NCBI RefSeq assembly: GCF_900112605.1 | Contig: NZ_FOMJ01000004.1 | Span: 1-64,000, forward strand | From: Thiohalospira halophila DSM 15071 | GTDB taxonomy: Bacteria; Pseudomonadota; Gammaproteobacteria; Thiohalospirales; Thiohalospiraceae | Length of the DNA stretch: 64,000 nucleotides | Direction of reading: 5' to 3' | Shown here: piece after piece, positions 1-64,000 of the stretch | How the letters are laid out: every line of letters begins with the position of its first letter | Position numbering within the stretch: the first letter of the stretch is position 1 | Notes under the pieces: generated by a model | Told to the model about the DNA's origin: nothing | The model's input: the letters and a program-made list of their open reading frames with translations, nothing else | Databases searched by the model: none | Program-made: the position numbers and the translations under genes

Positions 1-1
1 G

Positions 2-313
2 GCGCTGTTCCGGACGGCGAAGTACCGGCCGACCTATCCGCCGGACGGCTTTGCCGACCTGGAGGCCGCCCGACAGTGGGTCCTGGACTTCGTGACCTGG
101 TACAACCAGGAGCACCGGCACAGCGCCATCCGGTACGTCACGCCGGCCGAGCGGCATCGGGGCCGGGATGAAGGCCTCCTGGCGCGCCGGCAGCACCGCT
201 ATCAGCAGGCCAGGGCCGCAAAGCCGGAGCGCTGGGGCAGCCGACCGATACGCGACTGGACCCCCATCGGGGCGGTCCATTTGAACCCAGAGCCGGTAGT
301 AGAGGCCGCATGA
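2..313 (+). pseudogene. IS3-family transposase OrfB, C-terminal end (truncated by the window edge)
   Basis: The reading frame is open from the first bases and ends in TGA. The text includes FVTWYNQEHRHSAIRYVTPAERH, whose WYN..RH.....TPAERH pattern is the typical end of the rve integrase core of IS3-group transposases. The last DDE glutamate lies outside the window, so completeness cannot be judged. An ATG at 92 is internal and not the real start. The sequence after the stop probably contains the insertion-sequence end. It is neighboured by a broken RND gene and an AT-rich island, consistent with a recombination hot spot. It is listed as a pseudogene or partial copy because the 5' part is not visible. 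Confidence 0.8.
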
Positions 314-421
314 GCCGAGGTGCCAACTTCCTTGACAGCCACCGGGGGCTGGCCGGGCCCCAATAAAGCGATTCGGGTACAAGAATCCGGATCGGGGCCG
401 GACCCGGTAGCCGCAGCCCTT
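311..421. mobile_element. Probable right end of the IS3-type element and intergenic spacer
   Basis: These about 110 bases follow the transposase stop and hold no gene. IS3-group elements place their terminal inverted repeat just after the orfB stop, and GAGGTGCCAACTTCCTTGACA at about 317-337 is a plausible repeat end. The partner repeat lies outside the window, so the boundary is an inference. No promoter or clear terminator is seen. Confidence 0.35.
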
Positions 422-889
422 CTAGCGGTGGGTGGCCCATGACGACCGCAAGGCGCGGTGCCGCCAGAGCGTGCGCAGGTTGAGGACCAGGCCCAGCGTG
501 CCGAAGAGCAGGACGGCCAGGATCAGGGTGGGGAAGTAGATGAAGCCGAAGACGTTCAGCTCGATGGGATGGAGGAGCAGCCAGGGGATGGGCAGGCAGG
601 GCAGGAGCCAGCGGTGGTTGCGCAGGAAGGTGGCCCCCAGCCCGTTGCGCGGCCCGGCTACCAGGCGGGCCAGCAGCCGGAACAGGCCGTAGCGGAACAG
701 GGCGATGAGGAGCATGCCCTTGAGCAGCGCCAGGGGCGGCACCTGGTAGACGTTGATGGCCACCCGCTCGGCGAGACCGCCCTCCACCAGCGCCATCCAG
801 GTCAGGGCCGCGTGCAGGGGGTGGACCAGGACCATCAGGGCGAACCAGCCCGCCTCCCGCACCCGCTCGGTCCACGCCACCGCCATCAC
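422..889 (-). CDS. Uncharacterised small integral membrane protein (155 aa)
   Basis: The family is not recognised. The protein has about four hydrophobic segments (roughly residues 14-35, 48-73, 92-110 and 112-138) separated by short charged turns, and ends in a basic tail. The start ATG overlaps the stop of the upstream gene by four bases (ATGA), so the two are translated as a coupled pair. GC content resembles the chromosome and not the AT-rich island further right. An inner-membrane location follows from the segments, but nothing indicates a substrate. It may be accessory to the secreted protein encoded just upstream. Confidence 0.6.
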   Translation of the reverse strand: MMAVAWTERVREAGWFALMVLVHPLHAALTWMALVEGGLAERVAINVYQVPPLALLKGMLLIALFRYGLFRLLARLVAGPRNGLGATFLRNHRWLLPCLPIPWLLLHPIELNVFGFIYFPTLILAVLLFGTLGLVLNLRTLWRHRALRSSWATHR

Positions 890-1338
890 CAGCCGACCCC
901 CACCGCCAGGGTGCCCACCCCACCCGCCTCACCGCCGTAGGCACCCAGGCGGTAGTAGATCGGCCCGCGCGGTGCGTGCTGGAGGGTCAGCCCGGTATAG
1001 TCCCGATCGCGGTAGTCCAGCCGCGAGAGTCCGAGCTTGAACACCCGGTAGAGGGAGACATTCTCGGTGAAGCCCAGCGTGAACCGTTGGCCCTCCCCGT
1101 TGAGGCCGTAGCCGGCCTCGGCAAAGCCGCCACGGACCACGTGCATGCCGTGGCGCTCGCTGGTCCCCACCATCAGGCCGGCATAGAGACTGGCGGCAAA
1201 GCGGGAATGGAGCTCCGCCCCGGCTACCGGGAGGGCCCGGCAGCAGACACGGTCGGCGGCAACGGCAGGCCCGGCCAGGGTAATCGCCAGCAGCAGCGCC
1301 CAGCGCGCGGGATTGGCGGACGTGAATCGCCTCGGCAT
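886..1338 (-). CDS. Uncharacterised exported protein (150 aa)
   Basis: The ATG at 1338 is chosen because it begins a clean signal peptide: a basic start (MPRR), a hydrophobic stretch ALLLAITLAG and an AVAA cleavage motif near residue 28. The frame could extend to 1443, but that adds an unlikely polar leader. The mature part alternates aromatic and polar residues (YRVFKLGLSRLDYRDRDYTG, PIYYRLGAYGGEAGG). This is reminiscent of a small beta-structured periplasmic or outer-membrane protein, but no family is recognised. It is four-base overlapped with the downstream membrane protein gene. The 5' end runs against the RND remnant on the other strand. Confidence 0.55.
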   Translation of the reverse strand: MPRRFTSANPARWALLLAITLAGPAVAADRVCCRALPVAGAELHSRFAASLYAGLMVGTSERHGMHVVRGGFAEAGYGLNGEGQRFTLGFTENVSLYRVFKLGLSRLDYRDRDYTGLTLQHAPRGPIYYRLGAYGGEAGGVGTLAVGVGW

Positions 1339-1388
1339 GCGGTCATCGTGGCACTTTCGCTGCCTTTCGGCCACGCCATCGGAAGGTC

Positions 1389-1828
1389 CGGGATGCCCGG
1401 GAGGCGCTGGCGCTGATGAACGGAGTGGGATCGCTGCTGCCACTGCTGGGCCTGCAGCCCATCCATCAGCCCTTCGACATGATCACCATGCTCGGCTTCC
1501 TGATCCTCACGGGCACCGTGGTGAACGGTCCCATCCTGGTGGTGGGGCGCGCCGGAACCTGGCGGAGGGGGCCGCCTCGGCCCGGGATGCGGTGGTGGAC
1601 GCGGTGGGAACGCGCCTGCGCCCCATCGCCATGACCACCCTGACCACGATCTTCGGCCTCTCGCCCCTGGTCTTCATCCCCGGCGAGGGCACCGAACTCT
1701 ACCGCGGCGTGGGCGCCATCGTCCTGTTCGGCCTACTCGGGGCGGCGACGGTGACGGTTACCTTTTTGCCGGCGTTGACGGCTTCGGTGTTGCGGCGCGG
1801 TTCAAGTGACCAATTGTCAGGGACTTGA
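1389..1828 (+). pseudogene. RND (AcrB/HAE1-type) efflux pump, frameshifted C-terminal remnant
   Basis: Two frames together read as the last transmembrane portion of an RND pump. The first includes [18 protein letters not shown] (from about 1476). After a frameshift near 1545-1555 the second includes [19 protein letters not shown] and [13 protein letters not shown]. These blocks match the conserved final third of HAE1 pumps, where the middle helix normally runs without interruption. More than 80% of the gene is missing, no membrane fusion protein is nearby, and the reading frame is broken. It is therefore a decaying fragment. It adjoins the AT-rich island, whose insertion or an associated deletion may have removed the rest. 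Confidence 0.8.
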
Positions 1829-1845
1829 CACTTTATACCGCAAAA

Positions 1846-2013
1846 TTAACTTTTTGGCATTTTGTTTTTATTAAACAACTGCGCATCATCTTTCACAGCT
1901 TTGCGCAATGACTGTTCAGACAATTGGCTGGCGCTTTTCTTTGCCTGCTGATCCAGTGCGAACTTGAACTCTTTCTCTGTTTTTATATTATTTTTACTTT
2001 GTTCGTGGCTCAT
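1846..2013 (-). CDS. Lysine-rich 55-residue protein of the AT-rich island
   Basis: This short frame starts MSHEQSKNNIKTEKEFKF and ends NKNKMPKS before TAA. The ATG overlaps the TGA of the upstream gene by four bases (ATGA at 2010-2013), and GGGAGAAAACCTT precedes it as a ribosome site. The coupling and the shared AT-rich composition argue that it is a real gene. It is strongly charged, with about eleven lysines, and probably largely helical (KFALDQQAKKSASQLSEQSL). It has no cysteine, signal peptide or membrane segment. No family is recognised. It could be a partner, antitoxin-like or effector protein of the membrane-anchored GAF-like protein. Confidence 0.6.
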   Translation of the reverse strand: MSHEQSKNNIKTEKEFKFALDQQAKKSASQLSEQSLRKAVKDDAQLFNKNKMPKS

Positions 2014-2963
2014 AAGGTTTTCTCCCTTAAGAGGTACAAGCGGTGCTCAAGCGTAAGGCGAACCGAGTAATGGTCGATAATCCACTCATATAACTCAAGA
2101 TGCTTTTCTCGCAGGCAACATTGTTTGTCTCCCGCAATGGTTAGGACAAGCACGACTTCTCTCGTGGACGGATCCACAACAGGATAGCACAGCTGTGAGC
2201 CCTGTTCATCATCCCTATTGTGTAATTTTAGATACCGCCTATCTTGTTTTTTTCTTTTTTTAACTTCCTTATTGATATCCTCGACTATTACTGTCCTTTT
2301 GCTTCTAATGCTGTTCATCACAGTGCTTCCTGGGTGTGCCAGGTCGCTTTCGGATGCCCTTGGTGGTCGCTCAGGAGGGTAGAATTGAGCCCATTCAATC
2401 GGCTTTCCCTCCTCAACAGTCAAGAGCCCCACGCGGAAGTAAGCGCCTGTATTATCAATAAAATCAAAAGCGCCATGGACAGCTGACACCAAGAGTCCAA
2501 TTTGTTGATCGGGCTGCGTGATACTTTGAAACACATCCTGCGCACTTACTTCTTCGCGTCTGCCGATCGAATCAAGGGTTCTACAAAAGCGCTTCATTTT
2601 GTCGCCCACAACAACGTTGACAGAGTGCAAAATGGCAAGGACATCGTCTCGCCCAAGCTCCCTCCCCGGTTTTGAGTAATTCTCAATTGCGCCATAAATA
2701 CTTTTTAGTATTACTATATACAAATAGGCGCCAATCAAAACAAGCAGAGCGGAGTCATCTAAAAATCCTGCAACCTCACTGCCAAACAACCGGGTGATTT
2801 CTGATTGCACCCCCTCTCTCATGGTCGCCCATGTAACAAGGCTTGGCGGCATCAGAAAAAACACAGGACGAAGAAAATTCTTCACAAACCAATGTTCGGC
2901 GAATCGAACAAACGCGCGACATATTTGCCGCAGCCTGTTATCACCAGCAACTGGATTCCGCAT
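2010..2963 (-). CDS. Membrane-anchored GAF-like sensor protein (317 aa), AT-rich island
   Basis: The ATG at 2963 follows an excellent ribosome site (TAGGGGAACAGTTA). The frame could begin at a TTG at 3011, adding 16 residues. Two hydrophobic segments near residues 31-48 and 71-92 should anchor it in the membrane. A linker follows, then from about residue 150 a GAF-like fold: an aromatic strand (YFRVGLLTVEEGKPIEWAQF), a helix-strand unit (GSTVMNSIRSKRTVIVEDI) and a final strand (REVVLVLTIAG). Four cysteines (the single ones in RFCRT and QLCYP, and the CC pair in QCCLRE) are candidates for redox or metal sensing. AT-rich codon use unlike both neighbours indicates transfer. There is no output domain, so signalling probably passes to the coupled 55-residue protein. 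The GAF assignment is by pattern only. Confidence 0.65.
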   Translation of the reverse strand: MRNPVAGDNRLRQICRAFVRFAEHWFVKNFLRPVFFLMPPSLVTWATMREGVQSEITRLFGSEVAGFLDDSALLVLIGAYLYIVILKSIYGAIENYSKPGRELGRDDVLAILHSVNVVVGDKMKRFCRTLDSIGRREEVSAQDVFQSITQPDQQIGLLVSAVHGAFDFIDNTGAYFRVGLLTVEEGKPIEWAQFYPPERPPRASESDLAHPGSTVMNSIRSKRTVIVEDINKEVKKRKKQDRRYLKLHNRDDEQGSQLCYPVVDPSTREVVLVLTIAGDKQCCLREKHLELYEWIIDHYSVRLTLEHRLYLLREKTL

Positions 2964-3056
2964 TAACTGTTCCCCTACACTATTTGCGGAATTTTTGTAG
3001 TTGAGCGCCAAAAAGCCTAGCTTGGCCGCTGACGAAGCCTGCGACGACGAATTCCG

Positions 3057-3965
3057 TTACGACTGCCGCAGCCGGAACCCCACCCGGTAGACGAGCATCA
3101 CGCCCAGGCCGGCCACGACCAGTCCGAGGATGTCGGTGGCGATGAGGCCGTCGCCGAAGGCGGCCCAGGCCATGACCATGGTCACCGGGGGGCTGAGGTA
3201 GAAGAGGCTGGCCACGCGGGTGGCCTCGTCCCGGCCCAGCAGGCGCCACATGGACCAGTAGGCGCCCAGGGAGACGGCGACGATGAGCCAGGCCATGGTG
3301 CCCAGGAAGGGGGCGGTCCAGTCGGTGGCGAAGTCCTCCACCAGCCAGGCCAGGGGCAGCAGCGCCAGGGCGGTGGCCACGCTCTGGTAGAAGAGCGTGA
3401 TATCCAGGGGCTGGGGTTCGGAGGTACCGGCCCGCGCCCAGTGGCGCTGCATGAGGCTGGCGATGGTGATGGCCACCACGGAGCCGAAGGGGATGAGGTA
3501 GCCCAGCGCCGGGGTCACGGCGTCGCCGGAGAGGCGCGCCCCCACGGCGATGACCACGCCGGCGAAGCCGAGGACCAGCCCGATCCACTGCCGCAGATCG
3601 GAGTGCTCGCCGAGCACCGGCCCAGCCAGCGCCCCGGTGAGCAGCGGCTGCAGCGCCGTGACCAGGGCGACGATGCCGGCCGGCACGCCCATGTCCAGCG
3701 CCACCAGCACGCAGCCCAGCCAGACGCCGTGGGCGAGGATGCCCACCAGCGCGGTATGGCTCACCGCCCGGTTGCCCGGCCACGTCATGCGCTGGCGGAT
3801 CACCAGCCAGCCGCCCAGCAGCAGGGCCAGCGCCACGTAGCGCCAGAAGAGCAGGGTCCAGGGGCCGGCGTAGGGCAGGCCGTATTCGGCGCCGATGAAG
3901 CCGGAGTTCCAGAGGAGGACGAAGACCAGTTCCAGGCCGAAGATGGGGCCAAGGAGGTGGCGCAT
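3057..3965 (-). CDS. EamA/DMT-superfamily transporter
   Basis: A protein of about 302 residues with ten hydrophobic segments in two similar halves, the usual EamA (RhaT/YdcZ-like drug/metabolite transporter) layout. The first half opens with LELVFVLLWNSGFIGAEYGL and PWTLLFWRYVALALLL, motifs common in this superfamily. The second repeat begins around ALGYLIPFGSVVAITIASL. A GTG three bases earlier is an alternative start. It likely exports a small metabolite across the inner membrane, but the substrate cannot be inferred. It is not obviously in an operon: the AT-rich island lies downstream and the divergent EAL-protein gene upstream. Confidence 0.85.
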   Translation of the reverse strand: MRHLLGPIFGLELVFVLLWNSGFIGAEYGLPYAGPWTLLFWRYVALALLLGGWLVIRQRMTWPGNRAVSHTALVGILAHGVWLGCVLVALDMGVPAGIVALVTALQPLLTGALAGPVLGEHSDLRQWIGLVLGFAGVVIAVGARLSGDAVTPALGYLIPFGSVVAITIASLMQRHWARAGTSEPQPLDITLFYQSVATALALLPLAWLVEDFATDWTAPFLGTMAWLIVAVSLGAYWSMWRLLGRDEATRVASLFYLSPPVTMVMAWAAFGDGLIATDILGLVVAGLGVMLVYRVGFRLRQS

Positions 3966-4149
3966 CACGCGATCTCGCTAGCGACAGGTGCCGGAAATGA
4001 TACGCACCCCGGGTCTTCCCCGACAGGGGAGCCCGCCAGGCCCCGGACCAAGCGGCCGGAAATGGGCCGGCCGCATTGACACCGGACCGGTCCTGAACTG
4101 TCATTTGGTCAGGTTTGTTCCATTCAGCGGGATGCACAGGGAGGTGCCC

Positions 4150-5451
4150 ATGGCGGCCGACGAATCCTCGCCGGAGGCGATCCGCCGGGACGCGCGGACG
4201 GGGCTGGCCAACCGCGAGGCCTTCTATCGCGAGACCGAGCCGCTGGCGGAGCAGGCGCTGGCGACGGGCGGCTCGCTGGTCCTGCTGGTGGTGGATATCG
4301 ACAACGTCGACTTCGCCCTGCGGACCTTCGGGCCGCGGGAGCGCGACGAGGTGGTGCGCGCCATCGGCGAGCGACTGGAGGCCGCCGCCCCGGAGGGTGT
4401 ACGCCCCTATCACATCATGCAGGGGCGGTTTACCCTGGTGCTGCAGGACATCCCCTACCAGCGCGCGGTCCGGGTGGCGCGAGCCCTGCTGGACGCCTGC
4501 CGGGAGCCGCTGGAGGTGCAGGGGGCGCCCTACCGGCTGGAGGCGCAGGTGGGGGTCGGCCACTTCCCCCACCACGCCGACACCCTGGACCAGTGGGTCC
4601 GCGCGGCGGTCTTCGCCACCCACCAGGCGCGGACGACCCGCAGTGGCTACGCCATCTTCGACACCAGCTGGGACCGGCGGGACCGCCAGCGCTTCCGCCG
4701 GCTGGTGGACCTGGGCGAGGCGCTGGAGCACGGCGACGAGATCTGCGTCGCCTACCAGCCCCAGGTGGACCTGACCACCGGCGAGTGCACGGGCGTAGAG
4801 GCGCTCTGCCGCTGGGAACATCCCCGCGAGGGCCTCATCCCGCCGGGGGACTTCATGCCCTTCGCCGAACAGAGCCACCTCATCGGCCCGCTCACGGAGG
4901 CCGTGGTGGCGGAAGCGCTGGCGGACCTGGCGAGCTGGCGGGAGCGCGGATTCGGCGGGGACGTCTCCATCAACCTCAGCCCCGGCCTGTTCCGCGATCC
5001 CGACCTCCAGGACCGCCTCATGGCCCACTTCCGCTTCGCCAACATGGACCCGCAGCAGGTCCGCTTCGAGGTCACCGAGAGCGGGATCATCGAGGAGCCC
5101 AACCGGGGCATCAACACCCTGGCCGCCTTCCGCAGCCGGGGCAGCCGCATCTCCGTGGACGACTTCGGCACCGGCCACTCCTCCCTGGCCTACCTGGCGG
5201 ACCTCCCGGTGGACGAGCTCAAGATCGACAAGCACTTCATCCAGGGATTGGGCCATGCCTGGGGCGAGGCCATCGTCGGCGCCTCGGTGACCCTGGCCGG
5301 CAAGCTCGGGCTGGATACCGTGGCCGAGGGCATCGAGACCGAGCTGCAGCGGGACAAGTGCCGGGAGCTGGGCTGCGGGCGGGCCCAGGGCTTCTTCACC
5401 GGCCGGCCCATGTTCCGGGCCGACTTCGAGGCCTGGCTGGGGCTCCAGTGA
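4150..5451 (+). CDS. Degenerate GGDEF plus intact EAL domain: cyclic-di-GMP phosphodiesterase
   Basis: The ATG at 4150 follows AGGGAGGTGCCC. Residues about 1-170 have the GGDEF fold outline (VLLVVDIDNVDFALRTFG) but the signature loop is lost (IMQGRF near 89-94), so no cyclase activity is expected. Residues about 190-433 form an EAL domain with its catalytic set: EAL at 217-219, NLSP near 275, EVTES near 307, DDFGTG at 337-342, Lys358 in ELKID and a late Glu in AEGIETE. It should hydrolyse c-di-GMP to pGpG in the cytoplasm. No sensor domain or membrane segment is present, so the degenerate GGDEF may act as a GTP-binding regulator. It is convergent with an HD-GYP gene. Confidence 0.9.
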   Translation: MAADESSPEAIRRDARTGLANREAFYRETEPLAEQALATGGSLVLLVVDIDNVDFALRTFGPRERDEVVRAIGERLEAAAPEGVRPYHIMQGRFTLVLQDIPYQRAVRVARALLDACREPLEVQGAPYRLEAQVGVGHFPHHADTLDQWVRAAVFATHQARTTRSGYAIFDTSWDRRDRQRFRRLVDLGEALEHGDEICVAYQPQVDLTTGECTGVEALCRWEHPREGLIPPGDFMPFAEQSHLIGPLTEAVVAEALADLASWRERGFGGDVSINLSPGLFRDPDLQDRLMAHFRFANMDPQQVRFEVTESGIIEEPNRGINTLAAFRSRGSRISVDDFGTGHSSLAYLADLPVDELKIDKHFIQGLGHAWGEAIVGASVTLAGKLGLDTVAEGIETELQRDKCRELGCGRAQGFFTGRPMFRADFEAWLGLQ

Positions 5452-5460
5452 GGGGGTACC

Positions 5461-6684
5461 TCAGCCCAGCAGCCGATTGAGGTCGAAGTCCCACTTGCGG
5501 GGGTCTTCGTAGGCGGCGATGTGGTCCTCGTGGAAGCCGGGATTGGCCAGGTCGATGACCTCCGGCTTGATCAGGCTGTGGGTATGGGTGTTGAAGAAGA
5601 CCTTCACGGTGGGATAGAGGATCTTCTCGCCGGGGTCGAGGACCACCGCCAGCCGCCCGCTCTCCATGCGCACCAGGGTGCCGGCGGGATAGATTCCCAC
5701 GCACTGGATGAAGTGGTGGACCACCTCCTCGCGGAAGTGGCTGCGGCTCCATTCCAGCATGCGGCGCAGGACCAGGGTCGGGTGCTCGCCGCGATGGTAG
5801 CAGCGGTCGGAGGTGATGGCGTCGTAGACATCCACCACCGCCGCCATCTGGCCGTAGGGGCCGATCTCGTCCTCGCGCAGGCCGTTGGGGTAGCCGCTGC
5901 CGTCCCACCGCTCGTGGTGCTGGGCGATGACCTCCAGGGTGGGGGCCGGCAGGTCGGGCAGATCGCCCACCATCTCCAGCCCCAGGGTCACGTGGCCCTG
6001 CATGACCTGGTATTCCTTCTCGGTCAGCGCGCCGGGCTTGGTGAGGATGGCCTCGGGCACGCGCGCCTTGCCGATGTCGTGGAGCAGGCCGCCGAGGCCG
6101 AGCTGGTAGATGATCTCCGGGTCCGGCTCCTGCGCCCGGGCGTAGGTGACCAGGAGCACGGCCACGGAGATGGAGTGCTCGAAGGTGTAGTGGTCCACCC
6201 GGCGGATCTGGCCGAGGCTCAGCAGCGCGTTGGGGTTGCGGAAGATGCTCTCCATGATCCGCTCGGCCACCGGCTCCACCCGGGCCAGGTCCACCTGCCG
6301 ACCCAGCCGGACATCCTGCATGACCTTCTCCACCACGCCGGTGGCCTCTTCCCGCACCGGCCGCGCCGCCGCCAGCTCCTCGTCCACCTCCACCCGGCGC
6401 TGGCGGAGGATGTCCGTCCGGGGGTGGGCTGCCTGGTGGGCGTCCAGCTCGGCCTGGAGGCGCGCGGTCTCCTCGCGCTGCTCCTCCGGGTTCTCCGGCA
6501 GGCGCTCGGCCCGATCGGTGTCGACGACCACCTCGCGGATCCCCAGGGCCCGGATCCGGTCGATATCATCCTGGCTACGTAGCAGGAACTGGCTGCGCAG
6601 GAAGGGGTGCTTCAGCCACGACATCTTCAGGTCGTGGATGAACATCCCCGGTTCCAGCTCCCGGGTGTCGATGGTTGTAAGCAT
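5461..6684 (-). CDS. HD-GYP domain cyclic-di-GMP phosphodiesterase
   Basis: The ATG at 6684 is preceded by AGGGAGGGCGGC and gives a 407-residue protein. The N-terminal 100 residues (IDTRELEPGMFIHDL) match the DUF3391 domain usual in this family. The HD-GYP domain carries LLHDIGK (HD at 202-203), HH at 256-257 and DGSGYP at 261-266, so metal binding and catalysis should be intact. The product should degrade c-di-GMP, probably to GMP. The C-terminal 80 residues form a small beta-rich extension seen in these proteins. Its 3' end lies nine bases from the end of the convergent EAL gene, which puts two unrelated phosphodiesterase types side by side. Confidence 0.92.
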   Translation of the reverse strand: MLTTIDTRELEPGMFIHDLKMSWLKHPFLRSQFLLRSQDDIDRIRALGIREVVVDTDRAERLPENPEEQREETARLQAELDAHQAAHPRTDILRQRRVEVDEELAAARPVREEATGVVEKVMQDVRLGRQVDLARVEPVAERIMESIFRNPNALLSLGQIRRVDHYTFEHSISVAVLLVTYARAQEPDPEIIYQLGLGGLLHDIGKARVPEAILTKPGALTEKEYQVMQGHVTLGLEMVGDLPDLPAPTLEVIAQHHERWDGSGYPNGLREDEIGPYGQMAAVVDVYDAITSDRCYHRGEHPTLVLRRMLEWSRSHFREEVVHHFIQCVGIYPAGTLVRMESGRLAVVLDPGEKILYPTVKVFFNTHTHSLIKPEVIDLANPGFHEDHIAAYEDPRKWDFDLNRLLG

Positions 6685-6724
6685 GCCGCCCTCCCTGACT
6701 CCCCGGGAGGGATTAGGCCACGGT

Positions 6725-7564
6725 TCAGGACCGGCTGTCACCGCCGTCGTCGCCCTCGACGACGTTCAGGGTCACCCGGCCGCCGGCCTCCTCGCCCTCG
6801 CCGTGGCGCTTGCGGATGGTCAGGCCCTCGCCGGCCTCGGCCTCCACCCGGCGGCGACCCACCGGCAGCGTCCCTCCCTCGTCCTCGGCGGCCCGGGCCA
6901 CCGCGCGGCGGGCCAGGGCATCCAGCTCGTCCGGGGTAATGTCCACCACCACGTGGAGATCGCGCACCGCCTCGGTCAGGTCGTTATGGCCCAGGGGGGC
7001 CGCTGGCGGGTCCTGGGCCGGCGGCGCCAGCCCGATGGGGTAGCGGCGCCAGACGAAGGGGTAGTTGGCGGCGACGGCGATGGTGAAGAGGATGAGGGTG
7101 TTCAGCAGCACCGGGGCCACGATGTAGCCGTAGCCCAGGGCGTGGACCTCTGCCCCGCCGATGACGGCGATGAGCGCCGTCGCCCCGCCGGGCGGGTGGA
7201 TGCAGCGGGCGATCTGCATGGCGGCGATGGCCCCGCCCACGGCCACCCCGGCCGCCAGCGCCGGGTCCGGGATCCAGGTGGCGGCGGTCACCCCCACCGC
7301 CGCCGAGATCACCTGGCCGCCGATGGCCGGCCAGGGCTGGGAGAGCGCGCCGTGGGGCACGCCGAAGAGGAGCACCGCCGCCGCGCCCATGGAGGCCACC
7401 ATGAACAGGGCCGCCTCCGGCCCCAGGATGGCGGTGCTCACGGCGTGGACCGCGGCGATGCCCACCAGGGCACCGGCCAGGGAGACGGCGATCTCCGCCG
7501 GCCCCAGGCGCGTGGTGCCCGGGCCGATGAGGCGGCGCAGAGGGTTGCGGGCTGGCTGGCTCAT
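6725..7564 (-). CDS. HPP-family integral membrane protein with charged C-terminal tail
   Basis: About four transmembrane segments lie between residues 24 and 175, with the family motif HPPGGATA at residues 123-130 between two of them. HPP proteins are inner-membrane proteins. Some homologues have been linked to nitrite transport, but the role is not firm. The last 90 residues are soluble and charged (VVDITPDELDALARRAV, then a Glu/Arg-rich end); no CBS motif is evident. It lies upstream of and codirectional with the HD-GYP gene, separated by 40 bases, and is divergent from nnrS. The intergenic FNR-type box could serve both divergent genes. Confidence 0.85.
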   Translation of the reverse strand: MSQPARNPLRRLIGPGTTRLGPAEIAVSLAGALVGIAAVHAVSTAILGPEAALFMVASMGAAAVLLFGVPHGALSQPWPAIGGQVISAAVGVTAATWIPDPALAAGVAVGGAIAAMQIARCIHPPGGATALIAVIGGAEVHALGYGYIVAPVLLNTLILFTIAVAANYPFVWRRYPIGLAPPAQDPPAAPLGHNDLTEAVRDLHVVVDITPDELDALARRAVARAAEDEGGTLPVGRRRVEAEAGEGLTIRKRHGEGEEAGGRVTLNVVEGDDGGDSRS

Positions 7565-7671
7565 GACTCCTCCCGATTGTCGTCATTGTTCGCTCATTTC
7601 ACGCCAGCCGGTCCCGGGAATCCACCGATGACCGGCGCGGTCTTGATCGGGAACGGTCTGAAACCGGCCAC

Positions 7672-7685
7672 TTGACTCGTATCAA
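7672..7685. promoter_or_regulatory. FNR/ANR/DNR-type box upstream of nnrS
   Basis: TTGAC-TCGT-ATCAA fits the CRP/FNR-family consensus TTGAT-N4-ATCAA with one mismatch, a spelling also used by NO-responsive DNR/NNR regulators. It lies 35 bases before the nnrS start and 108 bases before the divergent HPP gene. nnrS genes are classically NNR/DNR targets, so control by anoxia or nitric oxide is likely. The regulator gene is not in the window. Confidence 0.7.
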
Positions 7686-7719
7686 GTCCTTCGCCGCCAT
7701 CCAGGTAGAGACTGACCTC

Positions 7720-8898
7720 ATGTCGAACCCACTCCCCGTCCTGTTCGCCCTGGGCTTTCGCCCCTTCTTCCTCCTGGCGCTGCTCCAAGCCGTGGTCGCC
7801 ATGGGCGTCTGGGCGTGGCTGCTCCACCGCGACCCCGGTCTGCTGGCCGGCTTCCCCGGCGGGGCCACCGGCTGGCACGCGCGGGAGATGGTCTTCGGGT
7901 ACGCCCCGGCGATGGTGGCCGGCTTCCTGCTCACGGCGGTGCGCAACTGGACCGGCCGGGAGACGGCCACGGGGTGGCCGCTGGCGGCCCTGGCCGGGCT
8001 GTGGCTGGTGGGCCGCCTGACCGCCGCGCTGGATGGGTGGGGCCTGATGGTCTCGGGCGTGGCCGATCTGGCCTTCCTGATCGGGTTGGTAATCACCCTC
8101 GCCCGGCCGGTGATCGCGGCCGGCCAGCTCCGGCAACAGAGCGGCGTCCTGGCCAAGGTGGCGCTGATTGGGGCCAGCCATGGCCTCTGGCTGACCGGGG
8201 CGCTGGGCGGGATGCCGGCCCTGCAGCAGGCCGGGCTGGTCTCCGGCCTGCTGCTGGTCATCGCCCTGATGCTGGTGGTGGTCCAGCGGGTACTGGTCTT
8301 CTTCTCCCGGCGCGCCCTGGGGAGCGACTACGAGCCGGCGGACCACCCCCGGCTCGATCGGGCCCTCCTGGCGCTGATGGTGGTCTACTGGGTGCTGGCC
8401 ATCCTCTCCCTCCGGGGCGAGGCCACCGCCGTGGCGGCCGGGGCACTGGCGCTCCTCCACGCCCTGCGCTGGGGGCGCTGGTTCCGACCCGGGATCCTGG
8501 CCCATCCGCTGCTGGCCGTCCTCTACGCCGGCTATGCCTGGATCATCGCCGGCCTCGCCCTCCACGCCGCCGGGATCGCCCTGGGCTGGCCGCTCTCCCC
8601 GGCCCTGCATGCCTTCGGCGCCGGCGCCATCGCCACCATGACCGCCGGCATGATGGTCCGCGTGACCCTGGGCCACACTGGCCGGGACGTCCTGGCCCCG
8701 CCCCGCTGGCCGGCGCTGGCCTTCGGTCTGGTTGGCCTCGCCGCCCTGGTGCGGGTGGTCGCGCCGCTGGCCACGCCCGAGCTCTGGGTGCCGGCCATGG
8801 CCACGGCCCAGGCCCTGTGGCTGGCGGCTTTCGGCCTGCTGCTGGCCGGCCTCGCCCCCATGCTCCTGCGCCCGCGGGTGGATGGGGCGCCGGGGTAG
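7720..8898 (+). CDS. nnrS: NnrS family haem/copper membrane protein
   Basis: The protein is 392 residues with about twelve hydrophobic segments and begins with the family hallmark PVLFALGFRPFFLLA. Other family blocks are WHAREMVFGYAPAMVAGFLLTAVRNWTG (seen in two parts near residues 50-77) and TMTAGMMVRVTLGHTGR near 310. NnrS proteins sit in the inner membrane and protect cells against nitric oxide stress; the mechanism is not settled. The ATG at 7720 is chosen because it starts the conserved N-terminus, while an in-frame TTG at 7672 would place the FNR-type box inside the gene. No nitrite or NO reductase gene is nearby. Confidence 0.9.
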   Translation: MSNPLPVLFALGFRPFFLLALLQAVVAMGVWAWLLHRDPGLLAGFPGGATGWHAREMVFGYAPAMVAGFLLTAVRNWTGRETATGWPLAALAGLWLVGRLTAALDGWGLMVSGVADLAFLIGLVITLARPVIAAGQLRQQSGVLAKVALIGASHGLWLTGALGGMPALQQAGLVSGLLLVIALMLVVVQRVLVFFSRRALGSDYEPADHPRLDRALLALMVVYWVLAILSLRGEATAVAAGALALLHALRWGRWFRPGILAHPLLAVLYAGYAWIIAGLALHAAGIALGWPLSPALHAFGAGAIATMTAGMMVRVTLGHTGRDVLAPPRWPALAFGLVGLAALVRVVAPLATPELWVPAMATAQALWLAAFGLLLAGLAPMLLRPRVDGAPG

Positions 8899-8989
8899 GT
8901 CCGGTTGCCAGCCGAGCCCTACCGAGTCACCGAGGCCCTGCCATTCGTAAGGGCCCCGGTGTCAAAAAGCGTTCAAAGGTTGTAGTACC
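8899..8989. other. Spacer between nnrS and the RhuM remnant
   Basis: The open frame on the minus strand continues here to 8927, but the encoded residues (VGTTTFERFLTPGPL) no longer resemble RhuM. This appears to be foreign sequence joined to the broken gene. No promoter, terminator or RNA is seen. Confidence 0.4.
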
Positions 8990-9235
8990 CACCTGGTAAG
9001 TCTTTCCGTCGGCGGCAGTTGTTGCACTTTTTGCAACAACTGACCCCCGCTCCAGTTCGTTGCTCTCAAAGATGTTCTTCAGGTGGCGCGATATCACGGA
9101 CTTGTCGCGGCCGAAAACTTCGCCCAATTGATTGAGCGACAGCCAGACGGTCTCCTGATCCGGATCCAGCCGAACCTCCACGGCCCTGCCCGCTTCCTCG
9201 TAGATGATCACCGGGGTTTCGAAGTCCTTGCGCAC
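8990..9235 (-). pseudogene. RhuM-family protein, N-terminal fragment
   Basis: From a GTG at 9235 with AGGAGA upstream, about 82 residues match the start of RhuM (virulence protein family). They include ETVWLSLNQLGEVFGRDKSV and ISRHLKNIFESNELERGSVV, then KSATTAADGKTYQV. Intact family members continue with an EYYNLD block and run to over 300 residues. Here the match stops at 8990 and the frame ends at 8927. The N-terminal helix-turn-helix-like part is thus an orphan. Full-length RhuM genes are typical of horizontally mobile regions, often beside restriction or Fic/Doc genes. None remains here, so this is a decaying insertion. The frame is open upstream to 9364 without family resemblance. Confidence 0.75.
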
Positions 9236-9463
9236 GTAACGCTCTCCTGCGTTGCGGTTTTGGTCCACTCGCTTTCCCACCCGCGAGAACACTCCTGGTA
9301 AGTGCCATTCGGAGGGCTTGCGGACCGTTCTACTCATAACCTCGGGAGAACGCCAGGGTGCCATGCCTCGCCTGCCAGCCGTTTAGCCCCACCCTGTGGA
9401 GCGCACCCTCATTCCGCGGGGTCGCGTATGTCAGAATAGGGGGACATCCAACGGAGGTTCCCC

Positions 9464-10354
9464 ATGCAGCTTGGTGCCCACGTCTCCGCCGCTGGCGGCA
9501 TCGAGAACGCCCCGGATCGGGGCAAGGCCATCGGTGCGGACTGCATCCAGGTCTTTACCCGTAACCAGCGTCAGTGGAAGGCGAAGCCGGTGACCAACGC
9601 GGAGGCGAAGGCCTTTCGCGAGCACCGGTCAGCCGACGGCATCGGCGCGGTGATGAGCCACGCCTCCTATCTGCTGAATCCCGGCACGCCGGACCCGGAC
9701 AAGCGCGCCAAGACCGTGGGGGCGCTGGAGGCGGAGATGGAGCGCTGCCACCAGCTGGGGATCGAGTACCTGAACTTCCACCCCGGGGCGCACACCGGCG
9801 CCGGCGAGGAGGCGGGGCTGGACAATATCGCCGGGGTGCTGGACGAGGTCTGCGCCAACCACCCGGACAAGCGGGACGTGACCCTGGTGCTGGAGAACGT
9901 CGCCGGCCAGGGCAGCACCCTGGGCAAGAGCTTCGCCGAGCTGCGCGCCATCCTCGAGCGGGTCTTCGAGCCGGATCGCTTCGCCGTCTGCATCGATACC
10001 GCCCACGCCTTCGCCGCCGGCTACGCCCTGCATACCGAGGAGGGCTGGGAGGCCATGTGGGAGGAGTTCCACCGCGAGCTGGGGATGGACCGGCTGGTGG
10101 CCTTCCACCTCAACGACTCCAAGGTCCCCTTTGACTCCCGCAAGGACCGCCACGAGCTCATCGGCCGGGGTTATATCGGGGCAGACGCCTTCCGCCGGCT
10201 GGTCACCGATCCCCGTACCCGGGATATCCCGGGCTTCCTGGAGACCCCGGCCGGGGAGGCCGGCTGGGCCGAGGAGCTGCGCTGGCTGCGGGCGGTGGCG
10301 GCCGGGGAATCGCCGGCGCTGCCGGAGATCGAGGACGCCGGGATCAATCTCTAG
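9464..10354 (+). CDS. nfo: Deoxyribonuclease IV (AP endonuclease, Nfo family)
   Basis: A full-length (296 aa) member of the xylose-isomerase-like TIM barrel endonuclease IV family. It cleaves 5' of abasic sites in base-excision repair using three zinc ions. Family blocks are present: MQLGAHVSAAGG at the start, NFHPGAHTG, LVLENVAGQG, CIDTAHAFAAGY and FHLNDSK, then HELIGRGYIG, which together supply the His/Glu/Asp metal ligands. The ribosome site GGAGGTTCCCC sits just before the ATG. It ends seven bases short of the convergent neighbour. Confidence 0.97.
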   Translation: MQLGAHVSAAGGIENAPDRGKAIGADCIQVFTRNQRQWKAKPVTNAEAKAFREHRSADGIGAVMSHASYLLNPGTPDPDKRAKTVGALEAEMERCHQLGIEYLNFHPGAHTGAGEEAGLDNIAGVLDEVCANHPDKRDVTLVLENVAGQGSTLGKSFAELRAILERVFEPDRFAVCIDTAHAFAAGYALHTEEGWEAMWEEFHRELGMDRLVAFHLNDSKVPFDSRKDRHELIGRGYIGADAFRRLVTDPRTRDIPGFLETPAGEAGWAEELRWLRAVAAGESPALPEIEDAGINL

Positions 10355-10361
10355 CGGGCGT

Positions 10362-10889
10362 TCACTCCTCCGCCAGCCGCTGCCGGCCGGCGGAGATCTG
10401 CAGCCGGAGCTTCAGCTGGCCGTCCGCGCTCTCCACGCCGCCGATCCGCAGGCGCTCGCGCAGGGCGTCGGGGACCTTCTTCCGCCACTCGTGGCCCTGG
10501 AGGACCTCGTCCAGATCGATGCGCACGCGATCGCCGTCGCGCCGCGCCCCGGCCTGCTGGCCCAGGGCGGCGAGCATGGGCCCCTTGGCGAGGAAGGGCT
10601 GCACCTCTTCGGGGCGCAGGACCAGGGCGCGCGGCGGGTCACCGGCGGCCGGGGCCTCCACGCGGAAACGGGCCCGGAAGTCGACCCAGACCCCGGCCTT
10701 TTTCCGCCCGGTGACCTCCAGGATCGCGCCGTCGCGGACCGCCAGGCGCAGATCGGCCAGGGAGGGGTCGTCCGCGCGCTCCGCCAGTCGGGCGAGGATC
10801 CGGCGGGGGATGGGCACCGTGATCCCCTCGCGGGCGGCCTTCACCGCCCAGCGGGAGGCGTGGAGCAGTCCCTGTTGCCAGAGGCGCAT
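10362..10889 (-). CDS. Uncharacterised 175-residue protein
   Basis: The ATG at 10889 has GAGGTATCCCC before it; the frame is open to 10985 but the extra leader overlaps the divergent gene start. There is no signal peptide or membrane segment. The N-terminus is basic and tryptophan-containing (MRLWQQGLLHASRWAVKAAREG). The rest alternates beta-like strands with charged turns (LAVRDGAILEVTGRK, RVRIDLDEVLQG, ADGQLKLRLQISAG). The pattern is faintly reminiscent of LmeA/DUF2993-type lipid-binding folds, but this is weak. It is divergent from a permease gene, and nothing in the context points to a role. Confidence 0.6.
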   Translation of the reverse strand: MRLWQQGLLHASRWAVKAAREGITVPIPRRILARLAERADDPSLADLRLAVRDGAILEVTGRKKAGVWVDFRARFRVEAPAAGDPPRALVLRPEEVQPFLAKGPMLAALGQQAGARRDGDRVRIDLDEVLQGHEWRKKVPDALRERLRIGGVESADGQLKLRLQISAGRQRLAEE

Positions 10890-10964
10890 GGGGATACCTC
10901 GTCTTCCATAATGGGTGGATGGTGAGTCCATTGTAGCCCGTCGCCGGGCCGGGTCAGGAGGGCC

Positions 10965-11543
10965 ATGAAGACCGAATCGCAGCACGACGGGGAGAGCGAT
11001 ACCCGGCGCGAGAGCCGCTGGCGGGTCGTCTTCAATCCCACCAACGGCATCTTCGCCGGCGTGGCGGCGCTGGCCGCCTGGACGCTGGCGGAGCGCGACG
11101 GCTGGCCGGCGGTTGGGGGTGCCCTGCGGGAGGCCGGTGAGCTTCTGCTGTTCATCGCCCCCATCTTGGTCACGGCGGTACTCATCTCCGGCTACGTGCA
11201 GACCATGGTGCCCCGGGATGCCATGGAGCGGTGGCTGGGGCGCGGCTCCGGCCTGCGCGGGCTGACCCTGGCGGCGATGGCCGGCGCCCTCACCCCGGGC
11301 GGGCCCTTCGCCGCCTTCCCGCTGGTGGTCGCACTGTGGGAGTCCGGCGCCGGCTTCGGCGTCTGCGTGGCCTACCTCACCTCCTGGTCGGTACTGGGGA
11401 TCCAGCGGGCGCTGGTCTGGGAGATCCCGCTGCTGGGCGCCGACTTCGTCCTCCTGCGCCTGGCCGCCTCCCTGGTCCTTCCCCTGGTCGCCGGGATCCT
11501 GGCCGACCGCCTGGACCCGGCCCGCAAGCGGGGGTCGACGTGA
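10965..11543 (+). CDS. DUF318/ArsP-type permease, first half-protein (192 aa)
   Basis: A hydrophobic protein with about five membrane segments and the family motif ALTPGGPFAAFPL near residues 106-118, followed by YLTSWSVLGIQRALVWEIPLLG. Members of the DUF318 (ArsP_1) permease family carry two such PGGP repeats in one chain of 300-400 residues. Here the gene stops after one repeat and a second gene begins, overlapping by four bases (GTGA), that carries the other. The two products probably assemble into one inner-membrane permease. The substrate is unknown; relatives act on metal or organoarsenical compounds. The acidic polar N-terminal 20 residues are unusual. Confidence 0.8.
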   Translation: MKTESQHDGESDTRRESRWRVVFNPTNGIFAGVAALAAWTLAERDGWPAVGGALREAGELLLFIAPILVTAVLISGYVQTMVPRDAMERWLGRGSGLRGLTLAAMAGALTPGGPFAAFPLVVALWESGAGFGVCVAYLTSWSVLGIQRALVWEIPLLGADFVLLRLAASLVLPLVAGILADRLDPARKRGST

Positions 11544-12043
11544 TCGCCATCGCCTTCATCAGCGTCTTCACGGTGCTGGGGATCCTGGCCTTCCTGGCCC
11601 AGCGCCGTGGCGGGGCCGCCCAGCACCGCGAGGCCGCGGCGGCGGGCTGGCAGCAGCTGCGCTGGCTACTGGTCCGCGTGCCCCTGGCCGTGGTCGCGGC
11701 CTCCCTGGCCGCGCCCCTGGTCCCCGCCGGGCCGGTGAGCGACTGGCTGGGGCCGGAGTCGGGGCTGACCGGGATCGCCATCGCCAGCCTCTTCGGCGGG
11801 ATCCTCCCCGGCGGGCCGGTGGTCGCCTTCCCCCTGGTCATCGTGCTGGAGGGGGCCGGCGCCGGCCGGGCACAGCTGGTGGCGCTCATCACCGGCTGGT
11901 CGGTGCTGGCGGTCCATCGGCTGCTCATCTTCGAAGCGCCGCTGCTGGGCTGGCCCCTGACCCTGCGCCGACTGGCCGCCTCCCTCCCCCTGCCCTTCAT
12001 CGCCGGCCTCCTGGCCGGCTGGGTGGTGGCCCTCGGCGGCTAG
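11540..12043 (+). CDS. DUF318/ArsP-type permease, second half-protein (167 aa)
   Basis: It starts at GTG 11540, overlapping the stop of the first half-gene (GTGA), so translation is coupled. The sequence repeats the architecture of its partner: a helix, a loop with charged residues, GILPGGPVVAFPLVIVLEGAGAG (motif near residues 93-104), then ITGWSVLAVHRLLIFEAPLLGWPL and a last helix. The near-identical order of motifs in both genes shows an ancient internal duplication that is kept here as separate proteins. Its stop overlaps the stop of the convergent sulP gene. The function must be that of the joint complex. Confidence 0.8.
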   Translation: MIAIAFISVFTVLGILAFLAQRRGGAAQHREAAAAGWQQLRWLLVRVPLAVVAASLAAPLVPAGPVSDWLGPESGLTGIAIASLFGGILPGGPVVAFPLVIVLEGAGAGRAQLVALITGWSVLAVHRLLIFEAPLLGWPLTLRRLAASLPLPFIAGLLAGWVVALGG

Positions 12044-13809
12044 CCCGACGGGTTGACCGTCCGCTCACGCTGCCACCGCAGCGCCACCTGCCTGGCCTGC
12101 TCCAGGTCGCGGCAGTGCGTCAGCGAGCCGGCGACCTTGTGGATACCGGCGCGGCGCAGCTTGGCGATGATCCGCGCCGGCAGGCCCACCAGGATCAGGC
12201 CCACGCCGTCATGGCGCATATCGGTCACCAGCGACTGCAGGGCGACGATGGCCGTGCCGTCCATGCTCGGCACATCGTGCATGTCGACGATGACCGTCCG
12301 GACGTTGCGGTCCACCAGGTGCAGGGAGGTGAGCGCCTTCTCCGCGGCCCCGAAGAACATCGGGCCGTTGATGTCGTAGACCGCCACCTCCTCCGGGAGC
12401 CCCTCCACCGCCGGATGATCGGCACCCTCCACCGGCTCGGTCCCGGTGAGCAGCGCCATTCGCCGGATGAACAGCGCCGCCGCCAGACCGATACCGACGG
12501 CGACCGCCGCGACCATGTCGAAGAGCACGGTGAGGCCGAAACAGATCACCAGGATGGCCACATCCCCGGGCGGCGCGGATCGCAGGGTCTGCACGAAGTG
12601 GCGGGCCTCGCTCATGTTCCAGGCGACGATGAACAGGAGGGCGGCGAGGGCCGTCAGCGGCACCAGGCCGAGGAGTCCGGCGAACGCCACCACCGCCAGC
12701 AGGACCACCAGGGCGTGGACCAGGGCCGCCACCGGCGAGCGCGCCCCGCTGCGGATATTCGTCGCCGTCCGGGCGATGGCCGCCGTAGCCGTGATGCCGC
12801 CGAACAGGGGAGCGGCGACATTCCCCAGGCCCTGGCCGATCAGCTCCGCGTTGGAGTCGTGGCGGGTCCGGGTCAGGCCGTCGGCCACCACGGCACACAG
12901 CAGCGACTCGATGGCGCCCAGGGTGGCAATGGCCAGGGCCGGTCCGAGGAGTTCCCGGATCAGGGCAAAGTCGATCTCCAGCGGGGTCCCGTCAGGACCC
13001 GGCAGGCGCCAGGGCGCCATGAAGGTCGGGGGGATCGGCGGGATCCCGCTACCCGTCTCGCCGTTCGCCTCCCAGGAAAAGCGGGACGCGATGGTATCCA
13101 CGGCGAGGTCGGCACCCGGGCCACCCAGCCAGCGGTTGGCCGCGTACGCCGCGATGGCACCAACGACGAGCCCCACCAGGGGCGCGGGAACGGGCGTATT
13201 GAGGCGCGGCCACAGGAGCATGACGGCCAGGGCGAAGAGGCCCACACCCAGCTCCAGCGGGTCGAGGGTGGGTAACGAGGTAACGATTGCCCCCACGTTC
13301 TCGATGAAGTGCTCGCCGAGCTGGCCGGTCTCGAGCCCCAGGAAATCGGGGACCTGCAGGACGGCAATGACCACCGCGATCCCCGCCGTGAAGCCGAGCA
13401 CCACCGGGTAGGGCACGAACTGGACCAGGCGCCCCATGCCTGTGGCGCCCAGGGCAACGAGGAAGACCCCGGCCATCATCGTCGCCAGTAGCAGGCCACC
13501 CAGACCGTACGCCTGGACGATGGGGAAGAGGATCACGACGAAGGCCGCCGTCGGCCCCGAGACGTTGAACCGGGAGCCGCCGGTCAGGGCGATGATGGCG
13601 CCGGCAACGATGGCCGTGTAGAGGCCGTGCTGAGGCGGTACGCCGGTGGCGATGGCCAGGGCCATGGACAGCGGCACGGCCACCGTCCCGATGGTCAGCC
13701 CCGCCATCGCATCCCGGCGCAGGTCCGCGAGGCCGTACCCCTCCCGCCAGGCAAAGCGCAGGCCGGTGGCGATGCTGGGCAGAGGGAGGGGCGATCGTTG
13801 GCGTGACAT
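12040..13809 (-). CDS. SulP-family anion transporter with STAS domain
   Basis: At 589 residues it has the standard SulP plan: about 12-14 membrane helices (residues 25-450) followed by a cytoplasmic STAS domain (about 470-575, with VIVDMHDVPSMDGTAIVALQ). Helix blocks include RDAMAGLTIGTVAVPLSMALA, GLYTAIVAGAIIALTGGSRF and NVSGPTAAFVVIL. SulP proteins move sulfate, bicarbonate or dicarboxylates. In an autotroph with phosphoribulokinase nearby, bicarbonate uptake is an attractive but unproven role. Its 5' region carries palindromic operators shared with a divergent ribbon-helix-helix gene, so it is probably repressed by that protein. Confidence 0.93.
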   Translation of the reverse strand: MSRQRSPLPLPSIATGLRFAWREGYGLADLRRDAMAGLTIGTVAVPLSMALAIATGVPPQHGLYTAIVAGAIIALTGGSRFNVSGPTAAFVVILFPIVQAYGLGGLLLATMMAGVFLVALGATGMGRLVQFVPYPVVLGFTAGIAVVIAVLQVPDFLGLETGQLGEHFIENVGAIVTSLPTLDPLELGVGLFALAVMLLWPRLNTPVPAPLVGLVVGAIAAYAANRWLGGPGADLAVDTIASRFSWEANGETGSGIPPIPPTFMAPWRLPGPDGTPLEIDFALIRELLGPALAIATLGAIESLLCAVVADGLTRTRHDSNAELIGQGLGNVAAPLFGGITATAAIARTATNIRSGARSPVAALVHALVVLLAVVAFAGLLGLVPLTALAALLFIVAWNMSEARHFVQTLRSAPPGDVAILVICFGLTVLFDMVAAVAVGIGLAAALFIRRMALLTGTEPVEGADHPAVEGLPEEVAVYDINGPMFFGAAEKALTSLHLVDRNVRTVIVDMHDVPSMDGTAIVALQSLVTDMRHDGVGLILVGLPARIIAKLRRAGIHKVAGSLTHCRDLEQARQVALRWQRERTVNPSG

Positions 13810-13834
13810 GCAGTGGGGGGATTGCCCGGAAGTA

Positions 13835-13862
13835 TGTTAATGACATTAACATTTAATGTAAT
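13835..13862. promoter_or_regulatory. Operator 1: overlapping palindromes next to sulP
   Basis: TGTTAATG-A-CATTAACA (13835-13851) is a perfect 17-base palindrome. It overlaps ACATT-T-AATGT (13849-13859), giving three to four spaced half-sites within 28 bases. The core ATTAACATTYAATGT recurs in operator 2. The site lies 26 bases upstream of the sulP start, where it would block transcription or ribosome access. The AT-rich block stands out from the surrounding sequence. Confidence 0.8.
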
Positions 13863-13896
13863 ACCCGGCAATCCTCGGCATTGCGGGCGGGAGAGG

Positions 13897-13925
13897 GTGT
13901 TATTAACATTCAATGTTAATAACAC
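13897..13925. promoter_or_regulatory. Operator 2: 29-base perfect palindrome next to the RHH gene
   Basis: The arms GTGTTATTAACATT and AATGTTAATAACAC surround one central C, a perfect 14+1+14 inverted repeat ending 12 bases before the chosen start of the regulator gene. Its core is shared with operator 1. This is the expected arrangement for autorepression by a ribbon-helix-helix protein, whose dimers bind successive half-sites. Confidence 0.85.
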
Positions 13926-13937
13926 TGGAGAATGCCG

Positions 13938-14138
13938 ATGGAGAAGAAGACCGCGCGCCTTACCCTGCTCATCGATCCGGCGAAGAAGCGGGCCTTCGAG
14001 CAGCTGTGCGCCGAACAGGACCTGACGCCGTCCCAGGTAGTCCGGCAGATGATCCGGGATTACCTGCACCAGCACGGGGTGGAGTACGAGCCGAGCGGTA
14101 CCGGCGACAGCGCGGGCAGCTCCCGGGGCGGGAGCTAG
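13938..14138 (+). CDS. Ribbon-helix-helix (CopG/Arc-type) regulator
   Basis: A 66-residue protein. The ATG at 13938 is preferred over the one at 13932 because GGAG at 13927-13930 is correctly spaced only for the former. Residues 4-13 (KTARLTLLID) form the expected DNA-binding beta strand, followed by two helices (KKRAFEQLCAEQD, TPSQVVRQMIRDYLHQHG), with a Gly/Ser-rich tail. It is divergent from sulP with two related palindromes in between, so it very likely represses itself and sulP. No toxin gene is present, so it is not a usual antitoxin. Confidence 0.8.
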   Translation: MEKKTARLTLLIDPAKKRAFEQLCAEQDLTPSQVVRQMIRDYLHQHGVEYEPSGTGDSAGSSRGGS

Positions 14139-14206
14139 GCCCGCACGAAAAACGCCCGCCGGGCGAACCGTGCGGGCGTCTTTGCGAGGCCCCGCCGAGG
14201 CGGGGC
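14139..14206. terminator. Tandem hairpins between the RHH gene and prkB
   Basis: GCCCGCACG (14139-14147) pairs with CGTGCGGGC (14169-14177), enclosing a second small stem, and is followed by GTCTTT. A further hairpin, GCCCCGCC-GA-GGCGGGGC, follows at 14189-14206. The first is a plausible terminator for the rightward gene; the second could stop transcription from convergent prkB, though no long T-run is present. Confidence 0.65.
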
Positions 14207-14218
14207 GTTCGTCGGGCC

Positions 14219-15112
14219 TCAGCCCTTCTTGCGCTTACGCTGGATCATGTCGTGCAGCATGGGGGTCAGGATGAGCTCCATGGCGAAGCCCATCTTGCCG
14301 CCCGGCACCACCAGGGTGTTGGGCCGCGACATGAAGGAACCGTTGATCATGTTCAGGAGATAGGGGAAGTCCTGGGTCTCCGGATCGCGGAAGCGGCAGA
14401 CCACCATGGACTCGTCCGGGGTGGGGACGTCCCGGGCGATAAAGGGGTTGGAGGTGTCCACGGTGGGCACGCGCTGGAAGTTCACGTGGGTGCGCGAGAA
14501 CTGCGGCGTGATGTAGTTGATGTAGTCGGGCATCCGCCGGAGGATGGTGTCCACGGTGGCCTCGGCGGAGTAGCCGCGCTCGGCGTTGTCCCGGTGGATC
14601 TTCTGGATCCACTCCAGGTTGACGATGGGCACCACGCCCACGCCCAGGTCCACGTGCTGGGAGACGTCGACGCCATCATCGGTCTTCACCAGGCCGTGCA
14701 GGCCCTCGTAGAAGAGCGCGTCGGTCCCGGCCTCGACCTCCTCCCAGGGGGTAAACTCGCCCGGCGCCTTGTCGATGCCCAGGCGCTGGTTGTGCTCGGC
14801 CGCCTCCTCGTCGCTGTGGAGGTAGTAGCGGCGCTGGCAGGAACCCGACTGGGCGTAGCTGGAGAAGGTCTCCTCCAACTTGTCGAAGACGTTGGCCTCG
14901 GGGCCGAAGTGGCTGAAGGTCTCGCCGTTCTTCTCGGCCTCGGCCATCTTCTGCTTCATCTCCTGGCGCTCGTAGCGGTGGTACGAGTCCCCCTCGATGA
15001 CGGCCGGCTTGATGTCTTCCCGGTGAAAGATGTGCTCGAAGGCACGCTTGACGGTGGTGGTGCCGGCGCCGGAGGAGCCGGTCACCGCGACGATGGGATG
15101 CTTTTCGGACAT
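14219..15112 (-). CDS. prkB: Phosphoribulokinase (Calvin cycle)
   Basis: A 297-residue proteobacterial (class I) phosphoribulokinase. It phosphorylates ribulose-5-phosphate to the CO2 acceptor ribulose-1,5-bisphosphate with ATP. The P-loop reads GSSGAGTTT at residues 12-20, and family blocks include IEGDSYHRYER and DALFYEGLHG. A late block reads IPHVNFQ-like THVNFQRVPTVDTSNPF. The enzyme has no other use than autotrophy, so RuBisCO genes should be elsewhere in the genome. It stands as a single leftward gene. A possible -10 (TAGAAT) occurs near 15182-15187 but no good -35 was found. Confidence 0.97.
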   Translation of the reverse strand: MSEKHPIVAVTGSSGAGTTTVKRAFEHIFHREDIKPAVIEGDSYHRYERQEMKQKMAEAEKNGETFSHFGPEANVFDKLEETFSSYAQSGSCQRRYYLHSDEEAAEHNQRLGIDKAPGEFTPWEEVEAGTDALFYEGLHGLVKTDDGVDVSQHVDLGVGVVPIVNLEWIQKIHRDNAERGYSAEATVDTILRRMPDYINYITPQFSRTHVNFQRVPTVDTSNPFIARDVPTPDESMVVCRFRDPETQDFPYLLNMINGSFMSRPNTLVVPGGKMGFAMELILTPMLHDMIQRKRKKG

Positions 15113-15223
15113 GTTGCCCCCCTGTTTCAGCGTTTCCTGGTTCGGAGTTTCAAGGGTGGTGCGGAAAATCGGGAATCGGGCATTCTACCCCAGAGCCGGG
15201 GCGACGTCTCTCATCCGCCGCCG

Positions 15224-15520
15224 TCACTCGTCGCCCTTGCCGGCGACCTCCCCGGCGCGGTCCATGAGTTCGGTGATGGGCGGCGGCGTCTGGAGGTAAT
15301 AGCCCTTCTCCGCCAGCGCCTCGGTCACTGCCTTCGGATCGGCGCGGGCCAGCCGCTCGCGGCCGGCGAGGTCCAGCTCCGCCAGGGCGGTCTCCAGCCG
15401 GCCAAGGTGGTCGGTGAGCGCCGCCGGGACCTGCTCCAGGTCGGGCTCGCCCTCGTCATCCAGCGGGACGTAAAGGTAGGTCTCCTGACGGCGCTCGCTG
15501 CGCAGTACGGCGCACTTCAT
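15224..15520 (-). CDS. YcgL domain-containing protein
   Basis: A 98-residue protein matching the YcgL family throughout: CAVLRSERRQETYLYVPLDD at the start, RLARADPKAVTEALAEKGYY in the middle and LQTPPPITELMD near the end. The fold is a small alpha/beta domain of unknown biochemical function, widely conserved in gammaproteobacteria, usually soluble. GGAGGAGATGCC precedes the ATG. It lies 22 bases downstream of the next leftward gene and may be cotranscribed with it. Confidence 0.9.
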   Translation of the reverse strand: MKCAVLRSERRQETYLYVPLDDEGEPDLEQVPAALTDHLGRLETALAELDLAGRERLARADPKAVTEALAEKGYYLQTPPPITELMDRAGEVAGKGDE

Positions 15521-15541
15521 GGCATCTCCTCCGGTGGCGGG

Positions 15542-16033
15542 CTACGGTTCCCGGATCAGGTCCTGGCCGCGATTGGCGATCTCGGTGATGGCGTCAAGGA
15601 CGCCGCGGTGGACCTCGGCGTAGCGGCCCAGGGTCTCGTCGGAGACCTGGCGGGTATTGCGCTTCTCGGTGACGCCCTCATTGACCCACTCCTCGAACTC
15701 GTCCACCGCCCGGGCGAGCTTGCGCACCTCCGGCCGCAGCTCCGGGACATGCAGCTGGGCGATGGTGCGCACGTGCTTCATGGGATTGGGGGCTTCCAGC
15801 GGCGGGCCGTTGAGCAGCCGGGCGGAGCGGAGCTGGCGCAGCCAGTACTCCACCTCGTAGGCCTGGGCCACCAGGTCGGAGACCTGGGCGCGCAGGTAGC
15901 GCTGGCGCTCCCGCCGCGCCTGCAGTCGATGGTAGAAGAGCGCCCCCACCATGACACCGGCCAGCGCGATGATCGCGCCGACGACGAAGGGGAGCAGCAT
16001 CAGCAGCAGCTGCACGAGGTCGTCCGGAAACAT
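15542..16033 (-). CDS. Uncharacterised single-pass membrane protein (163 aa)
   Basis: One strongly hydrophobic segment lies at residues 7-33 (LLLMLLPFVVGAIIALAGVM). It is followed by a charged, largely helical cytoplasmic region that could form a coiled coil (HRLQARRERQRYLRAQVSDL, RPEVRKLARAVDEFEEWV). No family is recognised and there is no enzyme motif. It is upstream of the YcgL gene. The preceding intergenic region holds an 81-base palindromic repeat. Confidence 0.6.
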   Translation of the reverse strand: MFPDDLVQLLLMLLPFVVGAIIALAGVMVGALFYHRLQARRERQRYLRAQVSDLVAQAYEVEYWLRQLRSARLLNGPPLEAPNPMKHVRTIAQLHVPELRPEVRKLARAVDEFEEWVNEGVTEKRNTRQVSDETLGRYAEVHRGVLDAITEIANRGQDLIREP

Positions 16034-16111
16034 GGGGGCAGTGTACCGATGCTGTCGGCTCGGGGCGAGTCGGTGGGCAGCAGAGGTGGTTCGGGCGCGG
16101 GTGGCAAGGTC

Positions 16112-16192
16112 CTCGAGGTTCCCGCCTGCGCGGGAACGACAACGAATCCGCGTCGTTCCGGATGGCGCGAAGCGCCAGTCCGTAACCTCGAG
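16112..16192. repeat. 81-base palindromic intergenic element (REP/MITE-like)
   Basis: The terminal inverted repeats are CTCGAGGTT at 16112-16120 and AACCTCGAG at 16184-16192. Inside are a perfect hairpin GTTCCCGC-CTGC-GCGGGAAC (16118-16137) and a second stem GGCGC-GAA-GCGCC near 16163-16175. Such short, symmetric, non-coding units are typical of dispersed repetitive extragenic elements. Only one copy is visible in this window, so its repetitive nature is inferred. Confidence 0.65.
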
Positions 16193-16219
16193 AACAGGCC
16201 GGTCTGGTGGGGGCCCGAG

Positions 16220-16921
16220 CTACCCGGCCCGCCGGTAGAGCAGGTCGAAGACCTCGTGGCCCAGCCGCTCACCGCGCTGCTCGAAGCGGGTGAGCGGCCG
16301 GTCCCCGGGGCGCTCGGCGAAGGCGCCGGGGCCGGTCTCGTTGGCGAAGGCCGGCTCGGCCTCCATGACCTCCACCATCCACTCGGCGTAGGGGGCCCAG
16401 TCGGTGGCCAGGTGCAGGCGACCGCCGGGGCGCAGCGCCCGGGCGACCTTCTCCGGGAAGGGCGGCTGCACGAGCCGGCGCTTGTGGTGGCGCTTCTTGG
16501 GCCAGGGATCGGGGAAGTAGAGGTGGACGTAGTCCAGGCTGGCCGGGGCCAGCGCCCGGTCCAGGACCTCCATGACATCCTCGTTGAGCAGCCGGACGTT
16601 GGTGAGCCCCTGCTCCTGGATGGACTGGAGCATGCGCCCCACGCCGGGGGGATAGACCTCCACGCCCAGGTAGTCGCGCTCGGGGTGGGCCGCCGCCTGC
16701 TCCGCCAGCGCCTCCCCCATGCCGAAGCCGATATCCAGCACCCGCGGGGCCTGCCGGCCGAAGAGGGCGTCCAGATCCAGGGGCGAATCGGGCAGGGCCA
16801 GGACCCAGTCGGGGCCCAGGCGGTCCAGGGCACGACGCTGGCCGCGGGTCAGCCGGCCCTGGCGGCGAACGAAGCTGCGCACCGGGCGGTGGTGTTCACC
16901 GCCCTGCCCCTCGCCCGTCAT
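16220..16921 (-). CDS. trmB: tRNA (guanine-N7-)-methyltransferase
   Basis: A 233-residue SAM-dependent enzyme that makes m7G46 in tRNA variable loops. The Rossmann glycine motif is VLDIGFGMGEALAEQAAAHP near residues 61-80. The family signature YLGVEVYPPGVGRML follows, then DYVHLYFPDPWPKKRHHKRR and late ATDWAPYAEWM. The start directly abuts the thiG stop with no gap, indicating an operon thiS-thiG-trmB, an order seen in many gammaproteobacteria. Confidence 0.97.
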   Translation of the reverse strand: MTGEGQGGEHHRPVRSFVRRQGRLTRGQRRALDRLGPDWVLALPDSPLDLDALFGRQAPRVLDIGFGMGEALAEQAAAHPERDYLGVEVYPPGVGRMLQSIQEQGLTNVRLLNEDVMEVLDRALAPASLDYVHLYFPDPWPKKRHHKRRLVQPPFPEKVARALRPGGRLHLATDWAPYAEWMVEVMEAEPAFANETGPGAFAERPGDRPLTRFEQRGERLGHEVFDLLYRRAG

Positions 16922-17716
16922 CTAGAAGAAGGTGCCGTCGATGGGCGAGGAGGCGGAGCCGTAGGCCTTGCGCGGGATCCGCCCGGCGCGGAAGGCCTCG
17001 CGACCGGCCTCCACCGCCTTGCGCATGGCCGAGGCCATGAGGACGGGATCGCTGGCCCCGGCGATGGCGGAGTTCATGAGCACGCCGTCGCAGCCGAGCT
17101 CCATGGCCACGGCCGCATCGGAGGCGGTGCCCACGCCGGCATCCACGAGCACCGGCACGCTGGCGCCCTCGACGATGGCGTGGATGTTGTACCGGTTCTG
17201 GATCCCCAGGCCGGAGCCGATGGGGGCGGCCAGCGGCATCACGGCCACGCAGCCCATCTCCTCGAACCGCCGCGCCATCACCGGGTCGTCGGTGGTGTAG
17301 ACCATGACCTCGAAGCCCTCGTCGATGAGCTGCTCGGCGGCGCGGATGGTCTCGGGGATGTCGGGATAGAGGGTGCGCTCGTCGCCCAGGACCTCCAGCT
17401 TGACCAGGGTGTGGCCGTCCAGCAGCTCCCGCGCCAGCCGGCAGGTACGCACGGCATCCTCGGCGGAGTAGCAGCCGGCGGTGTTGGGCAGCAGGGTGTA
17501 ACGGTCCGGCGGCAGCACCTCCAGCAGGCTCGGCTCGTCCGGCTTCTGGCCGATGTTGGAGCGGCGGATGGCGACGGTGACGATCTCCGCCCCCGCCGCC
17601 TCGGTGGCGCGGCGGGTCTGCTCCAGGTCGGCATACTTGCCGGTGCCGGTAAGCAGGCGCGAGCTGAACTCGCGGCCGGCGATGGCCAGGGGGTGGTCGG
17701 CGCGATCTGCGGTCAT
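16922..17716 (-). CDS. thiG: Thiazole synthase
   Basis: A 264-residue TIM-barrel enzyme that joins deoxyxylulose phosphate, dehydroglycine and ThiS-borne sulfur to form the thiazole of thiamine. The Schiff-base lysine is Lys106 in LVKLEVLGD. Other family blocks are [26 protein letters not shown] and [12 protein letters not shown], ending in SPIDGTFF. The ATG overlaps the thiS stop (ATGA). ThiF, ThiH/ThiO and ThiE are not in the window. Confidence 0.98.
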
Positions 17717-17937
17717 GCGGACTCTCCGGGGCGGGCGGCGCCGCCGCCGATGGCGTGGACGATCTCCACCCGGTCACCGGCCTCGAGTTCGTGGCCGGGA
17801 CAGGCGGAGCGCGGGACGATCTCGCGGTTGACCTCCACCGCCAGCCGCCGGTCCGCCAGCCCCATCACCTCGATGAGCTGGCCGACGGTGGTGCCGGGCT
17901 CGACCTCGCGCGCCTCGCCGTTGACGGTGATCTCCAT
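17713..17937 (-). CDS. thiS: Sulfur carrier protein ThiS with C-terminal extension
   Basis: A ubiquitin-fold protein of 74 residues starting [19 protein letters not shown]. In thiamine synthesis the terminal Gly-Gly is adenylated by ThiF and converted to a thiocarboxylate. Here the conserved [10 protein letters not shown] is followed by eight more residues (AARPGESA) before the stop, because the frame runs on into the thiG start codon. The Gly-Gly is therefore not terminal as translated. Cleavage or a different use would be needed. The ATG at 17937 is chosen as the conserved N-terminus, though the frame is open to 18012. Confidence 0.9.
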
Positions 17938-18135
17938 GGCTCTCGTCCACCGGGTGGGATGATGTACCGATTCTACACCAGGCCCGGCGGGGCCGGGAAA
18001 CCGGTCATCCACCGGGGAATGGAAAGAAACGGGCCGACCGCCGGCAGGTCTGGTCCGTTCGGGACCAGCCGCCAGCTATCCGGCCCCGGGCCGATCCTGC
18101 TATAAAGGGCAGCCAGGCAGGATGCAGGGCAGACC

Positions 18136-20064
18136 ATGGCGAAAAAGAAGGTTCAGGCCTCCCCCGGCGAAGAGGAACCGGTAGTAGTCAAGGCGGAGGC
18201 TACCCGCACCCTGGACGGCCTCTTCTTCAACTGGGTAAAGAAGGCGCCCTCGGATGTCGCCTTCAAGGAGTACGACCGGCAGATCCGGCAGTGGCGCAGC
18301 TTCTCCTGGGCCGGACTGGGCCTGGAGGTGACCCGCTGGAAGTCCGGATTCAGCCGTGAGGGGCTGGACCCGGGGGATCGCGTCGCCATCATGGCGCGCA
18401 ACTGCAAGGAGTGGATCATCGCCGAGCAGGCCGCCATGGCCCTGGAGCTGGTGGTGGTCCCCATCTATCTCCACGACACCCCGGAGAACGTGGCCTTCAT
18501 CCTGCGCGACGCCGGGGTCCGCCTGGTCGTCCTCGACGAGGAGTCGGTCTGGGAGGCCCTGGACCCGGTCCGGGACCAGCTCGGTGATCTGGAACGGGTC
18601 CTCATCCTCCATCCGCGGGAGAGCGAGAGCGGCGAGGCGATCATCGACTCCGCCGACCGTCGCCTGTTCGCCGCGCGCTACTGGCTTCCGGCCGAGGCGG
18701 GACCGCTGGTGGAGCGCTGGGGCGATCCCCGGGCGCCGGCGACCATCGTCTACACCCCCGGGACCAGCGGCCGGCCCAAGGGCGTGATACTCAACCACGT
18801 GAGCCTGCTGACCAATGCCCGGGATGCCGCGCGCAAGATGGGAGTCCGCCGCTCCGACCAGTTCCTCTCCCACCTGCCCCTGGCCAGCATCCTGGAGCGC
18901 ATCTGCGGGGTCTACGTCCCCATGCTGGCCGGCGCCATCGTCGCCTTCTCCCGCGGGATCCGCAGCCTCCCGCGGGACGTGACCCGGGTGGTGCCCACCA
19001 TGATGGTCAGCGAGCCCCAGGTGCTGAACATGCTCAACCGGGAGCTGGAGCGCACCATCCGCGAGGCCTCCACCATGGATCGCTTCCTCTATCGCGCCGG
19101 GATCCTGGCCGGCTGGGCCAACTTCGAGGTGGAGAACAAGCGCCGCCCCTTCAGCCTCCTGGCCCTGCTCTCCCCCTTCTTCAAGAAGATGGCGCTGCGC
19201 AATCTCCGGCCAAAGATCTTCGGCCGGCGGCTGCGACGGGTCCTGGTCAGCGGGACGCCGCTGCCCGAGCCCCTGGCGCGCCAGTTCGTCGGTATCGGGA
19301 TCCAGCCACTCCAGGGCTACCACATCACCGAGGCCGGCGGCCTGGTGGCCGTGAACGAGGTGGGCGACAACGACCCGGACTCCGTGGGGGGAGGACTGTT
19401 CACCTATCACCTCAAGCTCACCTCCAGCGGCGAACTGACCGTCTGGGGAGACAGCGTGATGGACGGATACACCGGGGCCTCCGCCGATATTGAGCCCTGG
19501 AGCGGGGAGTGGCTCCAGACCGGAGACATCTTCGAGTTCAGCGAGAACCATCTCCATATGCGCCATCGGCGCGACAATCCCCTGCAGCTCCGGGACGGCC
19601 GCGAGGGCTTCCCGGAACTCATGGAGATGGCCATCGTTACCGACCCGGTCTTCCTCCACGCCGTGGTCTTCGGCCACGGCATGGACCACGCCATGGCCAT
19701 CGTGGTGGTGGACACCCACCTCTACGGCAGCGTCTCCCAGGCGGAGATGCAGGGCGAGGGGGAGGAGGCGCGCCGGGAGTGGACCCTGCGCCGGATCAAC
19801 GGCCACTTGATGGGTATGGAGCGGACGGTCCCGGTGGAGGAGGTGGTCGTGCTCACCGAGGATGAATGGACGGTGGAGAACGGCATGCTCACGCCCACCT
19901 TCAAGGTCCGCCGCCAGGCCGTGCTGGAGGCCTACGGCGCCCGCATCGCCGCCTGCTTCGGCGGGAGCATGCCCCGCGCCGCCGACACCGAGGCGCCAGA
20001 GGATGACCACGACCAGCCCGAGATGGATCTGGAAGACCTCCCGGGCAACGACGAGCCGCTTTGA
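18136..20064 (+). CDS. AMP-binding long-chain acyl-CoA synthetase-like protein (642 aa)
   Basis: An adenylate-forming enzyme of the long-chain fatty acyl-CoA ligase type. The phosphate-binding loop is YTPGTSGRPKG at 206-216 (usual YTSGTTGxPKG), followed by LPLASILERI. The A5 motif is GYHITEAGG and the A7 motif is GEWLQTGDIFE. The catalytic lysine is in LTPTFKVRR near the end. The C-terminal 30 residues are acidic and disordered. It probably activates fatty acids with ATP and CoA at the inner face of the membrane. It is a single gene; a TATAAA at 18101-18106 could be its -10. Its last codons overlap the promoter of the tRNA gene. Confidence 0.88.
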   Translation: MAKKKVQASPGEEEPVVVKAEATRTLDGLFFNWVKKAPSDVAFKEYDRQIRQWRSFSWAGLGLEVTRWKSGFSREGLDPGDRVAIMARNCKEWIIAEQAAMALELVVVPIYLHDTPENVAFILRDAGVRLVVLDEESVWEALDPVRDQLGDLERVLILHPRESESGEAIIDSADRRLFAARYWLPAEAGPLVERWGDPRAPATIVYTPGTSGRPKGVILNHVSLLTNARDAARKMGVRRSDQFLSHLPLASILERICGVYVPMLAGAIVAFSRGIRSLPRDVTRVVPTMMVSEPQVLNMLNRELERTIREASTMDRFLYRAGILAGWANFEVENKRRPFSLLALLSPFFKKMALRNLRPKIFGRRLRRVLVSGTPLPEPLARQFVGIGIQPLQGYHITEAGGLVAVNEVGDNDPDSVGGGLFTYHLKLTSSGELTVWGDSVMDGYTGASADIEPWSGEWLQTGDIFEFSENHLHMRHRRDNPLQLRDGREGFPELMEMAIVTDPVFLHAVVFGHGMDHAMAIVVVDTHLYGSVSQAEMQGEGEEARREWTLRRINGHLMGMERTVPVEEVVVLTEDEWTVENGMLTPTFKVRRQAVLEAYGARIAACFGGSMPRAADTEAPEDDHDQPEMDLEDLPGNDEPL

Positions 20065-20089
20065 CACCGCTCACGGGTAGCGGGAGAAT
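20061..20089 (+). promoter_or_regulatory. Sigma-70 promoter of tRNA-Gly
   Basis: TTGACA at 20061-20066 and GAGAAT at 20084-20089 are separated by 17 bases, with the tRNA starting 12 bases later. The TGA stop of the upstream gene (20062-20064) is contained inside the -35 hexamer. Confidence 0.6.
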
Positions 20090-20100
20090 ACGGGCTTCAA

Positions 20101-20174
20101 GCGGGTGTAGCTCAATGGTAGAGCTCCAGATTCCCATTCTGGCGACGTGGGTTCGATTCCCATCACCCGCTCCA
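20101..20174 (+). tRNA. tRNA-Gly (anticodon CCC)
   Basis: The acceptor stem GCGGGTG pairs with CACCCGC, with encoded CCA at 20172-20174. The D arm is GCTCAATGGTAGAGC. The anticodon arm CCAGA-TTCCCAT-TCTGG shows anticodon CCC. The T arm contains GTGGGTTCGATTCCCAT. All arms are canonical. Confidence 0.97.
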
Positions 20175-20191
20175 GATTATCCCCCCCCGCG

Positions 20192-20992
20192 CTACGGGAC
20201 CTGATAATCCGCCTGGGTCATCAGGTCCACGCCGCACTCCAGCTCCTCGAACCAGTCCAGGAAGCGGTTGACCATCTTCCGCCCGCGGAAGTGCGGCCCG
20301 TGCTGCGGCACGATGGCCTCCACGTCCAGCCCCCGCACCATGTTCACCCAGAAGCGACAGGCGCGATTGCTGTTCATGTAGCGCCGGTGGAAGGGCTCCA
20401 TGTACTGGCGGTGGGCCTCGAAGTCGCTCACCGGCTCGGCCAGGTCCTCGGGGTCCACCATGGCGGCCCCCACGTCGCCGGAGAAGAGGATGCGGCTTAC
20501 GGGATCGTAGAAGTGGAAGTTACCCTCGCTGTGGAGGAAGTGCGCCGGTAGCGCCTTGAGAACCGACTCCCCCAGCCGGATGTCCATGCCGCCGTCGGGA
20601 ATGGGTATGAGCCGCCCCTCGGTCCGCCCGGGATTGGCGAAGTGGGGGATGAAGCGCGCCCAGATGGCGGGGACGATGACCTGGGCATCCGTGGCCACCA
20701 TCCACTTGTTCAGGGAGGCGACGATGTCCGGGTCCTGGTGGGAGGCGATGACGTAGTCCAGGTGCTTCACGAAGAAGTGCTGGCTCACCTCCATGAACAG
20801 GCGGTTGTAGGGGAGGGTGCCCCCGGGGGCGATGAGGGCCGCCCGGCCGTTGTCCACCACCAGGAACTGGTTGGCCTGGACGGAATCGCAGCTCTCGCTG
20901 GGGCCGCTGACCCGGTCGTCACAACGGACCAGGTCCTCGAAGGCGATACAGCGGTGCTCGCCCGCTTCGAACAGCTTGACGGTCATGGACAT
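20192..20992 (-). CDS. Di-iron metallo-beta-lactamase-fold protein (ODP type)
   Basis: A 266-residue stand-alone MBL domain. The metal motif is SHQDPD (His85, Asp87, Asp89) instead of HxHxDH, with later ligands His154 (LHSEGN), Asp173 (FSGDVGA) and a His in VPQHGPHF. This variant set is that of oxygen-binding di-iron proteins related to the first domain of flavodiiron A-type proteins. Here no flavodoxin domain follows. It may sense or reduce O2 or NO, or serve in chemotaxis-linked sensing as for ODP of other bacteria. No partner is encoded nearby. Confidence 0.8.
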   Translation of the reverse strand: MSMTVKLFEAGEHRCIAFEDLVRCDDRVSGPSESCDSVQANQFLVVDNGRAALIAPGGTLPYNRLFMEVSQHFFVKHLDYVIASHQDPDIVASLNKWMVATDAQVIVPAIWARFIPHFANPGRTEGRLIPIPDGGMDIRLGESVLKALPAHFLHSEGNFHFYDPVSRILFSGDVGAAMVDPEDLAEPVSDFEAHRQYMEPFHRRYMNSNRACRFWVNMVRGLDVEAIVPQHGPHFRGRKMVNRFLDWFEELECGVDLMTQADYQVP

Positions 20993-21095
20993 CCCTGTCG
21001 CTTGATTGTGGGAGGGCGGATCGTGATGATCCGGCTCACAGCGCCTATTCTACGAATCCCGAACCGCGAATCCAAAACGCCAACAGGAACACCCC

Positions 21096-23672
21096 ATGCG
21101 CAAGCTCCTCCGCTACCTCCTCATCGGGCTCGCCGCCCTGGTCGCGCTGCTCATCGCCGCCGCGGTGATCCTGCCCCTGGTCATTGACCCGGACGACTAC
21201 CGCGAGCAGATCGAGGCAGCGGCGAAGGAGGCTACCGGGCGGGAACTGACCATCGAGGGCAGCATCGGCCTCTCCTACTTCCCCTGGCTGGGGGTGGAGA
21301 TCGGCGCGGTGGAGCTGGGGAACGCCGAGGGCTTCGGCCCCGAACCCTTCGCCCGCATCCGGCGCGCCCAGGTCCAGGTCCGGGTGCTGCCCCTCTTCCG
21401 CGGGCGGGCCGAGGTGGACACCCTGGTCCTGGACGGGCTGCGCCTGAACCTCGCGCAGGCCGCGGACGGGACCACCAACTGGGACGACCTGGCCGGCGCG
21501 CCCGCCGAGGGACCGGAAAGCGGCCCGGAAGCCGAGGCGGAACCGGCCCCGCCGGAGGGCACTTCCGAAGCGAAGCCCGAGGCGACCCCCGAAGCGACCG
21601 GGGATCCCCTGGCCGCGCTGGCACTGGGCGGACTGGAGGTCAGCGATGCCCGGGTGACCTTCGAGGATCGGGCGGCGGGCACCGAATACCGGCTGCGGGA
21701 GACCAATATCCGCCTGGGTTCCCTGGCCGGCGGACAGCCGGTACCCCTGGCCCTGCGCGCCGTGGTCAGTGCCAGCCAGCCGGCGGTCTCCGCCGATGTA
21801 CGCCTGGATGCCACGATCACGCCGGAGCTGGCCATCCCCCGGGTGAGCGTCCGAGACCTCACTCTCCACCTGGATGCCCGCGGCGCGGCCGTGCCCGGCC
21901 AGGAACAGAGCGCCAAGCTGGAGCTGCGGCGCCTGCGCGCCGACCTCGCCGAGGATCTCCTGCAGACCCGCGGCCTGGTCCTCCATGCCGCCGGCTCCCG
22001 GATCGGGCTGGATGCCGACATCCAGGCCCTCACCGGCGACCCGCGCGGCGAGGGGCAGCTGGACTACGAGCTGCGCAACCCGGCGGACCTGATGGGCCTC
22101 CTGCCCGCGCAGCCGGGCATCGATACCGCGGCCCTGGCCGGGGCCGGGCTGGGGACCGACTTCGGCTTCGACCTGGGCCAGCAGACGGCCAGTCTGGGCA
22201 ACCTCCGCCTCACGGCGCTGGGGGCCGAACTCACCGGCAATCTCCGCGCGGAATCCATCCTCGGGGAGCCGGCCTACGGCGGTGGCCTGGAGCTGAAGGG
22301 GGCCAATCCCCGCGTCATTTCGCGGCAGCTGGGCATCGCCCTGCCGGAGACCGCCGACGAAGAGGTCCTCGAGCGGATCGCCCTGGAGCTGGACTTCCGG
22401 GGCGGCCTGGACCGCTTCTTCGCCGACGACCTGGCGCTCACCGTGGACGACTCCGTCCTTAGCGGCTCCGCCGGCCTGGCGTCCCTGGAGCCGCGACCGG
22501 ATATCCGCTTCGACCTCGACCTGGATCGGATGGACCTGGACCGCTACCTCCCCCCCGCTCCGGAGGGGGAGGCGCCGGCAACCGGGTCCGGAGACGGGAG
22601 CGGCGGAGCGGACACCGGGGATGGGGGCCGGGCCGACGGACCCCCGCCGCGCGTCATCCCCGACTTCCCCCTGCCCGTGGAGCCATTGCGGCTGGTGGAC
22701 GCCGAGGGCGAGCTCCGGATCGGCGAGCTGCGGGCCGCCGGCCTGCTGGTGGAGGCCATCGAGCTGGGGGTCACCGCCGACGCCGGCCGGGTCACCATCG
22801 ACCCCCTCGCCGCCCGGCTCTACCGGGGCACCCTCGCCACCCGCGCCACCCTGGACGGTCGCGGCGACGCCCTGGGCGTGGAGCTTGCCACCCGGCTGGA
22901 GGGCTTCCAGGCGGGGCCGCTGCTCGAGGACCTCATGGACGAATCCCGCGTCAGCGGGCGCACCGACCTCTCCCTGGATCTGGCCGGCCGGGGCGCGACC
23001 TTCCGCGAGCTGCGCCGCGACCTTGATGGGGAGATCAACCTCCGCTTCCAGGATGGCGCCATCCAGGGCGTGAATCTCGCCGAGTGGCTGGGCCGCGCCT
23101 TCGCCCGGCTCCAGGATCGGGAGCCGCCGGAGCACCGCCCCAGCCAGACGGATTTCACCGCCCTCACCGCCACCATCCAGGTGGACCAGGGCGTGGCGCG
23201 CAACGACGACCTGGCCCTCCAATCCCCCGGCCTGCGGGTGAGCGGCGCCGGCAGCCTCGACCTGGTCTCCGAGGCGCTGGATTACCGCATCCGCGCGGCC
23301 GTGGTGAAGACGCTGGAGGGCCAGGACGGCAAACCGCTGGACGATCTCACCGACCTCGCCGTCCCCGTCCACCTGGGCGGCTACCTGGGCGCCCCGGAGG
23401 TCGACGTGGAGCTGGCCGCGGCCCTGCGACAGAAGGCGGCCGAGGAGGCACGCAAGGCCCTGGAACGGGAGAAGGAGCGCGCCGAACAGCGCCTGCAGGA
23501 GGAGCGCGAACGCGCCGAGAAGCGGCTGGAAGAGGCCGAGAAGCAGTTGCAGGAGGAGACGGAACGGGAGGCCCGGGAGAAGGCCGACCAGCGCATGGAG
23601 GAGGCCGAGGAACGGCTGGAGCAGGAAAAGCAGGAGCTCGAGGACCGGGCGCGCGATCTCCTGGGCTTCTAG
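21096..23672 (+). CDS. AsmA-family envelope protein
   Basis: At 858 residues it begins with a membrane anchor (LLRYLLIGLAALVALLIAAAV) and the family's opening GREL.IEG..GLSYFPWLGVEIG. A Glu/Pro-rich linker lies near residues 130-165, and an AsmA C-terminal domain spans about 640-770 (DLSLDLAGRGATFRELRRDL, FQDGAIQGVNLAEWL). AsmA-like proteins form long periplasmic beta-groove structures thought to carry phospholipids between membranes. The last 90 residues are an unusual Glu/Arg coiled coil with repeated EERERAEKRLEEAEK-like units. It is followed two bases later by mutY, as in many gammaproteobacteria. Confidence 0.92.
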   Translation: MRKLLRYLLIGLAALVALLIAAAVILPLVIDPDDYREQIEAAAKEATGRELTIEGSIGLSYFPWLGVEIGAVELGNAEGFGPEPFARIRRAQVQVRVLPLFRGRAEVDTLVLDGLRLNLAQAADGTTNWDDLAGAPAEGPESGPEAEAEPAPPEGTSEAKPEATPEATGDPLAALALGGLEVSDARVTFEDRAAGTEYRLRETNIRLGSLAGGQPVPLALRAVVSASQPAVSADVRLDATITPELAIPRVSVRDLTLHLDARGAAVPGQEQSAKLELRRLRADLAEDLLQTRGLVLHAAGSRIGLDADIQALTGDPRGEGQLDYELRNPADLMGLLPAQPGIDTAALAGAGLGTDFGFDLGQQTASLGNLRLTALGAELTGNLRAESILGEPAYGGGLELKGANPRVISRQLGIALPETADEEVLERIALELDFRGGLDRFFADDLALTVDDSVLSGSAGLASLEPRPDIRFDLDLDRMDLDRYLPPAPEGEAPATGSGDGSGGADTGDGGRADGPPPRVIPDFPLPVEPLRLVDAEGELRIGELRAAGLLVEAIELGVTADAGRVTIDPLAARLYRGTLATRATLDGRGDALGVELATRLEGFQAGPLLEDLMDESRVSGRTDLSLDLAGRGATFRELRRDLDGEINLRFQDGAIQGVNLAEWLGRAFARLQDREPPEHRPSQTDFTALTATIQVDQGVARNDDLALQSPGLRVSGAGSLDLVSEALDYRIRAAVVKTLEGQDGKPLDDLTDLAVPVHLGGYLGAPEVDVELAAALRQKAAEEARKALEREKERAEQRLQEERERAEKRLEEAEKQLQEETEREAREKADQRMEEAEERLEQEKQELEDRARDLLGF

Positions 23673-23674
23673 CC

Positions 23675-24784
23675 ATGACCGGGGAGAGGATCAGCGATCG
23701 CGTGCCGGACTTCGCCCGACGGCTTCTGGCCTGGTTCGACGAGCACGGTCGCCACGACCTGCCGTGGCAGCACCCGCGCACCGCTTACCGGGTCTGGGTG
23801 GCCGAGGTGATGCTCCAGCAGACCCGGGTGGCGACGGTGATCCCCTACTTCGAGGCCTTCATGGCCGCCTTCCCCGACGTGACCAGCCTGGCCGACGCCG
23901 ATCAGGCGGCGGTGCTGGAGCGCTGGGCGGGACTGGGCTACTACGCCCGTGCCCGCAACCTCCACGCCGCCGCCCGGGTGATCCGCGACCAGTACGGCGG
24001 TCGCTTCCCCCGGGAGCCGGAGCAGCTCGCCGCCCTGCCGGGGATCGGCCCCTCCACCGCCAACGCCATCGCCGCCCAGGCCTTCGACCGGCCGGCGGCG
24101 ATCCTGGACGGCAACGTCAAACGGGTGCTGGCGCGCCTGTACGCGGTGGAGGGGTGGCCCAACGCCACCGCCACGGCGCGCCAGCTGTGGCAGCTCGCCG
24201 AGGCCCACACCCCGGATTACCGGGCGGCGGACTATACCCAGGCCATCATGGACCTGGGGGCCACCCTCTGCACCCGCGCCCGGCCCGCCTGCGACGACTG
24301 CCCCTTCGCGGGGGACTGCCACGCCCGGGCGGAGGGGCGCACCGCCGAGCTGCCCCACGGCCGCCCGCGCACCGGGCGTGAACAGCGGCGTCGGCGTGAG
24401 ACCACCATGCTGCTCATCCGCGACGGCGCCGGGCGGGTCCTGCTCACCCGCCGCCCGCCCACCGGGATCTGGGGCGGGCTCTGGTCCCTGCCGGAGGCGG
24501 AGCCGGGGGCCGAAGAGGAGGCCGCCCGCGCCCTGGGATTGACCGTCCGACCCGAGCCCCCCTGGGAGCCGCTGGAGCACGCCTTTTCCCACTTCGACCT
24601 CACCATCAACCCGGTTCCGGCGCGCCTGCAGGAGTCCGCGGGGTTGAATTCCCCTGCCGGCGGCGTCATGGATGGGGAGGAAGGCATCTGGTATAACGTC
24701 GCCACCATGGAGCGCCCCGGCGTACCCGCACCGGTGGCGACGCTGCTGGCGCGAATCGAGACAGACAACGAGGTGGAGACATGA
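23675..24784 (+). CDS. mutY: A/G-specific adenine glycosylase
   Basis: A 369-residue base-excision repair enzyme that removes adenine opposite 8-oxoguanine. The helix-hairpin-helix is [17 protein letters not shown], with the catalytic Asp following in [14 protein letters not shown]. Four cysteines in the C-x6-C-x2-C-x5-C pattern ([17 protein letters not shown]) bind the 4Fe-4S cluster. A NUDIX-like C-terminal domain recognises 8-oxoG. The start lies two bases after asmA, and the stop overlaps the yggX start (ATGA). Confidence 0.97.
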
Positions 24785-25053
24785 CCCGAATGGTGCATTG
24801 CGTGCGGCTGGGCCGCGAGGCGGAGGGGCTGGACCGCCCGCCCTACCCCGGCGAGATGGGACAGCGGCTCTACGAGAATGTCTCCAAGGAGGCGTGGCAG
24901 GAGTGGCTGTCGCACCAGACCATGCTTATCAACGAGAATCGCCTCTCCCCGGTGGATCCCAAGCATCGGCAGTTCCTGGAGAAGGAGATGGAGAAGTTCT
25001 TCTTCGGCGAGGGGTCGGCCACGCCGGAGGGGTACGTCCCCCCGGAACAGTAG
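24781..25053 (+). CDS. yggX: Probable Fe(II)-trafficking protein
   Basis: A 90-residue protein matching YggX throughout: [20 protein letters not shown] (with the redox-active Cys7), [20 protein letters not shown] and [20 protein letters not shown]. It protects Fe-S clusters and contributes to oxidative stress resistance. Coupling to mutY, an Fe-S enzyme acting on oxidative DNA damage, is conserved in gammaproteobacteria. Confidence 0.97.
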
Positions 25054-25093
25054 GGGAGACACCGGTTCGGGCGGGCACAGCGCCCTGCGGGGA

Positions 25094-25122
25094 TTGACGC
25101 AAACGGCCCGAGCCGGTTAAAT
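25094..25122 (+). promoter_or_regulatory. Sigma-70 promoter of tRNA-Phe
   Basis: TTGACG at 25094-25099 and TTAAAT at 25117-25122 have the ideal 17-base spacing and end 12 bases before the tRNA gene. Confidence 0.65.
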
Positions 25123-25134
25123 ACTCGCCTTCAT

Positions 25135-25210
25135 GGCCGGGTAGCTCAGCTGGTAGAGCACGCGACTGAAAATCGCGGTGTCGGCAGTTCGACTCTGTCC
25201 CCGGCCACCA
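25135..25210 (+). tRNA. tRNA-Phe (anticodon GAA)
   Basis: The acceptor stem GGCCGGG pairs with CCCGGCC, discriminator A, with encoded CCA at 25208-25210. The D arm is GCTCAGCTGGTAGAGC and the anticodon arm CGCGA-CTGAAAA-TCGCG shows GAA. The T arm reads GGCAGTTCGACTCTGTC. The gene is complete and ordinary. Confidence 0.97.
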
Positions 25211-25303
25211 GCCTTCACGGCGGTGCGGATCCATCGCCTCCGCGCCGCCGACCCTTCGGGGTTCCTCCGGAATCACCGCCGAAATCGTCCGATGATGTCT
25301 GCC

Positions 25304-25750
25304 TCAATAGAGGTAGTCGGGCAGGTGTGTCCGGACATCGGCGCCGCGATGGGAGCGCGTCAGGTCCTTGGTCACCTCCAGGGAGACCCGCTGGCGCACC
25401 GATGCATCCAGCTTGTCCCGCAGCTCGCCCATGAAGGTGGGCGGCGCGCACAGGACCAGGTGCTCGAACCGCCCCTTCCCGGCCGCCTCGGCCAGCATCC
25501 CCGCCAGCTCCCGGGCGAAGTTCGCGGCCTCGTGATCCTTGGGCGCACCCTCCTCCTCGACGGAACTGCGGGCCTCGGTACTGCGATCCGCGGCCCGGCC
25601 GGGCCGGTCACTCACCAGATCCCGATTGTGCAGGCGGGACTCCGGGTGGAGGTGGTCGGTGACCTCCTCGAGCTCACCGGCAACCCGGTTCTCGGCGGCA
25701 AAAACGCGGGCGCGGGATGCATCGGCGACAAGTACCCAGACCATGGACAT
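25304..25750 (-). CDS. Host attachment protein family (baeRF-like), 148 aa
   Basis: The ATG at 25750 is preceded by GGAGGCACC. The sequence MVWVLVADASRARVFAAEN, then LHNRDLVSDRPGR, FARELAGMLAEAAGKGRFEHLVLCAPP and KDLTRSHRGADVRTHLP match the family annotated as required for attachment to host cells. These are small cytoplasmic proteins distantly related to release-factor eRF1/baeRF domains. The biochemical role is not established and the annotation name comes from plant-associated bacteria. It appears monocistronic. Confidence 0.85.
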   Translation of the reverse strand: MSMVWVLVADASRARVFAAENRVAGELEEVTDHLHPESRLHNRDLVSDRPGRAADRSTEARSSVEEEGAPKDHEAANFARELAGMLAEAAGKGRFEHLVLCAPPTFMGELRDKLDASVRQRVSLEVTKDLTRSHRGADVRTHLPDYLY

Positions 25751-25907
25751 AGGGTGCCTCCTTCCTTTTAGGGGTCTCGGGTGGGCCACGAGCCGCGGCC
25801 CCCTACTCCAAGGATGCGGCCGTCACGGCCCCGCTTCAAGCGGCAGCGTCACTCGGTGGTAACCCCGTCGTCATCCCGGCGTCACGATTCGGGCCGAGAC
25901 TGGCGCC

Positions 25908-27068
25908 ATGACCGAAGTCGCGCACAGCCTCCGGGTGGAACTCATCACCGAGACCTGGGCCCCCGAGATTAATGGCGTTGCCCGGACCCTGGAGACCCTG
26001 GTGAACGGCCTGCGCGCCCGGGGGCACCGGGTGGGGGTCGTTCGGCCCCGCCACCAGGGGGGCACAGACAGCCACGGGCCGGCCGAGCTGCTGGTCCCGG
26101 GGATGGGCCTGCCGGGCTACCCCGGGGTCCGGCTGGGGCTGCCCGCCGGACGGGAACTGCGACGGCGGTGGGCCGAGGCGCGCCCGGATGTCATCTATAT
26201 CGCCACCGAGGGGCCCCTGGGCCACAGCGCGCTGCGCCAGGCGCGGCGCCTGGGGATCCCGGTGGTCGCCGGCTTCCACACCAATTTCGATGCCTACAGC
26301 GGCCATTACCACATGGGGCTGCTGCGCCGCCCCGTGGAGGCCTACCTCCGACGCTTCCACAACCGGGCGACCACCACGCTGGTCCCCTCGGCTGAGGGCC
26401 GCGAGCGGCTCATCCAGCGCGGCTTCCAGCGGCTGGCCCTGCTGGGGCGAGGCGTGGATACCGAGCTCTTCGACCCCCGTCGGCGCAGCCAGGCGCTGCG
26501 AGCCGAGTGGGGGGCGGGGCCGGAGACGCCGGTGGCGCTCCATGTCGGCCGGATTGCGCCGGAAAAGAATATCGAGGGGCTCATCAGCGCCTTCCGGGCC
26601 ATCCGCCAGCGGGTGCCGGAGTGCGCTCTGGTGGTGGTCGGGAACGGGCCGGCCACCGAGCGGCTCGCGACGGCACTGCCGGAGCTCATCCTCACCGGGC
26701 CACGAACCGGTGGCGACCTGGCGCGCCACTATGCCAGCGGCGATCTCTTCGTCTTCCCCAGCCGGACCGAGACCTTCGGCAACGTCGTCACCGAGGCCAT
26801 GGCCTCCGGCCTGGCCGTGGTCGCCTTCAACCGGGCAGCCGCGGGCCGCTACCTGCGCGACGGGGTCAACGGACGGCTGGTCGAACCGGAGGACGATACC
26901 GGTTTCAACACGGCGGCGGCCGAGCTGGCCGCCGACCCCGGGGCGCGGGCCCGGATGGGCCAGGCCGCGCGCGAGACGGCGCAGGGGATCGGCTGGGAGG
27001 CCGTTATCGAGGAATTCGAGGTCCGCCTCGGGGCGGCCATCAACAGTAGCGACGGAAGGGCGGCATGA
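25908..27068 (+). CDS. Glycosyltransferase family 4 (group 1)
   Basis: A 386-residue GT-B enzyme. The N-terminal domain has TETWAPEINGVARTLETLVN and GFHTNFDAYSGHY, resembling lipid alpha-mannosyl- or glucosyltransferases (MgtA/SQD2 relatives). The C-terminal domain has LHVGRIAPEKNIEGLI and the EX7E motif in SRTETFGNVVTEAMASG. It most likely transfers a sugar from a nucleotide donor to a membrane lipid acceptor. It is coupled to a PAP2 phosphatase gene by an ATGA overlap. Confidence 0.9.
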   Translation: MTEVAHSLRVELITETWAPEINGVARTLETLVNGLRARGHRVGVVRPRHQGGTDSHGPAELLVPGMGLPGYPGVRLGLPAGRELRRRWAEARPDVIYIATEGPLGHSALRQARRLGIPVVAGFHTNFDAYSGHYHMGLLRRPVEAYLRRFHNRATTTLVPSAEGRERLIQRGFQRLALLGRGVDTELFDPRRRSQALRAEWGAGPETPVALHVGRIAPEKNIEGLISAFRAIRQRVPECALVVVGNGPATERLATALPELILTGPRTGGDLARHYASGDLFVFPSRTETFGNVVTEAMASGLAVVAFNRAAAGRYLRDGVNGRLVEPEDDTGFNTAAAELAADPGARARMGQAARETAQGIGWEAVIEEFEVRLGAAINSSDGRAA

Positions 27069-27607
27069 GTGAACTGAAGGTCCACCCCTGGTTCCGGCGC
27101 ATGGATGCCCGGGAGGAATGGCTCTGCGCCAGTATCAATCGCGCCTGCGCGGCGGATGTCGTGCGCCGTTTCTTCGCCGCCATCAGCCGCGCCGGGGACG
27201 GCATTGCCTGGTACACCCTCATGGCCGCGCTGCCCCTGGCCGGACGGGCCGGGGTCGTGGCCAGTCTGCACATGGCAGCCGTGGCCGTGGTCTGCCTGCT
27301 GGTCTACAAGGCGGTAAAGCCGCGCCTGGTCCGGGTTCGCCCCTGCCACCGCCATCCGCAGATCCGTCTGGGGACGGCACCGCTGGACCGCTTCAGCTTC
27401 CCCTCCGGCCATACCCTCCATGCGGTGGCCTTTTCGTGGACAGCAAGCGCTCACTTCCCGGATCTGGGCTGGGTGGTCTGGCCCTTCGCCGGCCTCGTCG
27501 CCGCCTCCCGGGTCGTCCTGGGTCTTCACTACCCCAGTGACGTCCTCGCCGGGGCGGCCATCGGCGCCGGGATCGCCGCGGGTCTCCTGGCGGTACTCCC
27601 GGGCTGA
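27065..27607 (+). CDS. PAP2-superfamily membrane phosphatase
   Basis: A 180-residue integral membrane phosphatase. All three signature blocks are visible: K-x7-RP in KPRLVRVRP, PSGHT in FSFPSGHTLHAVAFSW, and SR-x5-H-x3-D in SRVVLGLHYPSD. Family members dephosphorylate lipid phosphates such as phosphatidate, phosphatidylglycerol phosphate or undecaprenyl pyrophosphate. The translational coupling to a glycosyltransferase suggests a shared glycolipid pathway. This pair is common in proteobacteria. Confidence 0.92.
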   Translation: MSELKVHPWFRRMDAREEWLCASINRACAADVVRRFFAAISRAGDGIAWYTLMAALPLAGRAGVVASLHMAAVAVVCLLVYKAVKPRLVRVRPCHRHPQIRLGTAPLDRFSFPSGHTLHAVAFSWTASAHFPDLGWVVWPFAGLVAASRVVLGLHYPSDVLAGAAIGAGIAAGLLAVLPG

Positions 27608-27627
27608 CGGCCCGGGGCGCGGAGCCG

Positions 27628-30321
27628 CTAGTGGCTGCCGCCGAGGAGGCGGGTCACCCGTTTGAGTTCCGGGTCGTCGGTATTGCGCACGGTGAAGCCC
27701 AGGCTGCGGGCCAGCCCCAGCATGCCGGTATTGGCGGATAGCACCTCCCCCTCCAGGGCCCGCAGGCCGCGGGCCCGGGCGGTCTGCATGAGGATGGTGA
27801 GAAGGCGCGCACCCAGTCCGCGCCGGCGCCACTCGTCGGCGACCACCACGGCGAACTCCCCGGTATCCCCGTCGGGGCCCAGGGCGTACCGGGTGACCCC
27901 CAGCTCCAGCTCACCCCCCTGGCCGTCGTCGGTGACGGCGACAAAGGCCATCTCGCGGTCGTAATCGATCTGGGTAAAGCGGACCAGCATCTCCGGGGAG
28001 AGCTCCTGCAGGGTCTCCATGAACCGGAAGTAGCGCGACTGCTCCGAGAGGTTGTGGACGAAGGCCTGCTCCATCTCGGCATCCTCCGGCCGGATGGGGC
28101 GGATGGTGACGTCGGTCCCGTCAGGGAGCTGCCAGTGCTCGGTGAGCTCCCCGGGATAGGGGTGGATGGCCATGTGGCCGTAGGGCGTGAGCGCGGGGGC
28201 CGGGTGCTCCACCACGATCCGCGCATCCACCGCGATGACCCCCTCCTCGTCGGCGATGAGGGGGTTGATGTCCATCTCCCGCACCCAGGGCAGCTCGCAG
28301 ACCAGCTCGGAGATCCGGCCCAGAGCGTGCTCCAGGGCCGCCCGGTCCACCGGGGGCCGGTCGCGGAACTCGTCCAGCATCCGCCGCGCCCGGGTCCGCT
28401 CGATGAGGTCCCGGATGATGTAGCCGTTCAGGGGCGGCAGGGCCACGGCCCGGTCGCGGTGGATCTCCACGGCGGTGCCGCCGGCGCCGAAGCTGATCAC
28501 GGGGCCGAAGACGGGGTCGCGGATCACACCGATCATGAGTTCGCGGCCGTTGCGCCGGGCGAACATGGGCTCGATGGTGACACCGTCGATGCGCGCCTCC
28601 GGCACCCGTCGGGCCGCCTCGGCGGTCATCTCGTTGTAGGCGCTGCGCACCGCAGCGGCACTATCGATGTTCAGCCGCACCCCTCCGACGTCGGACTTGT
28701 GGGTGATCCCGGCGGAGGCGATCTTCATGGCCACCGGGAAGCCGACGCTCTCTGCGGTGATGAGCGCCTCGTTGGCGCTGCGCGCCAGGGTGGTGGACTG
28801 CACCGGGATCCCGAAGGCGCGCAGGATGGCCTTGGACTCGGTGATCCCCAGGGTCCGCCGCCCCTCGGCCAGGGCCCCCTCGATGATGAGCCGCGCCCCC
28901 TCGGCATCGGGGGCATCCTCCCGGCTGGCCGGCTCCGGCACCTGGAGCAACAGCTCCTGGTTGCGGTGGTAGTGGGCCAGGTAGGCGAAGCCCTGGACCG
29001 AGGCCTCCGGCGTGGGGAAGTAGGGAACCTGGTGTTCGGCAAAGTGCTCCCAGGCCGGCTGGACGTGGGCCTCGCCCATCCAGCAGGCGAGGACCGGCTT
29101 CCGCCGGTTGGCCTCGGCGGCGGCGGTGACGGCCCGGGCCGAGGCCAGGGGCTCGGTCATGGCCTGGGGGGTCAGCATCACCAGCAGGCCGTCGATATCG
29201 GGATCGGCGAGGTAGCTCTCCACCGCGGCGGCATAGCGCTCGCCGCTGGCATCCCCGAGGATGTCCACGGGATTGCCGTGGGACCAGTGGCCGGGGAGCT
29301 GCTCGTCCAGCGCGGTAGCGGTCTTCTCCGCCGGCGGCGGCAGCTCCAGGCCGAGTTCCGAGGCGCGGTCGGTGGCCATGACCCCGGGGCCGCCGCCGTT
29401 GGTGAGGATCCCCAGCCGGGTCCCGCGGGCGCGGTAACCGCTGGAGAGGATCTGGGCGGCGGAGAAGAGCTCGTCGATGGTCTCGGCGCGCACCGCGCCC
29501 GCCCGGCGCAGGGCGGCGTCGAAGACGTCGTCGCCCCCCACCAGGGCGCCGGTATGGGAGACGGCCGCGCGGGAGCCGGCCTCGTGGCGGCCCGCCTTGA
29601 CCACGATCACCGGCTTCATGCGCGCCGCGGCGCGCAGGCCGGAGAGGAAACGCCGGGAATCCTGTACCCCCTCCACGTAGAGGAGGATGCTCCGCGTCTT
29701 GGGATCCAGGGCGAGGAAGTCCAGGAGGTCGCCGAAGCCGACATCCACGGCATCCCCCACCGAGACCATGGCGGAGAAGCCCACCCCGCGCGCCTCCGCC
29801 CAGTCCAGGATGGCGGTGCACAGCGCGCCGGACTGGGAGACCAGGGCCAGGTCCCCCTCCAGGCCGATGTTCATGGAGAAGGTGGCGTTCAGCCCCAGGC
29901 AGGGGCGCATGACGCCGAGGCAGTTTGGGCCGACGATGCGCACCCCGTAACGGCGCGCCTCCTCCTCCAGGTCCTCCTGGAGGTCGCGCCCGCGACCATC
30001 ACCCTCGCCGAAGCCGGCGGAGAGGACCACCGCGACACGGACCCCGTTCTCGCCGCAGTGGCGGATGATCGCCGGCACCGAGGCCGCCGGGGTGGCCACC
30101 ACGGCCATATCCACGGTCTCGTGGATGCCGTCGAGGTCGGGATAGGCGGTGCGCTCCTGCACCGTCTCCCGTTTGGGATTGATGGGATAGAGGTCGCCCT
30201 CGAAACCGCCCTCGATGAGGTTGCGGAAGACCCGCTCCCCCAGGGAGCCGGGGCGCTCGCTGGCGCCGAAGACGGCGATGGCGTTGGGCTTGAAGAGGCG
30301 GTCGAGGTAGTGGGGTCCCAT
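27628..30321 (-). CDS. Pat-type protein: NDP-forming acyl-CoA ligase fused to GNAT acetyltransferase
   Basis: An 897-residue fusion. Residues 1-130 are a CoA-binding Rossmann domain (AIAVFGASERPGSLGERVF). Residues 150-460 are succinyl-CoA-ligase-like, with SHTGALVGGDD containing the potential phospho-His. Residues about 490-705 are an ATP-grasp domain (SVGFPVAMKIAS, KSDVGGVRLNI). From about 730 a GNAT domain follows (VVVADEWRRRGLGARLL). This is the layout of protein lysine acetyltransferase Pat/YfiQ, which acetylates acetyl-CoA synthetase and other enzymes. It is a single gene convergent with the PAP2 gene. Confidence 0.92.
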   Translation of the reverse strand: MGPHYLDRLFKPNAIAVFGASERPGSLGERVFRNLIEGGFEGDLYPINPKRETVQERTAYPDLDGIHETVDMAVVATPAASVPAIIRHCGENGVRVAVVLSAGFGEGDGRGRDLQEDLEEEARRYGVRIVGPNCLGVMRPCLGLNATFSMNIGLEGDLALVSQSGALCTAILDWAEARGVGFSAMVSVGDAVDVGFGDLLDFLALDPKTRSILLYVEGVQDSRRFLSGLRAAARMKPVIVVKAGRHEAGSRAAVSHTGALVGGDDVFDAALRRAGAVRAETIDELFSAAQILSSGYRARGTRLGILTNGGGPGVMATDRASELGLELPPPAEKTATALDEQLPGHWSHGNPVDILGDASGERYAAAVESYLADPDIDGLLVMLTPQAMTEPLASARAVTAAAEANRRKPVLACWMGEAHVQPAWEHFAEHQVPYFPTPEASVQGFAYLAHYHRNQELLLQVPEPASREDAPDAEGARLIIEGALAEGRRTLGITESKAILRAFGIPVQSTTLARSANEALITAESVGFPVAMKIASAGITHKSDVGGVRLNIDSAAAVRSAYNEMTAEAARRVPEARIDGVTIEPMFARRNGRELMIGVIRDPVFGPVISFGAGGTAVEIHRDRAVALPPLNGYIIRDLIERTRARRMLDEFRDRPPVDRAALEHALGRISELVCELPWVREMDINPLIADEEGVIAVDARIVVEHPAPALTPYGHMAIHPYPGELTEHWQLPDGTDVTIRPIRPEDAEMEQAFVHNLSEQSRYFRFMETLQELSPEMLVRFTQIDYDREMAFVAVTDDGQGGELELGVTRYALGPDGDTGEFAVVVADEWRRRGLGARLLTILMQTARARGLRALEGEVLSANTGMLGLARSLGFTVRNTDDPELKRVTRLLGGSH

Positions 30322-30410
30322 GGGGCTTCCGGTCCTTGGCTGAAGGTCGACCCCAGTCTAGACCGGTCCGCCCGGGACCGCGAACCCCGTTGGCGGCCGG
30401 AGGCCGCCGC

Positions 30411-30989
30411 TCAGGGCCGCTGGAGGGCGGCCTCCACGCGCTCGCGGACGTCCCGGCCCTCGAGTAGTTCCAGCAGGGTGAGGGCGAAGTCCATGGCGGT
30501 GCCCGGGCCGCGGGAGGTGATCACCGGGCCGGTGCCGTCGACCCCGGTCACCGGGCCATCGGCCACCACGGGGTACTCGACGTATTCCAGGCCGGGCTGG
30601 TCCACGCCGTCCAGGGCGCCGGGGAAGCTGGTTACCCGCCGCCCCGCCAGGAGGCCGGCGGCGGCGAGCGCCTTGGGACCGGCGCAGATGGCGGCCACGG
30701 GGCGGCCCGCCGCGGCCTGGTCGCGCAGGAGGCGCTGGACCCGGTCGTCATCGCGCAGGTGGTCGGCGCCCGGCAGGCCGCCGGGCAGGGCGATGAGGTC
30801 GAAGGTCGACTCCAGGACCTCGTCCAGTTCGGCGTCGGGGATGATGATGCTGCCGCGGCTGGCGGTGACCGGCCCGGGCTCGACGCCCGCGGTGGTCACC
30901 TCCACCTGGCCGCGGCGGAGGATGTCGACGATGGTGATGGCCTCGAGCTCTTCGAAGCCCTCGGCCAGGGGAACGAGGACGCTACTCAT
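30411..30989 (-). CDS. DJ-1/PfpI family protein (YajL type)
   Basis: A 192-residue protein with the DJ-1 fold. It starts MSSVLVPLAEGFEELEAITI, containing the conserved Glu, and has LPGGLPGADHLRDD and the nucleophilic Cys102 in AAICAGPKALA. DJ-1/YajL proteins protect against oxidative and carbonyl stress, with chaperone or glyoxalase/deglycase activity proposed. GGGAGGTAGGGC precedes the ATG. It lies leftward between pat and ctpA. Confidence 0.93.
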   Translation of the reverse strand: MSSVLVPLAEGFEELEAITIVDILRRGQVEVTTAGVEPGPVTASRGSIIIPDAELDEVLESTFDLIALPGGLPGADHLRDDDRVQRLLRDQAAAGRPVAAICAGPKALAAAGLLAGRRVTSFPGALDGVDQPGLEYVEYPVVADGPVTGVDGTGPVITSRGPGTAMDFALTLLELLEGRDVRERVEAALQRP

Positions 30990-31045
30990 GCCCTACCTCC
31001 CTCGCAGTGCGTGGTCGTCCGATGGTGGGGCCCGAGCCGGGCGGA

Positions 31046-32398
31046 TCAGTTCCCGCCCTGAAGCAGCCGGACGCCCTTGAGCAGATTCAGGGCCTCGAAG
31101 ATGGCGTAGTCGCGATCGCCTTCCGGCTCCTCGGCCGCGCTCGCTTCCTCGCCGCCGTTGCCTTCCTCGGCCCCGCCTTCCTCGGCCCCGCCTTCCTCGG
31201 GCTTGCTGCCGTTCTGCAGGTGGCCGGCCAGGTCGGCCTCACGCAGGCGGCGGCCGCGCTCCTCGGCCGTGGTCAGGCGCAGGTTCTCCAGGCTCACGTC
31301 GGGCTTGATGCCCTCGGCCTGGATGGAGCGGCCGTCGGGAGTGTAGTAGCGCGCGGTAGTGAGCTTCACCGCCGTGGAGCCGCCCAGGGGAAGGACGGTC
31401 TGGACCGAACCCTTGCCGAAGGTCTGCTGCCCCATGATCAGGGCGCGGCGATGGTCCTGGAGGGCGCCGGCCACGATCTCCGAGGCGGAGGCGGAACCGC
31501 CGTTGGTCAGGATCACCATGGGGGCCCCTTCGAGGACATCGCCCTCTTCGGCGGAGAAACTCATCTGGGCATCCTCCACCCGGCCCTTGGTATAGACGAT
31601 CCGGCCCTCGTTCAGAAAGGCGTCGGAGACGTCCACGGCGGCATTGAGGACACCGCCCGGGTTGTTGCGCAGGTCCAGGACCAGGCCGTCCAGCGCCCCC
31701 TCGTTCTCCTCGCGCAGGGATTCCACGGCGTTGACGACGTCCTCGCCGGTGCGCGACTGGAAGTTGGAGATCCGGACGTAGCCGTAGCCCTCCTCCAGCA
31801 GCCGCGACTTGACGCTGTCCACCTGGATGATGGCCCGCTCGATGGTGATCTCCAGCGGCTGGTCGCGCCCCTCGCGGAGGATGGTGAGCTCGATCTCGCT
31901 CCCCGGCTCGCCGCGCATCTTCTCCACGGCCTCGCCCAGATTCATCTCCTTCACCGGCGCGGAGTCGATACGGACGATGAGGTCGCCGGCGCGGACCCCG
32001 GCCCGCTCGGCCGGGGTGTCGTCGATGGGGGCGATGACCTTGACCAGGCCATCCTCCATGGTGACCTCGATGCCCAGGCCACCGAATTCGCCCTGGGTCC
32101 CCTCCTGGAGCTTCTGGAAGTCATCGGCGTCCAAGTAGGCGGAGTGCGGATCGAGCCCGGAGAGCATGCCGCGGACGGCGTTCTCCAGCAGCTCGTCGTC
32201 ACCGACCTCTTCCACGTAGCTGCCCTTTACCCGGGCGAAGACCTCGGAGAAGGTCCGGAGCTGCTCCAGGGGTAGTTGCGAGTCCTCGCTAACCGCCTGG
32301 ACCGGGCCTCGCTGGGCGAGGACGCCGTGGCCGAGGCTGATGGCAATGCCGACGGCAACGCCGAGGCTCAATATGAGTGAAGTCTTTTTCGCGGCCAT
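31046..32398 (-). CDS. ctpA: C-terminal processing peptidase (S41 family)
   Basis: 450 residues from the ATG at 32398 (a TTG at 32416 is possible). A signal peptide or anchor (LILSLGVAVGIAISLGHGVLA) precedes a PDZ domain at about 100-180 (GGLGIEVTMEDG). The S41 catalytic dyad is Ser304 in GGSASASE and Lys329 in FGKG, 25 residues apart as in Prc. It is a periplasmic tail-specific protease. The C-terminal 45 residues have an acidic repeat, EEGGAEEGGAEEG. It is downstream of envC and gpmI, a common gammaproteobacterial order. Confidence 0.95.
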   Translation of the reverse strand: MAAKKTSLILSLGVAVGIAISLGHGVLAQRGPVQAVSEDSQLPLEQLRTFSEVFARVKGSYVEEVGDDELLENAVRGMLSGLDPHSAYLDADDFQKLQEGTQGEFGGLGIEVTMEDGLVKVIAPIDDTPAERAGVRAGDLIVRIDSAPVKEMNLGEAVEKMRGEPGSEIELTILREGRDQPLEITIERAIIQVDSVKSRLLEEGYGYVRISNFQSRTGEDVVNAVESLREENEGALDGLVLDLRNNPGGVLNAAVDVSDAFLNEGRIVYTKGRVEDAQMSFSAEEGDVLEGAPMVILTNGGSASASEIVAGALQDHRRALIMGQQTFGKGSVQTVLPLGGSTAVKLTTARYYTPDGRSIQAEGIKPDVSLENLRLTTAEERGRRLREADLAGHLQNGSKPEEGGAEEGGAEEGNGGEEASAAEEPEGDRDYAIFEALNLLKGVRLLQGGN

Positions 32399-32492
32399 GG
32401 GGCTCTTTTTCCGCAATCGCGATACGCAGATCCTTTGGGTAACAAGGGTACAGGATGGTTCCCGCCCCGGCTACCGCGGGAGGCAACGGCGG

Positions 32493-33605
32493 TCAGCGCG
32501 GCCCCAGCCAGGCGATGGGATCCCGGGGGCGCCCCTCCCGCCGCAGCTCGAAATAGAGGCCGCTCTCCTCGTAGGGGCCGCTCTCCCCGATCCGGGCCAG
32601 GGTCTCGCCGGTCTCCACCCAGTCGCCCAGGCCCACCAGCAGGGCCCGATTGTGGCCGTAGAGGCTCATGAAACCGTGGCCGTGGTCGAGGATGAGGAGC
32701 TGGCCGTAACCGCGCATCCAGTCGGCGAAGACCACCCGGCCGGGGGCGATGGCCCCCACCTCGGCCCCGGCGTCCCGGGCGATGAAGATCCCCTTCCAGG
32801 TCAGCCCCGACTGGCGCTCGGAGCCGAAAGCGGCCCGCAAGGGGCCGCGCGCCGGCCAGGGAAGATCGCCCCGCAGGGGGCCCAGGTCCCGGGTTTCGCC
32901 GGGGCGTTCGGGGTCATCGAGCTGGCCCAGCAGCTCCTCCAGGCGCTCCTCGCGGTCCTCCAGCGCGGCGACCTCGTCCCTCCGGCTCGTCAGCCGGTCG
33001 TTCAGGCGCGCCACCGTACGGCGATACTCCGCCTGCCGGGCGGCAAGGGCGTCCCGCCGCTTCCGGACATCGGCCTGTCGACGTTTCAGCTCCTGCTCCC
33101 GGTCGGCAATGCGCTGGGCCAGGTCGTCCAGCTCGGCCAGACTCTCCCCGTAGGCGCCGATGCGGGACTGGCGGGCCCGGGCGAGGTAGTCCCCCCAGAC
33201 CAGAGTGCGGCCGACGGCGCGGGGATCGCCCTGGCTGAGCAGGAGCCGCAGGGCCGAATCGCCCCCGGCCATGTAGAGGGTGCGGACCTCGGTGGCCAGG
33301 GCGGTGCGTTCGTCGTCGAGGTCGGCGCGAATGGCGTCACGGCGGGCGCGCAGGGCGCCCAGGCGGTCGCGGGTCTCTCTCAGGGCGGTAGCGGTGCGGT
33401 TGAGTTCGCGGGCGGCCTCGGTCAGGGCGCGTTCGGCCTCGACCAGATCCGATTCCGCGGCCTCCTTGCGGCCGGCCACGGCCTCGGCCCGCTCCCGGGC
33501 GGTCTCGATGCGCTCCCGCAGCGCCTCCAGATCCTCCCGGGAGAGGTCTTCCCCCGCCAGGGCCGGGAAGGCGACCAGGGCAAGGCCGGCGAGTGCCCAG
33601 CGCAC
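32493..33605 (-). CDS. envC: Murein hydrolase activator, EnvC-like
   Basis: 370 residues starting at GTG. It has a signal peptide (MRWALAGLALVAFPALAG), a long coiled coil at about 20-225, and a C-terminal LytM (M23) domain. The metal-binding motif is degenerate (TWKGIFIARD in place of HxxxD; LDHGHGFMSLYGH remains). EnvC proteins activate amidases AmiA/AmiB for septal splitting rather than cutting murein themselves. The start lies six bases after the gpmI stop. Confidence 0.93.
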   Translation of the reverse strand: MRWALAGLALVAFPALAGEDLSREDLEALRERIETARERAEAVAGRKEAAESDLVEAERALTEAARELNRTATALRETRDRLGALRARRDAIRADLDDERTALATEVRTLYMAGGDSALRLLLSQGDPRAVGRTLVWGDYLARARQSRIGAYGESLAELDDLAQRIADREQELKRRQADVRKRRDALAARQAEYRRTVARLNDRLTSRRDEVAALEDREERLEELLGQLDDPERPGETRDLGPLRGDLPWPARGPLRAAFGSERQSGLTWKGIFIARDAGAEVGAIAPGRVVFADWMRGYGQLLILDHGHGFMSLYGHNRALLVGLGDWVETGETLARIGESGPYEESGLYFELRREGRPRDPIAWLGPR

Positions 33606-33611
33606 CGGGTG

Positions 33612-35168
33612 TCAGCCCGCCTCTTCGGCCAGGCTCACCAACGGTCGGCCGGTCATCTCCTCGGGCTGCGCCAGGCCCATGAGTGTGAGCATGGTCGGGG
33701 CGACATCGGAGAGGGCACCCCCGCTCTCCATGGTGACCGGGCGCGGTCCGACGTAGATGAAGGGGACCGGGTTGGAGGTATGGGCGGTGTGGGCCTGGCC
33801 GGTCTCGGGATTGCGCATGACCTCGGCATTGCCATGGTCGGCGGTGACCAGCATCTCGCCGCCGACGCCGCGCACGGCGGTCTCCAGCTGGCCGAGGCAG
33901 CCGTCCAGCGCCTCGATGGCGGCGACAGTAGCGGCGAAGTCGCCGGAGTGGCCGACCATGTCGGGGTTGGCGAAGTTGCAGATGAGGACGTCGTAATCCC
34001 CGCTCTCCACGGCGTTGATGAGCTGCCGGGTCACCTCCGGGGCGTTCATCGCCGGCTGCTCGTCGTAGGTGGCCACCGAGGGCGACGGGACCAGGATCCG
34101 TTCCTCCCCCTCGTAGGGCTCCTCCACGCCGCCGTTGAAGAAGAAGGTCACGTGGGCGTACTTCTCCGTCTCGGCGATGCGGAGCTGGCGCAGTCCGAGG
34201 CCGGCGACGTATTCGCCGAAGCCGTTGTGCAGGCGGTGGGGCGGAAAGGCTACCGGGACGTCGAAATCGGCGCTGTACTCGGTCAGGGTCACGAAGGCGG
34301 CCGGATGCGGCACCCGGTCGCGCTCGAAGCCGTCGAAACCGGGCTCCACGAAGGCGCGGGTGATCTGGCGGGCGCGATCGGAGCGGTAATTCATGAAGAT
34401 GACGGCATCGCCATCCTCGATGCGTACCGGCTGGCCGTCGGCCTCGGGGATGGCCATGGCGCTGATGAACTCGTCCGATTCGCCGCGCTCGTAGGCGGCC
34501 TCGATCCCGGCGCGCGGATCCGTGGCGGTATAGTCGGCCCGGCCATCCACGATGACGTCGTAGGCGGTCTTCACCCGGGACCAGCGGTGGTCGCGATCCA
34601 TGGGGTAGTAGCGGCCGATGATACTGGCCACGCGACCGCCGCCGTACTCGTCCAGGCGGGCCTGGAGTCGGTCGATGGATTCGATGGCACTGCGCGGGGC
34701 GGTATCCCGGCCGTCGGTGAAGGCGTGGACGTAGACCCGGGCGCCATGGTCCACGGCCAGCCGGATCATGGCGTGGATATGGTCCTCGTGGGAGTGGACC
34801 CCACCGGGGGAGAGCAGGCCGAGAATGTGCACGGCCCTGCCGTTGGCCGCGGCCTGTTCCACCGGCTCCACCAGGGTGTGGTTCTCGAAGAAGGAGCCGG
34901 TCTCGATGGCACGGGAGACCCGGGTGTATTCCTGGTAGACCACGCGGCCGGCACCGAGGTTGAGGTGGCCCACCTCGGAGTTCCCCATCTGGTCCGCCGG
35001 CAGGCCGACCTCGGCGCCGGAGCCGCGGATCAGGGTGTGGGGGAAACCGCCCCAGAGGCGATCCCAGTTGGGGGTACGTGCCGCCGCAATGGCGTTGTCG
35101 GCCGGCTCTTCGCGATAACCCCAGCCGTCGAGGATGGTCAGCACCAGGGGGCGTGGTCTCGCTGGCAT
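33612..35168 (-). CDS. gpmI: 2,3-bisphosphoglycerate-independent phosphoglycerate mutase
   Basis: A 518-residue alkaline-phosphatase-fold enzyme interconverting 3- and 2-phosphoglycerate with two manganese ions. The active serine is Ser64 in [12 protein letters not shown]. Other blocks are [47 protein letters not shown] and VTADHGNAE. It leads the leftward group gpmI-envC-ctpA and is divergent from the arsR-type gene. Confidence 0.98.
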
Positions 35169-35218
35169 AGACGTACCCGCATTCGTCGTCGGTGGATCGG
35201 CCCCGTCGGGGGGGGGCG

Positions 35219-35307
35219 TTACATGGCGGCCATTATTGTATAGTGTTTCGATTATAAAGGCAGCCGTTCCCGATTACGGCCGATATAACAAGTCGCGAGG
35301 CTGGAGC
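35219..35307. promoter_or_regulatory. AT-rich divergent control region between gpmI and the ArsR gene
   Basis: Bases about 35231-35260 (ATTATTGTATAGTG, then ATTATAAAGG) form an AT-rich island within GC-rich sequence. It contains TATAGT and TATAAA as candidate -10 elements for the rightward gene, though no good -35 with standard spacing was found. An ArsR-type autoregulatory operator would be expected here, but no clean palindrome was identified. Confidence 0.4.
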
Positions 35308-35658
35308 ATGAACCAACAGAATCTCTCCGATCCGGAAGACGAGACCCCCGGCGACCAGGATGACATCCTGATCACCGGGGACGAGGACATCGACCGCGCC
35401 GCCCGTTCGCTCAAGGCGATGTCCCACCCGCTGCGGTTGAAGATCCTCTGCACCCTCGGCAGCAGCGAGGTCAGTGTCCAGGAGATCGTGGAGCACGTGG
35501 GGACCTCCCAGAGCAACATCTCCCAGCACCTGGCCATCCTGCGGGACAAGGGGATCCTCTCCGCGCGCAAGGATGCCAACCGCGTCTATTACCGCGTCGG
35601 GGATCCGCGCACCCTCCGGCTCATCGGGATGATGCGCGAGGTCTTCTGCACCATGTAG
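35308..35658 (+). CDS. ArsR/SmtB-family transcriptional regulator
   Basis: 116 residues from the ATG at 35308, with GAGG upstream. A 30-residue acidic leader precedes the winged helix: ARSLKAMSHPLRLKILCTLG, VQEIVEHVGTSQSNISQHLA (recognition helix), LRDKGILSARKDANRVYYRV. No CxC metal motif is present in helix alpha-3, but Cys residues in ILCTLG and the final VFCTM could act in redox or sulfur sensing, as in SqrR/BigR-like members. The downstream genes (DUF2892, rhodanese, glutaredoxin) fit sulfur- or thiol-responsive control. Confidence 0.9.
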   Translation: MNQQNLSDPEDETPGDQDDILITGDEDIDRAARSLKAMSHPLRLKILCTLGSSEVSVQEIVEHVGTSQSNISQHLAILRDKGILSARKDANRVYYRVGDPRTLRLIGMMREVFCTM

Positions 35659-35709
35659 GCGGTGCGGTATATTAGCGAACGCTGAAATACAAACCCGGGA
35701 GGGTCTCCC

Positions 35710-35925
35710 ATGAACACCGAACGCGTCGTCCGCATCTTCGCCGGGCTCGTCATCCTCCTCTCCGTGGGCCTGGGGGCATCGGGCAGCCCGATCTTCCACA
35801 GCGTCCACTGGCTGTGGCTCACCGCCTTCGTGGGGCTGAACCTCTTTCAGAGCGGCTTCACCCGCTTCTGTCCGCTGGACAAGATGCTCAAGAAGGCCGG
35901 CCTGCCGAGCCAGTCGGGGTTCTAG
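35710..35925 (+). CDS. DUF2892 small membrane protein
   Basis: A 71-residue protein with two membrane helices. NTERVVRIFAGLVILLSVGL and the ending SGFTRFCPLDKMLKKAG are hallmarks of DUF2892, the domain found as the membrane part of YgaP-type rhodaneses. The FCP motif cysteine faces the rhodanese partner encoded three bases downstream. GGGAGGGTCTCCC precedes the start. The pair thus resembles a split YgaP. Confidence 0.92.
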   Translation: MNTERVVRIFAGLVILLSVGLGASGSPIFHSVHWLWLTAFVGLNLFQSGFTRFCPLDKMLKKAGLPSQSGF

Positions 35926-35928
35926 GGC

Positions 35929-36366
35929 ATGGCGGAGTTCGGCACCTTCCTCTACGAGAACTGGATGCTCTTCGCGGCCCTGGTGGTGATCCTGGGGCTG
36001 CTCCTCCATCAGACCATGGGCGGCAGCTCCGGCAGCGTCAGCCCCCAGGAGGCCACCCGGCTCATCAACCACGAGGATGCCCGGATCCTGGACGTGCGCG
36101 AGCCCTCCGAGGTCAAGGGCGGCACCCTGCGGGGGGCCATCACCATCCCGCTGGGGCAGCTCGATGACCGGCTCTCCGAGCTGGGCGAGGACCGGGAGAC
36201 ACCGATCATCTGCTACTGCCGCTCCGGATCACGATCGGCCCAGGCCTGCGGCAAGCTGCGCAAGCAGGGCTTTTCCGCCGTCCACAATCTCCAGGGCGGC
36301 ATCACTGCGTGGCAGCAGGCGGGCCTGCCGCTGGCGCGCGGGAAGGATCGCAAGAAGAAGGGGTAG
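35929..36366 (+). CDS. Membrane-anchored rhodanese
   Basis: 145 residues: an N-terminal membrane segment (NWMLFAALVVILGLLLHQ, residues 11-28), then one rhodanese domain. Its active loop is CYCRSGSRS, with Cys97 as the persulfide-forming nucleophile. ILDVREPSEVKGG is the usual substrate-side block. It probably handles sulfane sulfur at the cytoplasmic membrane. It lies between DUF2892 and glutaredoxin genes with gaps of only three bases each. Confidence 0.95.
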   Translation: MAEFGTFLYENWMLFAALVVILGLLLHQTMGGSSGSVSPQEATRLINHEDARILDVREPSEVKGGTLRGAITIPLGQLDDRLSELGEDRETPIICYCRSGSRSAQACGKLRKQGFSAVHNLQGGITAWQQAGLPLARGKDRKKKG

Positions 36367-36369
36367 ACC

Positions 36370-36627
36370 ATGGCCCATGTCGAGATGTACGGGACGCGCA
36401 TGTGTCCCTTCTGCGTTCGCGCCCGCCACCTGCTGAAGAAAAAGGGCGTCGAATACGACGATATCCGCGTGGATGCGGAGCCGCAGCGCCGTTCCGAGAT
36501 GGTGGAGCGCGCCGGTGGCGCCACCTCGGTGCCGCAGATCTTCATCGATGGCGAACACATCGGCGGTTGCGACGAGCTCCACGACCTGGAGCGACGCAAC
36601 GAGCTGGATCCGCGGCTGGAGCAATAG
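36370..36627 (+). CDS. grxC: Glutaredoxin 3
   Basis: An 85-residue class I glutaredoxin with dithiol motif CPFC at residues 12-15. TSVPQIFIDGEHIGGCDEL carries the cis-Pro and the glutathione-binding GGCDEL. It reduces disulfides with glutathione, and may take part in moving sulfur from the adjacent rhodanese. A GC-rich hairpin at 36644-36669 follows the gene. Confidence 0.97.
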   Translation: MAHVEMYGTRMCPFCVRARHLLKKKGVEYDDIRVDAEPQRRSEMVERAGGATSVPQIFIDGEHIGGCDELHDLERRNELDPRLEQ

Positions 36628-36715
36628 CCACCGCTACGCGGTTGCGGGCGGCTGCCCCGGGCCGCCCGCCTGGGCTAGAATGGCCCCCCATTCAACAGCC
36701 CGGACGGAACACAGC

Positions 36716-37180
36716 ATGGCCGAGAACCAGACCGATGCCGGTAACGGCATCCAGCTCACCCTCCAGCGCATCTACCTCAAGGACGCCTCGGTGGAGAGCC
36801 CCAACACGCCGGAGGTCTTCCGCGAGAGCTGGCAGCCGGAGGTGAACGTCGACCTCTCCAGCCGCGGTCGCCAGGTCGGCGAGGAGCCGCTCTACGAGGT
36901 GACCGTGCGCGTCACCGTCAATGCCACTCGCGAAGAGACCACCGCCTTCCTCATCGAGGTGGAGCAGGCCGGGCTGTTCAGTATCGAGGGGGCCTCCGAG
37001 GGCGCGCTGGACCGCCTGCTGGGGAGCTACTGCCCCAACCTCCTCTTCCCCTACGTGCGCGAGGTCATCTCCGACCTGGTCACCCGCGCGGGCTTCCCCC
37101 AGTTCCTGCTGGCGCCGGTGAACTTCGAGGCCCTCTACGAGCAGCAGCGCAACCGCGCCGAGGGTGAGTCCAACGGATGA
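36716..37180 (+). CDS. secB: Protein-export chaperone SecB
   Basis: A 154-residue acidic tetrameric chaperone that delivers unfolded precursors to SecA. Family blocks are QLTLQRIYLKDASVESPNTP, the exchange region LFSIEGASEG, LFPYVREVISDLVTRAGFP and LAPVNFEALYEQ. A TAGAAT at 36676-36681 may be its own -10. The stop overlaps the gpsA start (ATGA); grxC-secB-gpsA is a well-known conserved order. Confidence 0.98.
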   Translation: MAENQTDAGNGIQLTLQRIYLKDASVESPNTPEVFRESWQPEVNVDLSSRGRQVGEEPLYEVTVRVTVNATREETTAFLIEVEQAGLFSIEGASEGALDRLLGSYCPNLLFPYVREVISDLVTRAGFPQFLLAPVNFEALYEQQRNRAEGESNG

Positions 37181-38181
37181 CGGCGATGAACGCGCCCCTG
37201 GCGGTCATCGGGGCCGGCTCCTGGGGTACCGCCCTGGCCATCCACCTGGCGCGGGGTGGCCACCCGGTACGGCTCCGGGGCCACCGCCCCGAGGCGGTGG
37301 CGCGCCTGGCCCGGGACCGGGAAAACCTCGGCTACCTCCCCGGGATCCCCTTCCCGGATGGCCTGGAGGTCACGGACTCCCTGGCATCGGCCGTCGTCGA
37401 TAGCGCCGGGGTACTCGTGGCGGTGCCCAGCCACGCCTTCTCGCGGACGGTGGCGGACCTCCACCCCTTCCTGCCGGCGGGGAGTCCGCTGGCCTGGGCC
37501 ACCAAGGGGCTGGATCCGGACAGCCGCCGGCTCCTCCACGAGGAGGCGGCCGAATCCCTGGGCGGGGTCTCCATGGCCGTGATCTCCGGGCCGACCTTCG
37601 CCGCCGAGGTGGGGGCGGGCCGGCCCACCGCCGTGACGGTGGCAGCCAATGATCCCGACCTGGCCGGGGCCTGGGTGGAACGACTCCACCACGACGCCTT
37701 CCGCGCCTATACCAGCGACGACCTCATCGGGGTGGAGCTGGGCGGTGCAGTGAAGAACATCCTGGCCATCGCCACCGGCATCGCGGATGGCCTGGGACTG
37801 GGGGCGAACACCCGGGCGGCGCTCATCACCCGGGGCCTGGCCGAGACCACGCGGCTCGGGATGGCCCTGGGCGGCCGGGCGGAAACCTTCACCGGCCTGG
37901 CCGGCATGGGTGACCTGGTCCTCACCTGTACCGACGACCAGTCGCGCAATCGACGCTTCGGGCTCGCCCTGGGCCGGGGCGGCTCGGCGGACGAGGCCCG
38001 GTCCGCCATCGGGCAGGTGGTGGAGGGAGAGCCCACGACGCGGGCCGTGCTCGCCCGGGCCCACGAGGCCGGAGTGGAGATGCCGATCACCGAGCAGGTC
38101 TACCGGGTGCTGTTCGAGGGGGTGCCGCCGCGGGAGGCGGTGGAGCAGCTCCTGGCCCGGGAGCCCAAGCCGGAATCCTGA
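37177..38181 (+). CDS. gpsA: Glycerol-3-phosphate dehydrogenase [NAD(P)+]
   Basis: A 334-residue cytoplasmic enzyme that makes sn-glycerol-3-phosphate for phospholipids. The Rossmann motif VIGAGSWGTALAIHLARGG lies at residues 9-27. Active-site blocks ISGPTFAAEVGAGRPTA and GGAVKNILAIATGIADG (with the catalytic Lys) are intact, as is GLAGMGDLVLTCT. Coupled to secB. Confidence 0.98.
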   Translation: MTAMNAPLAVIGAGSWGTALAIHLARGGHPVRLRGHRPEAVARLARDRENLGYLPGIPFPDGLEVTDSLASAVVDSAGVLVAVPSHAFSRTVADLHPFLPAGSPLAWATKGLDPDSRRLLHEEAAESLGGVSMAVISGPTFAAEVGAGRPTAVTVAANDPDLAGAWVERLHHDAFRAYTSDDLIGVELGGAVKNILAIATGIADGLGLGANTRAALITRGLAETTRLGMALGGRAETFTGLAGMGDLVLTCTDDQSRNRRFGLALGRGGSADEARSAIGQVVEGEPTTRAVLARAHEAGVEMPITEQVYRVLFEGVPPREAVEQLLAREPKPES

Positions 38182-38190
38182 GCCGGGGCG

Positions 38191-38655
38191 TCAGGCCCCG
38201 CCGGCGAAGCCGTTCTGGCGCCAGCCCTCGTAGACGGCCACCGCCACCGAATTCCCCAGATTGAGGCTGCGGTTGCCCGGGACCATGGGCAGGCGCAGCC
38301 GCCGCTCCGGCGGCAGGCTCTCCAGCAGCGCCGGCGGCAGTCCGGCGGTCTCGCAACCGAACAGCAGCGCATCCCCCGGCTCCAGGGCCGCCTCGGTATG
38401 CCAGTGTTCACCCCGTTTGGAGTAGGCAAAGAGGCGGGCCCCACCCAGGGCAGCCCGGCAGTGCGCCCAGTCGGGGTGGACCTGCACCGCCGTGCGCTCA
38501 TGGTAGTCCAGCCCCGCCCGGCGCAGGCGGGCGTCGTCCACGGCGAAGCCCAGGGGCTCCACCAGGTGGAGGGTCGAGCCCGTATTGGCGCAGAGCCGGA
38601 TGACGTTCCCGGTATTGGGCGGGATCTCCGGCGTATGGAGTATCACGTGAAACAC
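38191..38655 (-). CDS. trmL: tRNA (cytidine(34)-2'-O)-methyltransferase
   Basis: A 154-residue SPOUT-fold methyltransferase acting on the wobble base of tRNA-Leu. Family blocks are HTPEIPPNTGNVIRLCANTG at the start, FGCETAGLPPALL, and PMVPGNRSLNLGNSVAVAVYE forming the SAM trefoil knot. The start is GTG with GAGG upstream. It lies seven bases after glnG and may be transcribed with it. Confidence 0.96.
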   Translation of the reverse strand: MFHVILHTPEIPPNTGNVIRLCANTGSTLHLVEPLGFAVDDARLRRAGLDYHERTAVQVHPDWAHCRAALGGARLFAYSKRGEHWHTEAALEPGDALLFGCETAGLPPALLESLPPERRLRLPMVPGNRSLNLGNSVAVAVYEGWRQNGFAGGA

Positions 38656-38662
38656 GCCGGCC

Positions 38663-40090
38663 TCAGTCCGTATCGGCCTCGGTCATGCCCAGGTCCCGGA
38701 TCTTCCGGGTCAGGGTGTTGCGCCCCCAGCCCAGGAGACGCGCCGCCTCCTGGCGGCGACCGGCGGTGTGGGCGAGTGCCGCCCGGATCAGGACCCGTTC
38801 CAGGTCCGCCTCGGCCTCGGTGAGGATGCCCTCGTCACCCCGGGAGAGCCGCTGCGCGGCCCAGCTCGCCAGGCGCTCCGTCCACTCCGCGCCGTCCTCG
38901 GCCGTGGTCGCGGCGGGGGACTCCTGCCGCAGCTCCCGGGGGAGATCCTCTACCTGGATCACCTGCCCCGGGGACATCACCGTGAGCCAGCGGCAGGTAT
39001 TCTCCAGCTGGCGTACATTGCCGGGCCAGGGTAGCCCCGCCAGCCAGGCCTCGGTCTCCGGGGCGGCGCGCTTGGGCTCCACCTCCAGCTCCGCGGCGGC
39101 CCGGTCCAGGAAGTGGCGGACCAGCAACGGGATGTCCTCCCGGCGCTCCCGCAGGCTCGGCAGATGCACGCGGATGACGTTGAGGCGGTGGAAGAGGTCC
39201 TCCCGGAAGCGGCCCTCGGCCACCAGCTGTTCCAGATTCTGGTGGGTCGCGGCGATGATCCGGACATCCACCCGGCGCGGGTCGCGCCCACCCACCCGGT
39301 AGAACTCGCCGTCGGCCAGCACGCGCAGAAGGCGGGTCTGCAACTCCGACGGCATGTCGCCGATCTCGTCCAGGAAGAGGGTGCCGCCGTCGGCCTGCTC
39401 GAAGCGCCCGGCCCGGGCGGACTGGGCACCGGTGAAGGCGCCCCGTTCGTGGCCGAAGAGTTCGGACTCCAGCAGGTCCCGGGGGATGGCGGCCATGTTC
39501 AGGGCGATGAAGGGGTGGTCCGCCCGCGGGCTGTGGCGATGCAGGGCGTGCGCCACGAGCTCCTTCCCGGTGCCCGATTCCCCGTTGATAAGGACCGTGA
39601 TGTGGGACCGCGAGAGCCGCCCGATGGCGCGATAGACCTCCTGCATGGCCGGGGCCTCGCCGATGATCTCCGGCAGGGGCCCGGGTACCTCGCCGGTCTC
39701 CGCGCTCTCTTCCCCGACCGCGGCGGCGCGCTGGACGAGCTCCACCGCCTCATCCACATCGAAGGGCTTGGGCAGGTACTCGAAGGCGCCGCCCTCGTAG
39801 GCGGAGACCGCGGAGTCGAGGTCGGAGTGGGCGGTCATGATGATCACCGGCAGGTTCGGCCAGCGCTCGCCGATCCGACCGAGCAGGCCCAGGCCGTCCA
39901 GGCCGGGCATGCGAATGTCGGTGAGGATGGCCGCCGGGCGCTCCTCGCCGGTGGCGGCGGCCAGCCGGTCCAGGATGCCGTCGGCGTCGGTGAAGGCCTC
40001 CACCCGGAAGCCGGCGCCCTGCAGTGCCCGCTCCAGGACCCAGCGGATGGAGCGGTCGTCGTCGATGACCCAGATCGGGGCGTCAGTCAT
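38663..40090 (-). CDS. glnG: Nitrogen regulation response regulator NtrC
   Basis: A 475-residue sigma-54 activator. The receiver domain has the phospho-acceptor Asp58 (LTDIRMPG). The AAA+ domain has Walker A GESGTGKE at 170-177 and the sigma-54 contact GAFTGA at 217-222. The C-terminal Fis-type helix-turn-helix reads AARLLGWGRNTLTRKIRDLG. It activates nitrogen assimilation genes when phosphorylated by NtrB. Matching binding sites lie upstream of glnA in this window. It overlaps glnL by eight bases. Confidence 0.98.
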   Translation of the reverse strand: MTDAPIWVIDDDRSIRWVLERALQGAGFRVEAFTDADGILDRLAAATGEERPAAILTDIRMPGLDGLGLLGRIGERWPNLPVIIMTAHSDLDSAVSAYEGGAFEYLPKPFDVDEAVELVQRAAAVGEESAETGEVPGPLPEIIGEAPAMQEVYRAIGRLSRSHITVLINGESGTGKELVAHALHRHSPRADHPFIALNMAAIPRDLLESELFGHERGAFTGAQSARAGRFEQADGGTLFLDEIGDMPSELQTRLLRVLADGEFYRVGGRDPRRVDVRIIAATHQNLEQLVAEGRFREDLFHRLNVIRVHLPSLRERREDIPLLVRHFLDRAAAELEVEPKRAAPETEAWLAGLPWPGNVRQLENTCRWLTVMSPGQVIQVEDLPRELRQESPAATTAEDGAEWTERLASWAAQRLSRGDEGILTEAEADLERVLIRAALAHTAGRRQEAARLLGWGRNTLTRKIRDLGMTEADTD

Positions 40091-41147
40091 GGCCGGATTC
40101 ACCTCCGTGGACCGGTAGCAGCAGGGTAAACCGGGTCTCCCCGGGCCGGCTGGTACATTCGATGAGCCCGTCGTGGCGATTGACCAGGGACTGGGCGATG
40201 GAGAGCCCCAGGCCACTGCCCTCGGAACGGCCGGTCACCATGGGATAGAAGATCCGGTCGAGCATCTCCGGCGGGATGCCGGGCCCGTCATCGACGATCT
40301 CCAGGGAGAGGACCAGGCGGTGGCGGCGGTGGCCGATGGTGAACTGGCGCTGGGCCCGCGTGCGCAGGCTGATGGTCCCCTCCTCCCCCAGCGCCTGCAC
40401 GGCATTCCGGGTGATGTTGAGCACGGCCTGGATGAGCATGTCGCGGTCGCCCTCCAGCTCCGGCAGGGAGGGATCGTAATCCCGTACCAGCCGGATCCCC
40501 GGGGGCGCCTCGGCGGCGACCAGGGTCCGGACCCGCTCGGTCACCTCGTGGATGTTCACCGGCTCCCGGGCGGGCAGGTTGTCGGGCCCCAGCATCCGAT
40601 CCACCAGGTTCCGCAGGCGGTCCGCCTCGTGGGTGATGACCTCGGTGTACTCCCGCAGGTCGGGGTCCTCGATCTCGCGCGCCAGGAGCTGGGCGGCCCC
40701 GCGCAACCCGCCCAGGGGATTCTTGATCTCGTGGGCCAGACCGCGGACCAGCGCCCGGGTGGCCTCCTGCTGGGCGATGAGGCCCTCCTCCCGGGCGATC
40801 CGCAACTGGCGGTCCACCTGGGCGATCTCCACCAGCAGCTCCGGGGGGCCATCGCCCTCGCTGAGCGGGATGGCGGTGATATCGGCCGTGACCCGCCGCT
40901 CGGCGTCGGGCTGAAGGGTGCACTCCCGCTCGGTGTGGGGGTGGCCACTGTCCAGGGCGGCGTACATGGCAGTGACGATGCGCTCCGAGCCGAAGAGGCT
41001 GGTGGCGGAGCGTCCGGCCAGCCGGGGGGCGCTGGCGCCCAGGAGTGCCTCCCCCGCCGGGTTGGTCTGCAGCAGCCGCATGTCGCCATCGAAGAGGCAG
41101 ACGGCGGTATGGAGGTTGTCCAGGATCTGCTGGCCGGTGGTGGTCAC
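40083..41147 (-). CDS. glnL: Nitrogen regulation sensor kinase NtrB
   Basis: A 354-residue cytoplasmic kinase/phosphatase controlled by PII. An N-terminal PAS domain (NLHTAVCLFDGDMRLLQTNP) is followed by the phospho-acceptor His139 in LAHEIKNPLGGLRGAAQLL. The ATP-binding domain has VLNITRNAVQALG, DDGPGIPPEML and GSGLGLSIAQSL. The start is GTG with GGAGGAGGGGTC before it. It is cotranscribed with glnG. Confidence 0.97.
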   Translation of the reverse strand: MTTTGQQILDNLHTAVCLFDGDMRLLQTNPAGEALLGASAPRLAGRSATSLFGSERIVTAMYAALDSGHPHTERECTLQPDAERRVTADITAIPLSEGDGPPELLVEIAQVDRQLRIAREEGLIAQQEATRALVRGLAHEIKNPLGGLRGAAQLLAREIEDPDLREYTEVITHEADRLRNLVDRMLGPDNLPAREPVNIHEVTERVRTLVAAEAPPGIRLVRDYDPSLPELEGDRDMLIQAVLNITRNAVQALGEEGTISLRTRAQRQFTIGHRRHRLVLSLEIVDDGPGIPPEMLDRIFYPMVTGRSEGSGLGLSIAQSLVNRHDGLIECTSRPGETRFTLLLPVHGGESGHD

Positions 41148-41172
41148 GACCCCTCCTCCGGCCGGAGGCCGG

Positions 41173-41778
41173 TCAGTCCGCCGTCCCGGAACGCAGCCGG
41201 GAGTGTTGTTTCACGTGAATCGTCCGGGGCGGTGACTCGGCGAGGACCTTCCCCGCCGGATCGACGACCGCGGCCCGGAGGGGGTAACTACCCCGGTGGA
41301 CCGGGAACAGCTCCAACTCACCGGAACCGTCGGCCGTGGCCCGGGCGTGCTCCCCGAGCCGGACCCGGAGGCGGTCCCCGGCGGCGAGCGTCGGCTCCAC
41401 GGCCACGCTCACCGCCAGGCGGGCATCGTCGGCCCAGATCACGGCATCGGCGGCCGGGCTCCGGATGGCCACCGTGTAGTTCGGGACCGCCGCCGGTGAC
41501 CCCCCGGTCCCGCCACTAGGCGGGCGGCCCGACGTCAGGTCCGGGCCGGCCCGGTCCGATCCGGGCTCGCTCGAGCCCCCACTGCCAGGGCCGGCCGATT
41601 CCGGCCTCTCCTCCCCGGCCTGGTCCGGGTTGCCGCCCGTGCCGGGGGCATCGGTGATTACCTGCGTGCCGTCGGGACGCTCCCGGAGCACGACCTCGCC
41701 GCCGGTGGCGGCGGCCGAGACCACCAGCCCTGCCAGGGCGGCGATGCTCACCAGAGTCCTCGGTCTCTTGATATCCAT
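41173..41778 (-). CDS. Exported DUF4124-domain protein (201 aa)
   Basis: The ATG at 41778 begins a signal peptide (MDIKRPRTLVSIAALAGLVV). The short DUF4124 motif then follows (VVLRERPDGTQVITDAPG). The middle, residues about 50-95, is a low-complexity Gly/Ser/Pro linker. The C-terminal 100 residues form a beta-rich domain that may be an Ig-like fold (VAIRSPAADAVIWADDARLA). A DUF4124 gene between glnA and glnL is common in gammaproteobacteria. Its periplasmic function is unknown. Confidence 0.85.
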   Translation of the reverse strand: MDIKRPRTLVSIAALAGLVVSAAATGGEVVLRERPDGTQVITDAPGTGGNPDQAGEERPESAGPGSGGSSEPGSDRAGPDLTSGRPPSGGTGGSPAAVPNYTVAIRSPAADAVIWADDARLAVSVAVEPTLAAGDRLRVRLGEHARATADGSGELELFPVHRGSYPLRAAVVDPAGKVLAESPPRTIHVKQHSRLRSGTAD

Positions 41779-41939
41779 CCCTGCCTCTCCCCCCGGGTTC
41801 CCTCCCGGGCGCCGTTTCCACTGGCCGTTTGCAGAGGAATGGGCCGGACTCCCGGCCCCCCTTTCCACGCTCTCCCGGGGGCCGGCCTCGCCGACCCCGG
41901 GGAGAGCGCCCCCCCACCGGGGGGACGCCGCTCACAGCA

Positions 41940-43346
41940 CTAGAGGCTGTAGTACATGTCGAATTCCACCGGGTGGGTGGACATGCGCAGCCGGGTGACC
42001 TCTTCCATCTTCAGGTCGATGTAGCCCTGCAGCATGTCCTCGGTGAAGACGCCGCCCTGCATCAGGAAGTCCTTGTCGTTCTGCAGCGCCTCCAGCGCCT
42101 GCTCCAGGGAGGTCGCAACGGTCGGGATGTCCTCGGCCTCCTCCGGCGGGAGGTCATAGAGGTTCTTGTCCATGGCATCGCCGGGGTGGATCTTGTTGAG
42201 GATCCCGTCCATGCCCGCCATGGCCAGCGCCGCGAAGGAGAGATAGGGGTTGGCGGTGGGGTCCGGGAAGCGGACCTCGACCCGGCGCCCCTTGGGATTG
42301 GCCACGTGGGGGATGCGGATGGAGGCGGAGCGGTTGCGCGCCGAGTAGGCGAGCATCACCGGCGCCTCGAAGCCTGGCACCAGCCGCTTGTAGCTGTTGG
42401 TGGAGGCGTTAGTGAAGGCGTTGAGCGCCCGGGCGTGCTTGATGACCCCGCCGATGTAATAGAGGGCGTTCTCGGAGAGGCCCGCGTACTCGTTCCCGGA
42501 GAAGATGTTGACCCCGTCCTTCATGAGGGACATGTGGACGTGCATCCCGGAGCCGTTGTCCCCCACCAGGGGCTTCGGCATGAAGGTGGCCGTCTTGCCG
42601 TAGGCGTGGGCGACGTTGTGGACGCAGTACTTGAGGATCTGGGTCTCGTCGGCCTTCTTCACCATGGTGTTGAACTTGGTGCCGATCTCGCACTGGCCGG
42701 CGGTGGCCACCTCGTGGTGGTGAACCTCGACACTCTGGCCCATCTCCTCCAGGGCGAGGCACATGGCACCGCGCAGGTTGTGCAGGGAGTCCACCGGCGG
42801 GACCGGGAAGTAGCCGCCCTTGATGCTCGGGCGGTGGCCGATGTTGCCGCTGGAGAAGACGGTCTCGGAGTTCCACTCCGCCTCTTCGGAGTCCACGCGA
42901 TAGAAGGCGCCGGACATGTCCACGCCCCAGCGGACGTCATCCAGGACGAAAAACTCCGGCTCCGGGCCGAACAGGGCGGTGTCGCCAACGCCGGTGGACT
43001 GGATGTAGGCCTCGGCGCGCTTGGCGACGGAGCGCGGGTCGCGCTCGTAGCCCTGCATGGTGGAGGGCTCCACGATGTCGCAGCGCAGGTTCATGGTGGG
43101 CTCGTCGGTAAAGGGATCCATCACCGCGGTGCTGGCGTCGGGCATGAGGATCATGTCCGACTCGTTGATCCCCTTCCAGCCCTGGATGGAGGAGCCGTCG
43201 AACATCTTGCCTTCGGAGAAGTCGTCGGCCTCGATCTCGCTGGCCGGCATGGTCACGTGCTGCTCCTTGCCGAGGGTATCGGTGAAGCGCAGGTCGACAA
43301 ACTTCACGCCGTAGTCCTGCATCATCTTGAGGGCCTGGTCAGCCAT
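41940..43346 (-). CDS. glnA: Glutamine synthetase, type I
   Basis: 468 residues, the standard GS-I-beta length. It forms glutamine from glutamate, ammonia and ATP. The adenylylation site is Tyr397 in [10 protein letters not shown], so regulation by GlnE is expected. Other blocks are [37 protein letters not shown] and [18 protein letters not shown] sigma-54 promoter and NtrC sites lie upstream, and ntrBC lie downstream in the same direction. Confidence 0.99.
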
Positions 43347-43420
43347 GGCTATTGCGCCTCCTCATCGTGTCTCGAGTGGGGTATCTGGGTGGCGGGAGGG
43401 CCCGCTCTGCCCCTGGAGTA

Positions 43421-43436
43421 AGCAGGGTCCGTGCCA
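43421..43436 (-). promoter_or_regulatory. Sigma-54 promoter of glnA
   Basis: Read leftward, the sequence is TGGCAC-GGACC-CTGCT, against the consensus TGGCAC-N5-TTGCW. The invariant GG and GC are separated by exactly ten bases. It lies 75 bases before the glnA start, with matching activator sites further upstream. Confidence 0.88.
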
Positions 43437-43499
43437 GCTACCGGATCGCGGACGATCAGGGGCTTGGCGACGCAGGAGGGGATGAAGCGAGTCTCGGCC

Positions 43500-43533
43500 G
43501 CACTGATTCGGTGCGTATGCACCATGATCGGGC
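43500..43533. promoter_or_regulatory. Two NtrC-binding sites upstream of glnA
   Basis: GCAC-TGATTCG-GTGC at 43500-43514 has the NtrC consensus GCAC-N7-GTGC exactly. A second, weaker site, GCAC-CATGATC-GGGC, lies at 43519-43533. They sit about 65-100 bases upstream of the sigma-54 -24 element, the normal enhancer distance, and outside the neighbouring coding region. Confidence 0.82.
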
Positions 43534-43562
43534 ACCACTTTGGGGCTTGGCTCCATGATGCC

Positions 43563-44717
43563 CTATTCGAAGGTGAGCCGCACACTCCCCACCTCGGGGA
43601 CGGGCTCGGCCAGGGCGACCGCGACCTCGTTGCGCAGGGCTTCGGCATCGGTGCCGTCCGCCAGCAGGCTCCGTGGCAACCGCAGCTCCAGTTCGATCCG
43701 GCCATCCAGGTAATGGAAGGTCAGGCCGGTACGCACCGGACCGGCCTGCGTATCCGCCCAGGCAGCCTCCAGCCTCGGCAGGAGTTCGGCCCGGGACGGC
43801 AGATGGACGCTGGGGGCACTGGTCTGGTCGTCCTCGGGATCGATATGGACCAGGACATCGTTGACCTCGTCGACCTCCTCCTTGAGGTGGTTAACCACCC
43901 GCTCCGCGATGTGGTGCCCCTCGGAGATGCTGATCCGCGGCGCCACCAGGACGTGGACATCGACCAGGGCATCGGGGCCCATGCGCCGGGTGCGCAGGAA
44001 ATGGAGATCTTCCACCCCGTCCACCTCCTGGATAGTACGCCGGATGAGGGCGAGCCGTTCATCTTCCAGTCCAGTATCCACCAGTTCGCGCATGGAGCGC
44101 CGAAGCAGGTCCCATCCGACCTTCCCCACCATGACGCCAACGATGACGGCGGCTACCGCGTCGAGATAGTCCAGGCCTGCCATGGTCCCGGCCACCCCGA
44201 CGATGACTACCAGGGAGGAGACGGCATCACTCCGATGGTGCCAGGCATTGGCGCGCAGCATGGGAGAACGGACCCGGCGCGCCACCACGGCGGTGTACTG
44301 ATAGAGCCCCTCATTGATCAATACGGAGCCCACGGCCGCCCAGAGTGCCAGCGGGCCCGGGACGAACAGGGCCTCGGGCTGGAAGAGGCGACTGATGGCA
44401 TCCCAGGCCAGCCCGGCGGCGACCGCGATGAGGGTACCGCCAAGAGCCAGGGTTACGGCGGTCTCGAAGCGGGCATGGCCATAGGGGTGGTCGGCATCGG
44501 CGGCGCGGTTGCCCTGGTGGGCGCCGAACAGGACCAGGGCATCGGTAAAGAGGTCGGAGAGGGAATGGATCCCGTCTGCCACCAGGGCCTGGGAATGGGC
44601 CGCCACCCCGGCCGCGATCTTGCCTACCGCCATAACCCCATTGGCCGCAGCGCCAACCAGGGTTACCCGGCGGGAGGCGCGGTAACGGGCGTCACCGGCA
44701 GCAGCGGGATCATCCAT
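43563..44717 (-). CDS. Cation diffusion facilitator (CDF) metal exporter
   Basis: 384 residues from the ATG at 44717 (GAGGTTGGCC upstream). It has six membrane helices. The zinc-site motifs are present: HSLSDLFTD in helix 2 and HHRSDAVSS in helix 5, with the intervening HPYGHARFE. The cytoplasmic C-terminal domain (about 210-290) has EDLHFLRTRRMGPDALVDVHV. An extra 90-residue C-terminal segment follows the usual end. It exports Zn2+, Fe2+ or related ions. It overlaps the end of the tusA-like gene by eight bases. Confidence 0.93.
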   Translation of the reverse strand: MDDPAAAGDARYRASRRVTLVGAAANGVMAVGKIAAGVAAHSQALVADGIHSLSDLFTDALVLFGAHQGNRAADADHPYGHARFETAVTLALGGTLIAVAAGLAWDAISRLFQPEALFVPGPLALWAAVGSVLINEGLYQYTAVVARRVRSPMLRANAWHHRSDAVSSLVVIVGVAGTMAGLDYLDAVAAVIVGVMVGKVGWDLLRRSMRELVDTGLEDERLALIRRTIQEVDGVEDLHFLRTRRMGPDALVDVHVLVAPRISISEGHHIAERVVNHLKEEVDEVNDVLVHIDPEDDQTSAPSVHLPSRAELLPRLEAAWADTQAGPVRTGLTFHYLDGRIELELRLPRSLLADGTDAEALRNEVAVALAEPVPEVGSVRLTFE

Positions 44718-44940
44718 GGCCAACCTCGATAACCACGCGTACGCCCCCGTCATCCTCTTTGCACTCTTGCACAGTGTGCCCGTGCACTCGGCACCAGGCC
44801 GGGATGTCGTGGGTCGCCCCGGGATCGCTGGCGTGGACCGTCAGTACCTCCCCCGGCGACAGCTCGGCGAGGCGATCCTGCACCCGGATCACCGGGACGG
44901 GGCAGAGGGTCCCGGTGGCGTCCAGCTCGTAGGCGCTCAC
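44710..44940 (-). CDS. TusA-family sulfurtransferase
   Basis: A 76-residue protein starting at GTG, overlapping the stop of the PP-loop gene (GTGA). The TusA signature ELDATGTLCPVPVIRVQD puts the sulfur-carrying cysteine at residue 13. A later Cys (WCRVHGH) matches many family members. It relays persulfide sulfur. The coupling suggests it donates sulfur to the upstream PP-loop enzyme, while in sulfur oxidisers TusA also serves dissimilatory metabolism. Confidence 0.93.
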   Translation of the reverse strand: MSAYELDATGTLCPVPVIRVQDRLAELSPGEVLTVHASDPGATHDIPAWCRVHGHTVQECKEDDGGVRVVIEVGHG

Positions 44941-46025
44941 AGCAGCCACTCCTCCGGGATGGAGCCCGGTTCCATGGGGGCGACGGTGGTGTTCCACGTG
45001 GAACCATTCCGGTCGGTGATGGCGACCTCCACCGCCTCGGCAGTACGCCCCTGACTGTAGCGGGCGACCAGGCGGGCCGCGAGCTCCCAGTCCTCCGCCG
45101 TGGGCTCGCCGTCCACCAGAGCCAGCGGCCCGCCGTGGCTCACCGTCTCCAGCCAGGCGTGGTTGCGGCGATAGCCGCGGAGGAACTGGCCCTCCCCCTG
45201 GTCCCGGCTGATCAGGAGCTTGAACGAGGAGCTCGGTCGCACATGGCGGCCGACCTTGAGCAGCATGATGTCGTCCAGCTCGTAGTCGCGCTCACCCCGC
45301 CCCTGCCAGAGGTCGTTGAGCCGGCGGGAGTAGTTCTCGTCGGTGAGGAAGCAGCAGCCGCCGGCCGGCGAGGCATAATCATCGAGGCCGAAGCCCTCCG
45401 CCAGGCGCATCTGCTCCTTCCGGGAGCGGCCGGTGATCCCGTGCAGCTGCTCGCGGTCCACCCAGCCCTCGCGCTCCGGCAGTGTCGCCGGCAGGTTCTG
45501 CGCACACAGGGGGCGCAGGAGTCGATCGTCCGCCCCGGACTCCTCGGCGATGATGGGCATGGTGTCCTTGCGCTGGGACATGGGACGCTGGCCGATGACC
45601 TCGCCGGTGACGATGAAGTCGAAATCGTTCGCCTCCATCCACTCCCGCGCCTTGCCCACCATGAAGCCCTTGCAGTCGAGGCAGGGATTCAGATTCTTGC
45701 CGTAGCCGTGGCGCGGATTGAGGACAACGTCCTTGTACTCCTCGGCGATATCGACGATGTGGAGCTTGATACCCAGCTGCTCCGCCACCCAGAGCGCATT
45801 GTTACGCTTGGGCCGATCCCGATCCTTGTTGCGGATGGCGTGGGTATGGCCCTCCACGCAGAACCCCGTGAAGAAGTTGATCCCCTCGACGTGGACGCCC
45901 TGCTCCTGGAGCACGCGGACCGCGAGCATGGAGTCCAGGCCGCCGGAGATGAGCGCCACGGCCCGCGGAGCGCGGCCGCCGGCAGTCGCGGGGGCATGAG
46001 TAATCGCTTCGGCTGTCTCGTTCAT
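44937..46025 (-). CDS. PP-loop ATPase, tRNA thiolation (MnmA/ThiI-like) family
   Basis: 362 residues from the ATG at 46025. The PP-loop is ISGGLDSML at 26-34. Cysteines in NPCLDCKGF (115, 118) and SPAGGCCFLTDE (224-225) resemble the catalytic or Fe-S cysteines of tRNA thiolases. A C-terminal domain of about 120 residues is distinctive. It probably adenylates a tRNA base or other acceptor for sulfur insertion, with TusA as donor. It is not MnmA itself: it lacks the GMSGGVDSS start. A TATAAT ends seven bases before the ATG and no Shine-Dalgarno is seen. Confidence 0.85.
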   Translation of the reverse strand: MNETAEAITHAPATAGGRAPRAVALISGGLDSMLAVRVLQEQGVHVEGINFFTGFCVEGHTHAIRNKDRDRPKRNNALWVAEQLGIKLHIVDIAEEYKDVVLNPRHGYGKNLNPCLDCKGFMVGKAREWMEANDFDFIVTGEVIGQRPMSQRKDTMPIIAEESGADDRLLRPLCAQNLPATLPEREGWVDREQLHGITGRSRKEQMRLAEGFGLDDYASPAGGCCFLTDENYSRRLNDLWQGRGERDYELDDIMLLKVGRHVRPSSSFKLLISRDQGEGQFLRGYRRNHAWLETVSHGGPLALVDGEPTAEDWELAARLVARYSQGRTAEAVEVAITDRNGSTWNTTVAPMEPGSIPEEWLL

Positions 46026-46031
46026 GGGCGC

Positions 46032-46037
46032 ATTATA
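46032..46037 (-). promoter_or_regulatory. -10 element giving a (near-)leaderless mRNA for the PP-loop gene
   Basis: Read leftward, TATAAT ends only six bases before the ATG at 46025. Normal initiation six to seven bases downstream of a -10 would start the message at or next to the start codon. The -35 (TACCGT at 46055-46060) is weak with 17-base spacing. Confidence 0.5.
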
Positions 46038-46138
46038 ACCCCCCGCCGGTCGGCACGGTATGGGCCCGCGCCGATGCAGTGCCTGTAAACCACTGGCTGC
46101 GCGCGGTTTTATCGCGAACCCCCGGGAACATAGCGCGG

Positions 46139-46168
46139 TTCGCAGCCACCCGGGCGGGGCGGTATAAT
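46139..46168 (+). promoter_or_regulatory. Sigma-70 promoter of glyQS
   Basis: TATAAT at 46163-46168 is a perfect -10. A partial -35 (TTCGCA, 46139-46144) is spaced by 18 bases. The start codon of glyQ is 35 bases downstream. Confidence 0.6.
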
Positions 46169-46202
46169 CCCGGCTCCATTCAACGGTTTCCAGCGGGGAC
46201 CC

Positions 46203-47135
46203 ATGCAGCGCGATCCCACCACCTTCCAGGGCCTCATCCTGGCTCTCCAGGATTACTGGTCCGAGCAGGGCTGCGTTGTCCTGCAGCCCTACGACATGGA
46301 GATGGGGGCCGGCACTTTCCATCCGGCCACCTTCCTCCGCGCCATCGGCCCGGAGCCGTGGCGGGCGGCCTACGTCCAGCCCTCCCGGCGGCCCACCGAC
46401 GGCCGCTACGGCGAGAACCCCAACCGGCTCCAGCACTACTACCAGTTCCAGGTAGTCCTGAAGCCCTCGCCCCTGGAGATCCAGGAGCTCTACATCGGCT
46501 CCCTGCGCGCCCTGGGGATCGACCCGCTGGTCCACGACATCCGCTTCGTCGAGGACAACTGGGAGTCGCCCACCCTAGGCGCCTGGGGCCTGGGCTGGGA
46601 GGTCTGGCTGAACGGCATGGAGGTCACCCAGTTCACCTATTTCCAGCAGGTGGGTGGCCTGGAGTGCCGCCCGGTGACCGGAGAGCTCACCTACGGCCTG
46701 GAGCGGATCGCCATGTACCTCCAGGGCGTGGAGAGCGTCTACGACCTGACCTGGACCCACGGCCCGCAAGGGCGGGTCCGTTACGGCGACGTCTACCACC
46801 AGAACGAGGTGGAGCAGTCCCACTACAACTTTGAGGAGGCCAACGTGGAACGGCTGTTCGAGGCCTTCGACACCTGCGAGAGCGAGAGCCAGCGCCTGGT
46901 GGAGGCGGGGCTGCCGCTGCCCGCCTACGAACAGGCCCTGCGCGCCTCCCACAACTTCAACCTGCTGGATGCCCGCCAGGCCATCTCCGTGACCGAGCGC
47001 CAGCGTTACATCCTGCGGGTACGGGGCCTCTCCCGCGCCGTGGCGGAGGCCTTCTACGCCTCCCGCGAGGCCGCCGGCTTCCCCCTGTGTGACGGTGACC
47101 GCTGTGACGACGACAGCAAGGGAGGTGCGGCATGA
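46203..47135 (+). CDS. glyQ: Glycyl-tRNA synthetase alpha subunit
   Basis: 310 residues, the catalytic subunit of the bacterial alpha2beta2 enzyme. Family blocks: [72 protein letters not shown] and [30 protein letters not shown] precedes the start. The stop overlaps the glyS start (ATGA). Confidence 0.99.
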
Positions 47136-49225
47136 GCGAACGCGCCGACCTGCTGGTGGAGATCGGGACCGAAGAGCTACCCCCGGGGGCCCTGCGCCGG
47201 CTCGCCCGCGCCCTGGGCGACGGGCTGCACCGGGAGCTGGACGAGGCGCGCCTGGAGCCGGGAGAGGTGGAGATCTTCGCCGCCCCGCGCCGCCTGGCCG
47301 CCCGCATCCGCGACGTCCGCCGCGCCCAGGACGATCAGTCCCAGGAGCGCCGCGGGCCGGCGGTGGATGCGGCCTTCGATGCCGACGGCAATCCCACGAA
47401 AGCCGCCACCGGCTTCGCCGGCTCCTGCGGCGTGGCCGTCGCGGACCTCGAACGCATGGAGACGGACAAGGGTAGCTGGCTGGTGTACCGCCACACAGAG
47501 CCCGGCCGGCCGGCCGCCGAACTGATCCCGGCGGCGCTGGAGCGCGCCGTGGAGGGCCTGCCCATCCCCCGCCGCATGCGCTGGGGCGACTCCGAGGCCG
47601 CCTTCGTCCGGCCGGTGCACTGGCTAGTCGTCCTGCTCGGCAACGAGGTCGTCCCCGCACGCCTGCTGGAGGCCGACGCCAACGCGAACAGCCGCGGCCA
47701 CCGCTTCCACCACCCGGAGCCGGTGACCATCCCGGATGCCGCGAGCTACCCCGGCCCCCTGGAGAGCCAGGGCTGGGTGGTGGCCGATTTCGATGACCGC
47801 CGGGAGCGGATCCGGTCCCAGGTCGAGGAGCAGGCCCGGAGCTCCGGCGGCCGCGCCTGGATCGAGGAGGCACTACTGGAGGAGGTCACGGCCATGGTGG
47901 AATGGCCGGTGGCCCTGGCGGGATCGTTTGATGAGCGTTTCCTGGCGATCCCCCACGAGGCCCTGATGGCCTCCATGCAGGGTCACCAGAAGTACTTCCC
48001 GGTGGTCGACGACAACGACGCCCTGCTGCCCGCCTTCGTGACGGTGGCCAACATCGCCAGCCGGCAGCCCGACGAGGTCCGTGCCGGCAACGAACGGGTG
48101 ATCCGGCCCCGCCTGGAGGACACCGAATTCTTCTGGGACCACGACCGGCGTACCCCCCTTGCCGGCCGACTGCCCCACCTCGGGGGTATCGTCTTCGAAC
48201 ACCGCCTGGGCACCCAGCTCGACCGGACCCGGCGCCTGCAGCCCCTGGCCGGCCACATCGCGACCGCCATCGGCGGCGAGCCGGATAACGCCCGCCGGGC
48301 CGCGGAGCTGGCCAAGTGCGACCTGCTCACCGAGATGGTGGGCGAGTTCCCCGAGCTGCAGGGCACCATGGGCCGTTACTACGCCGCCCATGACGGCGAA
48401 GGGGACGACATCCCCGCCGCCCTGGAGGAGCAGTACCGCCCGCGCTTCGCCGGCGACGAGCTCCCGGCGACCACCACCGGCCGTGCCCTCGCCCTGGCGG
48501 ACCGCCTCGATGTCATCACCGGGCTCTTCGGCATCGGCCAGCCCCCCACCGGCAGCAAGGACCCCTTCGGTCTGCGCCGGGCCGCCCTGGGCGTGCTCCG
48601 GATCTGCATCGAAGGCGAACTGGACCTCGACCTCGGCGACCTGGTGGACCGGGCCGCTGGCGCCTACCGGGAACAGCTGGGCGCGGACGGCATCGATCCC
48701 GCCACGGAGGGCGAGACCATCGCCTTCATCCTGGAGCGTCTCCGGGTCTACTACCAGGACCGGGGCGTCACCCACGACGCCTTCGAGGCCGTGCGTTCGG
48801 TGGCCCTGCCGGTGCCGCTGGACTTCGACGCCCGGGTCCGCGCCATGGCGGCGTTCCTGGAGCGGGAGGAGGCCGAGGCCCTGGTGGGTGCCAACAAGCG
48901 TATCGCCAACATCCTGCGCAAGGCCGGGGTCGACGCCAACGACCTCGCTCTCCCCGACCCGGCGCTCTTCACCGAGGAGGCGGAACGGGACCTCTTCACG
49001 GCCCTGGGAGAGCGGCGGGAACAGGTGGCCGGGCTGGCCGCGTGGCGCGATTATGCCGGTGCCCTGGATGCCCTGGCGGGGCTGCGCGAGGCGGTGGATG
49101 GCTTCTTCGACCACGTGATGGTCATGGCCGACGACGAGGCCGTGCGCGCTAACCGCCTCGCCCTGCTGGCCGAACTCCGCCGGCTCTTCCTCCAGGTCGC
49201 CGACCCCTCCCGGGTTCAGGAGTAG
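47132..49225 (+). CDS. glyS: Glycyl-tRNA synthetase beta subunit
   Basis: 697 residues, matching the normal length. It opens [19 protein letters not shown], typical of GlyS, with later [20 protein letters not shown] and [35 protein letters not shown] and the C-terminal anticodon-binding-like domain ([20 protein letters not shown]) complete it. It supports tRNA-Gly recognition with GlyQ. Confidence 0.99.
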
Positions 49226-49229
49226 GCCC

Positions 49230-49973
49230 TTGGTGGTCCTGCGCTCGACGCTCTTTGCCCTGGGGATGTGGCTGACCACCATCCCCTTCGGCTTGCTGGC
49301 CGTGATCCTGCTGGTCATCCGGCCGCGCTTCGAGCGGCGCTTCGCCCTCATCAGCCTCTGGTCGCGGCTCATGGTCCACTGGCTGCGCTGGACCTGCGGC
49401 GTCCGCTGGGAGGTGGAGGGCCGCGAGAACATCCCCGACACCCCCTGCCTGGTCTTCGCCAACCACCAGTCCACCTGGGAGACCATCTTCCTCCAGTCCC
49501 TTTTTCGGCCCCAGACCTGGGTGCTCAAGCGGGAGTTGCTGGCCATTCCCTTCTTCGGCTGGGGGCTCAAGGCCCTGGAGCCCATCGCCATCGAGCGGGG
49601 TAGCGGCCGCAAGGCCATCGCCAGCATCATCCGCCAGGGCCGGGATCGACTGGCCGCTGGCCGGTGGGTAGTGGTATTCCCGGAGGGAACCCGACTGAAG
49701 CCGGGGGAACAGCGCAAGTGGGGAATCGGTGGCGCGGCGCTGGCGGCCTCCAGCGGCTACCCGGTAGTGCCGGTGGCCCACGATGCGGGGCAGTGCTGGC
49801 CCAAGGGCTCCTTCCTCAAGCGGTCGGGCACTATCCGCGTCCGGATCGGCCCGCCGTTGGCATCCCGGGACCGGGAGGCGGAGGCCATCAATGAGGAGGC
49901 CCGTATCTGGGTGGAGGACCATCGCCCCGACCTCGTGGATCGCGAGGACGAGCCCGGATCCGACCCCGCCTAG
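49230..49973 (+). CDS. 1-acyl-sn-glycerol-3-phosphate acyltransferase (PlsC-like)
   Basis: 247 residues from a TTG start spaced seven bases after AGGAG; GTG three bases later is an alternative. An N-terminal membrane helix precedes the acyltransferase motifs: NHQSTWE (Hx4E rather than the usual Hx4D), then IERGSGRKAI, VVFPEGTRLKPGE and VVPVAHDAGQ. It adds the second acyl chain in phosphatidate synthesis or remodels a related lipid. It follows glyS by four bases and overlaps the end of the convergent pfp gene by four. Confidence 0.93.
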   Translation: MVVLRSTLFALGMWLTTIPFGLLAVILLVIRPRFERRFALISLWSRLMVHWLRWTCGVRWEVEGRENIPDTPCLVFANHQSTWETIFLQSLFRPQTWVLKRELLAIPFFGWGLKALEPIAIERGSGRKAIASIIRQGRDRLAAGRWVVVFPEGTRLKPGEQRKWGIGGAALAASSGYPVVPVAHDAGQCWPKGSFLKRSGTIRVRIGPPLASRDREAEAINEEARIWVEDHRPDLVDREDEPGSDPA

Positions 49974-51265
49974 GCCGGCTTGCCGCCCTTCTGCGGCGCC
50001 ACCTGCTCGTCGAGTTCGTAGGGCGGGAGGCGACGTTCCACGGGGAACATCCCCAGGCGGGCATAGTCGGGCAGGCCGTTAATGAACGGCGGACGCGCCT
50101 CACCCCGTATAAGGGGTGCCAGATACCGCCGGGCCGCCTCCGTGATGTGGTAGCCATCCTCACGGATAAACGCCTCGGGAACGGTCGTCTCCACGTCGGC
50201 GATGCGCGCAAGATCGACCGAATCGACGGACCATTCATACGGCTCATCCGATTCGCGGCGTATCACCGGCATCCGGCCGTTCTCACCGGCCACCGCCAGC
50301 TCCACCGCCCGCTCGCCCACTGCGGCGGCCTGTTCAACATCGGTAGCCGAGCCGATATGGGCCGCCGCCCGCTGCAGATAGTCCGGCAACGCCCAGTGGA
50401 CCTTCAAGTCCAGGTCCCGCCGTACCATCTCCGCAAGATTCGGCGCGACTCCGCCCAGCTGGATCCAGTCCTCCACGTGGCTCGACTCCGCCACGGAGAG
50501 AAACTGCCCATCGGCATCCCGAAGCCCTTCGCTGGCGACGACGACGCAGTACCCGACCCGTTCCACGATTTCCCGGACGCGGTCCATGAATGCCCGCCGA
50601 TGAAAGGCGCGTTCGGCAAACAGCACGATTTGGGGCGCATCATCCGGCCTCCCCTGAGCCAGGCCGCCGGCCGCTGCCAGCCAGCCCGCGTGGCGACCCA
50701 TCACCTCCATGATGAAGACCTTGGTGGAGGACTCCGCCATGGAGGCGACGTCCAGGGCCGCCTCCCGCACGCTGGTGGCCACGTATTTCGCCGCCGACCC
50801 GAAACCCGGACTGGTATCCGTCCCCGCCAGGTCGTTATCGATCGTCTTGGGAATGCCCATCACCGTGAGCGGATACCCCATCTGCTGCGCCGCCACGTGG
50901 ACCTTCTCCGCCGTGACCATGGAGCCACCGCCACCGTTGTAGAAGAAATAGCCGATATCGTGGGCCGCAAAGACCTCCATGAGCCGCTCGTACTGGTGCT
51001 TGTGGCTCTCCAGGGGCCCCAGGTCGTACCGACAGGCCCCGAATGCCCCTCCCGGGGTGTGGCGAAGGGCATCCAGGGAGGCGGCATCCTCCCGCTCCAG
51101 GTCCACCAGGTCCTCCCGCAGGGCACCGATGATGCCCTCCCGCGCGGCATAAATGCGCCCGAAATGGTCGCGATGGTGGCGAACCCCCTGGATCACCCCG
51201 TGGGCGGAGGCGTTGATCACGGCGGTGACACCACCGGCCTGACCGTATAGGACATTGGCGGGCAT
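49970..51265 (-). CDS. pfp: 6-phosphofructokinase, probably pyrophosphate-dependent
   Basis: 431 residues from the ATG at 51265 (AGGAGAACGAG upstream). The catalytic block PKTIDNDLAGTDTSPGFGSA has the Lys (Lys140) diagnostic for PPi use. However the nucleotide loop reads NGGGGSMVTA (111-115 GGGGS) where PPi enzymes have GGDDS or GGNDS and ATP enzymes have GGDGS. EVMGRHAGWLAA is also typical. PPi-PFKs are reversible and in some autotrophs and methanotrophs also act on sedoheptulose phosphates. It is divergent from fbp, so both hexose bisphosphate interconversions are controlled from one region. Confidence 0.88.
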   Translation of the reverse strand: MPANVLYGQAGGVTAVINASAHGVIQGVRHHRDHFGRIYAAREGIIGALREDLVDLEREDAASLDALRHTPGGAFGACRYDLGPLESHKHQYERLMEVFAAHDIGYFFYNGGGGSMVTAEKVHVAAQQMGYPLTVMGIPKTIDNDLAGTDTSPGFGSAAKYVATSVREAALDVASMAESSTKVFIMEVMGRHAGWLAAAGGLAQGRPDDAPQIVLFAERAFHRRAFMDRVREIVERVGYCVVVASEGLRDADGQFLSVAESSHVEDWIQLGGVAPNLAEMVRRDLDLKVHWALPDYLQRAAAHIGSATDVEQAAAVGERAVELAVAGENGRMPVIRRESDEPYEWSVDSVDLARIADVETTVPEAFIREDGYHITEAARRYLAPLIRGEARPPFINGLPDYARLGMFPVERRLPPYELDEQVAPQKGGKPA

Positions 51266-51358
51266 CTCGTTCTCCTGGGAGGTTGGCGTTGGGGCCCGCG
51301 CCGGTCCACGCAGGCCCTGCGGCTGTTCGACCACCGGATCGGTGGCGCCGCAACTCTC

Positions 51359-51367
51359 TGATACAAT
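51359..51367 (+). promoter_or_regulatory. Extended -10 promoter of fbp
   Basis: TGATACAAT contains TGN followed by TACAAT, an extended -10. No -35 with proper spacing is visible. The ATG is 78 bases downstream. Confidence 0.4.
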
Positions 51368-51445
51368 CCGGGTTCAGCCTTTTTCCGGCCCGGGCGGGCG
51401 GACGCACGGCCCGGGCACCACCCATTCCGCTGCAAGGGGACCGAC

Positions 51446-52462
<1,017 letters not shown>

Positions 52463-52506
52463 GCCGCCTCCCTGCTCGTGACCCCGTCCTCCGGGACGGG
52501 GCCCTC

Positions 52507-52534
52507 AAGGCCCGGCCGTTGCGCCGGGCCTTTT
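52507..52534 (+). terminator. Rho-independent terminator of fbp
   Basis: AAGGCCCGGC (52507-52516) pairs with GCCGGGCCTT (52523-52532) across a six-base loop, followed by TT. A second hairpin, CCCCGTCC-TCC-GGGACGGGG, precedes it near 52483-52502. Confidence 0.85.
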
Positions 52535-52606
52535 CGATCCCGGTCTTTCCGAACCGACCCGGGAAATCCCGCCGACCGCGGGTAACCGGCAGGACGGGTG
52601 GCCAAC

Positions 52607-52638
52607 AAGAAAGGGGCCCGGAGTTGCCCCCGGGCCCC
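52607..52638 (-). terminator. Rho-independent terminator of gyrB
   Basis: Read leftward, GGGGCCCGG pairs with CCGGGCCCC (52613-52621 with 52630-52638) and is followed by TTTCTTG. It lies 30 bases beyond the gyrB stop and ends the dnaA-dnaN-recF-gyrB group. Confidence 0.8.
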
Positions 52639-52667
52639 TGTGGACCATTGCCGATGGCGCCGTCGGA

Positions 52668-56175
<3,508 letters not shown>

Positions 56176-56178
56176 CCC

Positions 56179-57282
56179 CTAGATCCGCATGGGCATGACC
56201 ACGTACCGGCAGTCGCCCTCCTCCCCTCCGTCGATGAGGCAGCTGCTGTTGCTGTCCGCCAGTTGCAGCCGTGCCTGTTCGGTATCCAGCGCCCCGAGGG
56301 CATCCAGGAGGTAGCTGGCATTGAAGCCGATCTCCATCTCCGGCCCGTCGTAGTCCACCTCCAGCGTGGCCTCGGCCTCCTCCTGCTCCGGATTGTGCGC
56401 GATGGCGGCGACCTCCCCGGCCCGTACCTGCAGCCGGATGCCGCGATATTTCTCGTTGGAGAGGATCGCCGCTCGTTGCAGCGTCTCCCGCAGGATTCGC
56501 CGGTCCGCCTTCAGATGGTGGCGATTGCCGCTGGGGATGACCTGTTCGTAGTCCGGGAAGCGGCCATCGATGAGCTTGGTCGTAAAACCGGTGTCACCCA
56601 GCTGGAACCGGAGATAGTTGCCCCCGGTCTCGATATCCACCAGTTCCTCGTCCTCGCCCAGGAGCTTGACCAGCTCCATGACTGCCTTGCGCGGAACGAT
56701 GGCCTGGATCCCGCCTTCGGGATCGTGCTCGGTTCCGCTCTCGCAGAGCGCCAGCCGATGGCCATCGGTGGCCACGGTTCGCAGGGTGTGGTCCGCCACC
56801 TCCAGGAGCAGTCCGTTGAGGTAGTACCGGACATCCTGCTGTGCCATGGCGAAACTGGTGCGATCCAGCAGGCCCTTGAGGTGGCCCTGGGGGACCTGAA
56901 GCTTCGTGGCTTCCTCGCGGGTCTCCATGACAGGGAACTCCGAGGCCGGCAGGGTCGCCAGGGTAAAACGGCTCCGCCCGGCCCGGACGACCATCTTCTC
57001 GCCCTCCTGCTGGAACCGGATCTCCGCTCCCTCCGGCAGTGCTCGCACGATGTCCGTGAGTTTGCGGGCGGGGACCGTGACTCGCCCCTCCTCGGCCTCT
57101 TCGTCCAGGGCCACGTGGGTGACCAGTTCCAGTTCAAGGTCCGTCCCCGTGAGTGCCAGACTCCGCGGGGAGACCGTCAACAGGATGTTGGCGAGGATGG
57201 GCATGGTCTGCTTGCGTTCCACCACCCCGCCAACGGCCTGGAGTGGTCGAAGGAGCGCTTCGCGCTGGATGCCGAACTTCAT
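56179..57282 (-). CDS. dnaN: DNA polymerase III beta subunit (sliding clamp)
   Basis: 367 residues in three clamp domains. It begins MKFGIQREALLRPLQAVGGV and contains KQTMPILANILL and LALTGTDLELELV. The end is SSCLIDGGEEGDCRYVVMPMRI with the conserved VMPMR(I/L) tail. It tethers DNA polymerase III to the template. The 230-base gap to dnaA carries DnaA boxes. Confidence 0.99.
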   Translation of the reverse strand: MKFGIQREALLRPLQAVGGVVERKQTMPILANILLTVSPRSLALTGTDLELELVTHVALDEEAEEGRVTVPARKLTDIVRALPEGAEIRFQQEGEKMVVRAGRSRFTLATLPASEFPVMETREEATKLQVPQGHLKGLLDRTSFAMAQQDVRYYLNGLLLEVADHTLRTVATDGHRLALCESGTEHDPEGGIQAIVPRKAVMELVKLLGEDEELVDIETGGNYLRFQLGDTGFTTKLIDGRFPDYEQVIPSGNRHHLKADRRILRETLQRAAILSNEKYRGIRLQVRAGEVAAIAHNPEQEEAEATLEVDYDGPEMEIGFNASYLLDALGALDTEQARLQLADSNSSCLIDGGEEGDCRYVVMPMRI

Positions 57283-57412
57283 ATCCGCTCCCGATGCAGT
57301 TGTAGTGATCTGTGTTTCTTAAAGAAAACCGTTGTAATAACAAGGGCGGCCATCCCTTGGGGATGGATCCGAAAAATCCTTTCTGTGTCAGTCAGCTAGA
57401 AAGCGAAAACGC

Positions 57413-57502
57413 GGTGGATAAGAGGCGCTTCGCAACCGTCCACTCCCTGTGGAAAACCTGTGCCTCGTTCGGCATCGATCCTGGTCCACTGGCTTATCCA
57501 CA
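57413..57502. promoter_or_regulatory. DnaA-box cluster between dnaA and dnaN (possible oriC part)
   Basis: TTATCCACA at 57494-57502 is a perfect DnaA box. TGTGGAAAA at 57448-57456 is a one-mismatch box on the other strand. GGTGGATAA at 57413-57421 is another near match on that strand. The neighbouring stretch 57300-57380 is AT-richer (TTTCTTAAAGAAAACC). Together they resemble an origin or a DnaA-controlled dnaN promoter. Confidence 0.7.
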
Positions 57503-57514
57503 AGTTCTCCCGGT

Positions 57515-58846
57515 TCAACTCGTCAGGGTTCTCAACAGGTTCTGATAGTCCTCGTGGAGCCGGTTATCGCTCTGCCGGAGCTCCTCCACCTTGCGACAGG
57601 CATACAGCACCGTAGTGTGATCCCGGCCCCCGAAGGCATCCCCGATCTCCGGCAGGCTGTGGCTGGTGAGTTCCTTTGCCAGCGCCATGGCCAGCTGTCG
57701 CGGGCGGGCAATGGAACGGCTGCGCTTCTTCGAGAGCAGATCGCCCATCCGGATCTTGTAATAGCCGGCGACGGTCTTCTGGATGTTGTCCACCGTGACC
57801 AGTTTGTCCTGCAGCGCCAGGAGGTCCTTCAGGGCTTCCTTGGCAAAGGGCAGGTCGATGGCGTGGCCGGTGAAATGGGCGTTGGCCACCACGCGGCGCA
57901 GCGCCCCCTCGAGCTCGCGGACGTTGGACCGGATCCGCTTGGCGATGAAGAACGCTACCTCGTCCGGCAGCTCGGCCCCCGACTGGCTGGCCTTGCTCTT
58001 GAGGATGGCGACCCGGGTCTCCAGCTCCGGCGGTTCGATGGCCACCGTCAGCCCCCAGCCGAAGCGCGAGCGCAGCCGCTCTTCCAGCCCCTCGACTTCC
58101 TTGGGATAGCGGTCGCAGCTGAGGATGATCTGCTGCTCGCTCTCCAAGAGGGCATTGAAGGTATGAAAGAACTCCTCCTGGGAGCGCTCCTTGTTGGCGA
58201 AGAACTGGATATCGTCGATGAGCAGGGCGTCCACCGATCGGTAGAACTTCTTGAAGTCGTCGATGACGCCGTGCTGGAGCGCCTTGATCATGTCGGAGAC
58301 GAAGCGCTCCGAATGCAGGTAGATCACCCGGGCGTCCGGGCGGTGTTCCCGGATCTGGTTGCCAACGGCGTGCATGAGGTGGGTCTTGCCCAGGCCCACC
58401 CCGCCGTAGATGAACAGCGGATTGTAGGGTGCGCCGGAACTGCTGCCGACCTGGAAGGAGGCTGCCCGGGCAAGCTGGTTGGACTTGCCCTCGACGAAGG
58501 TATCGAAGGTGAAGGCCGGATTGAGCCGGCTGGGAGACGCCCGGAAGCGCGAGGACTCCGGCGCCTCGCGGACCGTGTTCTCGGTCGGGGCGCTGCTATC
58601 ACCCGGGGTGTCGACCACCAGGGAGACCGCCGGCGCTCCCTCCCCTTCGAGCCGTTGCACCGCCTCCCGGATCCGCTCGACGGCGTGGTTCTCCACCCAC
58701 TCCTGAACGAAGGGATTCGGCGCACACAGCTCCAGACCCCCGTTGCGCTCCCGAGCCTGGAGCGGCCGGATCCAGGTATTGAATTCCTGATCCGCGAATT
58801 CCTGTTCGAGCCTTTCCAGGCAGCGCTGCCAGAGCGTCGAAGCCAC
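57515..58846 (-). CDS. dnaA: Chromosomal replication initiator protein DnaA
   Basis: 443 residues from GTG, with AGAGGTATCTCG before it. Domain I (1-80) is followed by a short linker. The AAA+ domain III has Walker [10 protein letters not shown] at 148-156 and Walker [10 protein letters not shown]. Domain IV has the DnaA signature [18 protein letters not shown]. It unwinds the origin at DnaA boxes. Such boxes flank the gene on both sides. Confidence 0.99.
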
Positions 58847-58903
58847 CGAGATACCTCTGCCTGCCGGGGATGGAACGAGGCAGTCTAACCCTCGGTGGCG
58901 GAG

Positions 58904-58912
58904 TTATCCACA
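58904..58912. promoter_or_regulatory. DnaA box between dnaA and rpmH
   Basis: A perfect TTATCCACA, 58 bases before the dnaA start, likely mediates autoregulation and may be part of the origin. In many gammaproteobacteria the origin lies between rpmH and dnaA. Confidence 0.75.
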
Positions 58913-58945
58913 CCCTGTCCAGGGTCCTCCGCGGGCCTCCTTTTC

Positions 58946-58974
58946 TTGACACTACCGGCGTGACTGGATAGATT
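58946..58974 (+). promoter_or_regulatory. Sigma-70 promoter of rpmH operon
   Basis: TTGACA (58946-58951) is a perfect -35 and TAGATT (58969-58974) a good -10 at 17-base spacing. The rpmH start is 55 bases downstream. Confidence 0.75.
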
Positions 58975-59029
58975 CCCTTGCCTTTTCCAGCCGCGCCTTC
59001 GCGCGGGGGACCTCCGGGGAACGACTCTC

Positions 59030-59164
59030 ATGAAGCGTACGTATCAGCCTAGCAACATCAAGCGCAAGCGCACCCACGGTTTCCGGGCGCGCATGAAGAC
59101 CCGGGCCGGGCGCAAGGTGCTCAAGGCGCGGCGGGACAAAGGGCGCAAGCGCCTCACCGTTTGA
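59030..59164 (+). CDS. rpmH: 50S ribosomal protein L34
   Basis: A 44-residue highly basic protein starting [18 protein letters not shown] and ending [11 protein letters not shown]. This is the canonical L34 sequence and length. Its stop overlaps the TTG start of rnpA. It is the first gene of the rightward origin-side operon. Confidence 0.99.
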
Positions 59165-59565
59165 CGGCGACCGGCCCCTTTCGGCGCCGGCAGCGACTGC
59201 TCGACGGCACGGATTTCCGCCGGGTCTTCCAGCAGTCCGATCCGCCGCGCAGCTCCGACGCCTATCTGACCCTGCTGGCCCGCCCCGATAACGGCCTCGG
59301 CTGGCCGCGAATCGGTCTGGCCATCGGCCGCAAGGTGACGCTGCGTGCGGTGGGCCGCAACCGGATCAAGCGGCTGGCCCGCGAATCCTTCCGGGCCGAG
59401 CAGGCCGCCCTGCCGCCCCTGGATGTCGTCGTCCTGGCTCGTCCGGCGGCGGCCGCCGCCGACAACGCCACTCTCTGGGCCTCGCTCGCCCGGAACTGGA
59501 AGAGGCTTCGCCAGCGATGCGGACAATCCTCATCCTCGCCGTCCGAATCTACCGCTACCTCGTGA
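59161..59565 (+). CDS. rnpA: Ribonuclease P protein component
   Basis: 134 residues starting at a TTG that overlaps the rpmH stop (TTGA). The RNR signature reads [17 protein letters not shown], and the substrate-binding front has [18 protein letters not shown]. It helps the RNase P RNA trim tRNA 5' ends. The last 49 bases overlap yidD in another frame, which is common in this locus. Confidence 0.97.
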
Positions 59566-59741
59566 GCCCGCTGCTCGGGCCGCGTTGCCGTTTCCATCCG
59601 ACCTGCTCCTGCTATGCGGAGGAGGCCGTCCAGCGCCATGGCGCGCTGCGTGGCGGCTGGCTCGCCATCCGGCGGCTGGGCCGCTGTCATCCCTGGCACC
59701 CCGGTGGGGTGGACCCTGTTCCCGAGCGGGAGACCGACTGA
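59517..59741 (+). CDS. yidD: Membrane protein insertion efficiency factor YidD
   Basis: A 74-residue protein with the family core [20 protein letters not shown], then [20 protein letters not shown] and [14 protein letters not shown]. It is a small amphipathic, membrane-associated helper of YidC. The start lies inside rnpA and its stop directly abuts yidC. Confidence 0.97.
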
Positions 59742-61442
59742 ATGGATCTGCAGAAGACCCTCCTCTGGGTGGCCCTCGCCCTGGTACTCGTCCTCCTCTG
59801 GGTGGAGTGGCAGGAATTCCGCTACGGCGACGAGGCCGTTGCCACCGAGTCCCGGACCAACGGTGGCGAGGAACGCGCACGCGGCGAAGCGGGAAGTTCC
59901 GGCAACGACGAGGTCCCGAGTGCCCTGGCCGATGACGGCGGTGGCGACGCCCTCCCCGAGGGAGACGACGCACCGGCAACCCCCGCCGATTCCGGCGACC
60001 GGCCGATCGTCGTGCGCACCGACCTCCTGGAGGTCGCCATCGACCCCCGGGGCGGTGCCATCCGTCGCGCCGACCTGCTGGCGCACACCGTCACCCGGGA
60101 GTCCGACGAGCCGGTCCGCCTGCTGGATACCAGCCGCAGCCGCTACTTCGTCCTCCAGGACGGGCTCATCAATGCCCGCGGGGTCGAGGGCGAGGTCCCC
60201 AACCACCGCTCCGACTTCGAGGCCGAGCGCAAGGACTACGCCCTCGAGGAGGGCGAGGACACGGTCCGGGTCCCGTTGCGCTGGGAGCGGCCGGACGGTC
60301 TGGCGGTCACCAAGACCTACACCTTCCACCGCGACTCCTACCAGGTGGATGTCGACGTCGAGGTCGCCAACCGCGCCGAGGAGGCCTGGCGGGGGCAGCT
60401 CTACAGCCAGATCCAGCGCAGCCGGGACACGCGCGACTCCTTCTTCCTGTACACTTATACCGGCGGCGTCCTCTCCGGCTATAACGAGGCCGCGGACGAG
60501 CGCCAGCCCTACCGCAAGATCGACTTCGACGACATGGCCGACCAGGCGCTACGCCAGCCCATGCAGGGCGGCTGGGCGGCCATGATCGAGCACTACTTCC
60601 TGGCGGCCATCCTGGCGCCGGAGGAGGCCGAACTCACCGCTTATACCCGCTCCCTGGACAGCGGCCGCTTCCTCCTGGGCTATACCTTCCCGGTCCGTAG
60701 CATCGGATCCGGCGAGACGGCCGGTTACGAGTATCGTTACTTCATTGGTCCCAAGGAGCAGGAACGGCTGGAGGAGGCGGCCCCGGAGCTCGATCTCACG
60801 GTGGATTACGGCTTCCTGACCATCCTGGCTCGGCCGCTCTACTGGCTGCTGGATCTCTTCCACGGCCTCACCGGTAACTGGGGCTGGTCCATTATCCTTT
60901 TGACGCTGCTCATCAAGCTGGCCTTCTTCCACCTGTCGGCCAAGAGCTACCGCTCCATGGCGCACATGCGCCGGGTGGCCCCGCGGCTCAAGGAGATCAA
61001 GGAGAAGTACGCCGACGATCGCCAGCGCATGAACCAGGCGATGATGGACCTCTACAAGACCGAGAAGATCAATCCCCTGGGGGGGTGCCTGCCCATCCTG
61101 GTACAGATCCCGGTCTTCATTGCCCTCTACTGGGTGCTGCTGGAGTCGGTGGAGCTTCGCCACGCCCCCTGGATCGGCTGGATCCAGGATCTCACCTCGC
61201 CGGACCCGTGGTTCATCCTGCCCATTATCATGGGCGCGTCCATGCTGTTGCAGTTCAAGCTCAACCCGGCGCCCATGGACCCGGTCCAGGAAAAGGTGAT
61301 GATGATCATGCCCTTTGTGCTGACCATCTTCTTCGCCTTCTTCCCGGCGGGGCTGGTCCTCTACTGGACCACCAATAACGTCCTCTCCATCGCCCAGCAG
61401 TGGTGGATCACCCGCCGCATCGAGAGCGGCGCGGAGAAGTAG
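59742..61442 (+). CDS. yidC: Membrane protein insertase YidC
   Basis: 566 residues, gram-negative form. It has an N-terminal helix (TLLWVALALVLVLLWVEW), a Glu/Gly-rich linker, and a large periplasmic beta-domain (about 85-340). The C-terminal insertase core follows (LTGNWGWSIILLTLLIKLAF, INPLGGCLPILVQIPVFIAL, PAGLVLYWTTNNVLSIAQQW). It inserts and folds inner-membrane proteins alone or with Sec. Confidence 0.99.
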   Translation: MDLQKTLLWVALALVLVLLWVEWQEFRYGDEAVATESRTNGGEERARGEAGSSGNDEVPSALADDGGGDALPEGDDAPATPADSGDRPIVVRTDLLEVAIDPRGGAIRRADLLAHTVTRESDEPVRLLDTSRSRYFVLQDGLINARGVEGEVPNHRSDFEAERKDYALEEGEDTVRVPLRWERPDGLAVTKTYTFHRDSYQVDVDVEVANRAEEAWRGQLYSQIQRSRDTRDSFFLYTYTGGVLSGYNEAADERQPYRKIDFDDMADQALRQPMQGGWAAMIEHYFLAAILAPEEAELTAYTRSLDSGRFLLGYTFPVRSIGSGETAGYEYRYFIGPKEQERLEEAAPELDLTVDYGFLTILARPLYWLLDLFHGLTGNWGWSIILLTLLIKLAFFHLSAKSYRSMAHMRRVAPRLKEIKEKYADDRQRMNQAMMDLYKTEKINPLGGCLPILVQIPVFIALYWVLLESVELRHAPWIGWIQDLTSPDPWFILPIIMGASMLLQFKLNPAPMDPVQEKVMMIMPFVLTIFFAFFPAGLVLYWTTNNVLSIAQQWWITRRIESGAEK

Positions 61443-61446
61443 CCCC

Positions 61447-62778
61447 ATGACCGCGGTGGTGGACGGGGTCGATACCATCGCCGCCCCGGCCACCCCGCCG
61501 GGGCGCGGCGGTATCGGCATCATCCGGGTCTCCGGGCCCGGGACTTTGGCCATCGCCGAGGCTGTGGCCGGCCGCCGGCCGGCGCCGCGCCACGCGACCA
61601 CCACCGCCTTCCGGGCCGCCGACGGCTCGGCCCTGGACCACGGGATCCTCCTCTATTTCCCCGGTCCGGCCTCCTTCACCGGCGAGGATGTGGTGGAGTT
61701 CCAGGGCCACGGCGGCCCGGTGGTGATGGACCGCCTCCTGGCGCGGACCTTGGAGCTGGGGGCGCGCCTGGCCGAACCCGGCGAGTTCAGCCAGCGCGCC
61801 TATCTCAACGGCCGCATGGACCTGGCCCAAGCGGAGGCCGTGGCCGACCTCATCGACGCCGGCTCCGAGGCCGCCGCCCGCGCCGCCGTCCACAGCCTGG
61901 AGGGGGTCCTCTCCCGCCGCGTGGAGGCCCTGGCCGAGGGGCTGCTGGATCTGCGGGCCCGGGTGGAGGCCCTGCTGGACTTCCCCGACGACGAGATCGC
62001 CGCCGAGTTGTCCACGGCTGCCACTGAACTGGATGAGCGCCGCGGGGAGCTTCGAACCCTCCTCCAGGAAGGGGGTCGGGGTCGCCGACTGGCCGAGGGG
62101 GCAACGGTGGTCCTGGCAGGCCCGCCCAATGCGGGGAAATCCAGCCTGATGAACGCCCTGGCCCGTCGGGACAGCGCCATCGTCACCGATCTCCCCGGGA
62201 CCACCCGGGACCTGTTGCGCGAGCGCCTGGCCATCGGGGGGATTCCGGTGGAGCTGGTGGATACCGCCGGCCTCCACGCCGGGGGCGACGCCATTGAGCA
62301 GGAGGGGATGCGCCGGGCGCGCGAGGCCCTGGCCACGGCCGATCTGGTACTCTGGCTGGCGAATGCCGCCGACCCCGAGGCGCCGGAGGGCCCGGAGGAG
62401 CGGCCCGGTGCGCCGCTGGTGCTGCTGCACACCCAGGCCGATCGGAGTGGCCGGGAGGCCGGTGAGCAGGCGGACGGCTCCGTGGTCCTCTCCGCGGTGA
62501 CCGGCGCGGGCCTGGACGCGCTGGAGGCCGTCATCGTTCACCACCTGGGCGGCGAAGCCCCGCCGGAGGGCGGCTTTACCGCCCGTCGACGCCACCTGGA
62601 GGCGCTGGAGAGCGCGCTCACGGCCCTCGACGCCGCTCCGGATCCCGCCGAAGGCGAACTGGAGCTGGTGGCCGCCGAGCTGGCCCGGGCCCATGCCGCT
62701 CTGGGCCGGATCACCGGCGCGACCGGGACCGAGGACCTCCTGGGTCGGATCTTCTCCACCTTCTGCATCGGCAAGTAG
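61447..62778 (+). CDS. mnmE: tRNA uridine-5-carboxymethylaminomethyl(34) synthesis GTPase
   Basis: 443 residues. The N-terminal folate-binding domain has [13 protein letters not shown], and the helical middle encloses a G domain with P-loop GPPNAGKSS at 225-233. The switch/G3 block is [20 protein letters not shown] (D-T-A-G). The C-terminal FCIGK carries the essential cysteine. With MnmG it modifies wobble U34 of several tRNAs. It is four bases after yidC. Confidence 0.99.
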
Positions 62779-62792
62779 GTAGCCCCAAGACC

Positions 62793-64000
62793 ATGCTCAA
62801 CACCTCACCCGACTACCGGGTCATCGTCATCGGCGGCGGCCACGCCGGCACCGAGGCCGCGCTGGCTGCCGCACGCACCGGGGCGCCGACCCTGCTCGTC
62901 ACCCAGAACCTGGACACCATCGGCCAGATGAGCTGCAACCCGGCCATCGGCGGCATCGGCAAGGGCCACCTGGTGCGCGAGATCGACGCCCTGGGCGGCG
63001 CCATGGGCCGCGCGGCCGATGCCGCCGGGATCCAGTTCCGCGTGCTCAACCGGCGCAAGGGGCCGGCGGTCCGGGCGACCCGCGCCCAGACCGATCGCGC
63101 CCTCTATCGCCACGCCATCCGGGCCGCCGTGGAGGCGGAGCCGAACCTGACCTGTTTCCAGGATGGTGTTGCCGACCTCCAGGTGGAAGGCGGCCGGGCC
63201 ACCGGGGTTGTAACCACCCTGGGGCTCACCCTCTCCGCCCCGACCGTGGTCCTGGCCACCGGCACCTTCCTGGGGGGACGGATCCACGTGGGCGAGGCCC
63301 GGCGCGAGGGCGGGCGCGCCGGGGATGCCCCGGCCAACGCCCTGGCCGCTCGCCTGCGCGAGCTGGGCCTGGCCGCGGATCGCCTGAAGACCGGCACGCC
63401 CCCGCGCATCGACGGCCGGACCATCGACTTCGCCCGGCTCACCCCCCAGCCGGGTGACGAGCCCCGACCGGTCTTCTCCTTCATGGGCGACCCCTCGGAC
63501 CATCCCCGCCAGGTGCCGTGCCACATCGCCACCACGACGCCGGCGACCCATGAGCTCATCCGCGCGAACCTGGAACGCTCGCCCATGTTCAGCGGCGCCA
63601 TCGAGAGCAACGGACCGCGCTACTGCCCCTCCATCGAGGACAAGGTGGTCCGCTTCGCCGACCGCGATGCCCACCAGATCTTCGTGGAACCCGAGGGGCT
63701 GGATACCCACGAGGTCTATCCCAACGGGATCTCCACCAGCCTCCCCTTCGACGTCCAGCAGGCCCTGGTGCAGACCCTCCCCGGCTTCGAGGCCGCCCGG
63801 ATCACCCGGCCGGGTTACGCCATCGAGTACGACTTTCTGGATCCCCGCGGCCTGCGCCCCTCCCTGGAGTCGCGGGAGCTCCCGGGCCTCTACCTGGCCG
63901 GCCAGATCAACGGCACTACCGGCTACGAGGAGGCCGGCGCCCAGGGCCTGCTGGCCGGCCTCAATGCCGCCCGGGCCGCCGCCGACCTCCCCGCCTGGAC
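62793..64000 (+). CDS. mnmG: tRNA uridine-5-carboxymethylaminomethyl modification enzyme MnmG (5' part)
   Basis: The reading frame is open from the ATG at 62793 to the window end, giving about 402 of the expected 620-630 residues. The FAD-binding start is [21 protein letters not shown]. Other family blocks are [70 protein letters not shown] and [19 protein letters not shown]. It is the FAD-dependent partner of MnmE. Truncation is only due to the window. Confidence 0.98.

Follow-up and report, generated by a model that had tools for sequence, protein, structure and literature searches.

Cap1, an effector of type III-A CRISPR systems, has a pair of transmembrane (TM) helices and a ligand-binding domain that form a ligand-opened pore, leading to growth arrest during phage infection (PMC12642688). 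PycTM, the small TM effector of Pycsar, is proposed to damage the membrane upon a nucleotide signal. Integrons and tRNA hotspots are established stores of defence systems: of 179 integron cassettes from V. cholerae, at least 16 had activity against phages according to a review (PMC12409362), and tRNA loci account for 18 of the 41 hotspots with defence genes that were mapped in E. coli (PMC10121019). Such figures give base rates for these places and are no proof for the pair analysed here.

In this study, we analysed two overlapping genes, one large and one small, in a 64,000-nucleotide stretch of the Thiohalospira halophila genome (hereafter the window), together with nine homologous loci, all from Gammaproteobacteria and with identities as low as 16%. 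The large protein resembles Cap1, by analogy only, in carrying predicted paired TM helices and a ligand-binding domain in one protein; whereas Cap1 uses a CARF-like domain that binds cA4 and works with CRISPR, the pair has a GAF domain, a small partner and no nucleotide synthase. Its likeness to PycTM lies in the plan of a small TM effector, but the PADLOC match to PycTM comes from a single relative (locus L018; TM2 and stalk, E 0.0021, 16.5 bits), so that 1 of 10 members matches and the window protein is not among them, and a cyclase gene is absent beside the pair. The PycTM and PD-T4-4_B matches in relatives are short or confined to TM and stalk (E 0.002–0.01), and we discounted them as homology. 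More generally, the window proteins match no listed family in PADLOC-DB 2.0.0, and their relatives give only weak, short or partial matches. With the integron defence cassettes (PMC12409362) the pair shares the form of a small self-contained unit, as seen in the integron cassette at L018. The literature searched contained no report of the pair's family and nothing matching a combination of GAF and membrane defence. The pair is a rare, previously unnamed unit, its GAF sensor and small coupled partner not being described in that literature.

An AT-rich insert in the T. halophila chromosome

The minus strand of an AT-rich stretch holds both genes, and the features to which we refer are as follows.

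1829..3056, no strand assigned: foreign AT-rich insert; edges approximate, with GC shifts at about 1801–1830 and 3001–3056
2964..2982, minus strand: leader of the large gene with its Shine-Dalgarno sequence, TAGGGGAACAGTTAATG
2010..2963, minus strand: large gene, 317 aa, placed by ORF, homologue alignment and Shine-Dalgarno sequence; its product has a cationic N-terminus followed by two predicted TM segments, then a helical stalk and, at the C-terminus, a GAF domain
1846..2013, minus strand: small gene, 55 aa, lysine-rich, no TM segment; an ORF whose start overlaps the stop of the large gene (ATGA), with its own Shine-Dalgarno sequence AGGGAG

The initial annotation had described an AT-rich cassette of two genes overlapping by ATGA in GC-rich surroundings, and this description holds, with both ORFs confirmed on the minus strand and a GC content of about 45% against about 70%. 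In a 1.2-kb scan, the segment at 1801 has the lowest GC in the window (0.449), and the remainder of the 64 kb has a mean of 0.696 (SD 0.030, minimum 0.608). Third-position GC tells the same story, at 0.47 for the large gene and 0.45 for the small one versus 0.97 for the EamA gene and 0.95 for a GGDEF-EAL gene, both neighbours of the pair. The flanks are also as first described, namely a broken RND gene, an EamA gene and a nearby IS end. To the right of the insert stands an apparently intact EamA transporter gene (303 aa; the version in one relative has 309 aa); its left flank is a frameshifted piece of an AcrB-type RND efflux gene, whose Pfam match (ACR_tran, 1.5e-13) is limited to 73 positions close to the end of the model, and the contig edge is the end of an IS3-type transposase. 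The RND debris and the transposase end thus locate the insert in a decayed, variable stretch.

No direct or inverted repeats flanking the insert were found in the window, and no attC-like site was seen by eye in its flanks. In the comparison for an empty site, EamA was clearly common to just one relative, whose downstream gene differs. A sequence at the left edge of the insert, TGTCAGGGACTTGACAC at 1815–1831, is similar to TGTCAAGGAAGTTGGCAC, the end of the IS3-type element at 320–337; a second copy of it is absent from the window, and it is possibly a solo IS end. Within the insert region, Rfam returned no matches, and a scan for promoters and terminators did no better than chance.

A pair sitting amid gene debris beside an IS end could be a decayed passenger that is now functionless in T. 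halophila. We regard this as very improbable, given that both frames are intact, ribosome sites are present and the GAF motifs are conserved.

The GAF protein and its small partner

The longest reading frame of the large gene, which was the one first described, spans 2010..3011 from a TTG start and encodes 333 aa. The frame is real and lies on the minus strand, but its start probably needs revision: in the alignment, homologues begin at residue 17 (M17) of the 333-aa reading, and AGGGGA stands about 8 nt 5' of the ATG at 2963, which together argue for ATG 2963 over TTG 3011 and for a product of 317 aa. Residue numbers given here count from TTG 3011. Across the 10 members, the invariant residues (V135, K138, F161, P167, Q170, S229, D245, G271, S272, C275, P277, R318, E322 and L325) fall in the stalk and the GAF domain. 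The four cysteines once singled out as a feature do not survive comparison, since the 333-aa reading has five and only C275, within GSxxCYP, is invariant in the family. By hydrophobicity, every member has one clear TM segment, and several have a weaker second one. The cationic N-terminus suggests an N-in/C-in topology, with the GAF domain in the cytosol.

The GAF-like C-terminal domain proposed at the outset is, as modelled, a real GAF fold. The sequence match to Pfam GAF_2 (PF13185; E 9e-4) scores 19.9 bits, under the gathering score of 28.6, and the profile matches 1 of 10 members at E 0.01. An AlphaFold2 (AF2) model, for which five family members were the input, is confident over all residues past about 160 except for one loop, with the GAF part mostly at pLDDT 75–92, and the VIA-align structure comparison matches this part to many GAF domains at Z 12–14.6, the nearest folds being free-methionine sulfoxide reductases (fRMsr), PDE GAFs and sensor-kinase GAFs. 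The model is poor over the first 123 residues, and with the TM region at pLDDT below 50 it lends no support to a pore.

Comparison with known GAF proteins shows how far the large protein departs from them. It shares fold and motif order with GAF_2 sensors (Z 14.5 to the stand-alone GAF sensor 5hl6), but it scores below Pfam gathering, and its GAF domain is terminal, without kinase, cyclase or transcription output. The best structural match of the GAF part is fRMsr (Z 14.6), yet identity in the structural alignment is at most 16%, and the large protein is membrane-anchored with the single invariant cysteine C275. The fRMsr enzyme uses several cysteines. A T4-type class III holin T was also considered, prompted by weak Foldseek matches in BFVD (E 0.015–0.06), as in it, too, an alpha/beta domain comes after a TM segment; holin T has one TM segment and a periplasmic domain, and this candidate was rejected with no sequence signal to gpT (hhalign probability 0.1). 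Searches of the window proteins against NCBIfam, PADLOC and PHROG gave nothing credible, and a PDB sequence search found no related solved structure. The large protein is thus, by these searches, in no curated family beyond GAF, and the concern that it might belong to a well-known family with a different partner proved unfounded.

GAF domains are commonly small-ligand sensors, and the nearest folds would suit an accessory pair for signalling or stress regulation, in which a GAF receptor of redox, nucleotide or metabolite state signals via the small protein to the host, outside defence. Such a role seems unlikely for a protein without an output domain and without a linked regulator or enzyme, conserving one cysteine only and distributed in a patchy and mobile fashion.

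Conservation of the small frame had been named as the point on which the pairing would stand or fall. In the window and in 9/9 other loci, 10/10 in all, the large gene overlaps at its end with an ORF of 51–74 residues, and both genes occur together throughout; in every copy the product of this ORF is a short, charged protein of non-membrane type. Per locus, the probability of such an overlapping ORF arising by chance is 0.01–0.19 when the downstream DNA is shuffled, and Fisher combination across eight independent loci gives about 1e-5. Most small ORFs are preceded by a Shine-Dalgarno sequence. Judged by codon substitution between relatives G421 and G405 (dN 0.27, dS 2.24), the small ORF is under purifying selection; the two Shewanella copies (dN 0.07, dS 0.14) are less informative.

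At the protein level, homology of the small partner can be demonstrated within subfamilies only. The Smith-Waterman score of the window and Shewanella proteins was reached by 0/400 shuffles, which marks them as homologous, although BLASTP found no match between them. The Salinisphaera protein groups with these (p 0.01–0.03), the two most divergent copies (G528 and G575) are weakly alike (p 0.02), and an NSS[KR]xQLK motif is evident in G421, G405 and Methylotuvimicrobium; similarity between these three groups is not significant. Divergence of the small protein tracks that of the large one (r 0.83, 0/5000 permutations), as expected of any linked pair. Queried alone against plasmids, the small protein matched solely the Shewanella record, where it sits with its large partner. 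AF2 predicts a single helix over residues 3–50 (mean pLDDT 77.7, pTM 0.35), which may be the default for a charged peptide.

Distribution on mobile DNA

The family is rare and patchy. Relatives occur in Shewanella baltica OS223 (42% identity), Shewanella algidipiscicola, Salinisphaera shabanensis, a gammaproteobacterial MAG and Methylotuvimicrobium buryatense, and four more share the family of Methylotuvimicrobium, with identity down to 16–18%. Presence amounts to 3/369 genomes of the class, 5/237 in the Methylotuvimicrobium family and 1/118 in the genus Shewanella, and among 398 genomes of the phylum only the window's own carries the large-gene family. Phage records and four scans of viral contigs contained no relative, and we rejected the reading of the pair as phage genes on that basis.

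The pair is horizontally mobile, being found on a plasmid, in an integron cassette and in tRNA-side islands. The S. baltica copy is carried by the MOBF/MPF_F conjugative plasmid pS22303. In G575 (locus L018), the pair occupies the first cassette next to the integrase gene of an integron (TIGR02249, 2.8e-130), and the cassette ends in a 99-nt attC at 9699–9797 with paired TTCTAAC/GTTAGAA ends, whose single-stranded fold has an energy of -33.1 kcal/mol (z -7.2). Integrase and attC thus make the pair the entire cargo of one cassette. The frame of the small protein extends into this attC site, and a second integron cassette at L018:9784-10551 encodes an unrecognised 255-aa protein.

Four copies are located downstream of a tRNA gene and share its strand: tRNA-Met at 107 bp, tRNA-Thr at about 235 bp, tRNA-Lys at 320 bp and tRNA-Asn at 103 bp. 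At the tRNA-Thr, -Lys and -Asn loci, the DNA match to congeners ends at the tRNA or within about 80 bp past it. By a rough estimate that assumes about 45 tRNAs, 350 bp each and a 4.5-Mb genome, finding four of nine chromosomal loci next to a tRNA in this way would have a chance probability of order 1e-8. The G405 pair is the one at tRNA-Lys, and in a congener this tRNA-Lys has a tyrosine recombinase beside it. G405 also has, at another place, a 54-bp copy of the end of its tRNA-Lys between type-F transfer genes (TraU/TraN) and another integrase (for these observations, L016:4102-6300, L035, L036 and L037). This arrangement suggests, without proof, one or more conjugative islands at the G405 tRNA-Lys, perhaps in tandem. 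In L015, tandem copies of an 8-bp repeat (GAGCTAAG) occupy positions 5642-5809, just 3' of the pair, and run up to the contig end.

These settings bear on two further explanations. As a protein of inner-membrane type that is carried by a conjugative plasmid and perhaps also by a type-F transfer island in G405, the large protein could be a factor for entry or superinfection exclusion, or another form of membrane interference, that shields its carrier element; the stand-alone integron cassette and the tRNA-side copies, which have no transfer genes in the stretches seen, make this improbable. Overlapping genes, one of them small and charged, on a plasmid, in islands and in an integron cassette could also be an addiction pair of the toxin-antitoxin kind that stabilises these elements, with a growth-inhibiting membrane protein neutralised by a small cytosolic protein, or the reverse. 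We consider this explanation somewhat unlikely, as a ligand-sensor domain in the large protein would be unusual among such toxins. Moreover, toxin-antitoxin cassettes usually have their own promoter, and the roughly 40 bp between the cassette boundary and the large gene in L018 leave little room for one.

Some copies have defence-type neighbours. In S. algidipiscicola, the gene directly 5' of the pair on the same strand (L006:511-1257) encodes a KilA-N protein whose C-terminal half is BstA-like (PADLOC 1.6e-20). In M. buryatense, the next genes match the PADLOC candidates PDC-M41A (7e-88) and PDC-M30B (3e-112), alias TcmP and a radical-SAM mobile-pair-like protein; with a possible ribbon-helix-helix/MazF-like pair, these make up a stretch (L009:9285-11933) that looks, by its gene content, like a small defence island. 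On pS22303, the gene 5' of the pair has only a sub-threshold Mrr-like match (E 0.008), and no recognised defence gene was found near the remaining loci. Nor was a ligand-producing enzyme or a regulator coupled to the pair seen in the loci. The mobile setting proposed at the outset was a reasonable reading, and the expectation of a conserved pair in variable loci is borne out, with some defence-type neighbours; its companion, that homologues co-occur beside mobile or defence genes, stands for the constant pairing and the mobile settings but not for several loci that lack a recognised defence neighbour.

Proposed role of the pair

We tentatively favour a model in which the large protein is a GAF-gated, two-TM membrane effector or sensor that acts with its coupled regulatory small partner in phage defence. 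The membrane effector is favoured because neither protein has another output domain and the TM region is the only other feature of the large protein; the defence role is favoured because of the genomic setting, integron cassettes and tRNA hotspots being rich in defence. Mobile settings carry non-defence cargo too, which counts against this reading. A bolder version is possible but doubtful: the pair would be a new anti-phage system, spread through integrons, plasmids and tRNA-side islands as a minimal unit of two genes, and its GAF-gated membrane effector would be restrained or enabled by a lysine-rich helical protein translated along with it.

From these features, we infer the following course of events. 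The large protein would probably form a dimer or higher oligomer in the inner membrane, its GAF domain facing the cytoplasm. A small ligand within the cell, newly present or altered in phage infection or stress, would bind in the GAF pocket, and binding would be relayed via the stalk to the two TM helices, altering membrane permeability or growth, a logic like that of Cap1 or the Pycsar TM effectors. The translationally coupled small helical protein would be made in step and might bind the stalk or the GAF domain as an inhibitor or adaptor. On this model, the likeliest role of the pair would be phage defence through abortive growth arrest.

In summary, an evidently selected two-gene unit fits into a 1.2-kb cassette and recurs in places where phage-defence genes gather. 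The comparative evidence validates a short overlapping ORF of a kind that annotation can miss, and the small size of the pair makes for easy testing. If the pair is defensive, GAF, a very common ligand-sensing domain, would join the sensors that are coupled to membrane effectors.
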